64,000 nucleotides of DNA, taken from Vitis vinifera. Its lineage: Eukaryota; Streptophyta; Magnoliopsida; Vitales; Vitaceae. The stretch lies in contig NC_081822.1 in assembly GCF_030704535.1 (NCBI RefSeq), forward strand, positions 4,579,001-4,643,000, read 5' to 3'. This document shows, one piece after another, positions 1-64,000 of this stretch. Below the pieces are notes generated by a model that saw only the letters and a program-made list of their open reading frames with translations, was not told the origin of the DNA and did no database searches. Each line of letters starts with the position of its first letter. Position 1 is the first letter of the stretch. A program made the translations under genes and the position numbers.

Positions 1-931
1 TTCAAGGCTGCAGGAGCCCTTTTAAAAGACTCACCCTGCAGTTTTTCCCTTGGTGGTTATGCAACCGCCCATAAGCCCCCCTGAAGCACTTGCACAACCA
101 CCCACTACCCAGATGGTGGTCTTTTTAAAAACTGCCACGTGGCTTTCTCTCTCTTAGACACGCAGACGTCCCCCTTTCGACGCGTGGCATCACTCATTCC
201 ACCCGAATATCTCATATCCGGAATTCTGTTCGGCCGACGTTCCATCTTCTCCGGATGTATCACATCCGGAATTCTGTCCGTCGACATTCCCCCTTATCCG
301 GATATCTCACATCCGGAATCCTGTCCAACCGAAGTTCCAACTTCTCCGGGTATCTCACAGCCGCCATTCTGTCCGGCCGAAGTTCCAACTTCTCCGGATG
401 TCTCACAGCCGCCTTTTCCGGATGTCTCACATCCGGCGCCTGTCCGGTGCCGCCGTTCCACCTAGGCTCTCATGGGTGCAAGGCCTACCCATGAGGCCTA
501 TTCCTCCGGGTCTGAATCAAGTGGCTAAGGGGCTAACAGCAGGCCAGTAGTCATACCTGGAATGATCTCCTCAAGCCTGGAGTTTCTAGGATACCCGCTT
601 GGCTTCCCTTTCTTTTTCAGCTAGAAAATACTCCATGCTGCTCGTTTTTTTTTTTTTTTTTGTCCGAAAATCCTATCTTTTCCTTTCTTTAGCTACTCTC
701 TCTTCCTCCCCCGCTGCTCCCGTTTTTTTTCCTTTTTTTACCATTTCTCCAACTCTGCCCAAAAACCAGTCTCTACTCTGTCCTCTTCTTGCTGCCCAAA
801 CAGCCTCACCTCAATCTTCCTTTTCCCGCTGCTTCCCATCATCTCAATCCCCTCCAATCTCAACCACTCTCCTAAAAAAAAAATATCCATACTTTTCTCC
901 TTGGGGTCCCTAGCTAACCGGGGGGTCTACA
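1..931. mobile_element. LTR-like retroelement relic cut by the window edge
   Basis: The block ends in GGGGGGTCTACA at 931, the form of an LTR end, and its left end lies outside the window. Between about 190 and 450 it holds a degenerate run of short repeats built around a CCGGATGT-CTC-ACATCCGG hairpin, each followed by an AATTCTGTCCG-like stretch. The same run occurs on the same strand in the solo LTR at 8,652-11,055 (9,880-10,150) and, reverse-complemented, in the solo LTR at 1,474-2,328. A pyrimidine-rich tract fills 600-900. No coding domain is visible. Treated as a fossil; family inferred from shared LTR repeats only, and orientation is unresolved. Confidence 0.5.
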
Positions 932-1473
932 CATAGATTACATATTCAAAAATATTTCGTTTATATTTAATATTTTAGTGATCTTCTCAAAAAATATTTT
1001 TTTCCATATCAATCTAAAGATGTTATTCCTTTTTAAATGATAGAAAAAATATGAATATAAAAGATTTATAAAGTAATGGGATAAGTAAATAAAAAAGATT
1101 TAGATGATTTATGGTATAAATAACATTAATATATTTCCTGTGGGACCCTCTCTGCAAGGCTGTCCCGAAGTCCTTCATGTTCACCGCCGTTTGGGAACGT
1201 ATGCCATCTAGGAAGACACTTTCAGTCATCTAGCCCAACGGCCCGAAGGTTGTGTGATTGGTTCGTCCCAAAGTAGGGTTAAACAGACAATTCTTGCGTA
1301 GATATAGCAAGATCAGCGTCGACTGTTCTATATGCATTGACTAAAAATGAAAGGGAATGGGAAATGTTGGGGGGCAACAGTCACCGTAGTGAAAGATGGT
1401 GTGGTGAAGAGAAAATGAAAGAAATAAGAAGAGAAAGAAAAAATATATAAAAAAAAAATGAAGAAGAGATAAG
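932..1473. other. Spacer between LTR relics
   Basis: AT-rich sequence, then a purine-rich tract (about 1,380-1,470) that continues after the solo LTR at 2,334-2,460, so the LTR landed inside it. I see no gene. Bases 1,469-1,473 (ATAAG) are the left target duplication of the next element. Confidence 0.5.
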
Positions 1474-2328
1474 TGTTGATAGCAAAATTCCCCCACTACA
1501 GTAGCAGTTACCAGCAACAGAATCTCAATTAACTCATTACAGCGATTCTTCCTTCCTCCTGCAAAAAAGATGTCCAGATGGGTTGTCCGGACACATCCTC
1601 CGATGATTAAGTTAGTCTTTTGGAAGTTATTTGAAAAAAGATTCTTTCTTTGGGAGTATTGCTCCATGCTTTTTTTTCAAGGATGCTTACCCCCTCCTTC
1701 TCTTTGTGAGAGTCTCCTTAGAGTTTATATATGAGTCAGAGAGTATGGTCTCGCTGTGCTAATGGGTCCCATAGTCATGATTGCGACTCATAGGGTGGTG
1801 AAGCAATCATGACCCTTCTGGTGCGAGGTGATGGCTGTCAGAAGGGTATTTAGGCGGCGGTTGTCACCTCAATTTATGATTTTCGGTACCGAGAATGCGT
1901 CAGACAATCTGAAAAGATTTGGGAATGTCTTGTCAAGCGTATCTTGTATTGAAGATGAGTGATAGTTCAGGAGACTTGGTCGACAGTGTTGTCGAAGTTT
2001 GCTTCTTGATTGTGGGCATAAATGAATCCGACAAATCGCGAGTGTCTGACGAGTCAAGTTGTCCAGGTAATCTGAATCGTCGGTTGCGGATGTACTCCAG
2101 GTAAGTGTCGCCAGCGGATCCGGACATGTCTGACCGGGGAAGTTGAATCACACTTCTCTTCCATCCGATGGCAGGCGCCGGCTGTGAAATATCCGGAGAA
2201 GGTGAAACGTCGGCCGTACAGAATTCCCCCCCTCGAGTGGAATGAGCGATGCCACATGCCGCAAGGGGGGTCGTCTGCATGGCCAAGGAAGAGGGAGCCA
2301 CCTGGCACCTTTTAAGGAGGATCCCACA
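1474..2328 (-). mobile_element. Solo LTR (855 bp) with 5-bp target duplication
   Basis: The block starts TGTTGATAGC and ends GGATCCCACA (TG...CA). It is flanked by ATAAG on both sides (1,469-1,473 and 2,329-2,333), the 5-bp duplication expected of an LTR retroelement. Its layout resembles the reverse complement of the Tat LTRs at 36,734 and 46,402, including a stretch equivalent to CTGCAAAA..TGTCCGGACACATCCTCCGATG, so it is placed on the minus strand. Its inner part (2,160-2,240) shares the CCGGA-rich repeats of 1-931. No internal region remains, which fits recombination between two LTRs. Confidence 0.8.
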
Positions 2329-2333
2329 ATAAG

Positions 2334-3826
2334 GAGCGTGTGACAATGAGGAGTTTGGAAGTGTGGGTTAGTGAGTAGAGGAAGAAAGAAGGAAGAAAAA
2401 TGAAGAAACAAAGAGAAAAAATGGGGAGGGGGGGTGCGGGGGGTAAAGAAGATGAGAGATGAGAGTGAGGGTGTGGATACGTGGGAAGGGGAAGTATGGC
2501 ATAAGAGAAAAGTAAAAGAAAATAAAATAATAATAAAAATTAAGATTTAAATGGTATAAGTATATCAAAACATTCAAATGTAATTAGATTTGGATTTTAA
2601 AAATAAAATTAGACTTCAAATTAATGTAAAAATAATTTTGAACAAATTTTAAGATCTACACATTTATTAAAATTTTATATAATGAAATAGTCTATTATTG
2701 TAAGAAGATATATTTATTTATTATTTTATTATTCTTAAAATATAGATTTTGATTGTTATACGATATATAAGCAATGCCAAAGTACCCTTTTTATATATTA
2801 AAATTCTATTTATTATGAAAAATATTAGATAAATCTTGAATCTTATTCAAGATATATATAAAATTTTGTACTTGAAAATTTTATTAGATTTCAGACTATA
2901 GGAAATGACAAAAGTTACATAATGCAAAGCGACGGATGTTTTACTCGTTTTTATGAGACAATGGGGTGGCAAACATCATTAGTGTGTACATAAAACCCAT
3001 GGAGATATTGAAAAAATAAAAATGATAAAGATCAAGTGGCATAATTAGTATATGTCTTTATTTTTTAGCACATTTTTAAGGATTTTATATTTGTCGATAT
3101 TACCACATAAATAAAAATATCTTTTAGTGAAATGATCATTTTTACATTTTCATGATATTATTATTATTTTATGATTGTCTTATAAAAACATTTTTAATAT
3201 TTTAGTGGATATTCTTAATATTTCCTATACTTTTAATATATTCTTATCCTATAATATTAATGATTGTTGCTTATTTTATGCTATTTACATTGGATATGAA
3301 ATTGATCTAATTTAAAGCAACGAGCATTTGAGATATCATAATATGTATTTAATGTGAATTTTAAATACTTTTACAATATATTTAGACTTTCTTAATCTAC
3401 CATCACTATTATATAAAAATATGAAATTTTATTTGATAGAAACAAAAAGAAAGTGTCTTGACATATAAAAATAAGTAAAATAAAAAATAAATTTAAAGTT
3501 AATAAATTATTTTTATATATTTTTAAATTTATTTTTAATTAAACTATTTGTAATTAATTTAAATTATATATAATTTTATTTCAAAATTTCAATCATAAAC
3601 CAAATTCCTTAACAATTTTTTTCCCTTGATTTAATATTGTCCGAACCAATATTGAAGGAACAAACCACGTACAACATGAACCATAGTCAAACAAGCCACG
3701 AAAAGAAAAGTACAACATGAAGCAGAGTGAAACAAACCACCAAAAGAGAAGTACGACATGAAGCATAGTAAGAAATATGGAAATAAGGGAGGAAAGGTAC
3801 CAAAAACTAGATTGGAAATTTGAGAT
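2334..3826. other. AT-rich UGT1 3' flank, start of duplicated block
   Basis: A purine-rich tract to about 2,460 is followed by very AT-rich DNA with no gene. From about 2,948 the sequence matches 24,098 onward (the flank of UGT2), starting at TTTTTATGAGACAATGGGG, so this is the left edge of the block shared by UGT1 and UGT2. Several indels separate the two copies between 3,200 and 3,800. Confidence 0.6.
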
Positions 3827-5341
3827 CTAGAGAAGCACGTGTTCAAACATTTTTTCCAAATTCAGGTAAGATGATCCATCTGGACCAGTGGTAGCCGCTT
3901 CTGCCGTATGCTTCCACTCCATGGTTTTCTTTTTCATTTCTTTGCCTTTCTCTCCCTCCATCAACTCCCTCACAAGCTTTGCAACTTCATCCCTCTTAAC
4001 ATCACTGTCTATCTCCATTCCTACGCCCCACTCAGTGCAGCAGTAACGACAGTTGGTTTGCTGCTCTGCAAAAAAAGGCCAACAAATCATAGGCACTCCA
4101 GCGCATAAACCCTCGATTATGGAATTCCAGCCGTTATGAGTTAAGAAGCCGCCAATGGCCTGGTGGGTGAGAACTTGCTCTTGAAGACACCAACCTGCTA
4201 GTAAACCCCTGTCTTCGGTTTCTGCCACGAATTCTGGTGGCAGAATGGCTGACTCACCAGACACGAGATCTGGCCTAAGTATCCACAAGAAGCTTTGATT
4301 GCTATTTGCAAGTCCCCAAGCAAACTCAATCAGTTGCTGGGGAGTCATGACTGTGATGCTTCCATAATTAACGTAAACAACAGAGTTGGGTTCTTTGGAA
4401 TCCAGCCATTTGAGACACTCGGGCTCTTCCTTCCACAGATTTGATTCAATCAACTGTAGTTCGCTATCGTGAATCTGATCCAGAAGTAGCTGAAGAGGAG
4501 CGATGGTGTAGATTGGGGGATACATGGGAGCAATTGCATCCAAAACCTCATGCTCTAAAGCGTCAAACGTATTGAAAATGATGGCAGAAGCCTTGCGAGC
4601 CCTTTCAAGCTCACCCATGGCAAAGTCCAGCATCACATCATCTGGATCGGTAGTCCGAATGAAGCTCGGGAGATCCTTCAAACGGATACCTTTCATGCCC
4701 GGTATCCAATCGACAACAGTATCCAAATACCCATTTGTTAGATAACTCTCATCTGCATATCACAGAAGAAGGAAAAAATGAAAAATCAGAGTCGGTAGGA
4801 GACTGGGATTTGAAAAACTTGTATTCAAAGCCGAACTTGGAATAATACCTTTGAGTGGTGTAAAACCCTTGTCGATGAGACTGCGATACTGCACATAGGC
4901 CATGAAGCCACAAGCACTAGCTGTCCATAAAAGAAGGTCGGGAATGCCGAGTTCTTGAGCAGCGTCTAAAGTGAAGCTCATGATAGCGTCAGAAAATATG
5001 CAAGTGACGGGAGGACCGTCGTGGTTGAGTTTGGCGAGAAGGCGTCTAAAGGGAGCCAAGCAGTTCTTTTTGGTGGATACACAGAGGGAAGGAATGTCTT
5101 GGGTTGCGTCGACGTCGGACGGGGGGAGACCATCGGGAATGGTTTCGAACTGAAAGGTGGGGAGACCACTGAGGCAGTTGGGGCCCTGGGCATTGAGTAA
5201 GCGTGTGTGGTTGAACTCTGTGTTGACAAAGGTGATACGAAAACCTCTGCAATGGAGGAGCTTTGCTAGTTTTAGCATAGGATTGATATGGCCCTGAGCA
5301 GGGTATGGAATACAAACTGCATGAGGCTTCTCCGAACCCAT
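3827..5341 (-). CDS. UGT1: UGT85A-like glucosyltransferase, two exons
   Basis: Family 1 UDP-sugar glycosyltransferase, expected in the cytosol to move glucose from UDP-glucose to a small hydroxylated acceptor; the family includes 7-deoxyloganetin and cyanohydrin glucosyltransferases, but the acceptor cannot be read from sequence. Exon 1 is 5,341-4,849 and exon 2 is 4,752-3,827, with a 96-bp GT-AG intron splitting an Asp codon ([11 protein letters not shown]); 472 residues. The N-terminal PYPAQGH motif gives the catalytic His18, and Asp118 (FSDAIMSF) is the likely partner. The PSPG sugar-donor box spans residues 352-395. Two changes set it apart from the other copies: WCLQ instead of WCPQ, and WNSII instead of WNSTI. 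I chose MGSEKPHAV as the start by family fit; an in-frame ATG lies 60 bp upstream. The promoter segment that holds the TATA box in UGT2 is absent here. It could be active, but is likely decaying. Confidence 0.88.
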
Positions 5342-6710
5342 TTTTGCACTGGGATTGGGATGCCCTCCCGATACACTGAGCTGGAAATATTTTGGTATCA
5401 TTCCCGTGCTGCAGTAGCGTCACCCACACTCTTTATCTTCGAATCAGAGTCAACAGGAAGGATTAATGTATGCAATATCCCTGATGGAAACATTACTATT
5501 TTTAGTTGGCTGCAATTGATTTTTAATTTATTATTATTCATGTTAAAGGAAAAGCCCGCACCGGAGCCTGGTGACTTATGTTTCATTTTTCTTGTAACAA
5601 TTAAGTGACCGCTATTCATGAAAAGTACGAGAAAGAACGTGACAAACTAGGATCCTGGCGTGAGCCTTTACCATCTTCTTAAGAGAATAATGAACCACCT
5701 ATATATGCATCACCATTTGTGGAAGCTGATGCTCTGTTTAAAAATTTTCGACGGCTGCCCTCGTATCAATATATTGCGCTGGCATGAGTCCAAAGCATAT
5801 TTATATTTCCTAGTTAAAATATGATGATAATTATTTTCAAAACAAATCTATTTTCAAATGCAAAAAATTAATGAAGATTACTAACTTGCCCATAGAACAA
5901 CACAGTATATCTATCCCAATGACGGTAAACATCTCCGATCCGTCAGTCAGGAACAAGGCATCTACCCTTCCACCTACGTTCGTAATTACACCATTTCGTT
6001 TTGTTTTTGTCTTTTAGTGAAACATTAAGGTCAAAGATAGCGTGTATATGTAGTTTTGTACTTCACGAGGACTCCTTCCAAGGTCCATATACCGAGAAAT
6101 CCTACGTCACTTTCCTAAAAACGAGGGGAAAAATGGAACTCGGAGAACTCCGCAGCTGCCAAACTAAATCAAAGGACTAAGTTATGGTCCACGGATTTAA
6201 TACTGATACGAACGTTATGATCATGCACCCTCATATTATGATCTTCATCCAGCTCATCCCTAATGGGTCTCCTCCAAATATTGGCTTCAAACTTCTGTAA
6301 CTGTCTTGCATGGATGAATGAAAGCCATGTTGACGGTAGAGGAAACGCAGTCAAGAATTGACGAGCAGGAAACTCTTGCCACGTGGAATGATAGCATCAG
6401 CGCGGATTGCCTTGAATAGTTGTGTGCATCCTTACTCCTTACGCATCATCGTCGATCGACTATCTAATATTTATTTTCCCTACAAATTAAGCGGTTGATG
6501 GGTGACAATTGAACTACACTGCAGGCCCCGCATAAGAATAAATTGATGATATGGCCCTTCTTTTTTTACAATATCTTCTGAGTTCTGGCTTGACATCGAA
6601 GTTGAAACAGAGTAATAAATTGAATGGATAACTTGTTGATCACTCCAACAAACAAAAAGAAAAGAAAAGAAAACACATTACCCCACAAAATAATATAAGA
6701 GAATTACACT
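5342..6710. other. UGT1 upstream region, right part of duplicated block
   Basis: From the start codon to about 6,710 this matches 26,287-27,765 upstream of UGT2 at reduced identity and with indels. About 325 bp present in UGT2 (about 26,335-26,660) is missing right after the shared GGGATGCCCTCCCGATACA. No convincing TATA box lies within 100 bp of the UGT1 start. Small open frames here (for example minus strand 5,398-5,619) show no recognisable family. Confidence 0.55.
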
Positions 6711-6773
6711 ACAGGGCGATGGCCTAATAAAAAATATTCTTATTGAAAATATTAATTACACATGAATAAATGT

Positions 6774-6774
<1 letters not shown>

Positions 6775-6851
<77 letters not shown>
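6775..6851. repeat. (TA)n microsatellite, about 75 bp
   Basis: An uninterrupted TA dinucleotide run. It abuts the solo LTR that begins at 6,866, whose target duplication ATATA is itself TA-repeat sequence. Confidence 0.97.
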
Positions 6852-6856
<5 letters not shown>

Positions 6857-6865
6857 TTTCATATA

Positions 6866-7576
6866 TGTTGAGGCCTCGCGTCCCTGGCGATTCACGTAGT
6901 TGCTGCGAAATGGATGGACGCACGATTTCAACCAATATAGATTCCTGGTTCAATCGTTCCTGCAAAAGGCGTCCGGACAGGATGTCCGAACACACCTTCC
7001 GATGATTTTGTCAGCCATGGAAAGAGAGATAAATCAGTTGGCCTTTTCTAGGTATCTCCAGCTTACCTTCCTCTTTGTGTGAAGGTTTTTATATATAGTA
7101 CCAGAAGCTTTGTCTCCCTCTTTAATGGTAGAGAGATATTTTGGCTTGTCATGATGCTTTTAGGTGGTGGCAGGGCCATCATCACTCATAGGGCGGCTGC
7201 CAGAGAATGTGGGAGGCACCGCAGCTTGTCAGAGATCGTGGGAAGTGACTTGCCGTCACTTCATTCCTGTCATCTCATTCTGCAAGTGGCGGAATGTGGG
7301 TCATGACAGGCTGTTGTGATGACGTGCAAGATTTGCTTACTTCAGTCAATGATCCGGACGAACATATCCGGATAGTATATGTCGGTCGTCCGGATGCGAT
7401 ATGTCGATTGTCCGGATGTTATGGTTGTGAGTGTTGTGTGCCTCTCCTTGAGGGAGTCCGGATAGGAGAAGCGCGCCATGTATACTCTTGGGGAAATTCG
7501 GATGAGATTGATCCAGATGAGAATGTGTGCCACGTGTCATCAGGAGATGTGTGCCACGTGTTGGGGGGTCCCTACA
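6866..7576 (-). mobile_element. Solo LTR (711 bp) of the Tat-like family
   Basis: It starts TGTTGAGGCC and ends GGTCCCTACA, with ATATA at 6,861-6,865 and 7,577-7,581. Its reverse complement follows the LTRs at 36,734-37,505 and 46,402-47,102 throughout: the TGTAGGGACC start, CACGTGGCAC, TCCGGAC clusters, the conserved CTTCCCACGATC segment, GTCATGATG and the tRNA-proximal end. Because the flank is a TA repeat, the target duplication is weaker evidence than the ends and length. It is clearly diverged from the intact element, hence an older insertion. Confidence 0.85.
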
Positions 7577-7581
7577 ATATA

Positions 7582-8019
7582 TATATACAAAAAGGAAAAA
7601 CTTGTGCTAAATTTACATGATATTTATACTTAGATATAAAAGACTTGTCCTACTATGCCTATTATGAATATATTTAAGTATTTTCTTTCAATTTCTTTAT
7701 TTATTTTTTATATCACTAAAAATATTACATACTAATATGTATAAATATCAAATATAATTTTTTTTTTAATATTTTCACATATATACAAGATATTTGTACT
7801 AAATGTATAAGAGAAGATATAAGTTATAATGGATTATGCACGTTTACCTATTGTAAATATATTTTCGTATTTTTATGGATATTAATAAAAATGTGAAAAT
7901 GTTTTATATATTTAATATATATAATTGTCTTGTATATGTGTAAACATATAAAAATAATAATTATATTTGTATAAAGTTGTATTTTTTACATGCGTTCTTA
8001 CTTGATAGTGAGACTTGGT
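7582..8019. other. AT-rich spacer
   Basis: Low-complexity A/T sequence; no gene or element recognised. Confidence 0.5.
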
Positions 8020-8028
8020 TTTTATTTA

Positions 8029-8599
8029 GGAAGAATTATCTTTTGGGGGTAGATGGGCCCCCAAATTAACAAAAAGTCTATATAACTCTTCAAATTGAGT
8101 TGAAGGATATGAAATAGTAACGGACAAATATACCCTTTAAGAACATATATAAAATATTTTATAAAATTAAGTTAAATAATTTTTTTTCAATAATTTTTTT
8201 TTCAAAGATACTAAATTAAATAAAAGTAGTTTTCAAAAATATTAAATTAAATATTTTTTTTCAAAAATATTAAATTAAATTAAAGTATTTAAAAAAATAT
8301 TAAATTAATTTTTTTTAAATATTAAATTAAATAAATTTATTTTTAAAAAATATTAAATTAAATAAAAGTATTAAATTACATAAAAGTATTTTTTTTAAAT
8401 ATTAAATTAAATAAAAGTATTTTTTAAAAATATTAATTTTTTTTCTCAAAATCAACAAAGGGCATTTTTGGAAATATTGAAGGATGATATCCTTCAACTC
8501 AATTTCCCTACTTTCATTGGGTCTTGGGCTCAATTTGAAGAGGTACATGGACCTTTTGTTAATTTGGGGGCCCATCTACCCCCAAAACATAATTGTCCC
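8029..8599. mobile_element. Mutator-type MITE, 571 bp, 9-bp target duplication
   Basis: Terminal inverted repeats of about 65 bp pair 8,029-8,095 (GGAAGAATTATCTTTTGGGG onward, including TAGATGGGCCCCCAAATTAA) with 8,535-8,599. Both sides carry TTTTATTTA (8,020-8,028 and 8,600-8,608); a 9-bp duplication is typical of the Mutator superfamily. A second inverted pair, TTGAGTTGAAGGATAT, lies further in (about 8,095-8,112 and 8,485-8,505). The core is a degenerate run of AAATATTAAATTAAATAAA-like units. It has no coding capacity, so it is non-autonomous. Confidence 0.88.
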
Positions 8600-8651
8600 T
8601 TTTATTTATGTAAAAATTAATTTTTAAAATTTTGATTTAGAGTTGTCACTT

Positions 8652-11055
8652 TGTAGACCCCCATTTTGGGAGTCATTCTTGCAGTCGATGCTTGACAAGT
8701 GTCACCATCTCGCATGGCCACGTGTCACTCCCGGATTAGTCAATGTGGGATCAAAATAGTGGAATTGAAGAAGCAATCAGAATAAGACACCTGTCAAGAG
8801 GATATTCTAAAATCTTTAGGCAGTTAGAGATATTTTTTTGGAAGGGGGTCCCGCAGACCGTCAAGGGGCACAGATGAGAGAGAAGGAAAGTGGTTGCAGA
8901 AGGAGTGTTGTAGGAAAGGTGGCTGCGACAGAGATTGTTGAAAAGGCAAATCCGGAAAAGGGGGGAGGGGACAACATTGAGAGGGACATATGGGAGAAAA
9001 AGAGAAGATCCGAAGAGGAGAAAGGAAGGAAAAGAAAATCCGAGAAAGGAAAAGAAAAATTGGGGGGGGGGGAGGGGGGGGTGGTTTCGGAAAAAGGAGG
9101 AGAGATCCAGAGGAGAGTTTGAGCTTGGAGGGCAAGCAGGGAGCAAAATTCATTGAGAGAACGAAAACTTGATTCTCTTTGCTTGAGGAACCAGGTATGT
9201 ATACCACCTTCCCCCATCTCTCTTTATTCACTGCTTTTCCTTGACATTATGCTGTTTGGGGTGGATACTGAAGGCCACTGGTTTGTTTGTTGAGAGATAA
9301 TCCTGCATTTGTGTTTGCCATTGTTGATCTTAATTTACTCTGCCCCTATTGTGATTATGAAATGCCCCGGAATCATGCATGTGGTTGCATTTGATATGGT
9401 TTACCCACCTGCTCAGAAGATTCATGGATGATTCATGAAATGGATTTTCTGAGATTTTTCTTTATTTATTCGTCTTCTTTCATACTCTGTTTCTCTACTT
9501 CCCCTGTTTCTTGATATCCATCCATGGTATGCATCCATTTTCTCATCCCTGCTCGAAAGAGATCCTAGAAAACCTAAAGTAGTTGTCATGGCAGCAAAGC
9601 TCACCTCATCAGCATCCCCATACCCATTCGTTCATCTATCCACCTCTCTCTCTAGGTCGTCATACCCATTTCCTCACTCAAGCTTGCAAGAATCAAGCAT
9701 CCTCCACCGCACCTATCTTCCTCTCATTCATTCTCCATCCCACTCTCTCGCTTACATGGAGTCTCATGGGTGCATGCTATCCTTCACTCTTTCGCATACC
9801 CATTAAAACCACTCACCCAAGCCTCCATATCCATACGGCCCACCAAACCCGTTTCCCTCTCTAATCTTTCACCTACACCCGGAATCCTCCCCGCCGCCAT
9901 TCCATCCGGGTGTCTCACACCCGGAATTCCTCTTCGCCGCCATTCCATCCGGGTGTCCTACACCCGGAATCCTCTCCGCCGTCATTCCATCCGGGTGTCT
10001 CACATCCGGAATTCTTTCCCCGATGACATTCCACCCGGACATCTCACATCCGGAATCCTCCCTCCGCCAACATTCCACCCAGACATATCACATCCGGAAT
10101 CCTTCCCGGCCAACGTTCTACCTTATCTGGATGTCTCACATCCGGATCTGAAGGTCAATTTCTTTCCACCTCGTGACCTTAAGCATGTCCACCTGTGCAT
10201 GGCCGCCTTCCCCAAGTCCAACTATGTAAATGTTTTCTCTAATTCAGGTTGTTTCAAAATAATTTCAAATCATCAAAATTTTCTATCCTTCATCCTTAGC
10301 ATTTTTCTTCAGGTTTCAAAGGTCCACTTTTCAGTATAACTTTGCCACCATTTCTTCTTTCCGGTAGGCAATCTTCACAATCCCATGATTTTAAAATGTT
10401 TTAAAGTAAGCAAAGAATCAAATTCTGTAACTCCGAACAATGGAATTTACGGATTTGGTCCATGCAAAAATGAACTGGGCTTTGGTGGGGGCCCTACATA
10501 TGTGACTTCACGACTAATTGATTGTTTGACTGATTCATTTACCATGTATGATTGATTTATTCTGTTCCTTGATATGCGCGTAATTATATATATTCATTGT
10601 TCACTAACCTTGCTTCTTTATAGCGCTTTATTGGATCGCTGCCCAGGTACGCATCCATATCCACTTTGGTAATTTTATATGCATGTTTTGATTTTCATAT
10701 GTGCATGATAGTTCCGGGTATTCATTGATTTCCTCATCAATTGCCATGTCAGCTTCATTTTATTAGTAGAGACCCGTTTTTAGGGACTTAGAGGGGTGCT
10801 ACGGTCTTTACCGTACCTTCCCGATAAGTAACTTGACCCCCGAACCCGATCTGATTTTTCGTAGACCAACCTTTTTCAAAACAAGGAGTCACACTTAGAG
10901 TTTTTATTTCTTATTTTGTTTACCCTTTAAAAATAAAACAAAAATAAGTGGTTACTCCAAGTCATTTTTTTTAACCAATTAAATCATTGTTCAAAATAAA
11001 AATCGAGCTCACCATTCGAGTGGGAAACGCATTGAGCCGAAATACGGGGTCCACA
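8652..11055 (+). mobile_element. Large solo LTR (2.4 kb) with target duplication CACTT
   Basis: It starts TGTAGACCCCCATTTTGGGA and ends GGGGTCCACA, flanked by CACTT at 8,647-8,651 and 11,056-11,060. The last 300 bp (TGCTACGGTCTTTACCGTAC, then GAACCCGATCTG, then AAGGAGTCACACTTAG) is a tail I recognise from large plant Ty3/gypsy LTRs. The middle (9,880-10,150) carries tandem CCATCCGGGTGTCTCACACC-type units with a CCGGRTGT-CTC-ACAYCCGG hairpin. A G-rich tract sits at 9,061-9,085. Open frames across it are shadows of the repeats. No gag or pol is present, consistent with a solo LTR. Confidence 0.85.
9880..10150 (+). repeat. Tandem CCGGA hairpin repeats inside the large LTR
   Basis: About seven imperfect units of 35-45 bp contain CATCCGGGTGTCTCACACCCGG or a variant, followed by AATCCTCCCCGCCGCCATTC-like spacers. 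Each core can fold on itself around a CTC loop. The same unit type occurs at 190-450. Confidence 0.8.
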
Positions 11056-11089
11056 CACTTATTTTTGTTTCATTTGTAAAAAAAAAAAA

Positions 11090-11270
11090 AAAAAAAAGAA
11101 AGTATTAAGTGTGACTCTTAAAAACAAAATATAGGTTTATGAAAAATCAAGTTTCGATTCGAACATCAAGTTATCTATCAAAAGAGTACTATGATAACCA
11201 AATATTTTGCTAAAAAAAGAATTAGGTCGTGTAACACTCCTCTAAACACTAAAAATAGACTTTTACTAAT
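11090..11270 (-). mobile_element. Degenerate inverted LTR tail
   Basis: The reverse complement of this stretch follows the tail of the large LTR at about 10,780-10,920, with matches at the AGAGGRGTGYTACRC block, the stretch around GAACYYGAT and the GAGTCACACTTA block, but with many differences. It is a much older copy, facing the opposite way, lying just outside the target site of the solo LTR. Family assignment is by this partial match only. Confidence 0.45.
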
Positions 11271-12055
11271 CAAGTTAAGGTAAAAATAACGATTAACTAA
11301 TTAATCAATATACACCAAGAATTGAAAGTCAAAGAATAAAAACAAACCATACATGAAAATAAAAAAATAAGTAGGTAAACAAGATAAGATTGGGAAAGTA
11401 CCTTAGCATGAACGACCAAGCATTTCATAGGAAATATGGTGAGTGCATAGTAACAAACACAAAATAATCTTATGTATCACAATAGTAAGACGTGAGCGAT
11501 TATCATCCAATAAATATAAAGCATTTAGAATCAAAAATAAAAATGGAGAATATCTCATATATTAGTCCCACCGATATCCAATTTACTTGGCATGAATTTA
11601 TTCTATAAACTTCATTTTCCTAATAAACATGAAGAAAGAATCAGGGAAATATGAGGAAATTTCATTATTTTTTTGAAATATATAATTTTTTTCATGTTAT
11701 TAAAAAATCAAGAGAATCAAGATATTATTGAAAATAAGAGAAAATAATATTTAGAATGCATGCCCAAAAAAAGTGGCAAATTTTATTGCCTAAAGATATC
11801 TAGGATAAAATTTAAAAGTGGTGACTATTTCAGTTGAAAATAGATTTGAAAATTTAATTTAAAAACTGTAAACTCTCACAAAACGGAGGAGTGTCACCGG
11901 AAGAGAAGAGTGGAAGCGCTGAAGGTGGCCAAGCAAGCCGGGCAGAAGTGGGCCCCAGGGTGCAAGGTATCGGTGATTGTAGCCTCAGGGAAAAGTGGGA
12001 CGACAATTTTAAAAAATAATTTCTAAATTACCGTAAAAAAATAATTTATAAGTGA

Positions 12056-12082
12056 AAAATCGTCTCTTTAAGAGACGATTTT
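12056..12082. repeat. Perfect 27-bp hairpin related to the 50.7-52.8 kb array
   Basis: Arms AAAATCGTCTCTT and AAGAGACGATTTT flank a single T. The core CGTCTCTT/AAGAGACG is the same as in the hairpin array at 50,715-52,805, although the outer bases differ (ATCG here, ACTCG there). Weaker versions follow at about 12,108-12,150 and 12,211-12,245. Confidence 0.85.
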
Positions 12083-12284
12083 AAAAAAATAAAAATATAA
12101 AATAAATCAAAATGAGAAATCATCTTTTAAAAAAATAATTTCAATATATAAATATATATATATATATATATGAAAAATTCTCACTTAAAAGAAAAGAAAA
12201 AAAGAATAAAGTGGGAAATCCTCTCTTCAAAATATGATTTCCATACTTTTAAAAGTGAGAACATCTTCATGTTTAAATATAATA

Positions 12285-12765
12285 AGTTTAAATATAAATA
12301 ATTTATTATTTAAGTATATTTTTTCAATTTCAATCATAAATTGAAATTTAATAGTTTTTAATTAAATTTAAAAATAAAAAAAAATTATAATTGAAATCTT
12401 AGTTATTAATTGCCGCTAAAAAATATACTATTATTTCATTAAAGATAAATTTATTATAATACAAATAAATTAATATCTTAAAAAATAACAAATTAAATAT
12501 CTTAAATTAATAAATTATATAATTTTATATATTATTTATATATTATATAAGTTTATTATTTTAATATTTTTAATTTATTAATAAATAAAATATTCATTTA
12601 TAATATTTTTTATTTATCAATTTATGTTTGTTGAAGTAATACTAGATTTTTAAATTTAAATATAAATAATTTATTATTTAAGTATATTTTTAAATTTTAA
12701 TCATAAATTTTAATTTAATAATTTTTAATTAAATTTTAAATTAAAAAAAATAATTAACTAAAATC
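12285..12765. repeat. Direct repeat pair of about 110 bp
   Basis: The segment starting TTTAAATATAAATAATTTAT near 12,288 recurs near 12,652 and runs in parallel through the AATCATAAATT and TTTTTAATTAAATTT blocks. The copies sit about 365 bp apart. The sequence is AT-rich, but the long collinear match argues against chance. Confidence 0.65.
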
Positions 12766-13374
12766 TCAATTGGCAACTGTAACTTTAATTTAAAATGAAA
12801 TCGTAGTTGATAACTACGGCTTTAGTTCAAAAAATGAAGACGCAGTTGATAACTACGGTTTTAACTAAAATAATAAAAAAAAATATTTTTTTAATAATAT
12901 AATATTTACGTGCCACTAAAAAACAATTTAAGTATTAGTTAGATGTTATAATTTTTTTTTTTAAAGGGTCATTTTGACCCAAAACTCTATTTTTAAAATC
13001 TGGTTTTCAAAACAATCATGGAGGATGATGAGTTGTTCTCCAAAGACGTTCAAATAAATGTATTTATAATTTAGAAAATGGTAAAAAAAAAAAAACAAAA
13101 TGCAAGAAAAATAATAAAGAAAAGAAAAGTTTGACGATGATAAAAAGTCACCCCTAGGCTCTTAATGTCATTAGCTGTAAACATAGAGTTTTTGATTTTT
13201 CACAGCGAAAGACAGATCCGCACTCAACCAGATTAATTTCAAACGCGCTATTGAGTATTGAGCTGGCATTTGCTTGCTTTTCGCCTTTTCCCTTCCTTCT
13301 CGGCACTTTCATTCATACCCTCTCCCTCGCTCCTCTCACGCTGTTGGTCACACTCTCCCCACTGCCTATTTTAC

Positions 13375-13383
13375 TATATATAT
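13375..13383 (+). promoter_or_regulatory. TATA box of EXL1
   Basis: TATATATAT lies 94 bp upstream of the EXL1 start codon, in a pyrimidine-rich context usual for a plant core promoter. Placed by position and motif only. Confidence 0.7.
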
Positions 13384-13476
13384 GAAACCCCCAATTCATC
13401 TTCTCCTCACTCCAAACCCCCACCAAAGCCATCTCTACAGCTTAGCTTCACTGCACTCTCTTAAGTCCTAACTACC

Positions 13477-14433
13477 ATGGCCTCTTTCGTTCCTACTCAA
13501 TGCCTTTTACAACTCCTCTTTGTGGCTTCTCTGCTTCCATTCATCTCAGCAGCCAGGAGACTTGCTCAAGACCAGCAACCTCTGCTTCTTCAATACCACA
13601 ATGGCCCTCTTCTTTCCGGAAAAATCTCCATTAATCTCATCTGGTACGGAAAGTTCAAGCCTTCCCAACGCGCCATTGTTTCTGATTTCATTACCTCCCT
13701 CTCTTCCTCCAAAACCACCCCCCACCAACCCTCTGTTGCGGCGTGGTGGAATACCATCGACAAATACTACCTCCTCATTAAGTCCAAGAAATCCACCTCC
13801 CTCGGTCTCTCCCTAGGCACCCAAATCCTCGACGAGAACTACTCTTTGGGTAAATCACTGACCAGTCGAAATCTCAAACAGTTGGCAGCAAAGGGGCAGC
13901 AGAGCAACGCCATTAACGTAGTCTTGACATCTTCTGATGTAGCCGTTGAAGGGTTCTGCTCCAGCAGGTGCGGAACACATGGGTCTTCTCCCAGCTCCAA
14001 GACTGCTAAGGTTAATGGCAAGATCTCCAAGTTCGCATACATCTGGGTGGGTAACTCCGAGACTCAGTGCACAGGTCAATGTGCATGGCCATTCCACCAG
14101 CCCATTTACGGACCCCAGAGTCCACCCCTGTCCGCACCCAACAACGATGTGGGTATGGAAGGTATAGTTATGAACCTGGCTAGCCTCTTGGCTGGAACTG
14201 TTACGAACCCCTTTGGAAATGGATACTACCAAGGTTCCGCAGAGGCTCCCCTGGAGGCTGCATCGGCCTGCCCTGGGATTTATGGGAAGGGCGCGTACCC
14301 TGGCTATGCCGGAAAGCTGTTGGAGGATCCCACCACAGGTGCTAGCTATAATGCCAATGGTGTGAATGGGAGGAAGTACCTGCTTCCTGCATTGCTTGAT
14401 CCTTCAACTTCCACCTGTTCTACTCTGGTCTGA
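13477..14433 (+). CDS. EXL1: EXORDIUM/PHI-1-like secreted protein
   Basis: Single-exon gene of 318 residues in the Phi_1 family (EXORDIUM, EXO-LIKE), extracellular proteins linked to brassinosteroid-promoted and carbon-status-dependent growth. Residues 1-25 form a signal peptide (hydrophobic [16 protein letters not shown], probable cut after ISA). Family landmarks in order: [20 protein letters not shown] near residue 40, [51 protein letters not shown], and GAYPGYAG with the [19 protein letters not shown] end. The length fits the family. TATA 94 bp upstream and AATAAA at 14,548 frame a compact gene. EXL2 follows on the same strand 2.9 kb downstream, a likely old tandem duplicate. Identity to a specific Arabidopsis member is not resolved. 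Confidence 0.95.
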
Positions 14434-14547
14434 TAGACTGATACTACTATGCTTCTCTAAATTCATTTAGTTGTATAGCACGGAGACGATAACCGATTCT
14501 TTGTTTGTATTTGATTAATTACCATTATGTATTCTTTTTCCCGTCTG

Positions 14548-14553
14548 AATAAA
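14548..14553 (+). terminator. Polyadenylation signal of EXL1
   Basis: AATAAA occurs 115 bp after the stop codon in AT-rich 3' sequence. Confidence 0.55.
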
Positions 14554-17192
14554 TGAAATTCCAATGTTTTCTTTCATATCCAACCAGTTCAGCCTTCCTC
14601 TGATATTTTTTCTTCACATCCCAATCCCAACAAAAGCCGCACTGCGCCCTCCTCTGCTATTCAAACTCGTATGTGGTCAAAATCATTAATGAGATCTACC
14701 ATTGGAGAAAGCTTTATTATAATAAGGAAAATTTTAAGCAAAACCTTTAGGACATGGAATGATCTGCTGCTTTTCTCGTCCTACATTTTTAATTTAAGAC
14801 TTAAATTTCCAACCTCGTCTACATGCCATCATTATTTATTCAGAAGTTGCAATTGAAGAAACGTTTATAGCACGTTTTGCAGGAATATTATTAATAATTT
14901 AAGTATGTAACATTCTCAAAAGGCAGTCTAAGAAGATGTATACTTCCAACCTTGGATTTTGTCACAATTATTCATGGCCCAGCCTCCACGTGAAATTCTA
15001 ATAGATGTTCAATAATTCAAACGGAAATGTGCAATAGAATATGTCAACCCTTCAATGTGAGGAAGGTTTGGCTAAAATTTTAGCTTAAATTAAGATTTTA
15101 GAGAATATAACATCATAATTTTTTTTCATGTTTGTCGTAAGGAAGAAATAAAAAGGGCCTTATCACGTTGGTGATATAAATTTTCTAATTTATTTCAATG
15201 ATTTCTTTTTTCTCATGAAAAAAAAAATAAAAATCCTCATAATGAATGCAAGTTGGTTTTCGAGATAAAAATATGTTGGCTAGATGTGTAATATATGAAA
15301 AATTAGAAAATAAAATATTCAACAAATTTTCTCCTGTTAATTCAACATTTCTCAATATTTTTATAAATTTAAAATTATTACTTTTAAAATATTATTTATA
15401 AATTAATTTAAAATATTTAGTATTATTATTCTATAACAAAATGACCTATTGATTTTTCTTTAACTTTTTAATATCTAATAAAAATAAAATATTAAATCAA
15501 CAAACTATTTAATACTTAATATTATTAAATACTATTTAATTCTAAATTCTATTTAAAATTAACTAAAAAGAAAAAGAAAATATCATCTTAATCATGTCAT
15601 ATCAATTCTCAAAATTAGAGTTTGAGGGCTTAATTTTTTTAACCTGGCATCATTTGGATTGATACAACTTTTATAATAAATAAATTTTTGCCAAAAAGAG
15701 TACATATAAAAATAATTTAATTTCACACATAAAGAATATTGTGGGGTCTAGGTCTCTTTGTAAAAAGTTACTTTATAAAAGTATTTTCTTAACTTAATTT
15801 ATAGAAAAAGCTCCTAAATCATGAATCTCTCATTTTTCATATGTTTAATAAAAAATTTTTATAAAATTTCTTGAATTGTTTGAAACATATGCTATATGAT
15901 TTCAATGATATTTCAAGTAAAACCTTGATCAACTAACTTTCTAGAAGACATAAAATTTTTAGAAATCTAGAACTTTAGGAGTAGCAATAACAAAGATATT
16001 TAAGTGGCATACAAGTCAGATTGTTTTTGAGGAGTTTCAAACTTCAAATCATAACCGGTCCAAATGTTATACATTTGAGCAGGAAACAGAAAGACTGTCA
16101 CTAATTTGGGGTGTTAGTTTAGCCAAATTAAGCTAGGGCCATAAGATGTTTGGGACCACCTCGATTTTAAGTCATTTTGCCAACAACTATTAAGGCATTA
16201 ACAACTAACTAGGCAGGCCGGACCCTTATCCATTTCTATAAAAGACATCATCTGTATGGCTACCGACCTAAATTGATTGCATGCCAAATGAACAAATTTC
16301 ATACCCAATAATCACATGTAACTTCTAATTAGCTGAGTGTAATTGTTTTGTCATTAAAATTGCTGTCCCGGTCCCATCACATGGTGCGAATACATCGTGA
16401 TTTGTTAACTTAATTGGAAATATTACAATCCAAACAACTAAGATTGTGGGTATTAATGGAAAATCCAATATTGCAATGTTGATGGTTGCAACTTGCAGCT
16501 TGGATCTTATACTTATAGTCTCACACTCGTTTCACACGTAGTCGATATGATCATGAATAACGGGGTCCATCCCCGAGGGCCCCGTGATAACAACAGAGCA
16601 CTGAGCACCTAAAAATTAAAAATGGTGTGCATGTAGCCGCCGCAAGGAAAACCATGCCAGTGTTTGGAATAATTTTGGCTTTTGTGTCTTTCAAGCTAGC
16701 CGCTTCTCCAGAGAGATGAAAGCACGGTATCGATCGAATCAAGTGGATCAGGGCCCGGAGTTTTAAATGGCGGGTCGGCGCACACTGATGTTTTGAGCCA
16801 TCTAAAACCATGAGCATATTGATTCCTTGAGTTATTTAGAAAATGGGGATGTGCTTTCAGCGTATACAAACTCACCTGTGACTATCTTACTCTAAAGCAA
16901 ATAATCACGGACGAGTGCTAACCCTAGGATCGTTATCTTCACATGCAAGGATTACCTACTTGTTATTCCCCCTGTCCCTTGACTTTGGGTTTTATATTTT
17001 TGGACGATCAGAAAGAAGGAAACACCTACCCTTGATAACCACGTCATCAGGCACAACCTGGCGAAAACTGCCACGCGTTTGACACTAAAAGTGGTCAATT
17101 AATCAACGCGGCACGATTTCAATGTTTCTTCCATCACTCCCTTTTGGCCAGCGCCACACGCGCACTCCATGATGACACCACCTTTCTATGAC
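14554..17192. other. Intergenic region between EXL1 and EXL2
   Basis: Mostly AT-rich, single-copy-looking DNA. Short open frames (for example minus strand 16,551-16,817) have no recognisable domain or conservation signal. The last 200 bp (17,030-17,190) is more GC-balanced and is the probable EXL2 promoter. Nothing else recognised. Confidence 0.5.
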
Positions 17193-17200
17193 TATATAAG
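17193..17200 (+). promoter_or_regulatory. TATA box of EXL2
   Basis: TATATAAG lies 97 bp upstream of the start codon, nearly the same spacing as in EXL1. Confidence 0.75.
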
Positions 17201-17296
17201 TATCGCAACAGTCGACTCTTCCTTCACACTCATTCCTCACCAATCCAGCTTTTCACACTCTCTGCATCACCTTCACCCCACTACTTTACCTTCTCA

Positions 17297-18202
17297 ATGA
17301 CTTCTACTTACCATTTCTCCATCTTTGTTTCACTTCTCCTACTCTCCTGCCTTCCCAACCTCACCTCCGCCACACCTCGAAAACTCTTCTCTCTTGTTCA
17401 AGAGCAACCTCTCATTCTCAAGTACCACAACGGGCCACTCCTTAAGGGCAACATCACCCTCAATCTCGTTTGGTACGGAAACTTCTCCCCCATCCAACGC
17501 TCCATACTCGTCGACTTCCTCCAGTCTCTCAATTCCCACACCACCACGCCCCACTCCGTCTCATCGTGGTGGCAGACCATCCAGAAGTACAAAGGAGTCT
17601 CCTGCACCCTCGCCGTTGGGAATCAGATCCTCGATGAAGACTACTCTCTAGGGAAGTCATTGCGAAGTTCAGACATCATTTCCTTGGCTTCTAGATCAAA
17701 CCAAAGGAGCGAAATAACCGTGGTGTTCACATCGGCAGACGTGGCGGTAGAAGGGTTCTTCATGAGCCGGTGCGGGACTCACGGGTCAACTCAGAGTAAG
17801 TGGGCCTACGCGTGGGTGGGTAACTCGGAGACTCAGTGTCCGGGTCAGTGCGCATGGCCATTGCACCAGCCCATGTATGGACCACAGACTCCGCCGCTGG
17901 TGTCTCCAAACGGGGACGTGGGAATTGACGGAATGGTGATCAATTTAGCGACTGTTTTGGCGGGAACGGTGACTAATCCGTTTGATAACGGCTACTTTCA
18001 AGGATCGGCTAGCGCGCCGTTAGAGGCGGTGACGGCTTGTACAGGTATATTCGGGACAGGAGCTTATCCAGGATATCCCGGCGAAGTTCTGGCGGATGGA
18101 ACGACTGGGGCTAGCTATAATGCTGTTGGGGTGGATGGGCGTAAATACTTATTGCCGGCGATGTGGGACCCTCAAACCTCCACCTGCAAGACATTAGTCT
18201 GA
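17297..18202 (+). CDS. EXL2: EXORDIUM-like secreted protein
   Basis: Single-exon Phi_1 family protein of 301 residues with a signal peptide (residues 1-25, ending LTSATP). It has the YHNGPLLKGNITLNLVWYGN block, [41 protein letters not shown] and the [21 protein letters not shown] end. It is shorter than EXL1 because the segment after CGTHGS lacks about 11 residues and the loop before VGNQILDEDYS is shorter. The family's VEGFC reads VEGFF here, so one normally conserved Cys is missing, while an extra Cys appears upstream (GVSCTLAVG). PTPA begins 1.3 kb downstream on the same strand, the same neighbour pair as Arabidopsis EXO (AT4G08950) and PTPA (AT4G08960), which favours this copy or EXL1 as the EXO counterpart. 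Confidence 0.94.
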   Translation: MTSTYHFSIFVSLLLLSCLPNLTSATPRKLFSLVQEQPLILKYHNGPLLKGNITLNLVWYGNFSPIQRSILVDFLQSLNSHTTTPHSVSSWWQTIQKYKGVSCTLAVGNQILDEDYSLGKSLRSSDIISLASRSNQRSEITVVFTSADVAVEGFFMSRCGTHGSTQSKWAYAWVGNSETQCPGQCAWPLHQPMYGPQTPPLVSPNGDVGIDGMVINLATVLAGTVTNPFDNGYFQGSASAPLEAVTACTGIFGTGAYPGYPGEVLADGTTGASYNAVGVDGRKYLLPAMWDPQTSTCKTLV

Positions 18203-19491
18203 AGCCTGAACCTAATGGATGATTTGTGTTCTGTGTGGTACCAGCAATTGTTTGTTTGGAGGAGCTTTGTACTCCCAGCTTTGAAGTTTGTTCTTTTTTT
18301 TCATCAACCTTATCATATGTAAATGTTTATGTATCATTAATTAAATTTGTTTCATTAGTCAACCAATCCTCTGTCTCCTTTGCCTTCTAAAAAGTTTCAA
18401 ATTTTTTCTAACAATTTTGGGTCATTAGGTTTTGGTGGAAGTTTCAAGTTGACTAACCAGTTAGCTTCTGGATTTAACTTAACCCCATATTAAGCTGAGG
18501 AACCAATCTGGTTTTAGCACATGTGCATTGATTGGTATTCTTTATAATGGAATCTAACTGCTTTCTTTTTTACCCCATGAGAAGATTTCACCATATTGTC
18601 CTCCATTCTTGCACACAACCGTATCATCTGACTGAATTTTCTATGAAATAATAATTATTTTGGTTTTTTTTTTTTTCATTTTTCTTTTTTCTAACACATA
18701 TAAAGTAAAAAAAGAAAAAATTATTATTAAAATAAATTACAAAATTTATTTACAATAGAATTAAATTAAAAAAATTAAAGAGATAGGACGAAACCGGAAA
18801 TTCTCATATTTGTTTCATTCGAATCTTTTTAGGGTAGAGGAAAATATGTTTAAACGATGGAATGGGATTGGGATAGAGTAACAATTCGAATCCACCTCGC
18901 TATCATTCCTGGATGTTTGAGCAATGGGTCTGGTCGAGCAGCCCGACCTGTGGACACTGGGATCCTGGAGCACAGCGCTGTCCTTCTAGTTAATAAGTTG
19001 GAATCATGGTTCGACTTGGTTTCTGTTCACGTCGTAGCCATTTGCGATTTGCTCAGTAACACTGGTGACTTAATCATGGGCCGTGGGCTGCTTTCAAGAC
19101 TTGGGCTTTTCAATTGGATTCGGCCCAATTGGGTTTGGACTCAGGTGATGAATGAGCCGGCCCAATCTGGAAAATGTTGCATTTAAAGTTTGGACCATAT
19201 TATCTGTTGGAAGGAAGTTCTGATTTCTTAAAATTTTTATGTTTTTGAAGGTTTAAGGAGTGAGGACTTGAGTGTGGATTCATCCCAGAGCATAGTTTGA
19301 TGGAATGGCTGTGTACATTCGCCTGATTCTTTGTAATATTATGTAAAAAAAAAAATTGAGATTAAAGAAAAAGTGAAAAACACATATGACCAAGCTGAGG
19401 CGCTGAAAAGAAAAAAGAAACAAGGCTTTTTAAGGCAGAAGACGGTGATCTCCTCTCAGTTTCCAGTTTCCGCCATCCACAGCCAAATCTC
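18203..19491. other. Intergenic region between EXL2 and PTPA
   Basis: No gene recognised. An open frame at 18,857-19,186 (+) of 109 codons has a plausible start but no recognisable domain, so it is left unannotated. The stretch before 19,492 is the expected PTPA promoter and 5' leader. Confidence 0.5.
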
Positions 19492-20640
19492 ATGGATCCC
19501 CATCAACACCAACCCATTGGACAAGCAGACGAAACCTCACCCCCTCCCTCCAACACCGCTACCACTTCATGCCGCTGCTGCGGCGGCCCCACCACATGCC
19601 CACCTCCACCGGCATGGTCCGACATCTCTCCGCCACCCCCCTACCGCCCCATCCGCGCCCCCGCCATCAACCTTCCTCCTTCCAACTCTCAACAAGCTAT
19701 CATCCTAGCCCCCGTTCCTCAAGCCCAGAAGACCCCCGTTGTCTCTCCGCCCTATCTTTTCCAAATCCCCGTCAAGCGAATCCAGACCAGACGACATTCG
19801 CCATTTCCATGACTCCGATTCCGGGAAGAACTTCTTAGGTTTCGTCGTTTCCCTTAGCGAATCCATTCGCTCCCACAAAATTTCCGACCCTTGCCACCAA
19901 TCACCAATCCTCAATTCTATTCTCTCCATCCTTCAATCTCTAATCGACTGGGTCGACGAAATACCTCCCGTTCAACAATCTTCCCGTTACGGTAATCTCT
20001 CTTTTAGGGTTTGGCAAAGTCGGTTGTTCGATAATAGCGAGCAACTGATGCTCCAATTCCTCCCCGATGATCTCCGGTCGGCTACCGTCGAACTCGTCCC
20101 TTACTTTGCCGATAGTTTTGGGAATTCGAGTCGAATCGATTATGGAACCGGTCATGAGACCAATTTTGCTGCGTGGCTTTATTGTTTGGCTAGATTAGGG
20201 TTGCTCAAGGAAGAGGATTACCAGGCTCTTGTTTCTAGGGTTTTTGTGAAGTACCTTGAATTGATGAGGAAATTGCAATTCGTCTATTGCCTTGAACCTG
20301 CGGGATCCCATGGAGTTTGGGGTCTGGACGACTATCATTTTCTGCCATTTATATTTGGGTCGTCGCAGCTGATCGATCACAAGTATATGAAACCCAAGTC
20401 AATTCATAATCAGGATATTCTGGACAACTTCTCCAAGGAGTATATGTATATTTCTTGCATTGCATTTGTGAAGCAGGTGAAGAAAGGCCTATTTGCAGGG
20501 CATTCCCCATTGTTAGATGATATTAGTGGTGTAGCTAATTGGAACAAGGTGAATAGTGGGATGCTCAAAATGTATAAAGCTGAGGTGTTGGAGAAGGTTC
20601 CAATTATGCAGCATTTCCTATTTGGGTGGCTCATCAAATG
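19492..20640 (+). CDS. PTPA: PTPA: PP2A phosphatase activator, frame change in exon 1
   Basis: Phosphotyrosyl phosphatase activator, a cytosolic/nuclear protein with peptidyl-prolyl isomerase activity that remodels the PP2A catalytic subunit using ATP. The start MDPHQHQPIGQ opens a proline-rich N-terminus with a CRCCG motif (98 codons to 19,785). The conserved core then continues from 19,787 in the next frame (PDDIRHFHDSDSGKNFLGFV) through YGTGHETNFAAWL (20,141-20,180), GVWGLDDYHFLPFIFGSSQL, KEYMYISCIAFVKQVKKGLF and VPIMQHFLFGWLIKW. One extra base (or two missing) at about 19,786 breaks the frame; it may be a sequencing error or a real lesion. At 20,640/20,641 the Trp codon is split by a GT donor; reading through instead gives YDHC and a stop. 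Possible acceptors lie at 22,947 (adding ESHYSSSNHI) and 23,694. The family often ends soon after KWE, so the true end is undecided. Confidence 0.85.
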
Positions 20641-23600
20641 GTATGATCACTGTTAATGAGTAATTAGCCCTGTATGTGATTCATGCATTTTTAGTTCATT
20701 ATAAGTCATCCACACTTTGCATCATGTTTAATTGGGAATCTTAAAATTATTACGAGTTTTTATGGTGTTTTATGAGCATAATCGTTATATTTATATCGTC
20801 TATATCAGTAACCTATATGGATATTTGGTGCTAAACCTGATATTTTTGGTCCCTGGATATTCATCTATTATTTCAATGACAATGTTGGTTGAGGAACAAC
20901 TCTAGTGTTGATACCTTGATCCATGGGTTTTGTCAGGCTGAGACTTTCATTAGCTATTTGATCCTCACCACCACTGATTGCTATACTGAAATTTTTTTAC
21001 CTATGATTTCTGTTATCATTTTATTTAAAGCATAGAACCCTACTTGTTAGCTATATGATGTAGAAGTGATGCACTGAGTCAATGTTCATGATGAAATAGA
21101 ACCAAAGAGATTGGCATTATGTTGGGTTGGTCCATTTTTTTGGATTCATTAAATCTATCAAAAATAAATAAAATTTGGATTCATTAACCAAGTTACTACA
21201 TATGTTCCTTTGATATTTATTATTTGAGTAATGTGTGTACAAACTACAATAAATATCAGCCTTTTCATAAAAATTTTGCTTGAGTTTTCCTTATCTCTGC
21301 ACTTTTAACATGTGTTAATCTTTCAACGGTCTGCTTTAGTCCTCATTCTAAGCTTGTTAATGTGCCTTTACTTCAAACATCTTTTCCCACCTTCTGAGTC
21401 ATTTCTTTTAAGTCATGTATCTCATCTTATAGAAATTCAAGTGTAATCTAATGTCTTGAGCCATTTTAATTATTTTAGTTTGATTTGATTTAAAAAAAAA
21501 CTTTAATGATCAAAACTTTCAAATTATAATGCATTTGGCTAGTGAATATTACTTATAAGCCCAATGTCTCTAGACAAATATTTCTGGGTTTTTAATACAT
21601 CTCATGAGTTCCATTTGGTATTCTAGCCCTTTTAGCTAAGTGGTTGCATTTCTACATGGGAGGTCTGAGAATCTCAGAAAGCTAAAACTAAAACAAAGTG
21701 ATTTAGTTAGTTAGTGCTTATATTCTGACTACTGGTTGTGTAATAAGCTAAAACTAAAACAAACTCTGATTTTGTGCCTGACAGCTTGTGCAGACGCTGG
21801 TATAGTGTTTCCTCCATTTCCATCAACAACAAAGTCACCATACCATACCGGGCTTAAGGGAGGAAACAACCATGGAAAACTGCTCTGAAGCCCTAAGAGT
21901 TTCAATAAACTTCTGAACAGCCCGTGATGCATGAATTCTTAACCAAGTCTCCAGCTAACACTGCTTGGAGACTCTAATACCCAAAGTTGACAGAGATAAG
22001 GGCTAAGATTGTTTTACAGACAGTGATATAACATGCTCAAGGTGAATGTAAGATGAGATATTCCTGGATTTATTAGGATTGCCAGAAAGTCGAGGAGACT
22101 GAACATTGAAGTATGAACTCTATGTGGAGATGGTGCAATTCCAGGGGGTTGTGCCCAGAGATTCAATGTGTCTAGGCTTCTTTCCCGGTATACGGATCAG
22201 CATGTCATTGCAACAAGCACAGATTCCAGAAGACCACTGAGATGGACTATCACTGGTGTGACGATGAACAGAGAGGTCACTGTAATGAGGAATAATCTCT
22301 ATATCCTAATCTGACTGTCCTAAAGGAATATAGGGGGTGGTACATAACTGATGATGCATCTGATCGGTCATTACTGGGCTGTGGCACATGATGCCATTCT
22401 GAAGCAGGTGGCATGCTCTTGTTATCATTCGACTGAGGAAAGACTGATGGCACAGATTGTCCTTTGGCAACCCTCAATAGAAGCATAAGTGCGTTTTCGA
22501 GGCTCTCCAACAAGTTCATCAACATGAGCAGGAGGGAGGTCTTTTAAAGTGTTTTGGTTGTTTTTCCCATCAATAGGAGTGGTTCTATACAGGGGTGAGG
22601 GGAGCAATGACCCATCTAAAGGTACGTACCTAAATGACTTTTTTCTAAGAGGAACCCAAAGCCCCCATTGGTTGGACTAGTTGTCTTGGGTTGTATTTAA
22701 CTATGATACTCCTTTGGTTATTTCCTTCTTTGATAGACAAGGATAGCACAAAATTCGTGATAATCAAATATGAAATTGTCTAATGCGTGATAAAGTTTAA
22801 TTCAAGACCTTGCAAAATTCAAATATGCACTTTCCATCCACAAGATTTAGCAAACTGATGGGGCCTCTACCTTCTCTGTACCCTCCAACCGTACTCTGGC
22901 GTTTTGTGCTATGGCACTATAGACCTTCCAGGCTTTTAGTGCTTCAGGGAATCCCATTATTCATCTTCTAACCATATTTAAGAAAATATTTTGTTTTTTG
23001 TTGTGCTTTTTTAAGTGGTATTTGCTATCAACTTAGTGATACGAGTCTTTCTTATCTTGAGATGTTTCCTTTCAAGGCAAAAAACCTAAAACAAAAGTTT
23101 GAAGAGCAACCCTTTTACATATTTTTTGGACAGAACGAAGAGAAGGAAAACAAAGGTCTTTTGATAACGTAGAGTAAATGTATCTTTCTTTAACAAATTC
23201 TCTTATTTGTAATTCTTTCTCAAGAAAGATTTTTTCAGGTGATATTTGTTTTTTTAACTTTTTACTGAAAATAATTTATTTTTAAAATTTAGGTTGTTTG
23301 TTTTTCTATTTTTTCATGACTTATTATAAATTTTTTACTAATTAGAAAAAACTAAAATATATAACTTTTTTTGAATAAAAAAAAATAATATATTGAGTTT
23401 TTTTACTTTTTAATATTTAATAGAAATAAAATACTATAAAAATAAATAACCTAATATTTAACATTATAAACATTATAGTTTTATTTAGAATTAAGTAAAA
23501 AAACAAACATCACCTTAGTATCTTTGCTAAGTGAGGAAAATTGTTTTTTTAGTCCTCTCCCTATACAATGGTTTACCTCGGTGCATTTTTATTTTTTATT

Positions 23601-24097
23601 TTTTTATAAAATTCTTTTCATTTGCCTACATTAATTTGGATCTACTCAACTATATTTACATGTCCTTCTGATGTTTTTCTAAATGCTTTTGCAGGAAGTG
23701 TATATATCACCAAAAGTTAGGGAGAGAAAACGACGAACTGCGGTGGTGCGACGGGTTAAATGAGATTGCATTTAGGCTGGCGTTCTGCAGCTTAACCCAA
23801 CTGAAACTTGATCGCATAGTGACTATCATCATTATTGATCACCGAAAACTTCGGTATGTATAGGCCTATTGACACTGACGCTGATACAATAGTCATAAAT
23901 ATTATTTATTGTTATATGTCTTCGCACACAGAGGACATATTTTCTGATCAACAAGTGGCAATGGCATCTAGTTAACATAATTTTTGTAACATATATCACA
24001 AATGTGATTCATCACTCTTCCCCTTTGGAGAAGTAGTTGTGTGATAGTGCAGCACCCCATAAAGAGAACGCAATGCTAGAGAAAAAATTGGTACCTG
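20641..24097. other. PTPA 3' intron or UTR and spacer to the UGT2 block
   Basis: A 3.4-kb stretch without a clear gene. It has intron-like composition, two candidate 3' splice sites (TTAGTGCTTCAG at 22,947 and TTTTTCTAAATGCTTTTGCAG at 23,694, the latter with a branch-site-like CTAAAT), and a coding-like relic at about 22,270-22,620 on the minus strand. The exon opened at 23,695 would stay open for about 55 codons to 23,871 but shows no family resemblance. Confidence 0.45.
22277..22607 (-). pseudogene. Unidentified coding-like relic
   Basis: Two overlapping minus-strand frames each read like real protein for part of their length: LPPAHVDELVGEPRKRTYAS in one and KGQSVPSVFPQSNDNKSMPP...HHVPQPSNDRSDASSVMY in the other. 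The switch between them looks like a frameshifted gene piece rather than random sequence. I do not recognise the parent. It sits inside what may be the last PTPA intron. A chance open frame cannot be excluded. Confidence 0.3.
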
Positions 24098-24769
24098 TTT
24101 TTATGAGACAATGGGGCGGCGAACATATATAAAAAAGATATGAACCCATAGAGATATTGAAAAAAATAAAAACGATAAAGATAACGTGGTATAATTAGTG
24201 TCCATATATTTGGCACATTTTTAATGATTTTATACTTTTCGAGATCGCCACATAAATAAAAATATCTTTTAGTCAAATGATCATTTTTACATTTTCATGA
24301 TATTGTTATTATTTTATGATATGTCTTCTAAAAGCATTTTTAATGAGAATTTTAAATATTTTTACAACATATTTAACATTCTTAATCTATCATTATTATT
24401 CTATAAAAATATGAAATTTTATTTCATAATTGAAGTAAGAAAACAAAAACATGTGTCTTAAGGAAAGTAAAAGAAAAAAATAAGTAAAAGTAAAAAGTAA
24501 ATTTAAAATTAATAAACTATTTCTATATATTTATTTATTTATAATTAAATCATTTAAATATATATAAAGTTGTCAAATTAATTTAAATTATGTGTAATCT
24601 TATTTCCAAAATTCTACCATAAACCAAACCCCTGAACATCTTTTTTTTTCCTTTATTTAATATTATTGTCTGAAACAATATTAAAGAAACAAACCACAAC
24701 ATGAACCATAGTAAGAAATATGGAAACAAGGCAGGAAAGGTGCAAAAAACTAGATTGGAAAGTTGAGAT
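24098..24769. repeat. UGT2 3' flank, left edge of the duplicated block
   Basis: Matches 2,948-3,826 in the same order, with deletions. Together with the upstream match it defines the copy 2,948-6,710 versus 24,098-27,765. Confidence 0.7.
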
Positions 24770-26286
24770 CTAGAGAAGCACTTGTTCAAATATTTTCTCC
24801 AAATTCAAGTAAGATGATCCATCTGGACCAGTGGTAGCCACTTCTGCCCTATGCTTCCACTCCATGGTTTTCTTTTTCATTACTTTGCCTTTCTCTCCCA
24901 CCATCAACTCTCTCACAAGCTTTGCAACTTCATCCCTCTTAACATCACTGTCTATCTCCATTCCTACGCCCCACTCAGTGCAGCAGTAACGACAGTTGGT
25001 TTGCTGCTCTGCAAAAAATGGCCAACAAATCATAGGCACTCCAGCGCATAAACCCTCAATTGTGGAATTCCAGCCGTTATGAGTTAAGAAGCCGCCAATG
25101 GCCTGGTGCGTGAGAACTTGCTCTTGAGGACACCAACCTGCTAGTAAACCCCTGTCTTCTGTTTCTGCCACGAATTCTGGTGGCAGAATGGCCGACTCAC
25201 CAGACACGAGATCTGGCCTAAGAATCCACAAGAAGCTTTGATTGCTATTTGCAAGTCCCCAAGCAAACTCAATCAGTTGCTGGGGAGTCATGACTGTGAT
25301 GCTTCCATAATTAACGTAAACAACAGAGTTGGGTTCTTTGGAATCCAGCCATTTGAGACACTCAGGCTCTTCCTTCCACAGATTTGATCCAATCAACTTT
25401 AGTTCGCTATCGTGAATCTGATCCGGAAGTAGCTGAAGAGGACCAATGGTGTAGATTGGGGGATACATGGGAGCAATTGCATCCAAAACCTCCTGCTCTA
25501 AAGCGTCAAACGTATTGAAAATGATGGCAGAAGCCTTGCGAGCCCTTTCAAGCTCACCCATGGCAAAGTCCAGCATGATATCATCTGGATCGGTAGTCCG
25601 AATGAAGCTCGGGAGATCCTTCAAACGGATACCTTTCATGCCCGGTATCCAATCAACAACAGTATCCAAATACCCATTTGTTAGATAACTCTCATCTGCA
25701 TATCACAGAAGAAGGAAAAATGAAAAATCAGAGTCGGTAGGAGACTGGGATTTGAAAAACTTGTATTCAAAGCCGAACTTGGAATAATACCTTTGAGTGG
25801 TGTAAAACCCTTGTCGATGAGACTGCGATACTGCACATAGGCCATGAAGCCACAAGCACTAGCTGTCCATAAAAGAAGGTCGGGAATGCCGAGTTCTTGA
25901 GCCGCGTCTAAAGTGAAGCTCATGACAGCGTCAGAAAATATGCAAGTGACGGGAGGACCTCTGTCGTTGAGTTTGGCGAGAAGGCGTCTAAAGGGAGCCA
26001 AACAGTTTTTTTTGGTGGATGCACAGAGGGAAGGGATGTCTTGGGTTGCGTCGACATTGGACGGTGGGAGACCATCGGGAATGGTTTCGAACTGAAAGGT
26101 GGGGAGACCATTGAGGGAGTTGGGGCCCTGGGCCTTGAGTAAGCGTGTGTGGTTGAACTCTGTGTTGACAAAGGTGATACGAAAGCCTCTGAAATGGAGG
26201 AGCTTTGCTACTTTTAGCATAGGATTGATGTGCCCCTGAGCAGGGTATGGAATGCAAACTGCATGAGGCTTCTCCATGGAACCCAT
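24770..26286 (-). CDS. UGT2: UGT85A-like glucosyltransferase, two exons
   Basis: Intact family 1 glucosyltransferase. Exon 1 is 26,286-25,791, exon 2 is 25,695-24,770, with a 95-bp GT-AG intron in the same phase as UGT1; 473 residues. It starts [19 protein letters not shown], has the catalytic His19, [19 protein letters not shown] with the Asp partner, and a canonical PSPG box (residues 353-396, [20 protein letters not shown] then GWNSTIEG ... FFAEQQ). It is about 95% identical to UGT1 by eye and the better-preserved of the pair, keeping WCPQ and WNST. An in-frame upstream ATG (26,325) would add 13 residues, but it overlaps the TATA box, so the shorter start is preferred. Acceptor substrate unknown; UGT85 enzymes commonly act on terpenoid or other small alcohols. 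Confidence 0.93.
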
Positions 26287-26325
26287 TTTTGCTTTGGGAT
26301 GCCCTCCCGATACATCTGCCTCCAA

Positions 26326-26332
26326 TTTTATA
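26326..26332 (-). promoter_or_regulatory. Probable TATA box of UGT2
   Basis: TATAAAA on the minus strand, 40 bp upstream of the start codon. It is closer to the ATG than in UGT4/5 (75 bp), but it is the only good match in the region. The equivalent segment is deleted upstream of UGT1. Confidence 0.55.
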
Positions 26333-27765
26333 GAGTTTTTGAATATGGCATCTAAGCTGTTTTTTTTTTTTTTTTTTCAAAAAAAAAAAATCATTGATAA
26401 TACTGATTTAATCTATGAAATAAAACCGTCTCTGTCTATATTGGTTTTTATTTGAAGTTGAATAAAGAACCTCCGTCATCGGTTTTGGTTCAAGTGTTTT
26501 TTAAAAATCAACTTAAAATCGCATGTGCCAAATCGATTTAACTTTTTTCGAAAAGTCAATTTCCGAGGCCACAGAAAGGCGGAAAGCAAGGGAGGTTGGT
26601 GGAACACCCTTTCCCTTTTTAAAACGGTACCGAACTCACTAATTTAATTGCACGATCGAAGCTGGAAATATTTTGTTATAATTAATCAATCCTGTGCTGC
26701 AGCAACGTCTTCCACCTACACTTTTTATCTTCAAATCACAGTCGACTGGAAGGATTAAGTCATGCGGGATCCCTTGTTATTCATGTAAAAGAAAAAGCCC
26801 GCGTTGGAGCCAGGGACTTCCTGTTTGTTTTTCCTGTCACGATTGAGTGACCGCTATCCATGAAAAGTACGAGAAAGAACGTGACAAACTAGGATCTTGT
26901 CATGAGCCTCTATCATCTTCCGTTGAGAATAATGAATTTACCACCTATATATGTTAAAGCTGATGCTCTGTTTAAAAATTTTGGACGGCCGCTGCCCTTC
27001 CTAGCATCAATATATTGCACTGCCACGAATCCAAAGCAAATCTTTCTCGTTTGCATCAGACTTTGTTTAAAAAATGGAACTCATAGAACTCCGCAGCTGC
27101 CCAACTAATTAAATCAGAGGACTAAGTTATCGTCCATGAATTTATTACTGATATGAACGTTATATAATATAAAGATAAGAGAAGTGAGAGGGTAAGTTGA
27201 CCATGCACTCTCATCTAGATATTATAATCTTCAACCAGCTCATCCCTAATAGGCCTCCCCTGATATTGGCTTCTGACTTCTGTGACTGTCTTGCATAATG
27301 CATGATGTCAAGCGAAGAAAGTGTTGGTAATTTTTTTACTGGAATTCAAAGAATTGGAGATTCGAACAAAAGAAATGAATGATGAATGAAAACCATGTTC
27401 ACGGTATAGGAACTGCAGCCAAGTATTGACTAGCAGGTGGAATGATACCATCAGCGCCGATTGCCTTGAATAGTTAGTATGCATCCTTACTCCTTACCCA
27501 TCATTATCCATCAATTATCTAGTATTTATTATGAGTGACCATATATTCGCCCACTTGTGCAGGCCCTGCAGAAGAATAAATTGATGATATGAACTACTTT
27601 TTTAAAAATATCTTCCGAGTCTGGCTTGACATCGAAATTGAAACAGAGTAATAAATTGTACAATGCCCAATTCTCTTGGTCTGTGTGACAGAACGGACAT
27701 CTTGCTGATCACTCCAAAGAAAAGAATACGCATTGCACCATAAAATAATACAGTCAAGTATTATT
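26333..27765. repeat. UGT2 upstream region, right part of duplicated block
   Basis: From 26,660 (GCTGGAAATATTTTGTTAT) to about 27,765 this follows 5,385-6,710 with indels. The piece 26,335-26,655 is absent from UGT1. A T/A homopolymer pair lies at 26,361-26,391. No gene. Confidence 0.65.
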
Positions 27766-28740
27766 GCGTCCCTCTTACGTACATTAGATTGATACACTTT
27801 TGGATAGGTTTCTGAATTGAGATACTTTGGATAGTTTGGGCGGCTGGCTGACTCTCTCGTGCTTGGCCAAATCCTTAAAACCACCTAATAAAATACAAAC
27901 TAAATTAATTCATGATAAAAAGAAAAATAATAAGAGAAATAGAAATAGAAGGAAGAGACATATTTTCTTACCTATGTCTTTAGATATGATAATTAATTCA
28001 CTAATCTTCAAAATCTAAAATTGGCTAAAACTCCAACAACTTTGTATAAAGTCATTTTTATACCCTTTGACTAAAGGACTTATATATTCATAATATCCCG
28101 AACTTTACAAAATCAATTCATAATCCTTGTGGGACAAGGAATCGTAAAATATCATATCTTAATTGAGTTCAAAATTAACAAGCCAATGTTATTATATTGA
28201 TATGTTTTGTAGCATTTTCTAGATGGTTAACGAGGGATATGAATTTATTTTAGGGGTTCAAAAATAAAACAAAATGGGCATGTAACATAATGGGAACTAT
28301 GGATTTGATGCAAATGCCTTTCGAAATAGATCAAATCATCATTCTTGCTGTATAAGGAAATTTAGAGAAAAAAATATGGGTTAAACTTCTTTTAACTTGT
28401 CTTATTTCTCAATTAATTATCACTTATCATTAACTACGGATAAACATGAAAGGAATAAATACCCATGTTGTTAAATGAAGATTTAATCTCTAAATTTAGA
28501 TAGCATATATTTTTAAATTTTGAAAAAAAAAATGTCCCAAAAAACATGAGGGCCAAGTCTAATTAGACTCAAAGATGTTGACAACTTAGAATAATATTTC
28601 GAATAAGAATTTAATGCATCAATTTGCTTTATTATTTATTTGTCAACATGTATGCAGTAAGTTATTATTATGACTTAATTATTTTCAATCAAATGTTCTA
28701 CTATATGATTGGATTTAATATTTACATTTGAGTGGGTGTA
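27766..28740. other. AT-rich spacer
   Basis: No gene, element or repeat recognised. Confidence 0.45.
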
Positions 28741-29103
28741 ATCCCCAGGATTCGAACTTGGGTCCAAGCCTTAAAGTTTAGGACGTTGCCCTCCTAGTAC
28801 CATCTGGGCTACTAGCTCAGATGGTACCAAGAGGGCAACGTCCTAAGCCTTAAGGCTTGGACTCAAGTTCGAATCCTAGGGAGACCACTCTGTGATGCCC
28901 CTGACTGGCACATAGACTTTTTTTGCTCTGGTGCCCAACCATACCATCGAACTGTGCCAGACGAGGGCATCACAGGAATGGGCCGGACAGCGTAGAGTCT
29001 TATAGGGCCATTTGTTTATTTGGCCCTTGGGTGACGTCTCCAGGATTCGAACTCGGGGCCTTAACCCAGACAGTTGCCCTCCTGGTACCATCTAGGCTAC
29101 TAA
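28741..29103. mobile_element. Palindromic tRNA-derived SINE-like cluster
   Basis: Three copies of a tRNA-like promoter module with an A-box-like TAGCTCAGATGGT and a B box GTTCGAATCC: 28,741-28,810 (minus), 28,814-28,885 (plus) and 29,034-29,103 (minus). The first two form a nearly perfect 70-bp-arm hairpin around ACT. Between copies two and three is a second hairpin (28,891-28,912 and 28,953-28,974, arms TGTGATGCCC.../...GGGCATCACA). No anticodon stem fit for a functional tRNA was found, so these are SINE-type derivatives rather than tRNA genes. An LTR-like sequence starts immediately at 29,104. Confidence 0.7.
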
Positions 29104-29690
29104 TGTTGAGGTCTTGCGTCATGATCCACATAACTACCAAATGGACGCACACTTTCAACCAAGATAGAGTTCTGGTTCAGTTTTCCCTGCAAAAGATGTC
29201 CGGACAGGGTGTCCAGACACACCCTCCAATGGTTTTTTCAGTCATGGTTAGAGAGATTAAGCAGTTGGCCTTTTACTAGGTATAGCAAGCTTACCTTCCT
29301 CCTTATGTGAAGGTCCTTATATATAGTATCAGAAGTTCTGCTTCCCTCTTTAATGGTAGGGAGACTTTTTGACTCGTCATGATGCCTCTAGGTGGTGGCA
29401 GGGCTATCATCACCCTACAGGTGGCTGTCAGAGATCGTGGGAAGTGACTTGCCATCATTCATGTCCTTTCGCTCTACAGGTGGCGGAACGTGGGTTGTGG
29501 CAGGCTGTCGGAATGATGTAGTAAGACTTACTTACTTTAGTCAACGATCCGGACAACATATCCGGATAGGATATGCTATCGTCCGGATGTGATGTTTGCG
29601 AGTGCCGTGTGCTTCTCCCTGAGGAAGTCCGGATGGAGTCACTCCGGACAGCGAGGCGCCCACGTATCATAAGGGGGAGGGGTCCCTACA
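29104..29690 (-). mobile_element. LTR of the Tat-like family, no target duplication
   Basis: It starts TGTTGAGGTC and ends GGTCCCTACA, matching the reverse complement of the LTRs at 36,734 and 46,402 and close to the solo LTR at 6,866-7,576. The flanks ACTAA and ATGAT do not match, so this is either an old insertion with a decayed duplication or a product of recombination between different insertions. It lies directly against the SINE-like cluster. Confidence 0.75.
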
Positions 29691-29806
29691 ATGATGAGCA
29701 GTGCATAAATACATTTCCACTTTATTCACCTTACTAATACTACATTTAAATATGGTGCACAAAAGTTCATCATAAAACAAGGAAAGGAACGTGCGGATGC
29801 TAAGTT

Positions 29807-31355
29807 TTAACTTGTTGGAATGCTTGGGATTTGGAGAAACACTTGATTTATCATTTTGTCCAAGTTGGAGTAAGATGAGCCATTTGAATCAATGGTGGCC
29901 TTTTGTGCCATCTTCTTCCACTCCATGGCCTGCTTTTTCATCTCTTTGCCTTTGTCTCCCTCGATCAATTCTCTCACAAGCCTCTCAACTTCATCTCTCT
30001 TAACGTCACTGTCGATCTCCGTGCCTATGCCCCATTCTGTGCAACAGTAGCGGCAGTTGGTTTGCTGCTCTGCGAAAAATGGCCAGCAAATCATGGGCAC
30101 TCCTGCACTCACACTTTCCATAGTGGAATTCCACCCGTTGTGAGTTAAGAACCCACCAACGGCAGGGTTGCTGAGAACTTCCTCCTGAGGACACCAACTT
30201 GCTAGCAGACCCCTGTTTTTGGTCTCTGCCAAGAATTGTGGCAGAAGAATGGCCGACTCACCAGACACAATATCCGGCCTTATTATCCATAAGAATGTTT
30301 GATTGCTATTTGCCAGTCCCCAAGCAAACTCATTGAGTTGATCTGTTGTCAGGCTTGTCACGCTTCCAAAATTCACGTAAACAACAGAGTTGTGTTTTTT
30401 GGAGTTGAGCCATTCGAAAAAACCCCATTCTTCTTTCCACAGATTTGATCCAATCAACTGCAAATCATTATCTTGGACCTGATTCACGAGTAGACTTAAA
30501 GGACCAATGGTGTAAATTGGAGGAAACATTGGTGAAAGTGCATCCAAAACATCCTTCTCGCATCAAACGTATTGAAAATGAGGGCAGAAGCTTTGTGGGC
30601 TCTTTCAGCCTCATGCAATGGAAAGTCCAGCATAATTTCATTTGGGTCTGTAGTTCGAATGAAGCTCGGGATGTCCTTCAGACGAATACCTCTCATACCA
30701 GGTATCCAATCAATAACGGTGTCCAGATACCCATTTGTTAAGTAACTGGGGTCTTCATGTCACAGAAAAAACAGATTCAAAAAAAAAAAAAAAAAAAAAA
30801 AATACAAGAATCGGTACTGCTAACTCGGATTTGAAAATGTATATGCAAATTGGGGTTTAGGTTGATACCTTTAAGGGGTATAAAACCCTTGTCGATGAGA
30901 TTGCGATACTGCAAGTAGCCCATGAAGCCACAAGTACTAGTTGTCCAGAAAAGAACGTCAGGAATGGCCAGTTCTTGGGCAGCATCAAGAGTGAAGCTCA
31001 TGGCACCATCAGAGACTATGCAAGTGACAGGAGGCCCGTCGTGGTTAAGTTGGGAAAGAAGGTCTCGAAAAGGATCTAAGCAGTTTTTTCTGGTGGAGGC
31101 GCAGAGGTAGCGGATATCTTGGGTGGCGTCTTCATCGGACGGAGGGAGACCATCGGAAATGGTTTTGAATTGGAAGGAAGGCAGATCATCAAGGGAGTTG
31201 GGGCCACGGGACTTGACCAGGCGCTTATGGTTAAACTCCGTGTTGACGAAAGTAATATGTAAGCCTTTGAAACAGAGGAGCTTTGCTAATTTTAGCATAG
31301 GGTTTATGTGGCCTTGAGCTGGGTATGGTATGCAAACTGCATGAGGCTTCTCCAT
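29807..31355 (-). pseudogene. UGT3: UGT85A-like pseudogene
   Basis: Same two-exon layout as its neighbours: exon 1 is 31,355-30,869 (starting directly at [16 protein letters not shown]) and exon 2 is 30,752-29,807. Exon 1 is intact, including the catalytic GH motif and [16 protein letters not shown]. In exon 2, after FNTFDA, four bases are missing relative to UGT4 (at about 30,560), so the frame is lost before the PSPG box. Downstream of that the frame is open and conserved ([32 protein letters not shown]) to an extended tail QIPSIPTS. The 3' splice site is shifted (ATGAAG|ACCCC), replacing DES with DPS. The intron holds a 24-bp A/T homopolymer. A truncated N-terminal protein could still be made. 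The single lesion and otherwise intact frame suggest recent inactivation. Confidence 0.85.
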
Positions 31356-31426
31356 GGAGACAACTCAGCTCTTTATCTTTGCTCTCTCTTCCAGTCTTGT
31401 ATATCATCGTGCCGACCCAGCTCCGG

Positions 31427-31433
31427 TCTTATA
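31427..31433 (-). promoter_or_regulatory. Probable TATA box of UGT3
   Basis: TATAAGA on the minus strand, about 72 bp upstream of the UGT3 start codon, matching the 75-bp spacing of UGT4 and UGT5. Confidence 0.6.
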
Positions 31434-32800
31434 GGGCGGGAGAGAGAGGGTCTCTACACAATATGTTTAACTCTCGAAAAATATTATTAAGGAAAAAAAA
31501 TTATTTAAAAAAATATTTTTTTTATATTTAACTTTACTATAAAAAATTTCAAAAAAAAAAAATCAAATACAATTAAAATTAATTAAACTTCATTTATATT
31601 AAATTTATTTAACTTATTAATAAAAATAATTAAAAAATAATTTATTAATCTTAAATTTATTTTTTACTTTTTATTATTTTTTTCTCTTTCAAATTTTCAG
31701 AACCAAACACAGCGTTAAAGAACACGCATGCAGTCATTTTTCACATGCGAGGATGTTGATGGGTGTTGTCGACCACCTAACTCTCACAGTTTAAATAATA
31801 TATATATATATTTTAAAATTTTAACTACTTTTTTTTTTTATGTAAAAGAACCCTACTTTTACTGTACCAGAGGTGATGTCTTTTTGTTGGAATTAGTATC
31901 AAATGGATGCTTCATTGTACCTAAGTTAAAGCATGCTTAAATTTTAATTCTTGTATATCTTGTTTTCTGCAGGATATTAGAGTAAAACAGGTTTCACGCA
32001 TTATTGGACGATCACGCCATTTCTCTTCCAGAGTTGGAAAGTCCAACGGAGAGCAGAACTCGTTTTCAATGACTCAATTATTTTCCGTTGATTCCGTTGA
32101 TTAGACGGGATAGCATCATGGTAGGCCAGACGGGATTTAGTCGGACTGAAAACTCAATAATTTAGACGTACACAACTTTAGAAAAGGAATTGGGTTATTG
32201 AGGACGAGGTTCGGAAAGGAAGTGGAATTAGGACAAAAATAGAAGACGAGTGAAAGACTCGGTTGAGGAACTGAGAACCATGTTGATGAGTAATGCTGCG
32301 CGCAAGGCAAAGAACAAAAAGTATGATACAAGCACCCCGAATCCTTGCGGTTTCTCCGTGTACCCGTCTTTTGTTTCCAAGGAAAGTGACGTTGGAGTAG
32401 TGATTATCCTGAGGCACATTGCGACTCCCGTAAAGATAACAAACTGCACCCTTTCTTGCTCTTGGTATACCATTTCTGATTTCCATGATTAGCAAAATCA
32501 GAAAAATTTCTCCTGTTATAGAATAGATAGCTAAATTAGAAAAGTCAATCTGTACATAGCGTGATGAGGTCCCTCAATTTCTCCCATCTCTTTTTACTCA
32601 CTCTCAAAGCAGTAGGAAAAAGTAAACTGATCCCCATGCTGTCGTCGGCCTTACCCAGGATAAAAAACTGTTGATGTGGAATCGTGTACTGCAAATAAAT
32701 GAAGCACATGTTCCATGTGGTTTCAGATGCGTTTTGCATGCGTATGGACACGACAAATTGGCTTTCATGCAAGTAGGATCAATTATAACTCAATCTTTAA
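31434..32800. other. Spacer between UGT3 and duplication unit A
   Basis: AT-rich to about 31,980, then a GC-balanced stretch (32,000-32,760). On the minus strand 32,228-32,473 an 81-codon frame (start MVYQEQERVQFVIFTGV) contains two hydrophobic segments and reads somewhat like a membrane protein fragment, but I recognise no family and it may be chance. No other gene seen. Confidence 0.4.
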
Positions 32801-33044
32801 TGAAATATTCTTAATAGTTTTTTTTACCAAAAAATTATATACTAACTAAAAGTTTGAAGTACTTTTTATATGAAGAACACAGCATTACAAAATATCTTCA
32901 ATATTCAGGTACAGCATGAGTATTTTTTTATTTCGTAAACAATACGTCAGACTATTGAAAACAACAAATGAAGCATCCAGAGCAAAATAATAGACGAGTC
33001 AGAATTCGCTGAGTTGGGACATTCGAGAAAGGAGTGTCTAGGGT

Positions 33045-34583
33045 CTAGAGAAGAGCTTGAGTGATCATTTTGTCCAAGTTCGAGAAAGACGACCCCTTGG
33101 GACCTCTAGTGGCCTCTTCTGCTAGAGTCTTCCACTCCAAGGCCTTCTTCTTCAACTCTTTGCCTTTCTCTCCCTCCATCAACTCCTTCACAAGCCTTTC
33201 AATTTCATCTCTCTTAACATCGCTGTCTATCTCCATGCCTATGCCCCACTCAGTGCAACAGTAGCGGCAGTTGGTTTGCTGCTCTGCAAAAAAGGGCCAA
33301 CAAATCATAGGCACTCCAGCGCTCACACTTTCAATTGTGGAATTCCATCCGTTGTGAGTTAAGAAGCCGCCAACAGCCGGGTGACTGAGAACTTGCTCTT
33401 GAGGACACCAACCTGCTAACAGACCCCTCTCTTTCGTCTCTGCCACGAATTCTGGTGGAAGAATGGCCGCGTCACCGGACACAAGATCTGGCCTAATTAT
33501 CCATAAGAACGTCTGATTGCTATTCACAAGTCCCCAAGCAAACTCATTGAGTTGCTGCGATGTCATCACTGTGATGCTCCCGAAATTCACGTAAACAACA
33601 GAGTTGGGCTCTTTGGAGTCCAGCCACTCCAGACATTCCGGCTCTTCTTTCCACAGATTCGATTCCATCAACTTCAAATCGTTATCTTGGATCTGACTCA
33701 TGAGTTGGTGCAGGGGACCGATGGTGTAGATTGGGGGAAACATCTGAGAAAGTGCATCCAAAACTTCATGCTCTAGAGCATCAAATGTATTGAAAATGAG
33801 GGCAGAAGCCTTGCGAGCTCTTTCAGCCTCCCGCAATGGAAATTCCAGCATAATTTCATTTGGGTCCGTAGTTCGAATGAAGCTTGGGATATCCCTCAAA
33901 CGGATACCTTTCATACCCGGTATCCAATCAATAACGGTATCCAGATACCCATTTGTTAGGTAACTCTCATCTGCATTTCATAGAAAGGAGGGGAAAAAAA
34001 TATGAGAATCCGTATTGAGCTTAGCTTTGAAGTAATTAAATGCAAAGTTGGTCAGTATTTGATTCATTTGAATGATACCTTTGAGTGGAGCCAAACCCTT
34101 ATCGATAAGATTGCGATATTGCACGTAGCCCATGAAGCCGCAAGCACTAGTTGTCCAGAAAAGAACTTCAGGAACGCCAAGCTCTTGAGCAGCATCAAGA
34201 GTGAAGCTCATGGCGCCATCAGAAACTATGCAAGTGACTGGAGGGCCATCGTGGTTGAGGTTGGAAAGAAGGTCTCTAAAGGGAGGCAGGCAGTGTTTTC
34301 TGGTGGAGACACAGAGGGCGGGAATGTCTTGGGTGGCATCAACATTGGAGGGAAGGAGACCATCGGGAATGGTCTTGAATTGGAAGGAGGGGATGCCCTT
34401 GAGGGAGTCTGGACCCCGAGATTTGAGCAGGCGGTTATGGTTGTACTCTGTGTTGACAAAGGTAATGTGGAACCCTCTGAAATGAAGGAACTTAGCTAGT
34501 TTTAGCATAGGGTTTATGTGGCCTTGTGCTGGGTACGGTATGCAAACTGCATGTGGCTTCTCAGCTGAGGCTAAGGAACCCAT
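33045..34583 (-). CDS. UGT4: UGT85A-like glucosyltransferase, two exons
   Basis: Intact family 1 glucosyltransferase. Exon 1 is 34,583-34,079, exon 2 is 33,970-33,045, with a 108-bp GT-AG intron; 476 residues from [13 protein letters not shown]. Catalytic His in [10 protein letters not shown], partner Asp in [23 protein letters not shown] box at residues 356-399 ([35 protein letters not shown] ... FFAEQQ) with the closing Gln that favours UDP-glucose. It is nearly identical to UGT5 (about 98% by eye; differences include TDPNE/TDPND, LHQL/LHKL and GLLPSN/GLPPSN) and clearly diverged from UGT1/2. TATAAAA lies 75 bp upstream. Cytosolic; acceptor unknown. Confidence 0.94.
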
Positions 34584-34657
34584 TCTCTCTCTCTCTATCT
34601 CTCACTTTCACTCTGTCCTCAATTGGTATATGCCCATGACATTGGAAGTAGCTTGGG

Positions 34658-34664
34658 TTTTATA
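34658..34664 (-). promoter_or_regulatory. TATA box of UGT4
   Basis: TATAAAA on the minus strand, 75 bp upstream of the start codon, in a context (GGGGCTATAAAACCC) shared exactly with UGT5. Confidence 0.75.
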
Positions 34665-36733
34665 GCCCCAGGAGAGAGGGTCAAACAAGTTACTTATATT
34701 TATATATATATTAAAGACAGAAGTCAGAAGTCAAATAAATGCTGCAATATTAATATATGTACAGCTGTATCAGAGAGTAACTAAAGGTCAAACTTGGCTC
34801 TCTCCTTTATCTAGGTTAACCCACCTGTCCTCCATACTTCACGGCAGGTGCCTAATGCTTTTCATAGGAGATGTACAACAGATTCAATATTTACACAATT
34901 ATCAACTTTTAATTACCTACCCCTTTAATATATTACTCTTAAGCAATATAAACGATATACAAATACCTATTTTTGTAATGCAGTAGGATCTTGACAATCA
35001 ATTATTTGGTCCTGATCCTGGAACCATGTATCAACAGCCGGTCACCCTTTAAAAATCATGAATTAGACAACCCATGCTTTTTTCGGACAAAAAACAACCG
35101 ACAAGGGATTTCCACAACTTTTTCTAATGGATGAACATACCTTTTCTGTATCTCTTTATGTACATAAACCAATAATTTGGGCAGTCCAAAAGCTTTGCGG
35201 ATTCTATGTGGGGCTAAATGGTATCATTCATCTTCTGTGTTGGCCCGCAGTCGACATGGCACAAGAACTTCACAATTTGTACTGGTATGGAGTTTATTTT
35301 CTTATTAAGAATGTTTGTCCAAACCGATATGATATATGGTTTGTATTTGTGAAAGAAATATCTTCAAATTCTGAAAAGGCATAAACCTAACCCCGCCGCA
35401 AGCTAAAAGTTGACCAAAGAAAGTCGATAAGCTTTTAAAACTCGTTCCAAGTTGTCGGATGTCCACACCTATATATTATTATTTATAGGTGTGCGAATGG
35501 ATGAGAAATCTATTATATATGATGTTAATGGTTAAGTCGGACCCATACAAACAAAAGATGAAGTCGGTATATATAATGGAAACAAAGAGGTGGAAACAAA
35601 GAGGTGCTAATCGCTATGAATTGAAGACAGAATGCATCCACCCCATACAAAAATGTCGACCATAAGATGAAATAAAATATTTAGAGAAGATAAATGTGAG
35701 GGCGGTGACAAGATTGAGGAGCTTAAAACAATGATTAAAATATAGGGATATTTCAACGATGTGTCTGTGTCGATATGAGCTATTTACATGCTGTCCGGCG
35801 AGTTGAAGCTTCAACCATCCACATTACTGTTGAGGCAAGTTTTCCCCTTGTTAATAATCTTACACTATATATATATATATATTAAAAGTTTTCATATACA
35901 CTAAATATTTAAACAATTAATTAATTATATTTATTTTATAATTAAATACAAAATTTTCATTTAATTGAGTAATAAAAAGTTTTTAATATCATTAATATAT
36001 TAATTAAATATTAAAAAATTATACATTTATCATCATTTATTTTATATCATTTAATACAATTAAATTAAATATATTATAATTTTAATATTAAATATATTTT
36101 AAAATTAAATATATTATAATCAAATATCATAATATTATTATCGAATAATATTTGATGTAATTTAATAATTAATATACACTTTTATACATATGTATTAATT
36201 TATTCAATAAAACAAATTTAAAATATCTATTACATTTCTAATTTAATTTTTAAAAACTTTATTTTATATTTTTAAAAGTTTTGATCAATTTTAAGTCGAT
36301 CAATTTTTTGTATCAAAATATCCATCAATATATTTTCGATATATCCGTAAAATCGAATTATCGATATATTAGTGATTACCGATAATTTTATCATTGGCTT
36401 AAAAGAGAAGTGATGCTATGGGACCAAAAAAAAAAAATCTGATCCTGTGAGAGATTCCTTGGGGGGTCTGAATGTTTTTGCTGGCTTCCTTTGCCATTCT
36501 TTCACGTACCTTATGTTCGCATTCCTGGAAAGACAACTCCCATTTTCATTCTTTCCTTTCATTCAATCATTACGAAGACCACAAACTTCAGTATTGTACG
36601 GCTTTATCTGGGTCTAAATTTTCTGGTCATTTTCTTGATCCTTCCGTGAACCATTGGAACGCCATGGAGCTTAACTTCTTGTTTATATATATATATATAT
36701 ATATGAACATCAAATGCAGGTAAGTTAGGACAT
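34665..36733. other. UGT4 upstream region and rest of unit A before the retroelement
   Basis: It contains one copy of the promoter segment that is doubled in UGT5 (about 34,740-34,862). About 435 bp (34,998 to about 35,440) is absent from unit B. The uninterrupted site AGAGGTGCTAATCGCTATG at 35,600-35,620 is where the Mutator-like element sits in unit B. A very AT-rich tract at 35,860-36,400 is also missing or replaced in unit B. A conserved stretch at 36,440-36,700 recurs at 53,180-53,430. No gene assigned. Confidence 0.6.
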
Positions 36734-37505
36734 TGTAGGGACCCCTCCCTCCGAGACACGTGGCACGCATCTTACAGTGACACGTGGCACGCATTGTCAT
36801 CCAGGTCATTTTCATCCGGACCTTCTCATAAAGCACAATGGCACGCTTTTCCGGACTACCTCAAGGAAGATCAAACGACACTTATAAGCATATCATCCGG
36901 ACGATTTACACAATGCATCCGGATGATCAACATAGGCCGTCCGGATACAATGGTCCGGACCACTAACTAAAGTATAGCGAGTCTTACACGCTATCACGAC
37001 AACCAGCCATGGCCCACGTCCCATCACCTGCAGAGTGAAAGGACGGGTTGAGGTGACAACAAGTCACTTCCCACGATCATTCTACATGATCACTTCCCAC
37101 GATCATTCTACATGATCACTTCCCACGATCTCTAAGCAGCAGCATCACCTACCACGGTTTCTGACAGCCGCCAGTAGGGTGGCGATGACCATGCTGCCTC
37201 CGAATGTCATCATGACAAACATAAAATATCTCCTCGCCATTAATGAGAGGAACAATACTCCTAGCACTATATATGAACCTTCGCACGAAGAAGAAGGTAA
37301 TCTCCAGATACCGAGTAAAAGGCCAACTGATTTATATCTCCCTCTCTAGCCATGGCTAACAAAACCATTAGAGAGTGCGTCCGGACACTCTGTCCGGATG
37401 CCTTTTTGCAGGTATAACGACTGAATCAAGAACCTTTGTGTGTTGAGATCGCGTCTCCATCCATTTGGCAACTACGTGGAAGCCCAGGAGTGCGAGGTAT
37501 TAACA
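36734..37505 (+). repeat. 5' LTR of the Tat-like element
   Basis: 772 bp, longer than its partner because of extra copies of short internal repeats: a doubled CACGTGGCACGCAT segment, an additional TCCGGATG stretch and an additional CTTCCCACGATC unit. Eight or more TCCGGA/TCCGGAC motifs cluster in the first 250 bp and again near 37,380-37,400. Confidence 0.95.
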
Positions 37506-40500
37506 TTGGCGCCGTCTGTGGGAACATTTTTACTTTGATTCAGTCACCAAAAAAGATGGCTACACCTTCCCGAAGCCGATCATCTGGTAAAGGAGTGGAT
37601 GGATGATAATTTTGAATGACGTCAAACCATCGAAAGAAGACAGTTGGCAAGCGAACGACAACTAAAAGCTCTCCTCCAAGAGACAGAAAGATTGAGAGAA
37701 GAAAACACTGTATTACGTATCCAGGTTTCAACATCAGGGCCTCCTCGACGTCGGCATTCAAGGGGCCAAGTAGCAAACTCGAGGCCTCAGTAAGAGCCGG
37801 AATCAATATATCCTGGGACAACAGGGGCTATCCCAGGGGCATGCAACGTAAGGCCTCACGAGCCACGCACGCCTATGCCTCGAGCTCCCCGTGATGAAAG
37901 CTCAGACTCTACTCACTTTTCAGCAAAAAGACAACGTGATAAAAAATCACAGTTGTCAAATTCGATGCGCGCAAGACTAGGCCCGCAAGAGCCTAGAAGA
38001 TCAAGGCCACCAATGGCCACAACCTGGGCACCACGCCCTGACCCCATGGCCACCCCCATGGTGCAAAACGTTCACCCGCATCGTGACCCCGTAGTCACCC
38101 TCGTGATGCGGAACGTTCATTCGCACCCAGCGGAACGACCAGCTGGGAGAAACATCCCAAACGAGCCGATCATTGGCTCCATCAGCAAAAGGCTGGATGA
38201 CATGCTCTCCACGCCTTTTTGCTCTCATATCATTAATTACGAGCCCCCAAGGGGATTCCTCGTACCAAAGTTTTCCACATACGATGGAACCAACGATCCC
38301 TTCGATCACATCATGCATTATCGACAGCTTATGACGCTCGATATTGGCAACGATGCACTGCTATGCAAAGTATTTCCCGCCAGCTTACAAGGACAGGCCC
38401 TCTCATGGTTTCATCGCCTACCTCCCAACTCTGTTGGCGATTTCAGGGACCTGTCCGAAGCTTTCGTGGGACAATACTTGTGCTCCGCACGACACAAGCA
38501 AAATATCAGCACCCTGCAGAACATAAAAATGCAAGATAACGAATCCTTGAGGGAATTCGTGAAGCGATTTGGCCAGGTCGTGCTTCAAGTAGAGGCTTGT
38601 AGTATGGATGCTGTCCTACAGATCTTCAAGCGAAGCATCTGTCCAGGCACTCCATTTTTCGAATCACTGGCTAAAAAGCCTCCTACAACGATGGATGACT
38701 TATTCAGACGAGCCAACAAATATTCAATGCTCGAAGATGACGTACGTGCAGCCACCCAGCAAGTTTTGGTTGCCGGACGGCCATCTAGAAGTGATGCGGA
38801 GAGAAATACTAAGCCTTCGGATCGACCAAAGCCGTCTGACCGAAGGCAGGAAGGGCCAAGTCGCTCGGAAAGGCCGCCTCTCACACCTCTTTCCATATCA
38901 TATGAAAAACTTCTCCCCATGATCCAAGGCTTGTCTGACTTCAGGTGGCCAAGACCCCAAGGAACAGACCCCTCCACAAGGGATCATAGCAAGAGATGTG
39001 TCTTCCACAAAGATCATGGCCATACAACAGAGACATGCCGAGCTTTCCAGTTTCTGGTCGAGAGGCTTATAAAAGCAGGGCATTTGAAGCAATACCTCCG
39101 ATCAGATAATGGAGAAAGGGACGCATCCCAACATCACAACCCCGGGGCCCCTAGGGCCCCAACTGCCCCCAAGGCCATTATAAACTATATTAACGGAAGT
39201 CCATCTGATGAGGAGTACGACTCTAGGCGAAAGAGACAAAAATTGTTGCGGGCCGCATCAATACGCGAACGCATCAATTCCATCCGACCTGGGCTAACTG
39301 GAGGGGGCCCTCGCCCCATAGATGGGACAATCATTTTCCCACCAGTAGATCCCACCAGGACACTGCAACCACATCGCGACGCCCTCATCCTGTCCCTGGA
39401 AATTGGGGGCTTTGATGTGCGGCGTATCTTAGTTAACCCAGGCAGCTCGGCCGATCTTATACAAGCATCAGTCGCTAGCCACATGGGACACAGTCTCACA
39501 GTCCTTGAAAACCCTGGACAAATCTTGTCCGGATTCAACGGATCGTCAACTATATCTTTGGGAGACATTGTACTGCCGGTCCAAGCTGGCCCAGTCACTC
39601 TCAACGTGCAATTCTCGGTAGTACAAGAGTTATCACCCTTCAATATCATCTTAGGGCGCACATGGCTACACTACATGAAAGCCATCCCCTCTACATATCA
39701 TCAAATGGTGAGTTTCATCACCAGCGAGGGGCAGATTGACCTGTATGGCAGCCAGTTAGCCGCTCGCCAATGCTATCAAATAGCACGAGAGGCAGGGGCC
39801 AACCAGGAGGATGCATCTCCCCCTGAACCCAACATTGCACATGACCAATAGCAATTATTGGGTCGGGCGGACAAAGATCCCCCGGCAGCAGATCCTTTAC
39901 AAACAATCCAAATTTCGAAGGAAAGCACTCACCTTACAAACATCAGCTTCCTCATGACAGCCGAAAAAACTCAGTGTATGCAAAACATTCTCAGACAGAA
40001 TCATGACATCTTCGCATGGGCACATTCTGATATGAAGGGAATTCATCCCTCTATTGCATCTCACAGGCTTAACGTCTTTTCAACTGCCAGACCCGTCCGG
40101 CAGAAAATTAGGCGTTTTCACCCGGATAGACAAAAAGTCATCCGAAATGAGATGGACAAATTGCTCGAAGTCGGATTCATCAGAGAAGTTTCTTATCCGG
40201 AGTGGTTGGCAAATGTAGTGGTGGTACCCAAAAAAGAAGGAAAGTGGCGAGTTTGTGTAGACTATACCAATCTCAATAATGCATGTCCAAAAGACAGTTT
40301 TCCCTTGCCACGAATAGATCAGATTGTGGATTCCACGTCCAGGCAAGGGATGCTCTCTTTCTTGGATGACTTCTCCGGATATCATCAAATCCCCATGTCC
40401 CCGGACGATGAAGAAAAGACAGCATTCATAACGCCACACGACCTCTATTGCTACAAAGTCATGTCATTCGGACTCAAAAATGTTGGTGCCACTTATCAAA

Positions 40501-43262
40501 GATTGATGACTAAAATCTTCGAACCTCTAATAGGCCACACGGTAGAGGTATATATTGATGATATCGTGGTTAAAAGCAAAACCCGAGAGCAGCATGTCCT
40601 TCACTTACAAGAAGTTTTTCACCTCTTACGAAAGTATGGCATGAAGCTAAATCCTTCTAAATGCGCATTTGGCGTAAGTGCTTGCAAATTTCTGGGATTT
40701 ATGGTCAGCCAAAGGGGCATAGAAGTCAGCCCGGATCAAGTCAAAGTAGTCATGGAAACACCCCCTCCCAGGAACAAGAAGGAGCTACAACGACTCATAG
40801 GCAAGCTCGTCGCACTAGGGCGTTTTATAGCCCGCTTCACTAATGAATTGCGACCCTTCTTCTTGGCAATACGAAAAGCTGGAGCACATGGATGGACGGA
40901 CAGTTGCTAGAACGCTTTCGAAAAGATTAAGCATTGTCTTACGCAACCGCCCATCTTGAGCAGCCCCATTCCAAAAGAGAAATTGTATATGTATCTGGCG
41001 GTATCAGAATAGGCAATCAGCGTCGTTCTATTCCGCTGCCCCTCGCCCAAGGAGTGAAAACCTATCTACTACGTCAACAGGGCATTGGCTGACGTAGAAA
41101 CCAGATATTCAAAAATGGAGCTAACAGCCTTAGCCCTTCGAAACGCTGCTCAGAAGCTCCGCCTTTATTTCCAAGCTCATCCAGTGATCGTACTAACTGA
41201 CCAGCCCCTTCGCAATATTCTGCACAAGCCAGATTTAACCGGGAGAATGCTACAATGGGCCATTGAATTAAGCGAATTTGGAATCGAATTCCAACCTAGG
41301 TTGTCCATGAAAGGCCAGGTAATGGCTGACTTCGTGCTAGAATATTCCCGAAGACCCAGCCAACACCACGAATCAAGTAAACAAGAATGGTGGACTCTGC
41401 GAGTTGACGGAGCCTCACACTCATTCGGCTCTGGAATTGGGCTCCTACTACAATCCCCAACTGGGGAACATTTGGAGCAAGCCATCCGGCTGGGATTCTC
41501 TGCCTCTAACAATGAAGCAGAATATGAGGCTATCTTGTCCGGATTGGACCTCGCCCTTGCTCTATCCGTCTCCAAACTCCGAGTCTACAGCGACTCACAA
41601 CTCGTGGTAAAGCATGTCCAGGAGGAATATGAGGCTAAGGACACACGCATGGCGCGATACTTAGCTAAAGTAAGAGAGACTTTGCAGCAATTCACCGAAT
41701 GGACAATCGAAAAAATCAAGCGAGCTAACAATAGGCGCGCTGACGCCTTGGCTGGCGTAGCTGCCTCCCTCCCTATCAAAGAATCCATTCTATTGCCCAT
41801 ACATGTGCAACTCAACCCCTCTGTCGCAGAAAGTTCCACCTGCAATACCATTGAGGCACCCCAAGCGGACGGCCAAGAATGGATGAATGGCATCACATAA
41901 TATATCCGGACTGGAACTTTACCAGGAGATCTCAAACAGGCACACAAAGTCCGGGTGCAAGCTGCCCGTTTCACCCTGATTGGGGGGCACCTATACAAGC
42001 GATCCTTCACAGGACCTTACCTTCGATGCCTAGGGCATTCAGAGGCCCAGTATGTGTTAGCTGAGTTACACGAAGGAATATGCGGGAATCATTCAGGAGG
42101 ACGATCTCTGGCACATCGAGCCCATTCACAGGGATATTATTGGCCAACAATGAAGAAGGATGCGGCAACATACGTCAAAAATTGTGACAAATGTCAAAAG
42201 CATGCTCTCATTCCACATATGTCATCAGCAACATTGAAATCAATATCAAGCCCATGGCCCTTCGCACAATGGGGCATGGACATAGTAGGACCTCTCCCAG
42301 TTGCGCCTGCCCAAAAGAAATTTTTGCTCGTTGCCACAGATTATTTCAGTAAGTGGGAGGAAGCTGAAGCATATGCTAGCATCAAAGACAAGGATGTCAC
42401 CAAGTTCGTATGGAAAAATATTATCTGTCGTTTTGGAATTCCCCAAGCCATCATAGCTGACAATGGTCCACAATTTGATAGCATTGCATTCAGGAACTTC
42501 TGTTCGGAGCTAAACATCCAGAATTCATACTCCACACCGCGATATCCTCAAAGTAATAGGCAAGCAGAAGCCACAAACAAGACCCTAATCACTGCCTTAA
42601 AGAATAGGCTTGAACAAGCCAAAGGAAAATGGGTCGAGGAGCTACCCGGCGTCCTATGAGCCTACCGAACTATACCCAGACGGCCAACAGGAAATACTCA
42701 TTTCGCTCTCGCATATGGAATGGATGCAGTCATTCCTACTGAAATAGGTCTTCCTACTATCCGGATTGATGCAGCAAAACAGAGTGATGCAAACATGGAA
42801 TTAGGAAGAAATTTGGATTGGACGGATGAAGTGAGGGAAAGCGCGGCCATCCGGATGGTAGATTATCAACAAAGGGCATCAGCACATTACAATCGCAAAG
42901 TGAGGCCAAGAAGCTTAAAAAATGGTACGCTAGTCCTTAGAAAAGTTTTTGAAAACACTGCTGAAGTCGGTGCAGAGAAATTCCAAGCTAACTGGGAAGG
43001 ACCCTATATAGTGTCTAAGGCAAGTGAAAGTGGAGCCTATTATTTACAAAAGTTAGACGGGACTCCATTACTTAGACCATGGAATGTGTCCAATTTAAAA
43101 CGGTACTATCAATGAAAAAGAGAGACAAAAACAAATAGAAGAAAAAGACATATTTTATTGATATGTATCAATGAATGTACAAAGAGGTCTTCGGACCACG
43201 AAAATACAAAAAAAAATTACAACAAAAAGTTGCAAAAAGACAAAAGCTATCAGGGAGCAGCC

Positions 43263-45691
43263 TTAAAGTTTCTTCTCTTCACCCGGAGGAATTGAAGGGA
43301 CATCCCCCTTTATGCCATTCTTCTTCATACAGCAGCGATAACCGAAGATGAAGGTGTCATCCACTTGTTTTTGGTAGTCCGCTTCAAGTTCCTCCCTCTC
43401 TGCAGCAAACTCCCGTTCTAGCTCTTCTTTTTGCGCTGTTAAGCGTAGCTGCAAATCTTCTTTTTGCTTCTTTTCAATAGAAGCCTCTGTCCGGAGTTGC
43501 CTCACTTCCCCCCCCCCCCCCCCCCCCATCCGGGCTATCTCATCCTCTGCCTCATGCAGACGGGCAATCGATGATTCCTCCCGGTCCTTAGCCTCAGCCA
43601 ATTTCGCCCGAAGGGCTTCATTGTCCTCTCGAACGGTGGATAAGCTGGCCTCAGCCTCCGCCAGTCTCAGGCGCAACTGATCTTCAGCATCTTTGCGCCG
43701 AGTGGCGAAGGTCTTCATATAATCAGTGGTCCGCAGCAGGTCAGTGAAAAGATCGTATTGATTGGCCATACCACGGAGACCACTCACCAGCTGCAGGCAA
43801 ACAGACAAACAAGAAAAACAAAGTTATAAATCACACCACAAACACATATCAGAATGAGAAAGATTCAAGGAACACAGAAAAGTATACCGACTCCACCATC
43901 TCGAACATCTTGGCTGAAGGCATAATACTGGTCAAGCTGGGTGGAATCTGTTTCAGCTTATCTTCCAACTCCGCATAGCTAAAAGGGCTAGCGGAGGTGC
44001 AAGACGCATCATTAACAGGATCCCCGCCTGATGAGGCAACAGAAGGAGACTCTGGTTCCGGATTCGGTGCCTTAACATTTACGACCGAATGGGTCTCCCC
44101 GGGTGCAACCTCAGCCGGGACCATTACAAGGACGACTGGAGGCTCAGTTGTCATCTCCACTTCGCCCCCCTCCGGATGAGCGTCGTGAGCGGATGAGCAA
44201 CTAACTTCGATCTCTTGTTAACGATCTTGAAGCCACCCGAGGAGTCCGGACCTCTGATTGCGCGCCGAGCGCGGCCTCTTCGAAGGTGGCCCCTTCACCA
44301 GAACAAGAGTCAGACGGTCCGGATCGTCCGAGGGCTGACTCTGGCTTTCGATCCCCGCTTCCTCCATCGGGTCCGCACAAACGGCTTCAACTGCATCGAC
44401 ATCCGGATTAGGGGAGTCCGGATGGTTGATGGATGCAGCTTCCTCAGCCAGATTAGCCAGACGGGCAACCGCTGCCAATGAGGTACTTGAGTGGTTCAGC
44501 CCCACGACGTGTCCGGAACCGCTTGAGATAGAATGAGGAGCAGGGTTCACTAGCTCCTCTATTATTACCTCCGCCTCGTGGATAATTGGCGGAGGAGCAA
44601 ATTCTTTGGGAGGAGTGGGCTCCTTCACTCCCTTCCCATTCTTCACCAGCTTCTTCTTTTTCGCTGGAGCTTTATTTGGCGGAGAGTCTGCGTCGCATTT
44701 CTGTCTGGGAGCCTTCCGAAGGGTCCCTTCGTTTTTCTTCTTCTCCTGATTGTCCAAGAGCGCTCGGCGTTTTTCAGCGTCAGCCTCTTTTAACGCCTGG
44801 TAAATCGGGAGATCTTTCACAATGTAATGCTCCCCAGGCACTACCTCCTTTGGCATCTTCTTGGGGAGAATGTTGATGACATACTCTTGGGGCTCTTGGA
44901 CGACCGCCATCAGGTTCCGTGCAGTCAGCAGCATCTTGCACTGCCTCTCCTTGGCGTCTATTTCAAAACACTTGCTGAGACAGGCAAAAGACGCATTTCC
45001 ACCCAATCCACGAGGTAGCCCCTTTTTTCCGGACCTACATTAACAGCAGCAAAGGTTGACAATACCATCCGGAGATATCAACAAGAAAACAACAAGGTAA
45101 AAATCCGGACAAAAGTCGCAAAGCAAACTTACCCGGAATCGCTAAGGAATAGTTGGGAGAGAAGGGCCTCACCGGATGCCTCGACCCCGCCCACGCACCC
45201 CGGACCATCACGTGTCTCTTCGCCCCTCCATTCGTCGAGTCTGGCAGTTCCGTCACCAATTGAAGGGAGGGCAGGTGCGCGGACAGGCTGAAGATGTCAG
45301 TTTTCGCCTTCTTCAGCGAATACACGAAAAACACCTCCAGCAGCGTGAGGTCAAGGTTGTACAGCATGTTTATGATGTTGCATCCCATCAGCACCCGGAC
45401 GATATTGGGGTGAATGAAGACTGGTGGAATCTTGGTGAAATGGAGGAATTCCTTGAACAACGCCGGCAGAGGCAACCGGAGCCCCGCATAGAATTGTTCC
45501 TTCGAGAAGATGACGGTATCTTGTTCAGCTTTCTCAGTAGATACGACATCTTTCCAATTCAAAAATTCCACAATCACGCCATTTGCAATGCAGAATCGAT
45601 CCCGGAACTCCTTTACGCTCAGTTTGTCTGTAGGTTTCTCATGAGCGTCGCTGGAGTGGGCAGATGAAGTAGCTTTCTGCTTTGAAGACAT
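43263..45691 (-). other. Antisense coding region of the Tat-like element
   Basis: Between integrase and the 3' LTR the reverse strand holds several long open segments. One is a heptad-rich coiled coil (43,263-43,808: RLAEAEASLSTVREDNEALR, then REELEADYQKQVDD). One is rich in charged and low-complexity stretches with a Lys-rich putative nuclear signal (KKKKLVKNGKG), and one begins MSSKQKATSSAHSSDAHEKP. The segments may be exons of one transcript. Extra reverse-strand frames at this position are known from Tat-lineage elements such as Grande; their role is not established. Treated as part of the fossil. Confidence 0.6.
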
Positions 45692-46401
45692 TTTCTAGCC
45701 CGAGGTTGAACTGAAACCTACATGCAAGAAATGCAATAGTCAAACACAGCCAACCAACCCCACAAACCCTAAACGATAACAAACACTCGGAAAACCTCGC
45801 ACCAACAGTATACCTATTCCAAAATCTTTGACTCTACCCCAACAAGAAACCCCCGACCTACAAAAACCACAGGGGGGCAACTGAAACCCTTAAAACACCC
45901 AGTCACAAACAACACTCGCCCAAACAAGCCAACAACGCCAAAGCGTACAAAAGGAAAGAACAAAGCATAAAGAATACGTACCGAATGTCAGAGAGAAGCA
46001 AAGGTTGCAGATCGCAAGGCAAGCACCGTCAAAGCGCAACAAATCACCGTAAAAAATTCTAGGGTTTTCACTCAAAAGAAGCAACAATACGCACAAGGTT
46101 GACGAAGAAAGCTATCTCAGAAAAACGCAGTAGAAAAAAGCAACAGTGAGCACAGTATGCTATTTATAGGGGGACATCCCCTCGGAAAGCCAAACGTCCA
46201 ACAAACGTCATCATTGAAACGACATACTGCCTGGGAATACCCAGAGTCGGCGGCTCATCATAAATGCCTTTTTGGCTCTCGCACCCCCACTCGCCACGTG
46301 GCCCAACCAGACAAAAAGTCGATTTCGGTTTCAAAAAACCAATTATTTTTAACCCGCCCATTTTTGCTCGGGCAAAATAGGCAAGTTAAAAAGGGGGGCA
46401 T

Positions 46402-47102
46402 TGTAGGGACCCCTCCCTCCGAGACACGTGGCACGCATTGTCATCCGGGTCATCTTCATCCGGACCTTCTCATAAAGCACACATGGCACGCTTTTCCGAA
46501 CTACCTCAAGGAAGATCAAACTGCACTTATAAGCATATCATCCGGACGATTTACACAATGCATCTGAATACAATGGTCCGGACCACTAACTAAAGTATAG
46601 CGAGTCTTACACGCTATCACGACAACCAGCCATGGCCCACGTCTCAGCACCTGCAGAGTGAAAGGACGGGTTGAGGTGACAACAAGTCACTTCCCACGAT
46701 CATTCTACATGATCACTTCCCACGATCTCTAAGCAGCAGCATCACCTACCACGGTTTCTGACAGCCGCCAGTAGGGTGGCGATGACCATGCTGCCTCCGA
46801 ATGTCATCATGACAAACATAAAATATCTCCTCGCCATTAATGAGAGGAACAGTACTCCTAGCACTATATATGAACCTTTGCACGAAGAAGAAGGTAATCT
46901 CCAGATACCGAGTAAAATGCCAACTGATTTATATCTCCCTCTCTAGCCATGGCTAACAAAACCATCGGAGGGTGCGTCCGGACACTCTGTCCGGATGCCT
47001 TTTTGCAGGTATAACGACTGAATCAAGAACCTTTGTGTGTTGAGATCGCGTCTCCATCCATTTGGCAACTACGTGGAAGCCCAGGAGTGCGAGGTATTAA
47101 CA
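46402..47102 (+). repeat. 3' LTR of the Tat-like element
   Basis: 701 bp, starting TGTAGGGACCCC and ending GTATTAACA, directly followed by the GACAT target duplication. It is collinear with the 5' LTR except for short-repeat copy number. Confidence 0.95.
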
Positions 47103-48241
47103 GACATAGGACACGAAAGCTACAGGAAAATGACATTAGATGAGATTTTTCTCAATTTGGAAAGCGGATTATACAATCTTTTCCATAGTTTGAGGCTAAA
47201 GATATTTTGAGCTTTAACCCTCGCAATTGTTTTGATCATGTTTAAGAAAATTAATTAGATGTGTTGATCTAATTCAAATCTTCAATATTGTACCAACTTA
47301 TATTGTAATTAAGTATTTTTGCTTTCTTTCTTTAGAATTTTCCCTAAACCAAACACAACCTTAGCTATTTGTAATTCTACAAACCTAAAAGAGTTGAGAA
47401 TCTAAGCATGAGTTTTTTTTTTTTTCTCTTTATGGAAATAGAAAATCTAGTGGAATAAGTGGCGATTTTGTACCATACCAGGTGTACAAAATCTTTCCAA
47501 ATATACAAATTTGAAAATAAATTTATTTTTATTAATTTAAAATTTTGAGAATACGACCCTTATTTTATCTTCTAATTTTTTTAATAATTAATATCTAACA
47601 ATTAATTAAGCTTAGGCTTTGATTTGGGCATATGACACATGTCATGATCCTATTTAAACACACAGATGATATGTCATAATTAGTAACAGAAGGAATTTAA
47701 AGAACTTTAATATGTTAATAAATGAACAAAATTTTAAATTTCTTATCTTTTAAAAAAAAATTGCTTTATTTAGTTTCTTTTGAATGGACTCTATATGACA
47801 ATTTTTTTAGTGGAATATTTATCTTGGATTTTATAGAACAAAATTTAAAATGTTTAATTGATAATATAGGATCATAGTTGAAACAATAAAATTTATTTAT
47901 CACTTAAAAGAATTAATTAAATAAATTTAATAGAATAATAAAAAATTTGTTAGGAATATTTGAATTTGAAAAACCTTTAAAGATCCAAAGTTTGTTATGA
48001 AATATTCTTAATAGTTTTTTTTATCAAAAAAATATATACTAACTAAAAGTTTGAAGTACTTTTTATATGAAGAACACAGCATTACAAAATATCTTCAATA
48101 TTCAGGTACAGCATGAATATTTTTTTATTTCGTAAACAATACGTCAGACTATAGAAAACAACAAATGAAGCATCCAGAGCAAAATAATAGACGAGTCAGA
48201 GTTCGCTGAGTTGGGACATTGAAGAAAGGAGTGTCTAGGGT

Positions 48242-49779
48242 CTAGAGAAGAGCTTGGGTGATCATTTTGTCCAAGTTCGAGAAAGACGACCCATTGGGAC
48301 CTCTAGTGGCCTCTTCTGCTAGAGCCTTCCACTCCAAGGCCTTCTTCTTCAACTCTTTGCCTTTCTCTCCCTCCATCAACTCCTTCACAAGCCTTTCAAT
48401 TTCATCTCTCTTAACGTCGCTGTCTATCTCCATGCCTATGCCCCACTCAGTGCAACAGTAGCGGCAGTTGGTTTGCTGCTCTGCAAAAAAGGGCCAACAA
48501 ATCATAGGCACTCCAGCGCTCACACTTTCAATTGTGGAATTCCACCCGTTGTGAGTTAAGAAGCCGCCAACAGCCGGGTGACTGAGAACTTGCTCTTGAG
48601 GACACCAACCTGCTAACAGACCCCTCTCTTTCGTCTCTGCCACGAATTCTGGCGGAAGAATGGCCGCGTCACCGGACACAAGATCTGGCCTGATTATCCA
48701 TAAGAACGTCTGATTGCTATTCACCAGTCCCCAAGCAAACTCATTGAGTTGCTGCGATGTCATGACCGTGACGCTCCCGAAATTCACGTAAACAACAGAG
48801 TTGGGCTCTTTGGAGTCCAGCCACTCCAGACATTCCGGCTCTTCTTTCCACAGATTCGATTCCATCAACTTCAAATCGTTATCTTGGATCTGACTCATGA
48901 GTTTGTGCAGGGGACCGATGGTGTAGATTGGGGGAAACATCTGAGAAAGTGCATCCAAAACTTCATGCTCTAGAGCATCAAATGTATTGAAAATGAGGGC
49001 AGATGCCTTGCGAGCTCTTTCAGCCTCCCGCAATGGAAATTCCAGCATAATGTCATTTGGGTCCGTCGTTCGAATGAAGCTTGGGATATCCCTCAAACGG
49101 ATACCTTTCATACCCGGTATCCAATCAATAACGGTATCCAGATACCCATTTGTTAGGTAACTCTCATCTGCATTTCATAGAAAGGAGGGGAAAAAATATG
49201 AGAATCCGTATTGAGCTTAGCTTTGAAGTAATTAAATGCAAAGTTGGTCAGTATTTGATTCATTTGAATGATACCTTTGAGTGGAGCCAAACCCTTATCG
49301 ATAAGATTGCGATATTGCACGTAGCCCATGAAGCCGCAAGCACTAGTTGTCCAGAAAAGAACTTCAGGAACGCCAAGCTCTTGAGCAGCATCAAGAGTGA
49401 AGCTCATGGCGCCATCAGAAACTATGCAAGTGACTGGAGGGCCATCGTGGTTGAGGTTGGAAAGAAGGTCTCTAAAGGGAGGCAGGCAGTGTTTTGTGGT
49501 GGAGACACAGAGAGCGGGAGTGTCTTGGGTGGCATCAACATTGGAGGGAGGGAGACCATCGGGAATGGTCTTGAATTGGAAGGAGGGGATGCCTTTGAGG
49601 GAGTCTGGACCCCGAGATTTGAGCAGGCGGTTATGGTTGTACTCTGTGTTGACAAAGGTAATGTGGAACCCTCTGAAATGAAGGAACTTTGCTAGTTTTA
49701 GCATAGGGTTTATGTGGCCCTGTGCTGGGTACGGTATGCAAACTGCATGTGGCTTCTCAGCTGAGGCTAAGGAACCCAT
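48242..49779 (-). CDS. UGT5: UGT85A-like glucosyltransferase, two exons
   Basis: Intact, near-identical copy of UGT4. Exon 1 is 49,779-49,275 and exon 2 is 49,167-48,242, with a 107-bp GT-AG intron; 476 residues from [13 protein letters not shown]. The catalytic His, partner Asp and PSPG box (residues 356-399) are all as in UGT4. Differences are few (for example [12 protein letters not shown] for [18 protein letters not shown] for SITVMT, GPNGSS for GPKGSS), none at catalytic positions, so the enzymes probably share an acceptor. The promoter differs more than the protein: a segment of about 135-170 bp is tandemly doubled upstream, and a Mutator-like element lies 0.7 kb upstream of the start. 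Confidence 0.94.
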
Positions 49780-49853
49780 TCTCTCTTTCTCTCTCTCTCA
49801 CTTTCACTCTGCTCTCAATTGGTATATGCCCATGACATTGGAAGTAGCTTGGG

Positions 49854-49860
49854 TTTTATA
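49854..49860 (-). promoter_or_regulatory. TATA box of UGT5
   Basis: TATAAAA on the minus strand, 75 bp upstream of the start codon, identical in context to UGT4. Confidence 0.75.
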
Positions 49861-49879
49861 GCCCCAGGAGAGAGGGTCA

Positions 49880-50182
49880 AACACTTTACTTATATATATA
49901 TATATTAAAGTCAGAAGTCAAATAAATGCTGCAATATTAATATATGTACAGCTGTATCAGAGAGTAACTGAAGGTCAACTTGGCTCTCTCCTTTATCTAG
50001 GTTAACCCACCTGTCCTCCATACTTCACGGCAGGTGCCTAATGCTTTAAACACTTTACTTATATACAATATTAATATATGTACAGCTGTATCAGAGAGTA
50101 ACTGAAGGTCAAACTTGGCTCTCTCCTTTATCTAGGTTAACCCACCTGTCCTCCATACTTCACGGCAGGTGCCTAATGCTTT
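49880..50182. repeat. Tandem duplication in the UGT5 promoter
   Basis: Copy 1 (49,880-50,047) and copy 2 (50,048-50,182) both run from ACACTTTACTTATAT through CAATATTAATATATGTACAG and TAGGTTAACCCACCTGTCCT to GGTGCCTAATGCTTT. Copy 2 lacks about 30 bp near its start. UGT4 has a single copy (about 34,700-34,862). Confidence 0.88.
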
Positions 50183-50478
50183 TCATAGGAGATGTACAAC
50201 AAATTCAATATTTACACAATTATCAACTTTTTACTTTTAAGCAATCCAAGATTCCCAACGATATATGAATACCTATTTTTGTAATGCAGTAGGATCTTGA
50301 CAATCAATTACTCTAAAAACTCGTTTCAAGTTGTCGGATGTCCACACCTATATATTATTATTTATAGGTGTGCGAGTGGATGAGAAATCTATTATACATG
50401 ATGTTAATGGTTAAGTCGGACCCATTCAAACAAAAGATGAAATCGGTATATATAATGGAAACAAAGAGGTGCTAATCG

Positions 50479-51066
50479 GGACTTTTCTCAATAGTATAGT
50501 AATTTTAAAAAGTTATGCTTAAATTATTATAGTAGAAGAAGTTATTATAAATATATGGTAGTTTTTGCCACATAGGAGAGAGGAGAGAGGGTGAGAGAGA
50601 GGAGATAGGAGAGAGGAGAGAGGGTGAACGGATAAATTTTTTAATTCCATGAAAAAAAAAATTATATTTTTTTAAAAAAATATATATTCTTTTTAAAAAA
50701 TTCCTATTTATTCAAGGGAACTCGTCTCTTCAAGAGACGAGTTCCATGAAAAAAGACAAGGGAAAGACGAGTTACCAGGGAAAAAAATATATATATTTTT
50801 TTTAAATATATTTTTTATTTAAAAAAAATCCTAAATTAAATTTAAAAAAATTTCCTAAATGGAACTCGTCTCTTTGGGAAATTTTTTTTTTTTTTAAATA
50901 TATATATTTTTAAAAAAAAAATATTTTTTTTTACATGGGAACTCGTCTCTTGAAGAGACGAGTTCCCTTTAGGAATTTTGAGGATTTGTTTTTTTTTTTT
51001 AATATATATATTTAAAAAATATTTTTTGTTTTTTTACATGGGAAGAGACGAGTTCCCTTTGAAATT

Positions 51067-51110
<44 letters not shown>

Positions 51111-51939
51111 GATTTTTTTAAATAAAAAATATATTTTTACAAAAAAATATTTTTTTTCCCTAAAGGAACTCGTCTCTTTTTAATTTAGGATTTTTTTTAA
51201 ATAAAAAATATATTTAAAAAATATATATATATTTTCCCATGGGAACTCGTCTCTTCAAGAGACGACTTCCCTTTACGAAATTTTTTTTTTTTAAAAAAAA
51301 TATTTTTTTTACATGGGAACTCGTCTCTTGAGGAGACGAGTTCCCTTTAGGAATTTTGAGGAATTATTATTATTATTTTTTTTTAATATATATATATATA
51401 TATTTTTACATGGGAACTCGTCTCTTGAAGAGACGAGTTCCTTTAGGATTTATTTATTTATTTTTTTTTAATTTGGGATTTTTTTAAAATAAAAAATATA
51501 TTTAAAAAAAAATATTTTTTTCAAGAGACGAGTTCCCTTTAGGAATTTTTTTTTTTAAATATATATATTTTTTTAAAAAAAAAATTTTACATGGGAACTC
51601 GTCTCTTGAAGAGACGAGTTCCCTTGAGGAATTGTTGTTGTTTTTTTTTTTTTTTTGGGATTTTTTTAAATAAAAAAAATATTTTTTTTCCCAAAGGGAA
51701 CTCGTCTCTTGAGTTCCTTTAGGAATTTTTTTTTTTTTTAATTTGGGATTTTTTTTAAATAAAAACTATATTTAAAAAAAAAATATTTTTTTTCCCATGG
51801 GAACTCGTCTCTTCAGACGAGTTCCTTTAGGAAATTTTTTTTTTTTTTAGATATATATATTTAAAAAAAAAATATTTTTTTTTACATGGGAACTCGTCTC
51901 TTCAAGAGACGAGTTCCCTTTAGGAATTTTGAGGAATTG

Positions 51940-51971
<32 letters not shown>

Positions 51972-53013
51972 TATTTAAAAAAAAAAAAATTTACATGGGA
52001 ACTCGTCTCTTGAAGAGACGAGTTCCCTTTGGAATTGTTTTTTTTTTTTTTTATTCAGGATTTTTTTAAATAAAAAATATATTTAAAAAAAAAATATTTT
52101 TTTTCCTAAAGGGAATTTTTTTTTCTTTTTTTTAATTTGGGATTTTTTTTCCCATGGAACTCGTCTCTTCAGACGAGTTCCTTTAGGGAATTTTTTTTTT
52201 TTTTAAATATATATATATTTTTTTTAAATATATATATATTTTTTAAAAAAAATATTTTTTTTACATGGAAACTCGTCTTTTGAAGAGACGAGTTCCCTTT
52301 AGGAATTTTTTTTTTTTTTTTAAATTGGGATTGTTTTTAAATAAAAAATATATTTTTTTTTTTTAAAAAAAAAATTTTCCCATGGGAACTCATCTCTTGA
52401 AGAGACGAGTTCCCTTTAGGAAATTATTTATTTATTTATTTAATTTGGGATTTTTTTTAAATAAAATATATATTTAAAAAAAAAATATTTTTTTTCCCAT
52501 GGGAACTCGTCTATTCAAGAGACGAGTTTCCTTTAGTTCCAAATTGTTTTTTTTTTTTAATTTGTGAATTTTTTTTTTAAAATATATATTTTTTGTAATG
52601 GGAACTCGTCTCTTGAAGAGACAAGTTTCCTTGAAGAATTGTCTTTTTTTTTTTTTTTTTTAATTTGAGAATTTTTTTAAAAATATATATATATTTTTTT
52701 TCATGGAACTCGTCTCTTGAAGAGACGAGTTCCCTAATGGGGAATTTTCTTTAAAAAATATATATTTTTTGTTTCATGGAACTCGTCTCTTGAAGAGACG
52801 AGTTCCCTTTTTAAAAAAAATTTATCCGTTCACCCTCTCTCCTCTCTCCTATCTCCTCTCTCCTTTCTCTCACCCTCTCTCCTCTCTCCTCTCTCCTATC
52901 TCCTTTCTCCTCTCTCCTATGTGGCAAAAACTACCATATATTTGTAATAACTTCTTCTACTACAATAATTTAAGCATAACTTTTTTAAATTACTGTACTA
53001 TTGAGAAAAGTCC
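50479..53013. mobile_element. Non-autonomous Mutator-like element with hairpin array
   Basis: Long terminal inverted repeats of about 160-190 bp pair 50,479-50,642 with about 52,815-53,013: GGACTTTTCTCAATAGTA, then TATATGGTAGTTTTTGCCAC, then a GGAGAGAGG-type purine tract and GTGAACGGATAAATTTTTT. Both sides carry GTGCTAATCG (50,469-50,478 and 53,014-53,023). Unit A has the single, uninterrupted site at 35,604-35,613. A 9-10-bp duplication with long TIRs points to the Mutator superfamily. No transposase is present. The interior is the hairpin array described separately. Confidence 0.92.
50715..52805. repeat. Array of about 22 hairpins (CTCGTCTCTT/AAGAGACGAG)
   Basis: The unit is a near-perfect hairpin, arms GGGAACTCGTCTCTT and AAGAGACGAGTTCCC with a loop of zero to one base (G or C). 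It is usually preceded by TTTTACATG or TTTCCCATG, and followed by TTTAGGAATTTT and a spacer of T-runs, TATATATA and A-runs. Clear full units lie near 50,718, 50,938, 51,238, 51,314, 51,410, 51,590, 51,887, 51,994, 52,264, 52,380, 52,497, 52,596, 52,702 and 52,775. Shortened or half units lie near 50,769, 50,861, 51,041, 51,162, 51,522, 51,698, 51,798 and 52,152. Spacing is mostly 70-125 bp. The GC of the element is almost confined to the arms. Confidence 0.93.
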
Positions 53014-53315
53014 GTGCTAATCGCTATGAATTGAAGACAAAATGCATCCACCCCATTCAGAAATGTTGACCATAAGATGAAATAAAATATTTAGAGAAGA
53101 TAGATTAAGGGCGGTGACAAGATTGAGGGGCTTAAAAGACATGTCACTGAGTGATGCTAAGGGCGACCGAAAAAAAGAAATCTTATCCCTGTGAGAGATT
53201 CCTTGGGCGGTCTGAATGTTTTTGCTGGCTTCCTTTGCCATTCTTTCACGTACCTTATGTTCGCATTCCTGGAAAGACAACTCCCATCTTCATTCTTTCT
53301 TTTCATGCAATCATT

Positions 53316-53393
53316 ATGAAGACCACAAACTTCAGTATTGTACGGCTCTATTTGGGTCTATATTTTCTGGTCATTTTCTTGATCCTTCCGTGA
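53316..53393 (+). CDS. Possible small signal-peptide-like ORF (uncertain)
   Basis: A 25-codon frame reads like a secretory leader (MKTTNFSIVRLYLGLYFLVI then FLILP). The stop overlaps a GT donor-like CTTCC|GTGAAC, so it could be the first exon of a small secreted peptide. The unit A counterpart (about 36,560-36,645) has ACG in place of ATG. I see no second exon and no family match; it may be chance. Confidence 0.15.
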   Translation: MKTTNFSIVRLYLGLYFLVIFLILP

Positions 53394-53873
53394 ACCATTG
53401 GAACGCCATGGAGCTTAACTTCTTGTTTTTTTAATATAATATAATAAGGAAAAGTGTGACAACCTCTAAAACATGAACATCAAATGCAGGTAAGTTAAGA
53501 CATAGGACACGAAAGCCACAGGAAAATGACATTAGATGAAATATTTCTCAATTTGGAAAGCGGATTATACAATCTTTTCCATAGTTTGAGGCTAAAGATA
53601 TTTTGAGCTTTAACCCTCGCAATTGTTTTGATCACATTTAAGAAAATTAATTCGATATGCTGATCTAATTCAAATCTTCAATATTGTACCAACTTATACT
53701 GTAATTAAGTATTTTTTTCTTTCTTTCTTTAGAATTTTCCCTAAACCAAACACAACCTTAGCTATTTGTAATTCTACAAACCTAAAAGAGTTGAGAATCT
53801 AAGCATGAGGTTTTTTTTTTTTTTTTCTCTTTAAGAAATAGAAAATCTAGTGGAATAAGTGGCGATTTTGTAC

Positions 53874-55690
53874 CCTCATATGAAATGGACCTTGTTAGAG
53901 TTTGGGATGAAAACACGTCAATCCCATTCCAGGCCCACCTCATCGCATTGGCTAAAGAGGTTACAGGGAACCAAGTGGGGGTGACCTTAGATGGGCCAAG
54001 TTCAGCCCAAGGTTGATTTGCCCTAAAATCACAAGACCAGGGCCCGATCAACGCAGTTGTAGATTTCACAACAGCGATTATCTTTAAGTATTTGATATTA
54101 TATAATGGAAAATTTTCTAATTTACAAAATGATCATGCGTGATTTTACTAAAAAATAGATTGGAATTTGGGCATGATCTTGGTTCAATGTATCAAGGAGA
54201 TTTTCCCCTTTTTCAATGATCATGTAGATTGCTGTTTTCAGTCAACAAATACGGATTACTAAAAAACTTTAAAACTAAAAAATATAAAAATAAAATATTA
54301 GATTTCACTTTGCTAAATCACACTAATTAAAAATATAAATTCAAGAAATAATTGAAAATACGATGAGAGTAAATATTTAATTTTGTTATTTTTAAGTTTT
54401 TTGTTTTAATTGTATTTAATTTTTCAACTATTTTAGTTTTAATTGTTATATTTATTTTTAAAATTTCTTATTTTATTGTTTATGTCAACTAACAAATTTT
54501 TTATTTAATTTATTTTTTAAAAAATAAGAAGATGAATGGATTTATTTATTACAAGATATAAAATCAAGATATTTTTTTAAAATTAGGATTTATATAATAC
54601 AAGATAATTTTTAGAATTTCAAACAGATTTGAAAATCTATTCATATTAAAGTTATTTGCCCATAAATACATCTCCATAACTTCAAAAGAGTTGGAGATCT
54701 AAATTTATTTAGAGTGAGTTCATTTAAAAGAAAGCTTAAATAGCCACAAGCATTCAGGGGTTATTGCGCCGCTTGCAAACATGGATCATGTTGTCAAAGG
54801 TTGTTGCATTGTATTATAGACATGGTATAGGAAGAGTATAAATAATTTTTTTTATATTATATTTTTGGGAAGAATCCTGTAAATTTATTTTATTTTATTT
54901 TATTAGTTTTATATTTTTGGGAAGAATCCTATTGAGATTGTGCTAATGGAGTCTCATTCCTTATATAAGTAAAATCCCCTTCCACTTTGAGTCTGTTCTG
55001 ATTACAAGTAGAGTCTCATTGGGAGTGTACAGGTCACCCCTCACTCTCTAAATATGAATACCAATTTTTCAAGATAATTTTTTAGAGAGTCTTTTCATAC
55101 ATCTATTTGGAGGAATTTTTTTTCAAAACTCGAGCCGTACATCTCGTTTATGCAAGATCTAACTGTTGAATTACACCGAGTTCGTCTTTGAGGATGGTGA
55201 ATCTATTTCAAGAATAGTATTTGTCACGCCTCAACCTAAGTTTTTCTTTTTATTAATTTTGTTCTTATTTGTGTCTTTTGCACTAATCATTTGTTTCCAT
55301 ACCTTTAAATCTAACACATGGATCAAGTTGTAAATTAATAAACATGCATCACGTTGTAAGAGGTTGTTGCATTGCATTACATATATTCATCAAATTATAG
55401 GTATTAAAAGTGTCATGTAGATGTGTATAAATTTAACTTTGATATATATACAAAATTTATTTCCAAAATACTTTCCAAAAAGTTTTTTTAAACACGTCTG
55501 ATTTGAATATTAATATTCAAAGAATAGACTTTGAAGGAGGTTTGAGTTTCATGAAGGAAAAGAAAAACACTTTCCAAAAATTCTTTTATAAGCACGTGTC
55601 ATTTGAATATTAATATTCAAAGAATAGACTTTGAAGGAGCTTTGGGTTTCATGAAGGAAAAAAATGATGTTGGAGAGAAGACCGCTTCTA
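53874..55690. other. 1.8-kb segment present in unit B only
   Basis: Between shared GGCGATTTTGTACC (ends 53,873) and ACCAGGTGTGCAAAATC (from about 55,697) lies sequence missing from unit A, where the two flanks are joined at about 47,474-47,480. The ACC/TACC at both joints suggests deletion through microhomology in unit A, though insertion in B is possible. It holds a tandem duplication at 55,470-55,665 and, at about 54,930-55,300, a stretch that resembles a retroelement LTR/leader (uncertain). No gene. Confidence 0.6.
55470..55665. repeat. Tandem duplication, two units of about 95 bp
   Basis: Both units run from TTTCCAAAAA through CATTTGAATATTAATATTCA-type sequence, AAGAATAGACTTTGAAGGAG and TTTCATGAAGGAAAA, with only a few differences between copies. 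Confidence 0.88.
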
Positions 55691-56210
55691 ATACCACCAG
55701 GTGTGCAAAATCTTTCCAAATATACAAATTTGAAAATAAATTTATTTTTATTAATTTAAAATTTTGAGAATACGATCCTTATTTTATCTTCTAATTTATT
55801 TAATAATTAATATCTAACAATTAATTAAGCTTAGGCTTTGATTTGGGCATATGACACATGTCATGATCCTATTTAAACACACAGATGATATGTCATAATT
55901 AGTAACAGAAGGAATTTAAAGAATTTCAATATGTTAATAAATGAACAAAATTTTAAATTTCTTATCTTTTAAAAAAAAATTGCTTTATTTAGTTTCTTTT
56001 GAATGGACTCTATATGACAATTATTTTTAGTGGAATATTTATCTTGGATTTTATAGAACAAAATTTAAAATGTTTAATTGATAATATAGGATCATAGTTG
56101 AAACAATAAAATTTATTTATCACTTAAAAGAATTAATTAAATAGATTTAATAGAATAATAAAAAAATTTGTTAGGAATATTTGAATTTGAAAAACCTTTA
56201 AAGATCCAAA

Positions 56211-56769
56211 ATTTTGTATAACAAGAATTTAAAAGATTTAATTGGCAATTAAGAATCCTAATGGCAAAAGGATTTGAGCAAACAAAATTTATTGGCAATT
56301 TTTTTTATAAAAAAAAGCTGATATATTTAATTTAATATTTATAAATTCAAGTATTAATAATATTTGAATTAAAAAACATAAAAACAAAAAAAAAACAAAA
56401 CAAAACAAAACAAAACTAAACTGGAAGACTTATATTTTGAAGGGTTTATGTTGATTGGCTTTCAAACACCACAAAAGTTTTAATTTGAATCTTGCAGATT
56501 TTTGTGTAGAGCAAATTAAAATTTTGATTGGTCGTTTAAATTTCAAGTGTCACAAAAAAGTTTTGCTTTAATTTATGTAAGTGGCGCCGAATTTATTTTA
56601 TTTTATTATTTTTTGCTATTCAAAAATGAGTGATGTTAGAAATATGTTTATAAATAAAGTAAAGAATTAAATAGGAGACTTCAATCAATGAAACTACATC
56701 TTTTAAAGTTATTTCATAAATCTATTTCTTTATTTTCTTCTTTTTTTCATTATTTTCTTTTCTATTATC
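56211..56769. other. AT-rich spacer
   Basis: Follows the end of unit B. It has an (AAAAC)n-like run at about 56,375-56,416. No gene recognised. Confidence 0.45.
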
Positions 56770-59750
56770 AACCGTATAAAAAGTATATGATAAACCTACA
56801 CTTTTATCTTTTATTTTATTTATATGTAATAAAATTATACTTTAATTTTATGGTAACTTTGATTTTATATTTTATTTATATATGATAAAATTATACTTTG
56901 ATTTTATATTTTATTTATTTTATTGAAGCGCATAAACATACGTGGATATCAATTAGAAAATATGTTTTTCTTTCTAGTAAAAAATTATTTAAAAAATATC
57001 ATAATTAGATATTATGAAAAATAAGTGCAATCCTCATAACTGAAAGTTATGAGATAAATAACAAAATTACAAGTATACAGTATGCATATGACTTTTAATT
57101 ACTTTTTAATTATATTGTATAATTGGAAGTCAACAATATTGTGTAGGTAGAAGCTATAGAATGAAATAGTTCATAACCTAAAACTATGTATAAATTTACA
57201 CAATGAATTCATAACATGAAGTTATGTACAAATTTGCTCAATAAATAGTTCATAACCTGAAATTATATATAAATTTATATATTTTTTTTATTCTGACAAA
57301 ATAATTTGAAGTTATAAAAAATATTAATTTTTAATTTCTATTTTGTATTCATACACTTTTATCATATTTGTAATTAACAACAAAACATAGCAAAATCTTA
57401 TATCATTATATTTTTAGACATTATTTATTTGATAAAATATTGTTAAATAATTTTATTAATTTGTTTATATTTTATTTCAATAAATTGAAATATTTTCTCA
57501 TTAAATTATTGCATATATAGTTTTCAAAAAATGTCAAGCTTGACAAAGCTTAGGTTTGTTGTCCTTGATATTTTAAGGCAAAAACTACTTATCATAAGTT
57601 CTAGATACTAAAATTCACCTAAATGTAATGAATCTTGGAAATATTACTAAAAAGGAAAATGACACATCCTTGCATAATTGTACCAAAGCTTTAATATTCC
57701 TTGTCATCACATTAACGAAGGATTAAAAGATGAATACCTTATGGTAAAAATTCCTTTCATCATTTGGAATAATCTAAGTGAACGATATGACCACCAAAAA
57801 ATTACAATCCTTCCAAAAGCATGTTATGATGGGATGTACTTGAGATTATAAGATTTCATGTTTTTTAGTGGCTACAACTTAGTTTTATTCAAAATTAGCT
57901 CACAATTAAAATTATGTGGAGAGAAAGTCATTGAAGAAGATATGCTTAAAAAGACATTTACGACTTTTCATGTTGTGAATGTACTCCTATAGTAGCAATA
58001 ATGAGAGCGTCGTTTCATTAAATATTCAAAATTGATTTAATGTTTTCTTATGGTTGAACAAAATAATGAGCTTTTACTGAAAAACCATCAATCTCGTCCT
58101 ATTGGATCTGTGTCATTACCTAAAGCTAATGTCCCATATGTCCAAACTTCTGAACATGGACAAGAACGTGGATATGGATAAGGTTGAGGTAGAGGATGTG
58201 GTCGCGATTGAGGTCCTAGTAAATACAATCCATCACATTGAGTTATAGGTTTTTTTTTTTTTTTAGAATCAATCATTTTAATTGATGTATTAGTGGACCT
58301 TTAGGTTATAGTTTGGACAAATGTGTCATTGGCTTCAAGCAATGACACGGTCCCAACATGATGAAATTAATGGTTTTTCGGTAAAAGTTCCCTATTTTGT
58401 TCAATCATAAGAAGACATGAAATTAATTCTAAATATTTGGTGAAACAACGCTCTTAATATTGTTGCTGCATGAGCACATTTGAGGCATGAAAAGTCGTAA
58501 ATGTCTTTTCAAGTATATCTTTTTTAGTGAGTTTTTCTTCACATAATTTTAATTGTGAGCTAATTTTGAATAAAGTCAAGTTGTAATCATTAACAAACTT
58601 GAAATCTTATAATTTCAAGTGCATTCGATCATAGCATACTTTTTAAAGGATTACAGTCTTTTGGTGATCATATTGTTCCTCCAAATTATTCCAAATGATG
58701 AAAGGATCCTTGATCACAAGGTATTCACCTTTTAATCCTTTATCAATGGGATGACAAAGAAATATTAAAGTTTTTACGCAATCCTACAAGGATGCGTCAT
58801 TTCCTTTTTTTTAATAGTGTTTCTAAGATTCATTACATCTAGATGAATTTTAGCATTCATAACCTTTTAATCCTTTATCAATGGGATGGTGAAGGAATAT
58901 TAAAGTTTTGACATGATCGTGTAAGAATGCGTCATTTCCTTTTTTAATAGTATTTCCAAGATTCATTACATCTTGATGAATTTTAGTATTCATAACCCAA
59001 GATAAATAGTTTTTGCCAGAAATATTGAGGGTAACAAATTCAAGCTTTGCCAATTTTGACATTTTCTAAAAACTATATATGCAATAATTTAATTAGAAAA
59101 TATTTCAATTTATCAAAATAAAATGTAAAAAAATTAATAAAATTATTTAACAATATTTCATTAAGTAAATAGTGTCTAAAAATATAATGATCTAAAATCC
59201 TGCTATATTTTGTTGTCAATTATAAATATGGTCAAAATACGTGAATACGAAATAGAATTTAAAAACTAATTTTTTTTTATAACTGCAAGCTATGTTTATT
59301 TTGTTAGAATAAAAAAATGTACAATTTATAAATAGCTTCAAATTATGAACTATTCATTATGCAAATTTGCACATACCTTAAGGTTATAATCTATTCATTC
59401 TATAGCTTTTAACCATATAATGTTGTTTTATATAACTTTCAATTATAAAGTATAATTAAAAAGAAATTAGGAATCATATGTATAACTTCTTACTATATAT
59501 TTGTAATGATGTAATTTACCCCATAACTTCTACTTATGAGGATTATATATATTTTTTATATATAACTTCAAGTTATGATCTTTTTTCATAATTTTTTACT
59601 AAAAAAAAAACATATTTTCAAAATAATATCTGCATATGTTTATGTATTTATATACGATAAGCAAAATAGAAAATCAAAGTATAATTTTATCACATATAAA
59701 TAAAATAGAAAATAAAAGTATAGGTTCATCACATACCTTTCATGTGAGAA
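56770..59750. mobile_element. Inverted pair of copia-type gag fossils, 1.4-kb arms
   Basis: The left arm (about 56,770-58,180, plus strand) and right arm (about 58,310-59,750, minus strand) are diverged reverse complements. Matching landmarks include the gag start (plus strand near 57,531; minus strand ending near 59,062, reading MSKLAKLEFVTLNISGKNYL), the ACGACTTTTCATG block, the GAACAAAAT...AAAACCAT block near the centre, and the AT-rich leader with CTTCAAGTTATGA-type motifs. The gag start and a basic RG-rich stretch before the zinc knuckle are typical of copia elements. Both arms are heavily decayed with many breaks; the element is old. Confidence 0.7.
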
Positions 59751-59769
59751 AAAAGTTTTTCTGGCAGCA

Positions 59770-60350
59770 AATTCATCACTCTTTGTTATCAAAAAGTTTT
59801 TCTAAGGGGAATATAAGTTGCTCGAGTTGATCTTCAATAAGTAGTTTAGTATGCATAAAGTACTTTTTCACGTCAATCTCTCCTTAACTAATCAACCATT
59901 GTTTAAGATAGATTGTAGAGAGTTTTATTGAAGTCTCAATAAGACCATTAACCAGTGCATTACATATGGAAGAGTTGTATTATTGTTTGAATTCAAAGTT
60001 TTCATATAATTTGTGCATCAAATTGTTATAGACATTATTTTCATTATTGGTAAGAATTTAGTGAGGAACACTACATAGATGCTAGTCCAAAGGAAGTTAA
60101 TAGTTGTTTCATTATTAACTTCCTTTAGAGTCAGTTTTGCCCATTTGAAAAAACAATCTATAGCCACCAATACACAAATGCCTGATCATATGAAGATTTT
60201 AGTCTAATTGATCATATGAAATTAATTAAGTCCTCATGCATCAAAGGACCCAATGCCACCCTTGGATGTAATGGCTCTAAGGTAGTATCTCATTCTCTTT
60301 ATTTATTTAAAAACGGATTATACCATGTCTAGGCCAAGTATAAGAGCTAT
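59770..60350 (-). mobile_element. Gypsy integrase fossil
   Basis: On the minus strand, pieces resembling a Ty3/gypsy integrase core are visible in order: a stretch like AIDYFSKWAK, then KEVNNETTINF, and further on a stretch like NGLIEASNKT. They are spread over several frames with many breaks. No flanking repeats were recognised. It is an old fossil, next to or interrupted by the copia-type pair. Confidence 0.55.
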
Positions 60351-60831
60351 TATTGGAGTAGTTTCTTGTAAGGTAAAACAATACGGGACGATGTTTCATT
60401 TAGGAGTAACAAATCCAACCTTGATACTACTCACTCACAACATAATTATTTTATTTATTTAATTATTAAAATTTATTTATTTATTTTGAATCTCATATAG
60501 ATGATATGCGAAAATTAGTGATCGAATAACTACAATCAAATAATTTGTCATACTTGTGCAATAAATTACTTTGTAATATTTTATTAATAATTTAATAAAG
60601 CTTTTTAACATTTTTTTTAATATAAGATCAGCATAAATGCCAACTGTTGTGACTTTCTGAAACGGGCCGATTATTCGGCCTGTCATAGAGTTACTTTCTC
60701 TTTTCAGGTCTTTTGGGTTTGATGATTTGGAGTGGGTATGATATGTAGAACACTTGAGAAAAAAAAAAAAATTACGATTAAGAAGAAATTAGAATATCCA
60801 CACATGTACAATCCACTAAAAGTCAACCTTG
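60351..60831. other. 3' flank of EXL3
   Basis: AT-rich; the minus-strand frame at 60,477-60,686 is not recognisable. Nothing else seen. Confidence 0.4.
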
Positions 60832-61782
60832 TCAAACAACAGTTGAGCACTGCGAAGTAGAAGGGTCAAGCACTGCAGGTAGGAGGTATTTCCTGCTGTT
60901 TACACCCAGCGCATTATAGCTCGCACCGGTGCTGGAATCCACCAACAGCTCTCCGGCGTATCCCGGATAAGCTCCTTTCCCATAAATTCCTGGGCAAGCT
61001 GAAGCCACCTCCAGAGGCGCCTCAGCTGAGCCCTGGAAATAGCCGTTTCCAAAAGGGTTGGTTACAGTTCCGGCCAGAAGAGTCGCTATATTTTCGACCA
61101 TGCCATCCAACCCCACGTCCCCGTTGGGTGCAATCAGTGGTGTTGTCTGTGGTCCGTAGATGGGTTGGTGGAAGGGCCACGCGCATTGGCCAGGGCACTG
61201 AGTCTCCGAGTTCCCAACCCAGATGAAGGCTGACCTCTTTCTAGCGTCCGACCCATGAAACCCGCAGTTGCTCATACAGAAGCCTTCAACTGCAACGTCT
61301 TTTGCTGTGAGAACCAGAGTTAACCCACTGGATTTGGAGCTTACAGCACGAGCCAACTCGGAAATCTGGGATTTCTTGAGGGTTTTGCCCATGGAACAGG
61401 ACTCATCTGAGATTTGATTGGACAGTTCAATTTGGATCTCCCTTTTGCCAGCCTTTTTCAAGTAGGTTTGGATAGTTTTCCACCACTGCGAGGTTGAAGG
61501 TTTTTTAGAGGAGAGATTCTCTGGTTGATCATGTGGGTCGAGGGAGAGAAGAAAGTCTGCAACAATAGATTTCTGAGCCGGTGAGAATTGTCCGTACCAA
61601 AGAATTGATACTGGGAGATGTCCTTCAAGCAAAGCGCCATTATGGTATGTGAGAGCCATGGGTGGTGGCTGGTACAATGAAGTTAGCTTTCTTGCGCAGA
61701 AACACGGGCTAATGAAGAACAAGTGAAAAATAACAACGACAACAACAAGAGAGTGTGTTTTGAGGGAGAGAGAGAAAGCCAT
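60832..61782 (-). CDS. EXL3: EXORDIUM-like secreted protein
   Basis: Single-exon Phi_1 family protein of 316 residues, convergent with the distant EXL1/EXL2 pair. Signal peptide at residues 1-29 (LVVVVVIFHLFFISPCFC then ARKL). Landmarks: [97 protein letters not shown] and the SRKYLLPAVLDPSTSQCSTV end. It carries GFHG where the other two have GTHG, and an extra Cys in SDESCSMGKTL where they have NYS/DYS. It is closer to EXL1 in length, but the N-terminal half is diverged, so it is an older family branch rather than a recent copy. Expected in the cell wall space. Confidence 0.95.
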   Translation of the reverse strand: MAFSLSLKTHSLVVVVVIFHLFFISPCFCARKLTSLYQPPPMALTYHNGALLEGHLPVSILWYGQFSPAQKSIVADFLLSLDPHDQPENLSSKKPSTSQWWKTIQTYLKKAGKREIQIELSNQISDESCSMGKTLKKSQISELARAVSSKSSGLTLVLTAKDVAVEGFCMSNCGFHGSDARKRSAFIWVGNSETQCPGQCAWPFHQPIYGPQTTPLIAPNGDVGLDGMVENIATLLAGTVTNPFGNGYFQGSAEAPLEVASACPGIYGKGAYPGYAGELLVDSSTGASYNALGVNSRKYLLPAVLDPSTSQCSTVV

Positions 61783-61895
61783 TTCAGAGATAAACTAAAG
61801 AGTGTTGATGTTCGAATAAAGGACAGATAGTTTAAAATTTTAGAGAGAAAGGTTTTGGCTTGAGTGGTGTGAGAGAGAGTCAGGGAGTGGTGAGA

Positions 61896-61904
61896 GTATA
61901 TGTA
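61896..61904 (-). promoter_or_regulatory. Probable TATA box of EXL3
   Basis: TACATATAC on the minus strand, about 114 bp upstream of the start codon, followed by a CT-rich leader. Confidence 0.5.
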
Positions 61905-61919
61905 GGCGGGAAGGTGCAT

Positions 61920-64000
61920 GCACCGTGCCGATAAACTGCCCTTGTACCTTTCATCACCAGCTTAGCAGATAAAAAAATTAGAGAGATCACGAGAATTTGG
62001 AAAGATGAGGTGAACGGGGAACATCTGGCAAGAATCTCTCTCTGTGCGTAAAGTATTTTTTGTATAGAGATTAGGAGACTCTGCTGACGCTTACATCGAT
62101 TTCATAGATGGTAATGTGGCATGCAAGGAGGGAAGTACAACCGCGACTCTTAATGGACAAATGGGTGGAGCTATGGGCTGCATGTGTTTGGAGCTGTTTC
62201 CTAGGCAGTTTCACATTTCTTCTTCATTAATTATAATCTTTTTTAAAAGAGGATAACTCAGATTAATTCAATTGATTTAAGGGCACCCCAACAATTAAGA
62301 GCATGTCTTAGCCAAGAGAGAAATGTCCCATTTGTTCAGACTAAAGTTGTCCACATCAACTTGGCTTTGTCTTCTAACATCTGCCTGAGGGCTCAGGACC
62401 TCGTTGTTGTTGCATAATAATAAGTGTTTTGCAGTACTGCTGTTGGGGATTATGATTTTGGTGTTTTCAAAACTCATGTGTCCAAATGGAGGTAGCCCAG
62501 GTTCATATGTACTGTAGTAATGATCAGAAGTCTATCCTCATCTAACATGCAATGCACTTGCCCATACATCATGGGCATTCCGAAAGTTTAGGTTCATATT
62601 GCAGAAAAAATGATGGCAGGCACTAAGCTTGCCATGCTCTTGTGGGTCCTAATGTTATGTCACATGCCTCTCTTCATTGGGAGTGGGTGGGGTAGCTATA
62701 AGTTGGGTATTCTGCAATCAACCTGGGATATATAAACCTATAGCCCATTTCCTATATGCATGTAGTATAGTTGATTACACAGCCTATCCTTTTGGAATAG
62801 GCTTTAAACTCACCTAACCAACACGGATTAAATTTCATCAGCAGTACAGTCCCCTTGGCCGGTCCGTCAAAGGGTTCCCCATCAGAGCAGTTGAATTAAA
62901 GCATCTCATTAAACATTGTTATGGTCATCATTTGATTTGACCTTTGACCTAAAAGGTTCCTTCCCAAACTTTAGTTGGAGAATAATGATGGAAATCAGAT
63001 TAAGATTAGGATCAATCGAATTGGGAGTCATAGGAAAAATCTCATGAAAACAAACTGACTTGTTTTAATTATCCACATTTGCATATCACTAATCTGTTCG
63101 ATCTACTCAAAAGAAAATTCATTTAATTCTAAATGCATCCCAGCGAATTGAGACAATGACCACACAATGATCACATGTATTTTTACTTTTATAGCAGTCA
63201 CAAACACGCTCACATGACCCTTTTTCTAGTGTGAAAGCCTGGTACTTGGTCGGCAAGCAGACTCTGGCAAGAAAAGTGGAATCATCCATTTCTTAGAGGG
63301 CGTCCGAAATCCAAATAGACCGTGAAGCTTACATTTCCCAAGCACCACTCGTGCAGCTTCAATATTAAACTATTCAAACTTTCATTAATTGGTGAAACCA
63401 TCCTCGCAAGTATAGAAAATATATGTTGAACACATCAACTATCAGCAGACAGGCTGGTTGCTCGGATCGAGTTTATTGGAAGCTGGTGGCTTAGGAGATT
63501 AGAGGGTGTCTTCTGATGATGCTACGAATTTGATATTGAAAATGTCACGATGATAGCTTTACTTATTCAATGGACGCCAAATTCATTAAGAAAATGATAG
63601 TCAATTTGTCGCCCGTCTTCTACACATGATTTATGATCAAACGGCTTAAATTTCATGATCATGAGTCATCATCATTAATTACCCTTGAACCTAGATTTTG
63701 AGCACTTTGAAAATGCAGAAATAATGGGAAGATTGACTGTGTGAGTGTATTATTGATCTTCCAGGAAGGTGGGGCATTGACTGTTTTACAAGCATATCCC
63801 ACAAGGCTTGCTGCCATCTTCTCATACAGGAATGATTTTTTGGAAATGGCTTTGAAGTGAAGGCATCTATGTTGAATGGGGGACAGGATATACAGACCAT
63901 CCATATTCCTCCGGTCTCCTGCTTACCTGCATCAATGACTTGTAACTTCAATAATTGTTTTTTAAATTTCTTTCTTCTACAAACAACTTTTTCCCTTTCT
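61920..64000. other. EXL3 upstream region to the window end
   Basis: No gene recognised. Composition is more balanced than elsewhere. Two overlapping minus-strand frames at 63,659-63,951 read partly protein-like, but no family is seen and the strand could hold a 3' UTR or exon of a gene beyond the window. Confidence 0.4.

What the first reader, a model, noticed from the sequence alone, without database searches (positions are those of the whole stretch)
50715..52805. Array of about 22 short hairpins forming the interior of a Mutator-like element
Nearly all non-A/T bases in this 2.1-kb interior lie in repeated palindromes with arms GGGAACTCGTCTCTT / AAGAGACGAGTTCCC. The arms stay conserved while the A/T spacers drift in length and sequence, and many changes keep both arms intact or shorten both arms together. 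That pattern suggests maintenance by a process acting on the hairpin (replication slippage, hairpin-primed repair, or selection on the folded form). Transcribed, each unit would give a short stem, and the array plus its 160-bp TIRs would give a large double-stranded RNA able to feed small-RNA silencing near UGT5. I do not know a description of this array type as a functional unit.
Basis: partly seen in the sequence, partly recalled or inferred. Interest (0 to 1): 0.82.

Follow-up and report, generated by a model that had tools for sequence, protein, structure and literature searches.

The report
Plant jumping gene with hairpin minisatellite
A 2.5-kb plant mobile element just upstream of a sugar-transferase gene is filled with a tandem array of roughly 100-bp repeats, most built around a small hairpin; it looks like an unusual but recognisable Mutator-like element, and a near-identical gene segment without it lies in the same window.

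Summary
The array is real. It is the interior of a 2,535-bp element (50479-53013) with long inverted repeats (137 of 144 gapped-alignment columns identical), a perfect 10-bp target duplication, and an empty site in a paralogous UGT segment (35604-35613). I tile the interior into 23 units: 14 complete hairpins, 3 shortened, 5 single-arm, 1 without. 309 of 457 G/C bases, not nearly all, lie in hairpins. All 9 arm substitutions are one-sided, so frequent arm-to-arm correction is not supported. Two shortened units share one 3-nt central deletion, most simply a duplicated mutant. Arms change less than nearby spacer motifs (9/364 against 26/260 sites; at G/C sites alone only P 0.08). A covariance model finds a second, eroded three-hairpin locus at 12.05-12.25 kb (best E about 1e-7); its best hairpin differs from the array core at two positions, each changed on both arms. 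So the motif recurs in another context. Best reading: a non-autonomous Mutator-like element, resembling foldback types, whose interior became a palindrome-centred minisatellite. An array of dyad protein-binding sites (compare VANDAL/VANC) is the live bold alternative; a small-RNA role is untested. No plant genome could be searched.

The parts
50469..50478 (.). left target site duplication GTGCTAATCG
   Evidence: single copy at the empty site
50479..50642 (+). left terminal inverted repeat (164 bp), inner part a purine-rich 7-bp (AGGAGAG) subrepeat stretch
   Evidence: 137 of 144 gapped-alignment columns identical to the right TIR in the outer part; shared inner end GGTGAACGGATAAATTTTTT
50711..52829 (+). 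interior array, 23 tiled units of 44-124 bp: palindrome plus A/T-rich spacer (the last tile runs 15 bp into the right TIR)
   Evidence: tile borders set by hand
50716..50746 (+). complete hairpin (centre C)
50784..50840 (-). spacer stretch inverted relative to 51179-51235 (57 bp, 98%)
   Evidence: I16
50862..50874 (+). left arm only; the other left-arm-only unit is at 51166-51178
   Evidence: folds to 0 kcal/mol
50937..50967 (+). complete hairpin (centre G); the other 12 start at 51241, 51315, 51412, 51593, 51888, 51997, 52267, 52384, 52501, 52600, 52704, 52777
   Evidence: DNA fold -16.2 kcal/mol, 0 of 200 shuffles as good
51043..51055 (+). right arm only; also 51523-51535 and, with 3 mismatches, 50762-50774
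51698..51716 (+). shortened hairpin (8 nt lost)
51800..51825 (+). shortened hairpin (3-nt central deletion); the same deletion at 52157-52180
52093..52147 (+). unit without hairpin (TTCCTAAAGGGAA only)
52815..53013 (-). right terminal inverted repeat (199 bp), longer by extra subrepeats
53014..53023 (.). right target site duplication GTGCTAATCG
35604..35613 (.). empty (pre-insertion) site in the paralogous UGT segment
12046..12254 (+). second, eroded three-hairpin locus (12056-12082, 12116-12142, 12215-12241); all three have A instead of C at arm position 4, on both arms
   Evidence: (E 1e-7, 0.26, 0.03 in that order)
48242..49779 (-). UDP-glycosyltransferase gene; 699 bases lie between its presumed start codon and the element
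   Evidence: (domain found in the 48242-49108 ORF only)

Best explanation
A non-autonomous Mutator-like DNA transposon that resembles foldback types. Its interior carries no gene; it is a minisatellite of roughly 70-120-bp monomers, most of them a 15-bp-arm palindrome plus an A/T spacer. The array grew by tandem and multi-unit duplication inside the element (slippage at palindromes and A/T runs, unequal exchange); the same process removes arms. The element inserted about 0.7 kb upstream of one UGT copy, most likely after that gene segment had been duplicated. Shown: TIRs, TSD, empty site, unit structure, one-sided arm changes, a shared deletion, a related eroded locus. Inferred: superfamily, mobilisation in trans, and the slippage/exchange mechanism.
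For: 10-bp TSD and long TIRs; single-copy empty site in a paralogue whose adjoining flanks are 151/156 and 117/125 identical; no ORF above 83 aa overlapping the element; tandem structure; for 20 of 23 tiles the best-matching tile is not a neighbour, and mean similarity is highest at an offset of 6 tiles (0.484) against 0.390 at offset 1, as multi-unit duplication would give; two units share one 3-nt deletion; 9 of 9 arm changes one-sided; the 4 units I assigned by eye a CCTAAA-like left flank all lack a complete hairpin (9 of 23 tiles lack one; P 0.014, noticed after the fact), as expected if longer palindromes are unstable.
Against: Arms change about four times less than adjacent spacer motifs (9/364 against 26/260 sites; A/T sites 1/196 against 18/195, P 3e-5; G/C sites 8/168 against 8/65, P 0.08), which plain duplication of whole monomers does not predict unless indels inflate the spacer count. 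The related locus at 12 kb suggests the palindrome outlived one element context. No transposase was found in the 14 of 26 long ORFs scanned with Pfam, and no second full copy was available.
Confidence: 0.66

Rival explanations
1. The palindromes are dyad binding sites for a protein of the autonomous partner (a transposase or a VANC-like anti-silencing factor), multiplied because more sites help mobilisation or escape from silencing.
For: Arms conserved more than spacers; motif recurs in a second locus with different surroundings; [quoted passage not shown] repeated transposase sites in foldback TIRs are discussed in PMC4079207 (passages).
Against: No protein is known; the VANC motifs are 8-9 bases and the word 'palindrom' does not occur in that paper's main text; half and shortened sites are common here (8 of 23 tiles); the G/C-site comparison alone is not significant (P 0.08; core units 0.17).
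Confidence: 0.2
2. Hairpin-level correction (template switching between arms, or hairpin-primed repair) keeps the arms complementary.
For: At the eroded 12-kb locus 7 of 11 changed positions are changed on both arms, 6 to the same letter; an inverted spacer exists in the array.
Against: 0 of 9 arm changes in the main array are two-sided; covariation score not above shuffles (444 of 500 at least as high); the 12-kb result falls to P 0.07 after removing the shared position and letting only G/C sites change.
Confidence: 0.08
3. The array is maintained as a small-RNA source that silences or tunes the neighbouring UGT gene.
For: Long TIRs could form dsRNA on read-through transcription (inference); an inverted duplication of Mutator sequence silences MuDR in maize (Mu killer, PMC3440606, start of abstract).
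Against: No RNA data; no Rfam match in the window at the gathering threshold; 15-bp stems are short for Dicer (own knowledge); no sign of selection on the folded form within the array.
Confidence: 0.06

Closest known systems
Foldback-type Mutator-like elements (Tm1 of Meloidogyne, MuTAnT of Medicago, FARE of Arabidopsis)
   Same: Composite long TIRs; in Tm1 short tandem repeats in the TIRs, TIR lengths that differ between ends, and 9-bp target duplications (PMC3169594, passages); in MuTAnT TIRs built of modules that fold back, with FARE1 named there as carrying long palindromic repeats at both ends (PMC4486113, passages)
   Different: Here the stretch between the TIRs is the tandem array and most monomers are centred on a short palindrome; MuTAnT targets TA repeats, this insertion did not. 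Tm1 includes a 'histone-hairpin motif' group, which I did not compare
Tetris foldback element of Drosophila virilis
   Same: Tandem repeats inside a non-autonomous foldback element, proposed seed of satellite DNA (PMC4079207, passages)
   Different: About 220-bp repeats lying in the TIRs; the word 'palindrom' does not occur in the main text
VANDAL elements with VANC-target motif arrays (Arabidopsis)
   Same: Mutator-related (recalled); short motif tandemly multiplied in non-coding DNA whose arrays diverge rapidly (PMC5735166, PMC10398659, passages)
   Different: VANDALs have degenerate TIRs and encode VANC; here TIRs are long, no gene is present and the motif is a 31-bp palindrome

Membership tests
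Mutator-like element (MULE) | target duplication of about 8-11 bp (range recalled) | tested here: met
   10-bp perfect TSD, present once at the empty site
Mutator-like element (MULE) | long terminal inverted repeats (common, recalled; not universal) | tested here: met
   164/199 bp; 137 of 144 gapped-alignment columns identical in the outer part
Mutator-like element (MULE) | MURA-type transposase or homology to a transposase-bearing copy | not testable with these tools
   no ORF above 83 aa overlaps the element; no transposase among 14 of 26 long ORFs scanned; no plant genome held
Foldback element | TIRs containing short tandem subrepeats, differing in length between the ends | tested here: met
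   7-bp purine/pyrimidine subrepeats in both TIRs, 164 against 199 bp
Foldback element | TIRs make up most of the element (recalled) | tested here: not met
   TIRs are 363 of 2,535 bp; so it resembles foldback types but is not filed as one
VANDAL/VANC target array | motif bound by a VANC protein encoded by the family | not testable with these tools
   no autonomous copy available
VANDAL/VANC target array | degenerate TIRs (PMC10398659, passage) | tested here: not met
   TIRs long and 95% identical over 144 columns
Small-RNA hairpin locus | stem conserved by compensatory change | tested here: not met
   0 of 15 pairs with a two-sided change across 14 hairpins; low power, since few sites change
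Small-RNA hairpin locus | 21-24-nt reads from the stem | not testable with these tools
   no RNA data

The most novel reading that the evidence does not exclude
A plant Mutator-like family has turned its interior into a dense array of 31-bp dyad sites read by its own protein (transposase or anti-silencer), with the palindrome conserved across element contexts while everything around it turns over; the 12-kb locus would be a relic of a sister family with a shifted, symmetrically changed site.
Probability: 0.15. Interest if true: 0.7.

Novelty: new variant of a known kind. Interest (0 to 1): 0.38.

Why it matters
It shows a palindrome-centred minisatellite inside a mobile element, with a paralogous empty site in the same contig, so the effect of the insertion (upstream of a UGT gene) and the growth and decay of the array can be studied against a natural control. 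If the palindrome proves to be a protein site, it would extend the motif-array logic known from Arabidopsis VANDALs to another plant element.

Tried and rejected
Own-genome search: no genome is held for this window. Exact scans for CTCGTCTCTTNAAGAGACGAG in prokaryote genome contigs and in viral contigs, and for TCGTCTCTTNAAGAGACGA in viral contigs: 0 matches each; these collections are not plant genomes, so this says nothing about plants. A literature search for the two arm sequences gave 93 papers, 20 listed; by title none is about transposons or hairpin arrays, one is about CAG repeats in vitro. Searches for such arrays in Mutator-like or foldback elements (all 2, 13 and 13 papers listed; 15 of 121 listed) showed, by title and abstract start, no palindrome array filling the interior of such an element; only these searches of open-licence papers back that statement. 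The FARE paper is not held. A TIR/TSD scan (TIR of 10 with up to 1 mismatch, exact TSD of 8-10) around the 12-kb locus found 0 candidates; the same scan recovers the 50-kb element. The unit alignment is unreliable in A/T tracts (arms 29/585 against 254/1389 changed in other columns), so I rely on the hand-anchored counts, whose two spacer motifs and places I chose myself. Ungapped or other aligners give lower TIR identity (88% over 137 nt; 91.9% over 149). The within-array compensation test has little power (0.08 both-arm positions expected by chance).

Full report
Setting. The window looks like plant nuclear DNA (inference). Of 26 ORFs of 150 aa or more, I scanned 14 with Pfam: a UDP-glycosyltransferase domain in the ORF at 48242-49108; phosphate-induced protein 1 (EXORDIUM-type, name recalled) at 13477, 17297 and 60835; PTPA at 19739; retrotransposon gag, reverse transcriptase, RNase H and integrase at 37.9-42.7 kb; five ORFs without a match, among them 49156-49779, the likely first exon of the UGT. 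No transposase of a DNA element was among them. The name UGT5 and the species could not be checked; no genome is held.

The element. GGACTTTTCTC...GAGAAAAGTCC bounds 50479-53013 (2,535 bp) with GTGCTAATCG on both sides. The TIRs align with 137 of 144 columns identical plus a 5-bp gap and share an inner end, giving 164 bp on the left and 199 bp on the right, the difference lying in 7-bp purine/pyrimidine subrepeats. The longest ORF overlapping the element is 83 aa. Rfam at the gathering threshold: no match in the window.

Empty site. The UGT segment at 32.8-35.6 kb is a near copy of that at 48.0-50.5 kb, in three pieces (97.7% over 2,062 columns, 90.0% over 260, 96.8% over 156). Where the second has the element, the first has one GTGCTAATCG, with adjoining flanks 151/156 and 117/125 identical. 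The insertion is thus directly visible, 699 bases from the presumed start codon of the 48-kb UGT. It most likely followed the gene duplication; precise loss from the first copy is less likely but not excluded.

The array. I tiled 50711-52829 by hand into 23 units (one search has 22, two of them merged): 14 with a complete pair of 13-bp or longer arms, 3 shortened, 5 with one arm, 1 with none. 309 of 457 G/C bases in 50715-52808 lie in these arms. Two complete hairpins fold as DNA at -16.2 and -17.2 kcal/mol, a shortened one at -12.9 (0 of 200 shuffles as good in each); the one single-arm unit tested does not fold. One 57-bp spacer stretch is inverted relative to another (98%).

Do the arms behave as a maintained hairpin? 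In the 14 complete hairpins there are 9 substitutions in 364 arm sites; none has a partner change. The pair count gives 0 of 15 pairs with a two-sided change, and a covariation score reached by 444 of 500 shuffles. Because changes are few, chance would give only 0.08 shared positions, so the test excludes frequent correction, not rare correction. Two units carry the same 3-nt central deletion and are identical over 24 bases, so a defective hairpin was probably duplicated like any other.

Are arms more conserved than spacers? Yes in raw counts: 9/364 against 26/260 in two hand-anchored spacer motifs (16 and 11 places). A/T sites differ strongly (1/196 against 18/195, P 3e-5; core units P 2e-4), though indels inflate the spacer count; G/C sites differ weakly (8/168 against 8/65, P 0.08; core units P 0.17). 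This goes somewhat against a purely passive array and is why I keep the binding-site reading alive.

Recurrence. A covariance model of the 14 hairpins, searched over the whole window without filters, finds outside the element 12046-12088 at E about 1e-7 and two weak matches beside it (E 0.03 and 0.26); the best other place outside both loci has E 0.51 (E-values rough). The best-kept palindrome there has arms AAAATCGTCTCTT against GAACTCGTCTCTT: two positions (1 and 4) differ, each on both arms; the other two share the change at position 4 and are more decayed. Over the three, 7 of 11 changed positions are changed on both arms, 6 to the same letter: P 0.00004 with all positions free, 0.014 if only G/C positions change; without the shared position 4, 4 of 8, P 0.0019 and 0.073. 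The main array's consensus was the reference. This suggests long-term palindrome conservation, from one locus. No TIR/TSD was found around it.

Mechanism. I favour a Mutator-like element, resembling foldback types, whose interior grew by slippage and unequal exchange at palindromes and A/T runs. For 20 of 23 tiles the best match is not a neighbour, and mean similarity peaks at an offset of 6 tiles, as expected from multi-unit duplications. The 4 tiles with a CCTAAA-like left flank (by eye) all lack a complete hairpin (P 0.014, post hoc), which fits instability of longer palindromes.

Known context. Passages seen in PMC4486113, PMC3169594 and PMC4079207 describe Mutator/foldback elements with composite TIRs and tandem repeats; passages in PMC5735166 and PMC10398659 describe tandem motif arrays in VANDAL elements as targets of VANC proteins. 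The present element differs in carrying the array between its TIRs and in the palindromic monomer core. It fails two features tested (TIR-dominated foldback, recalled; degenerate VANDAL TIRs), so it is filed only as Mutator-like by structure.

Verdict. A real, somewhat unusual plant element, ordinary in kind, with one open question (why the palindrome outlasts its surroundings) that a search of plant genomes could answer.

Noticed in passing
12046-12254: Eroded three-hairpin locus related to the array (best arms AAAATCGTCTCTT), with both-arm changes relative to the main array.
   Followed up: partly
35578-35605: A 14-bp tandem duplication (GGAAACAAAGAGGT twice) overlapping the left edge of the empty site, present only in the copy without the element.
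   Followed up: no
56856-59719: Large imperfect inverted repeat (arms about 1.3-1.4 kb in three pieces, 77-82% identical, about 160 bp between them): a possible second foldback structure.
   Followed up: no
36779-47102: LTR retrotransposon with gag, reverse transcriptase, RNase H and integrase ORFs; putative LTRs 36779-37505 and 46423-47102 are 91.5% identical, lying between the two near-identical UGT copies.
   Followed up: partly
35729-36408: 680 bp in the element-free paralogous segment where the other copy has 12 bp (53138-53149): a separate insertion or deletion.
   Followed up: no
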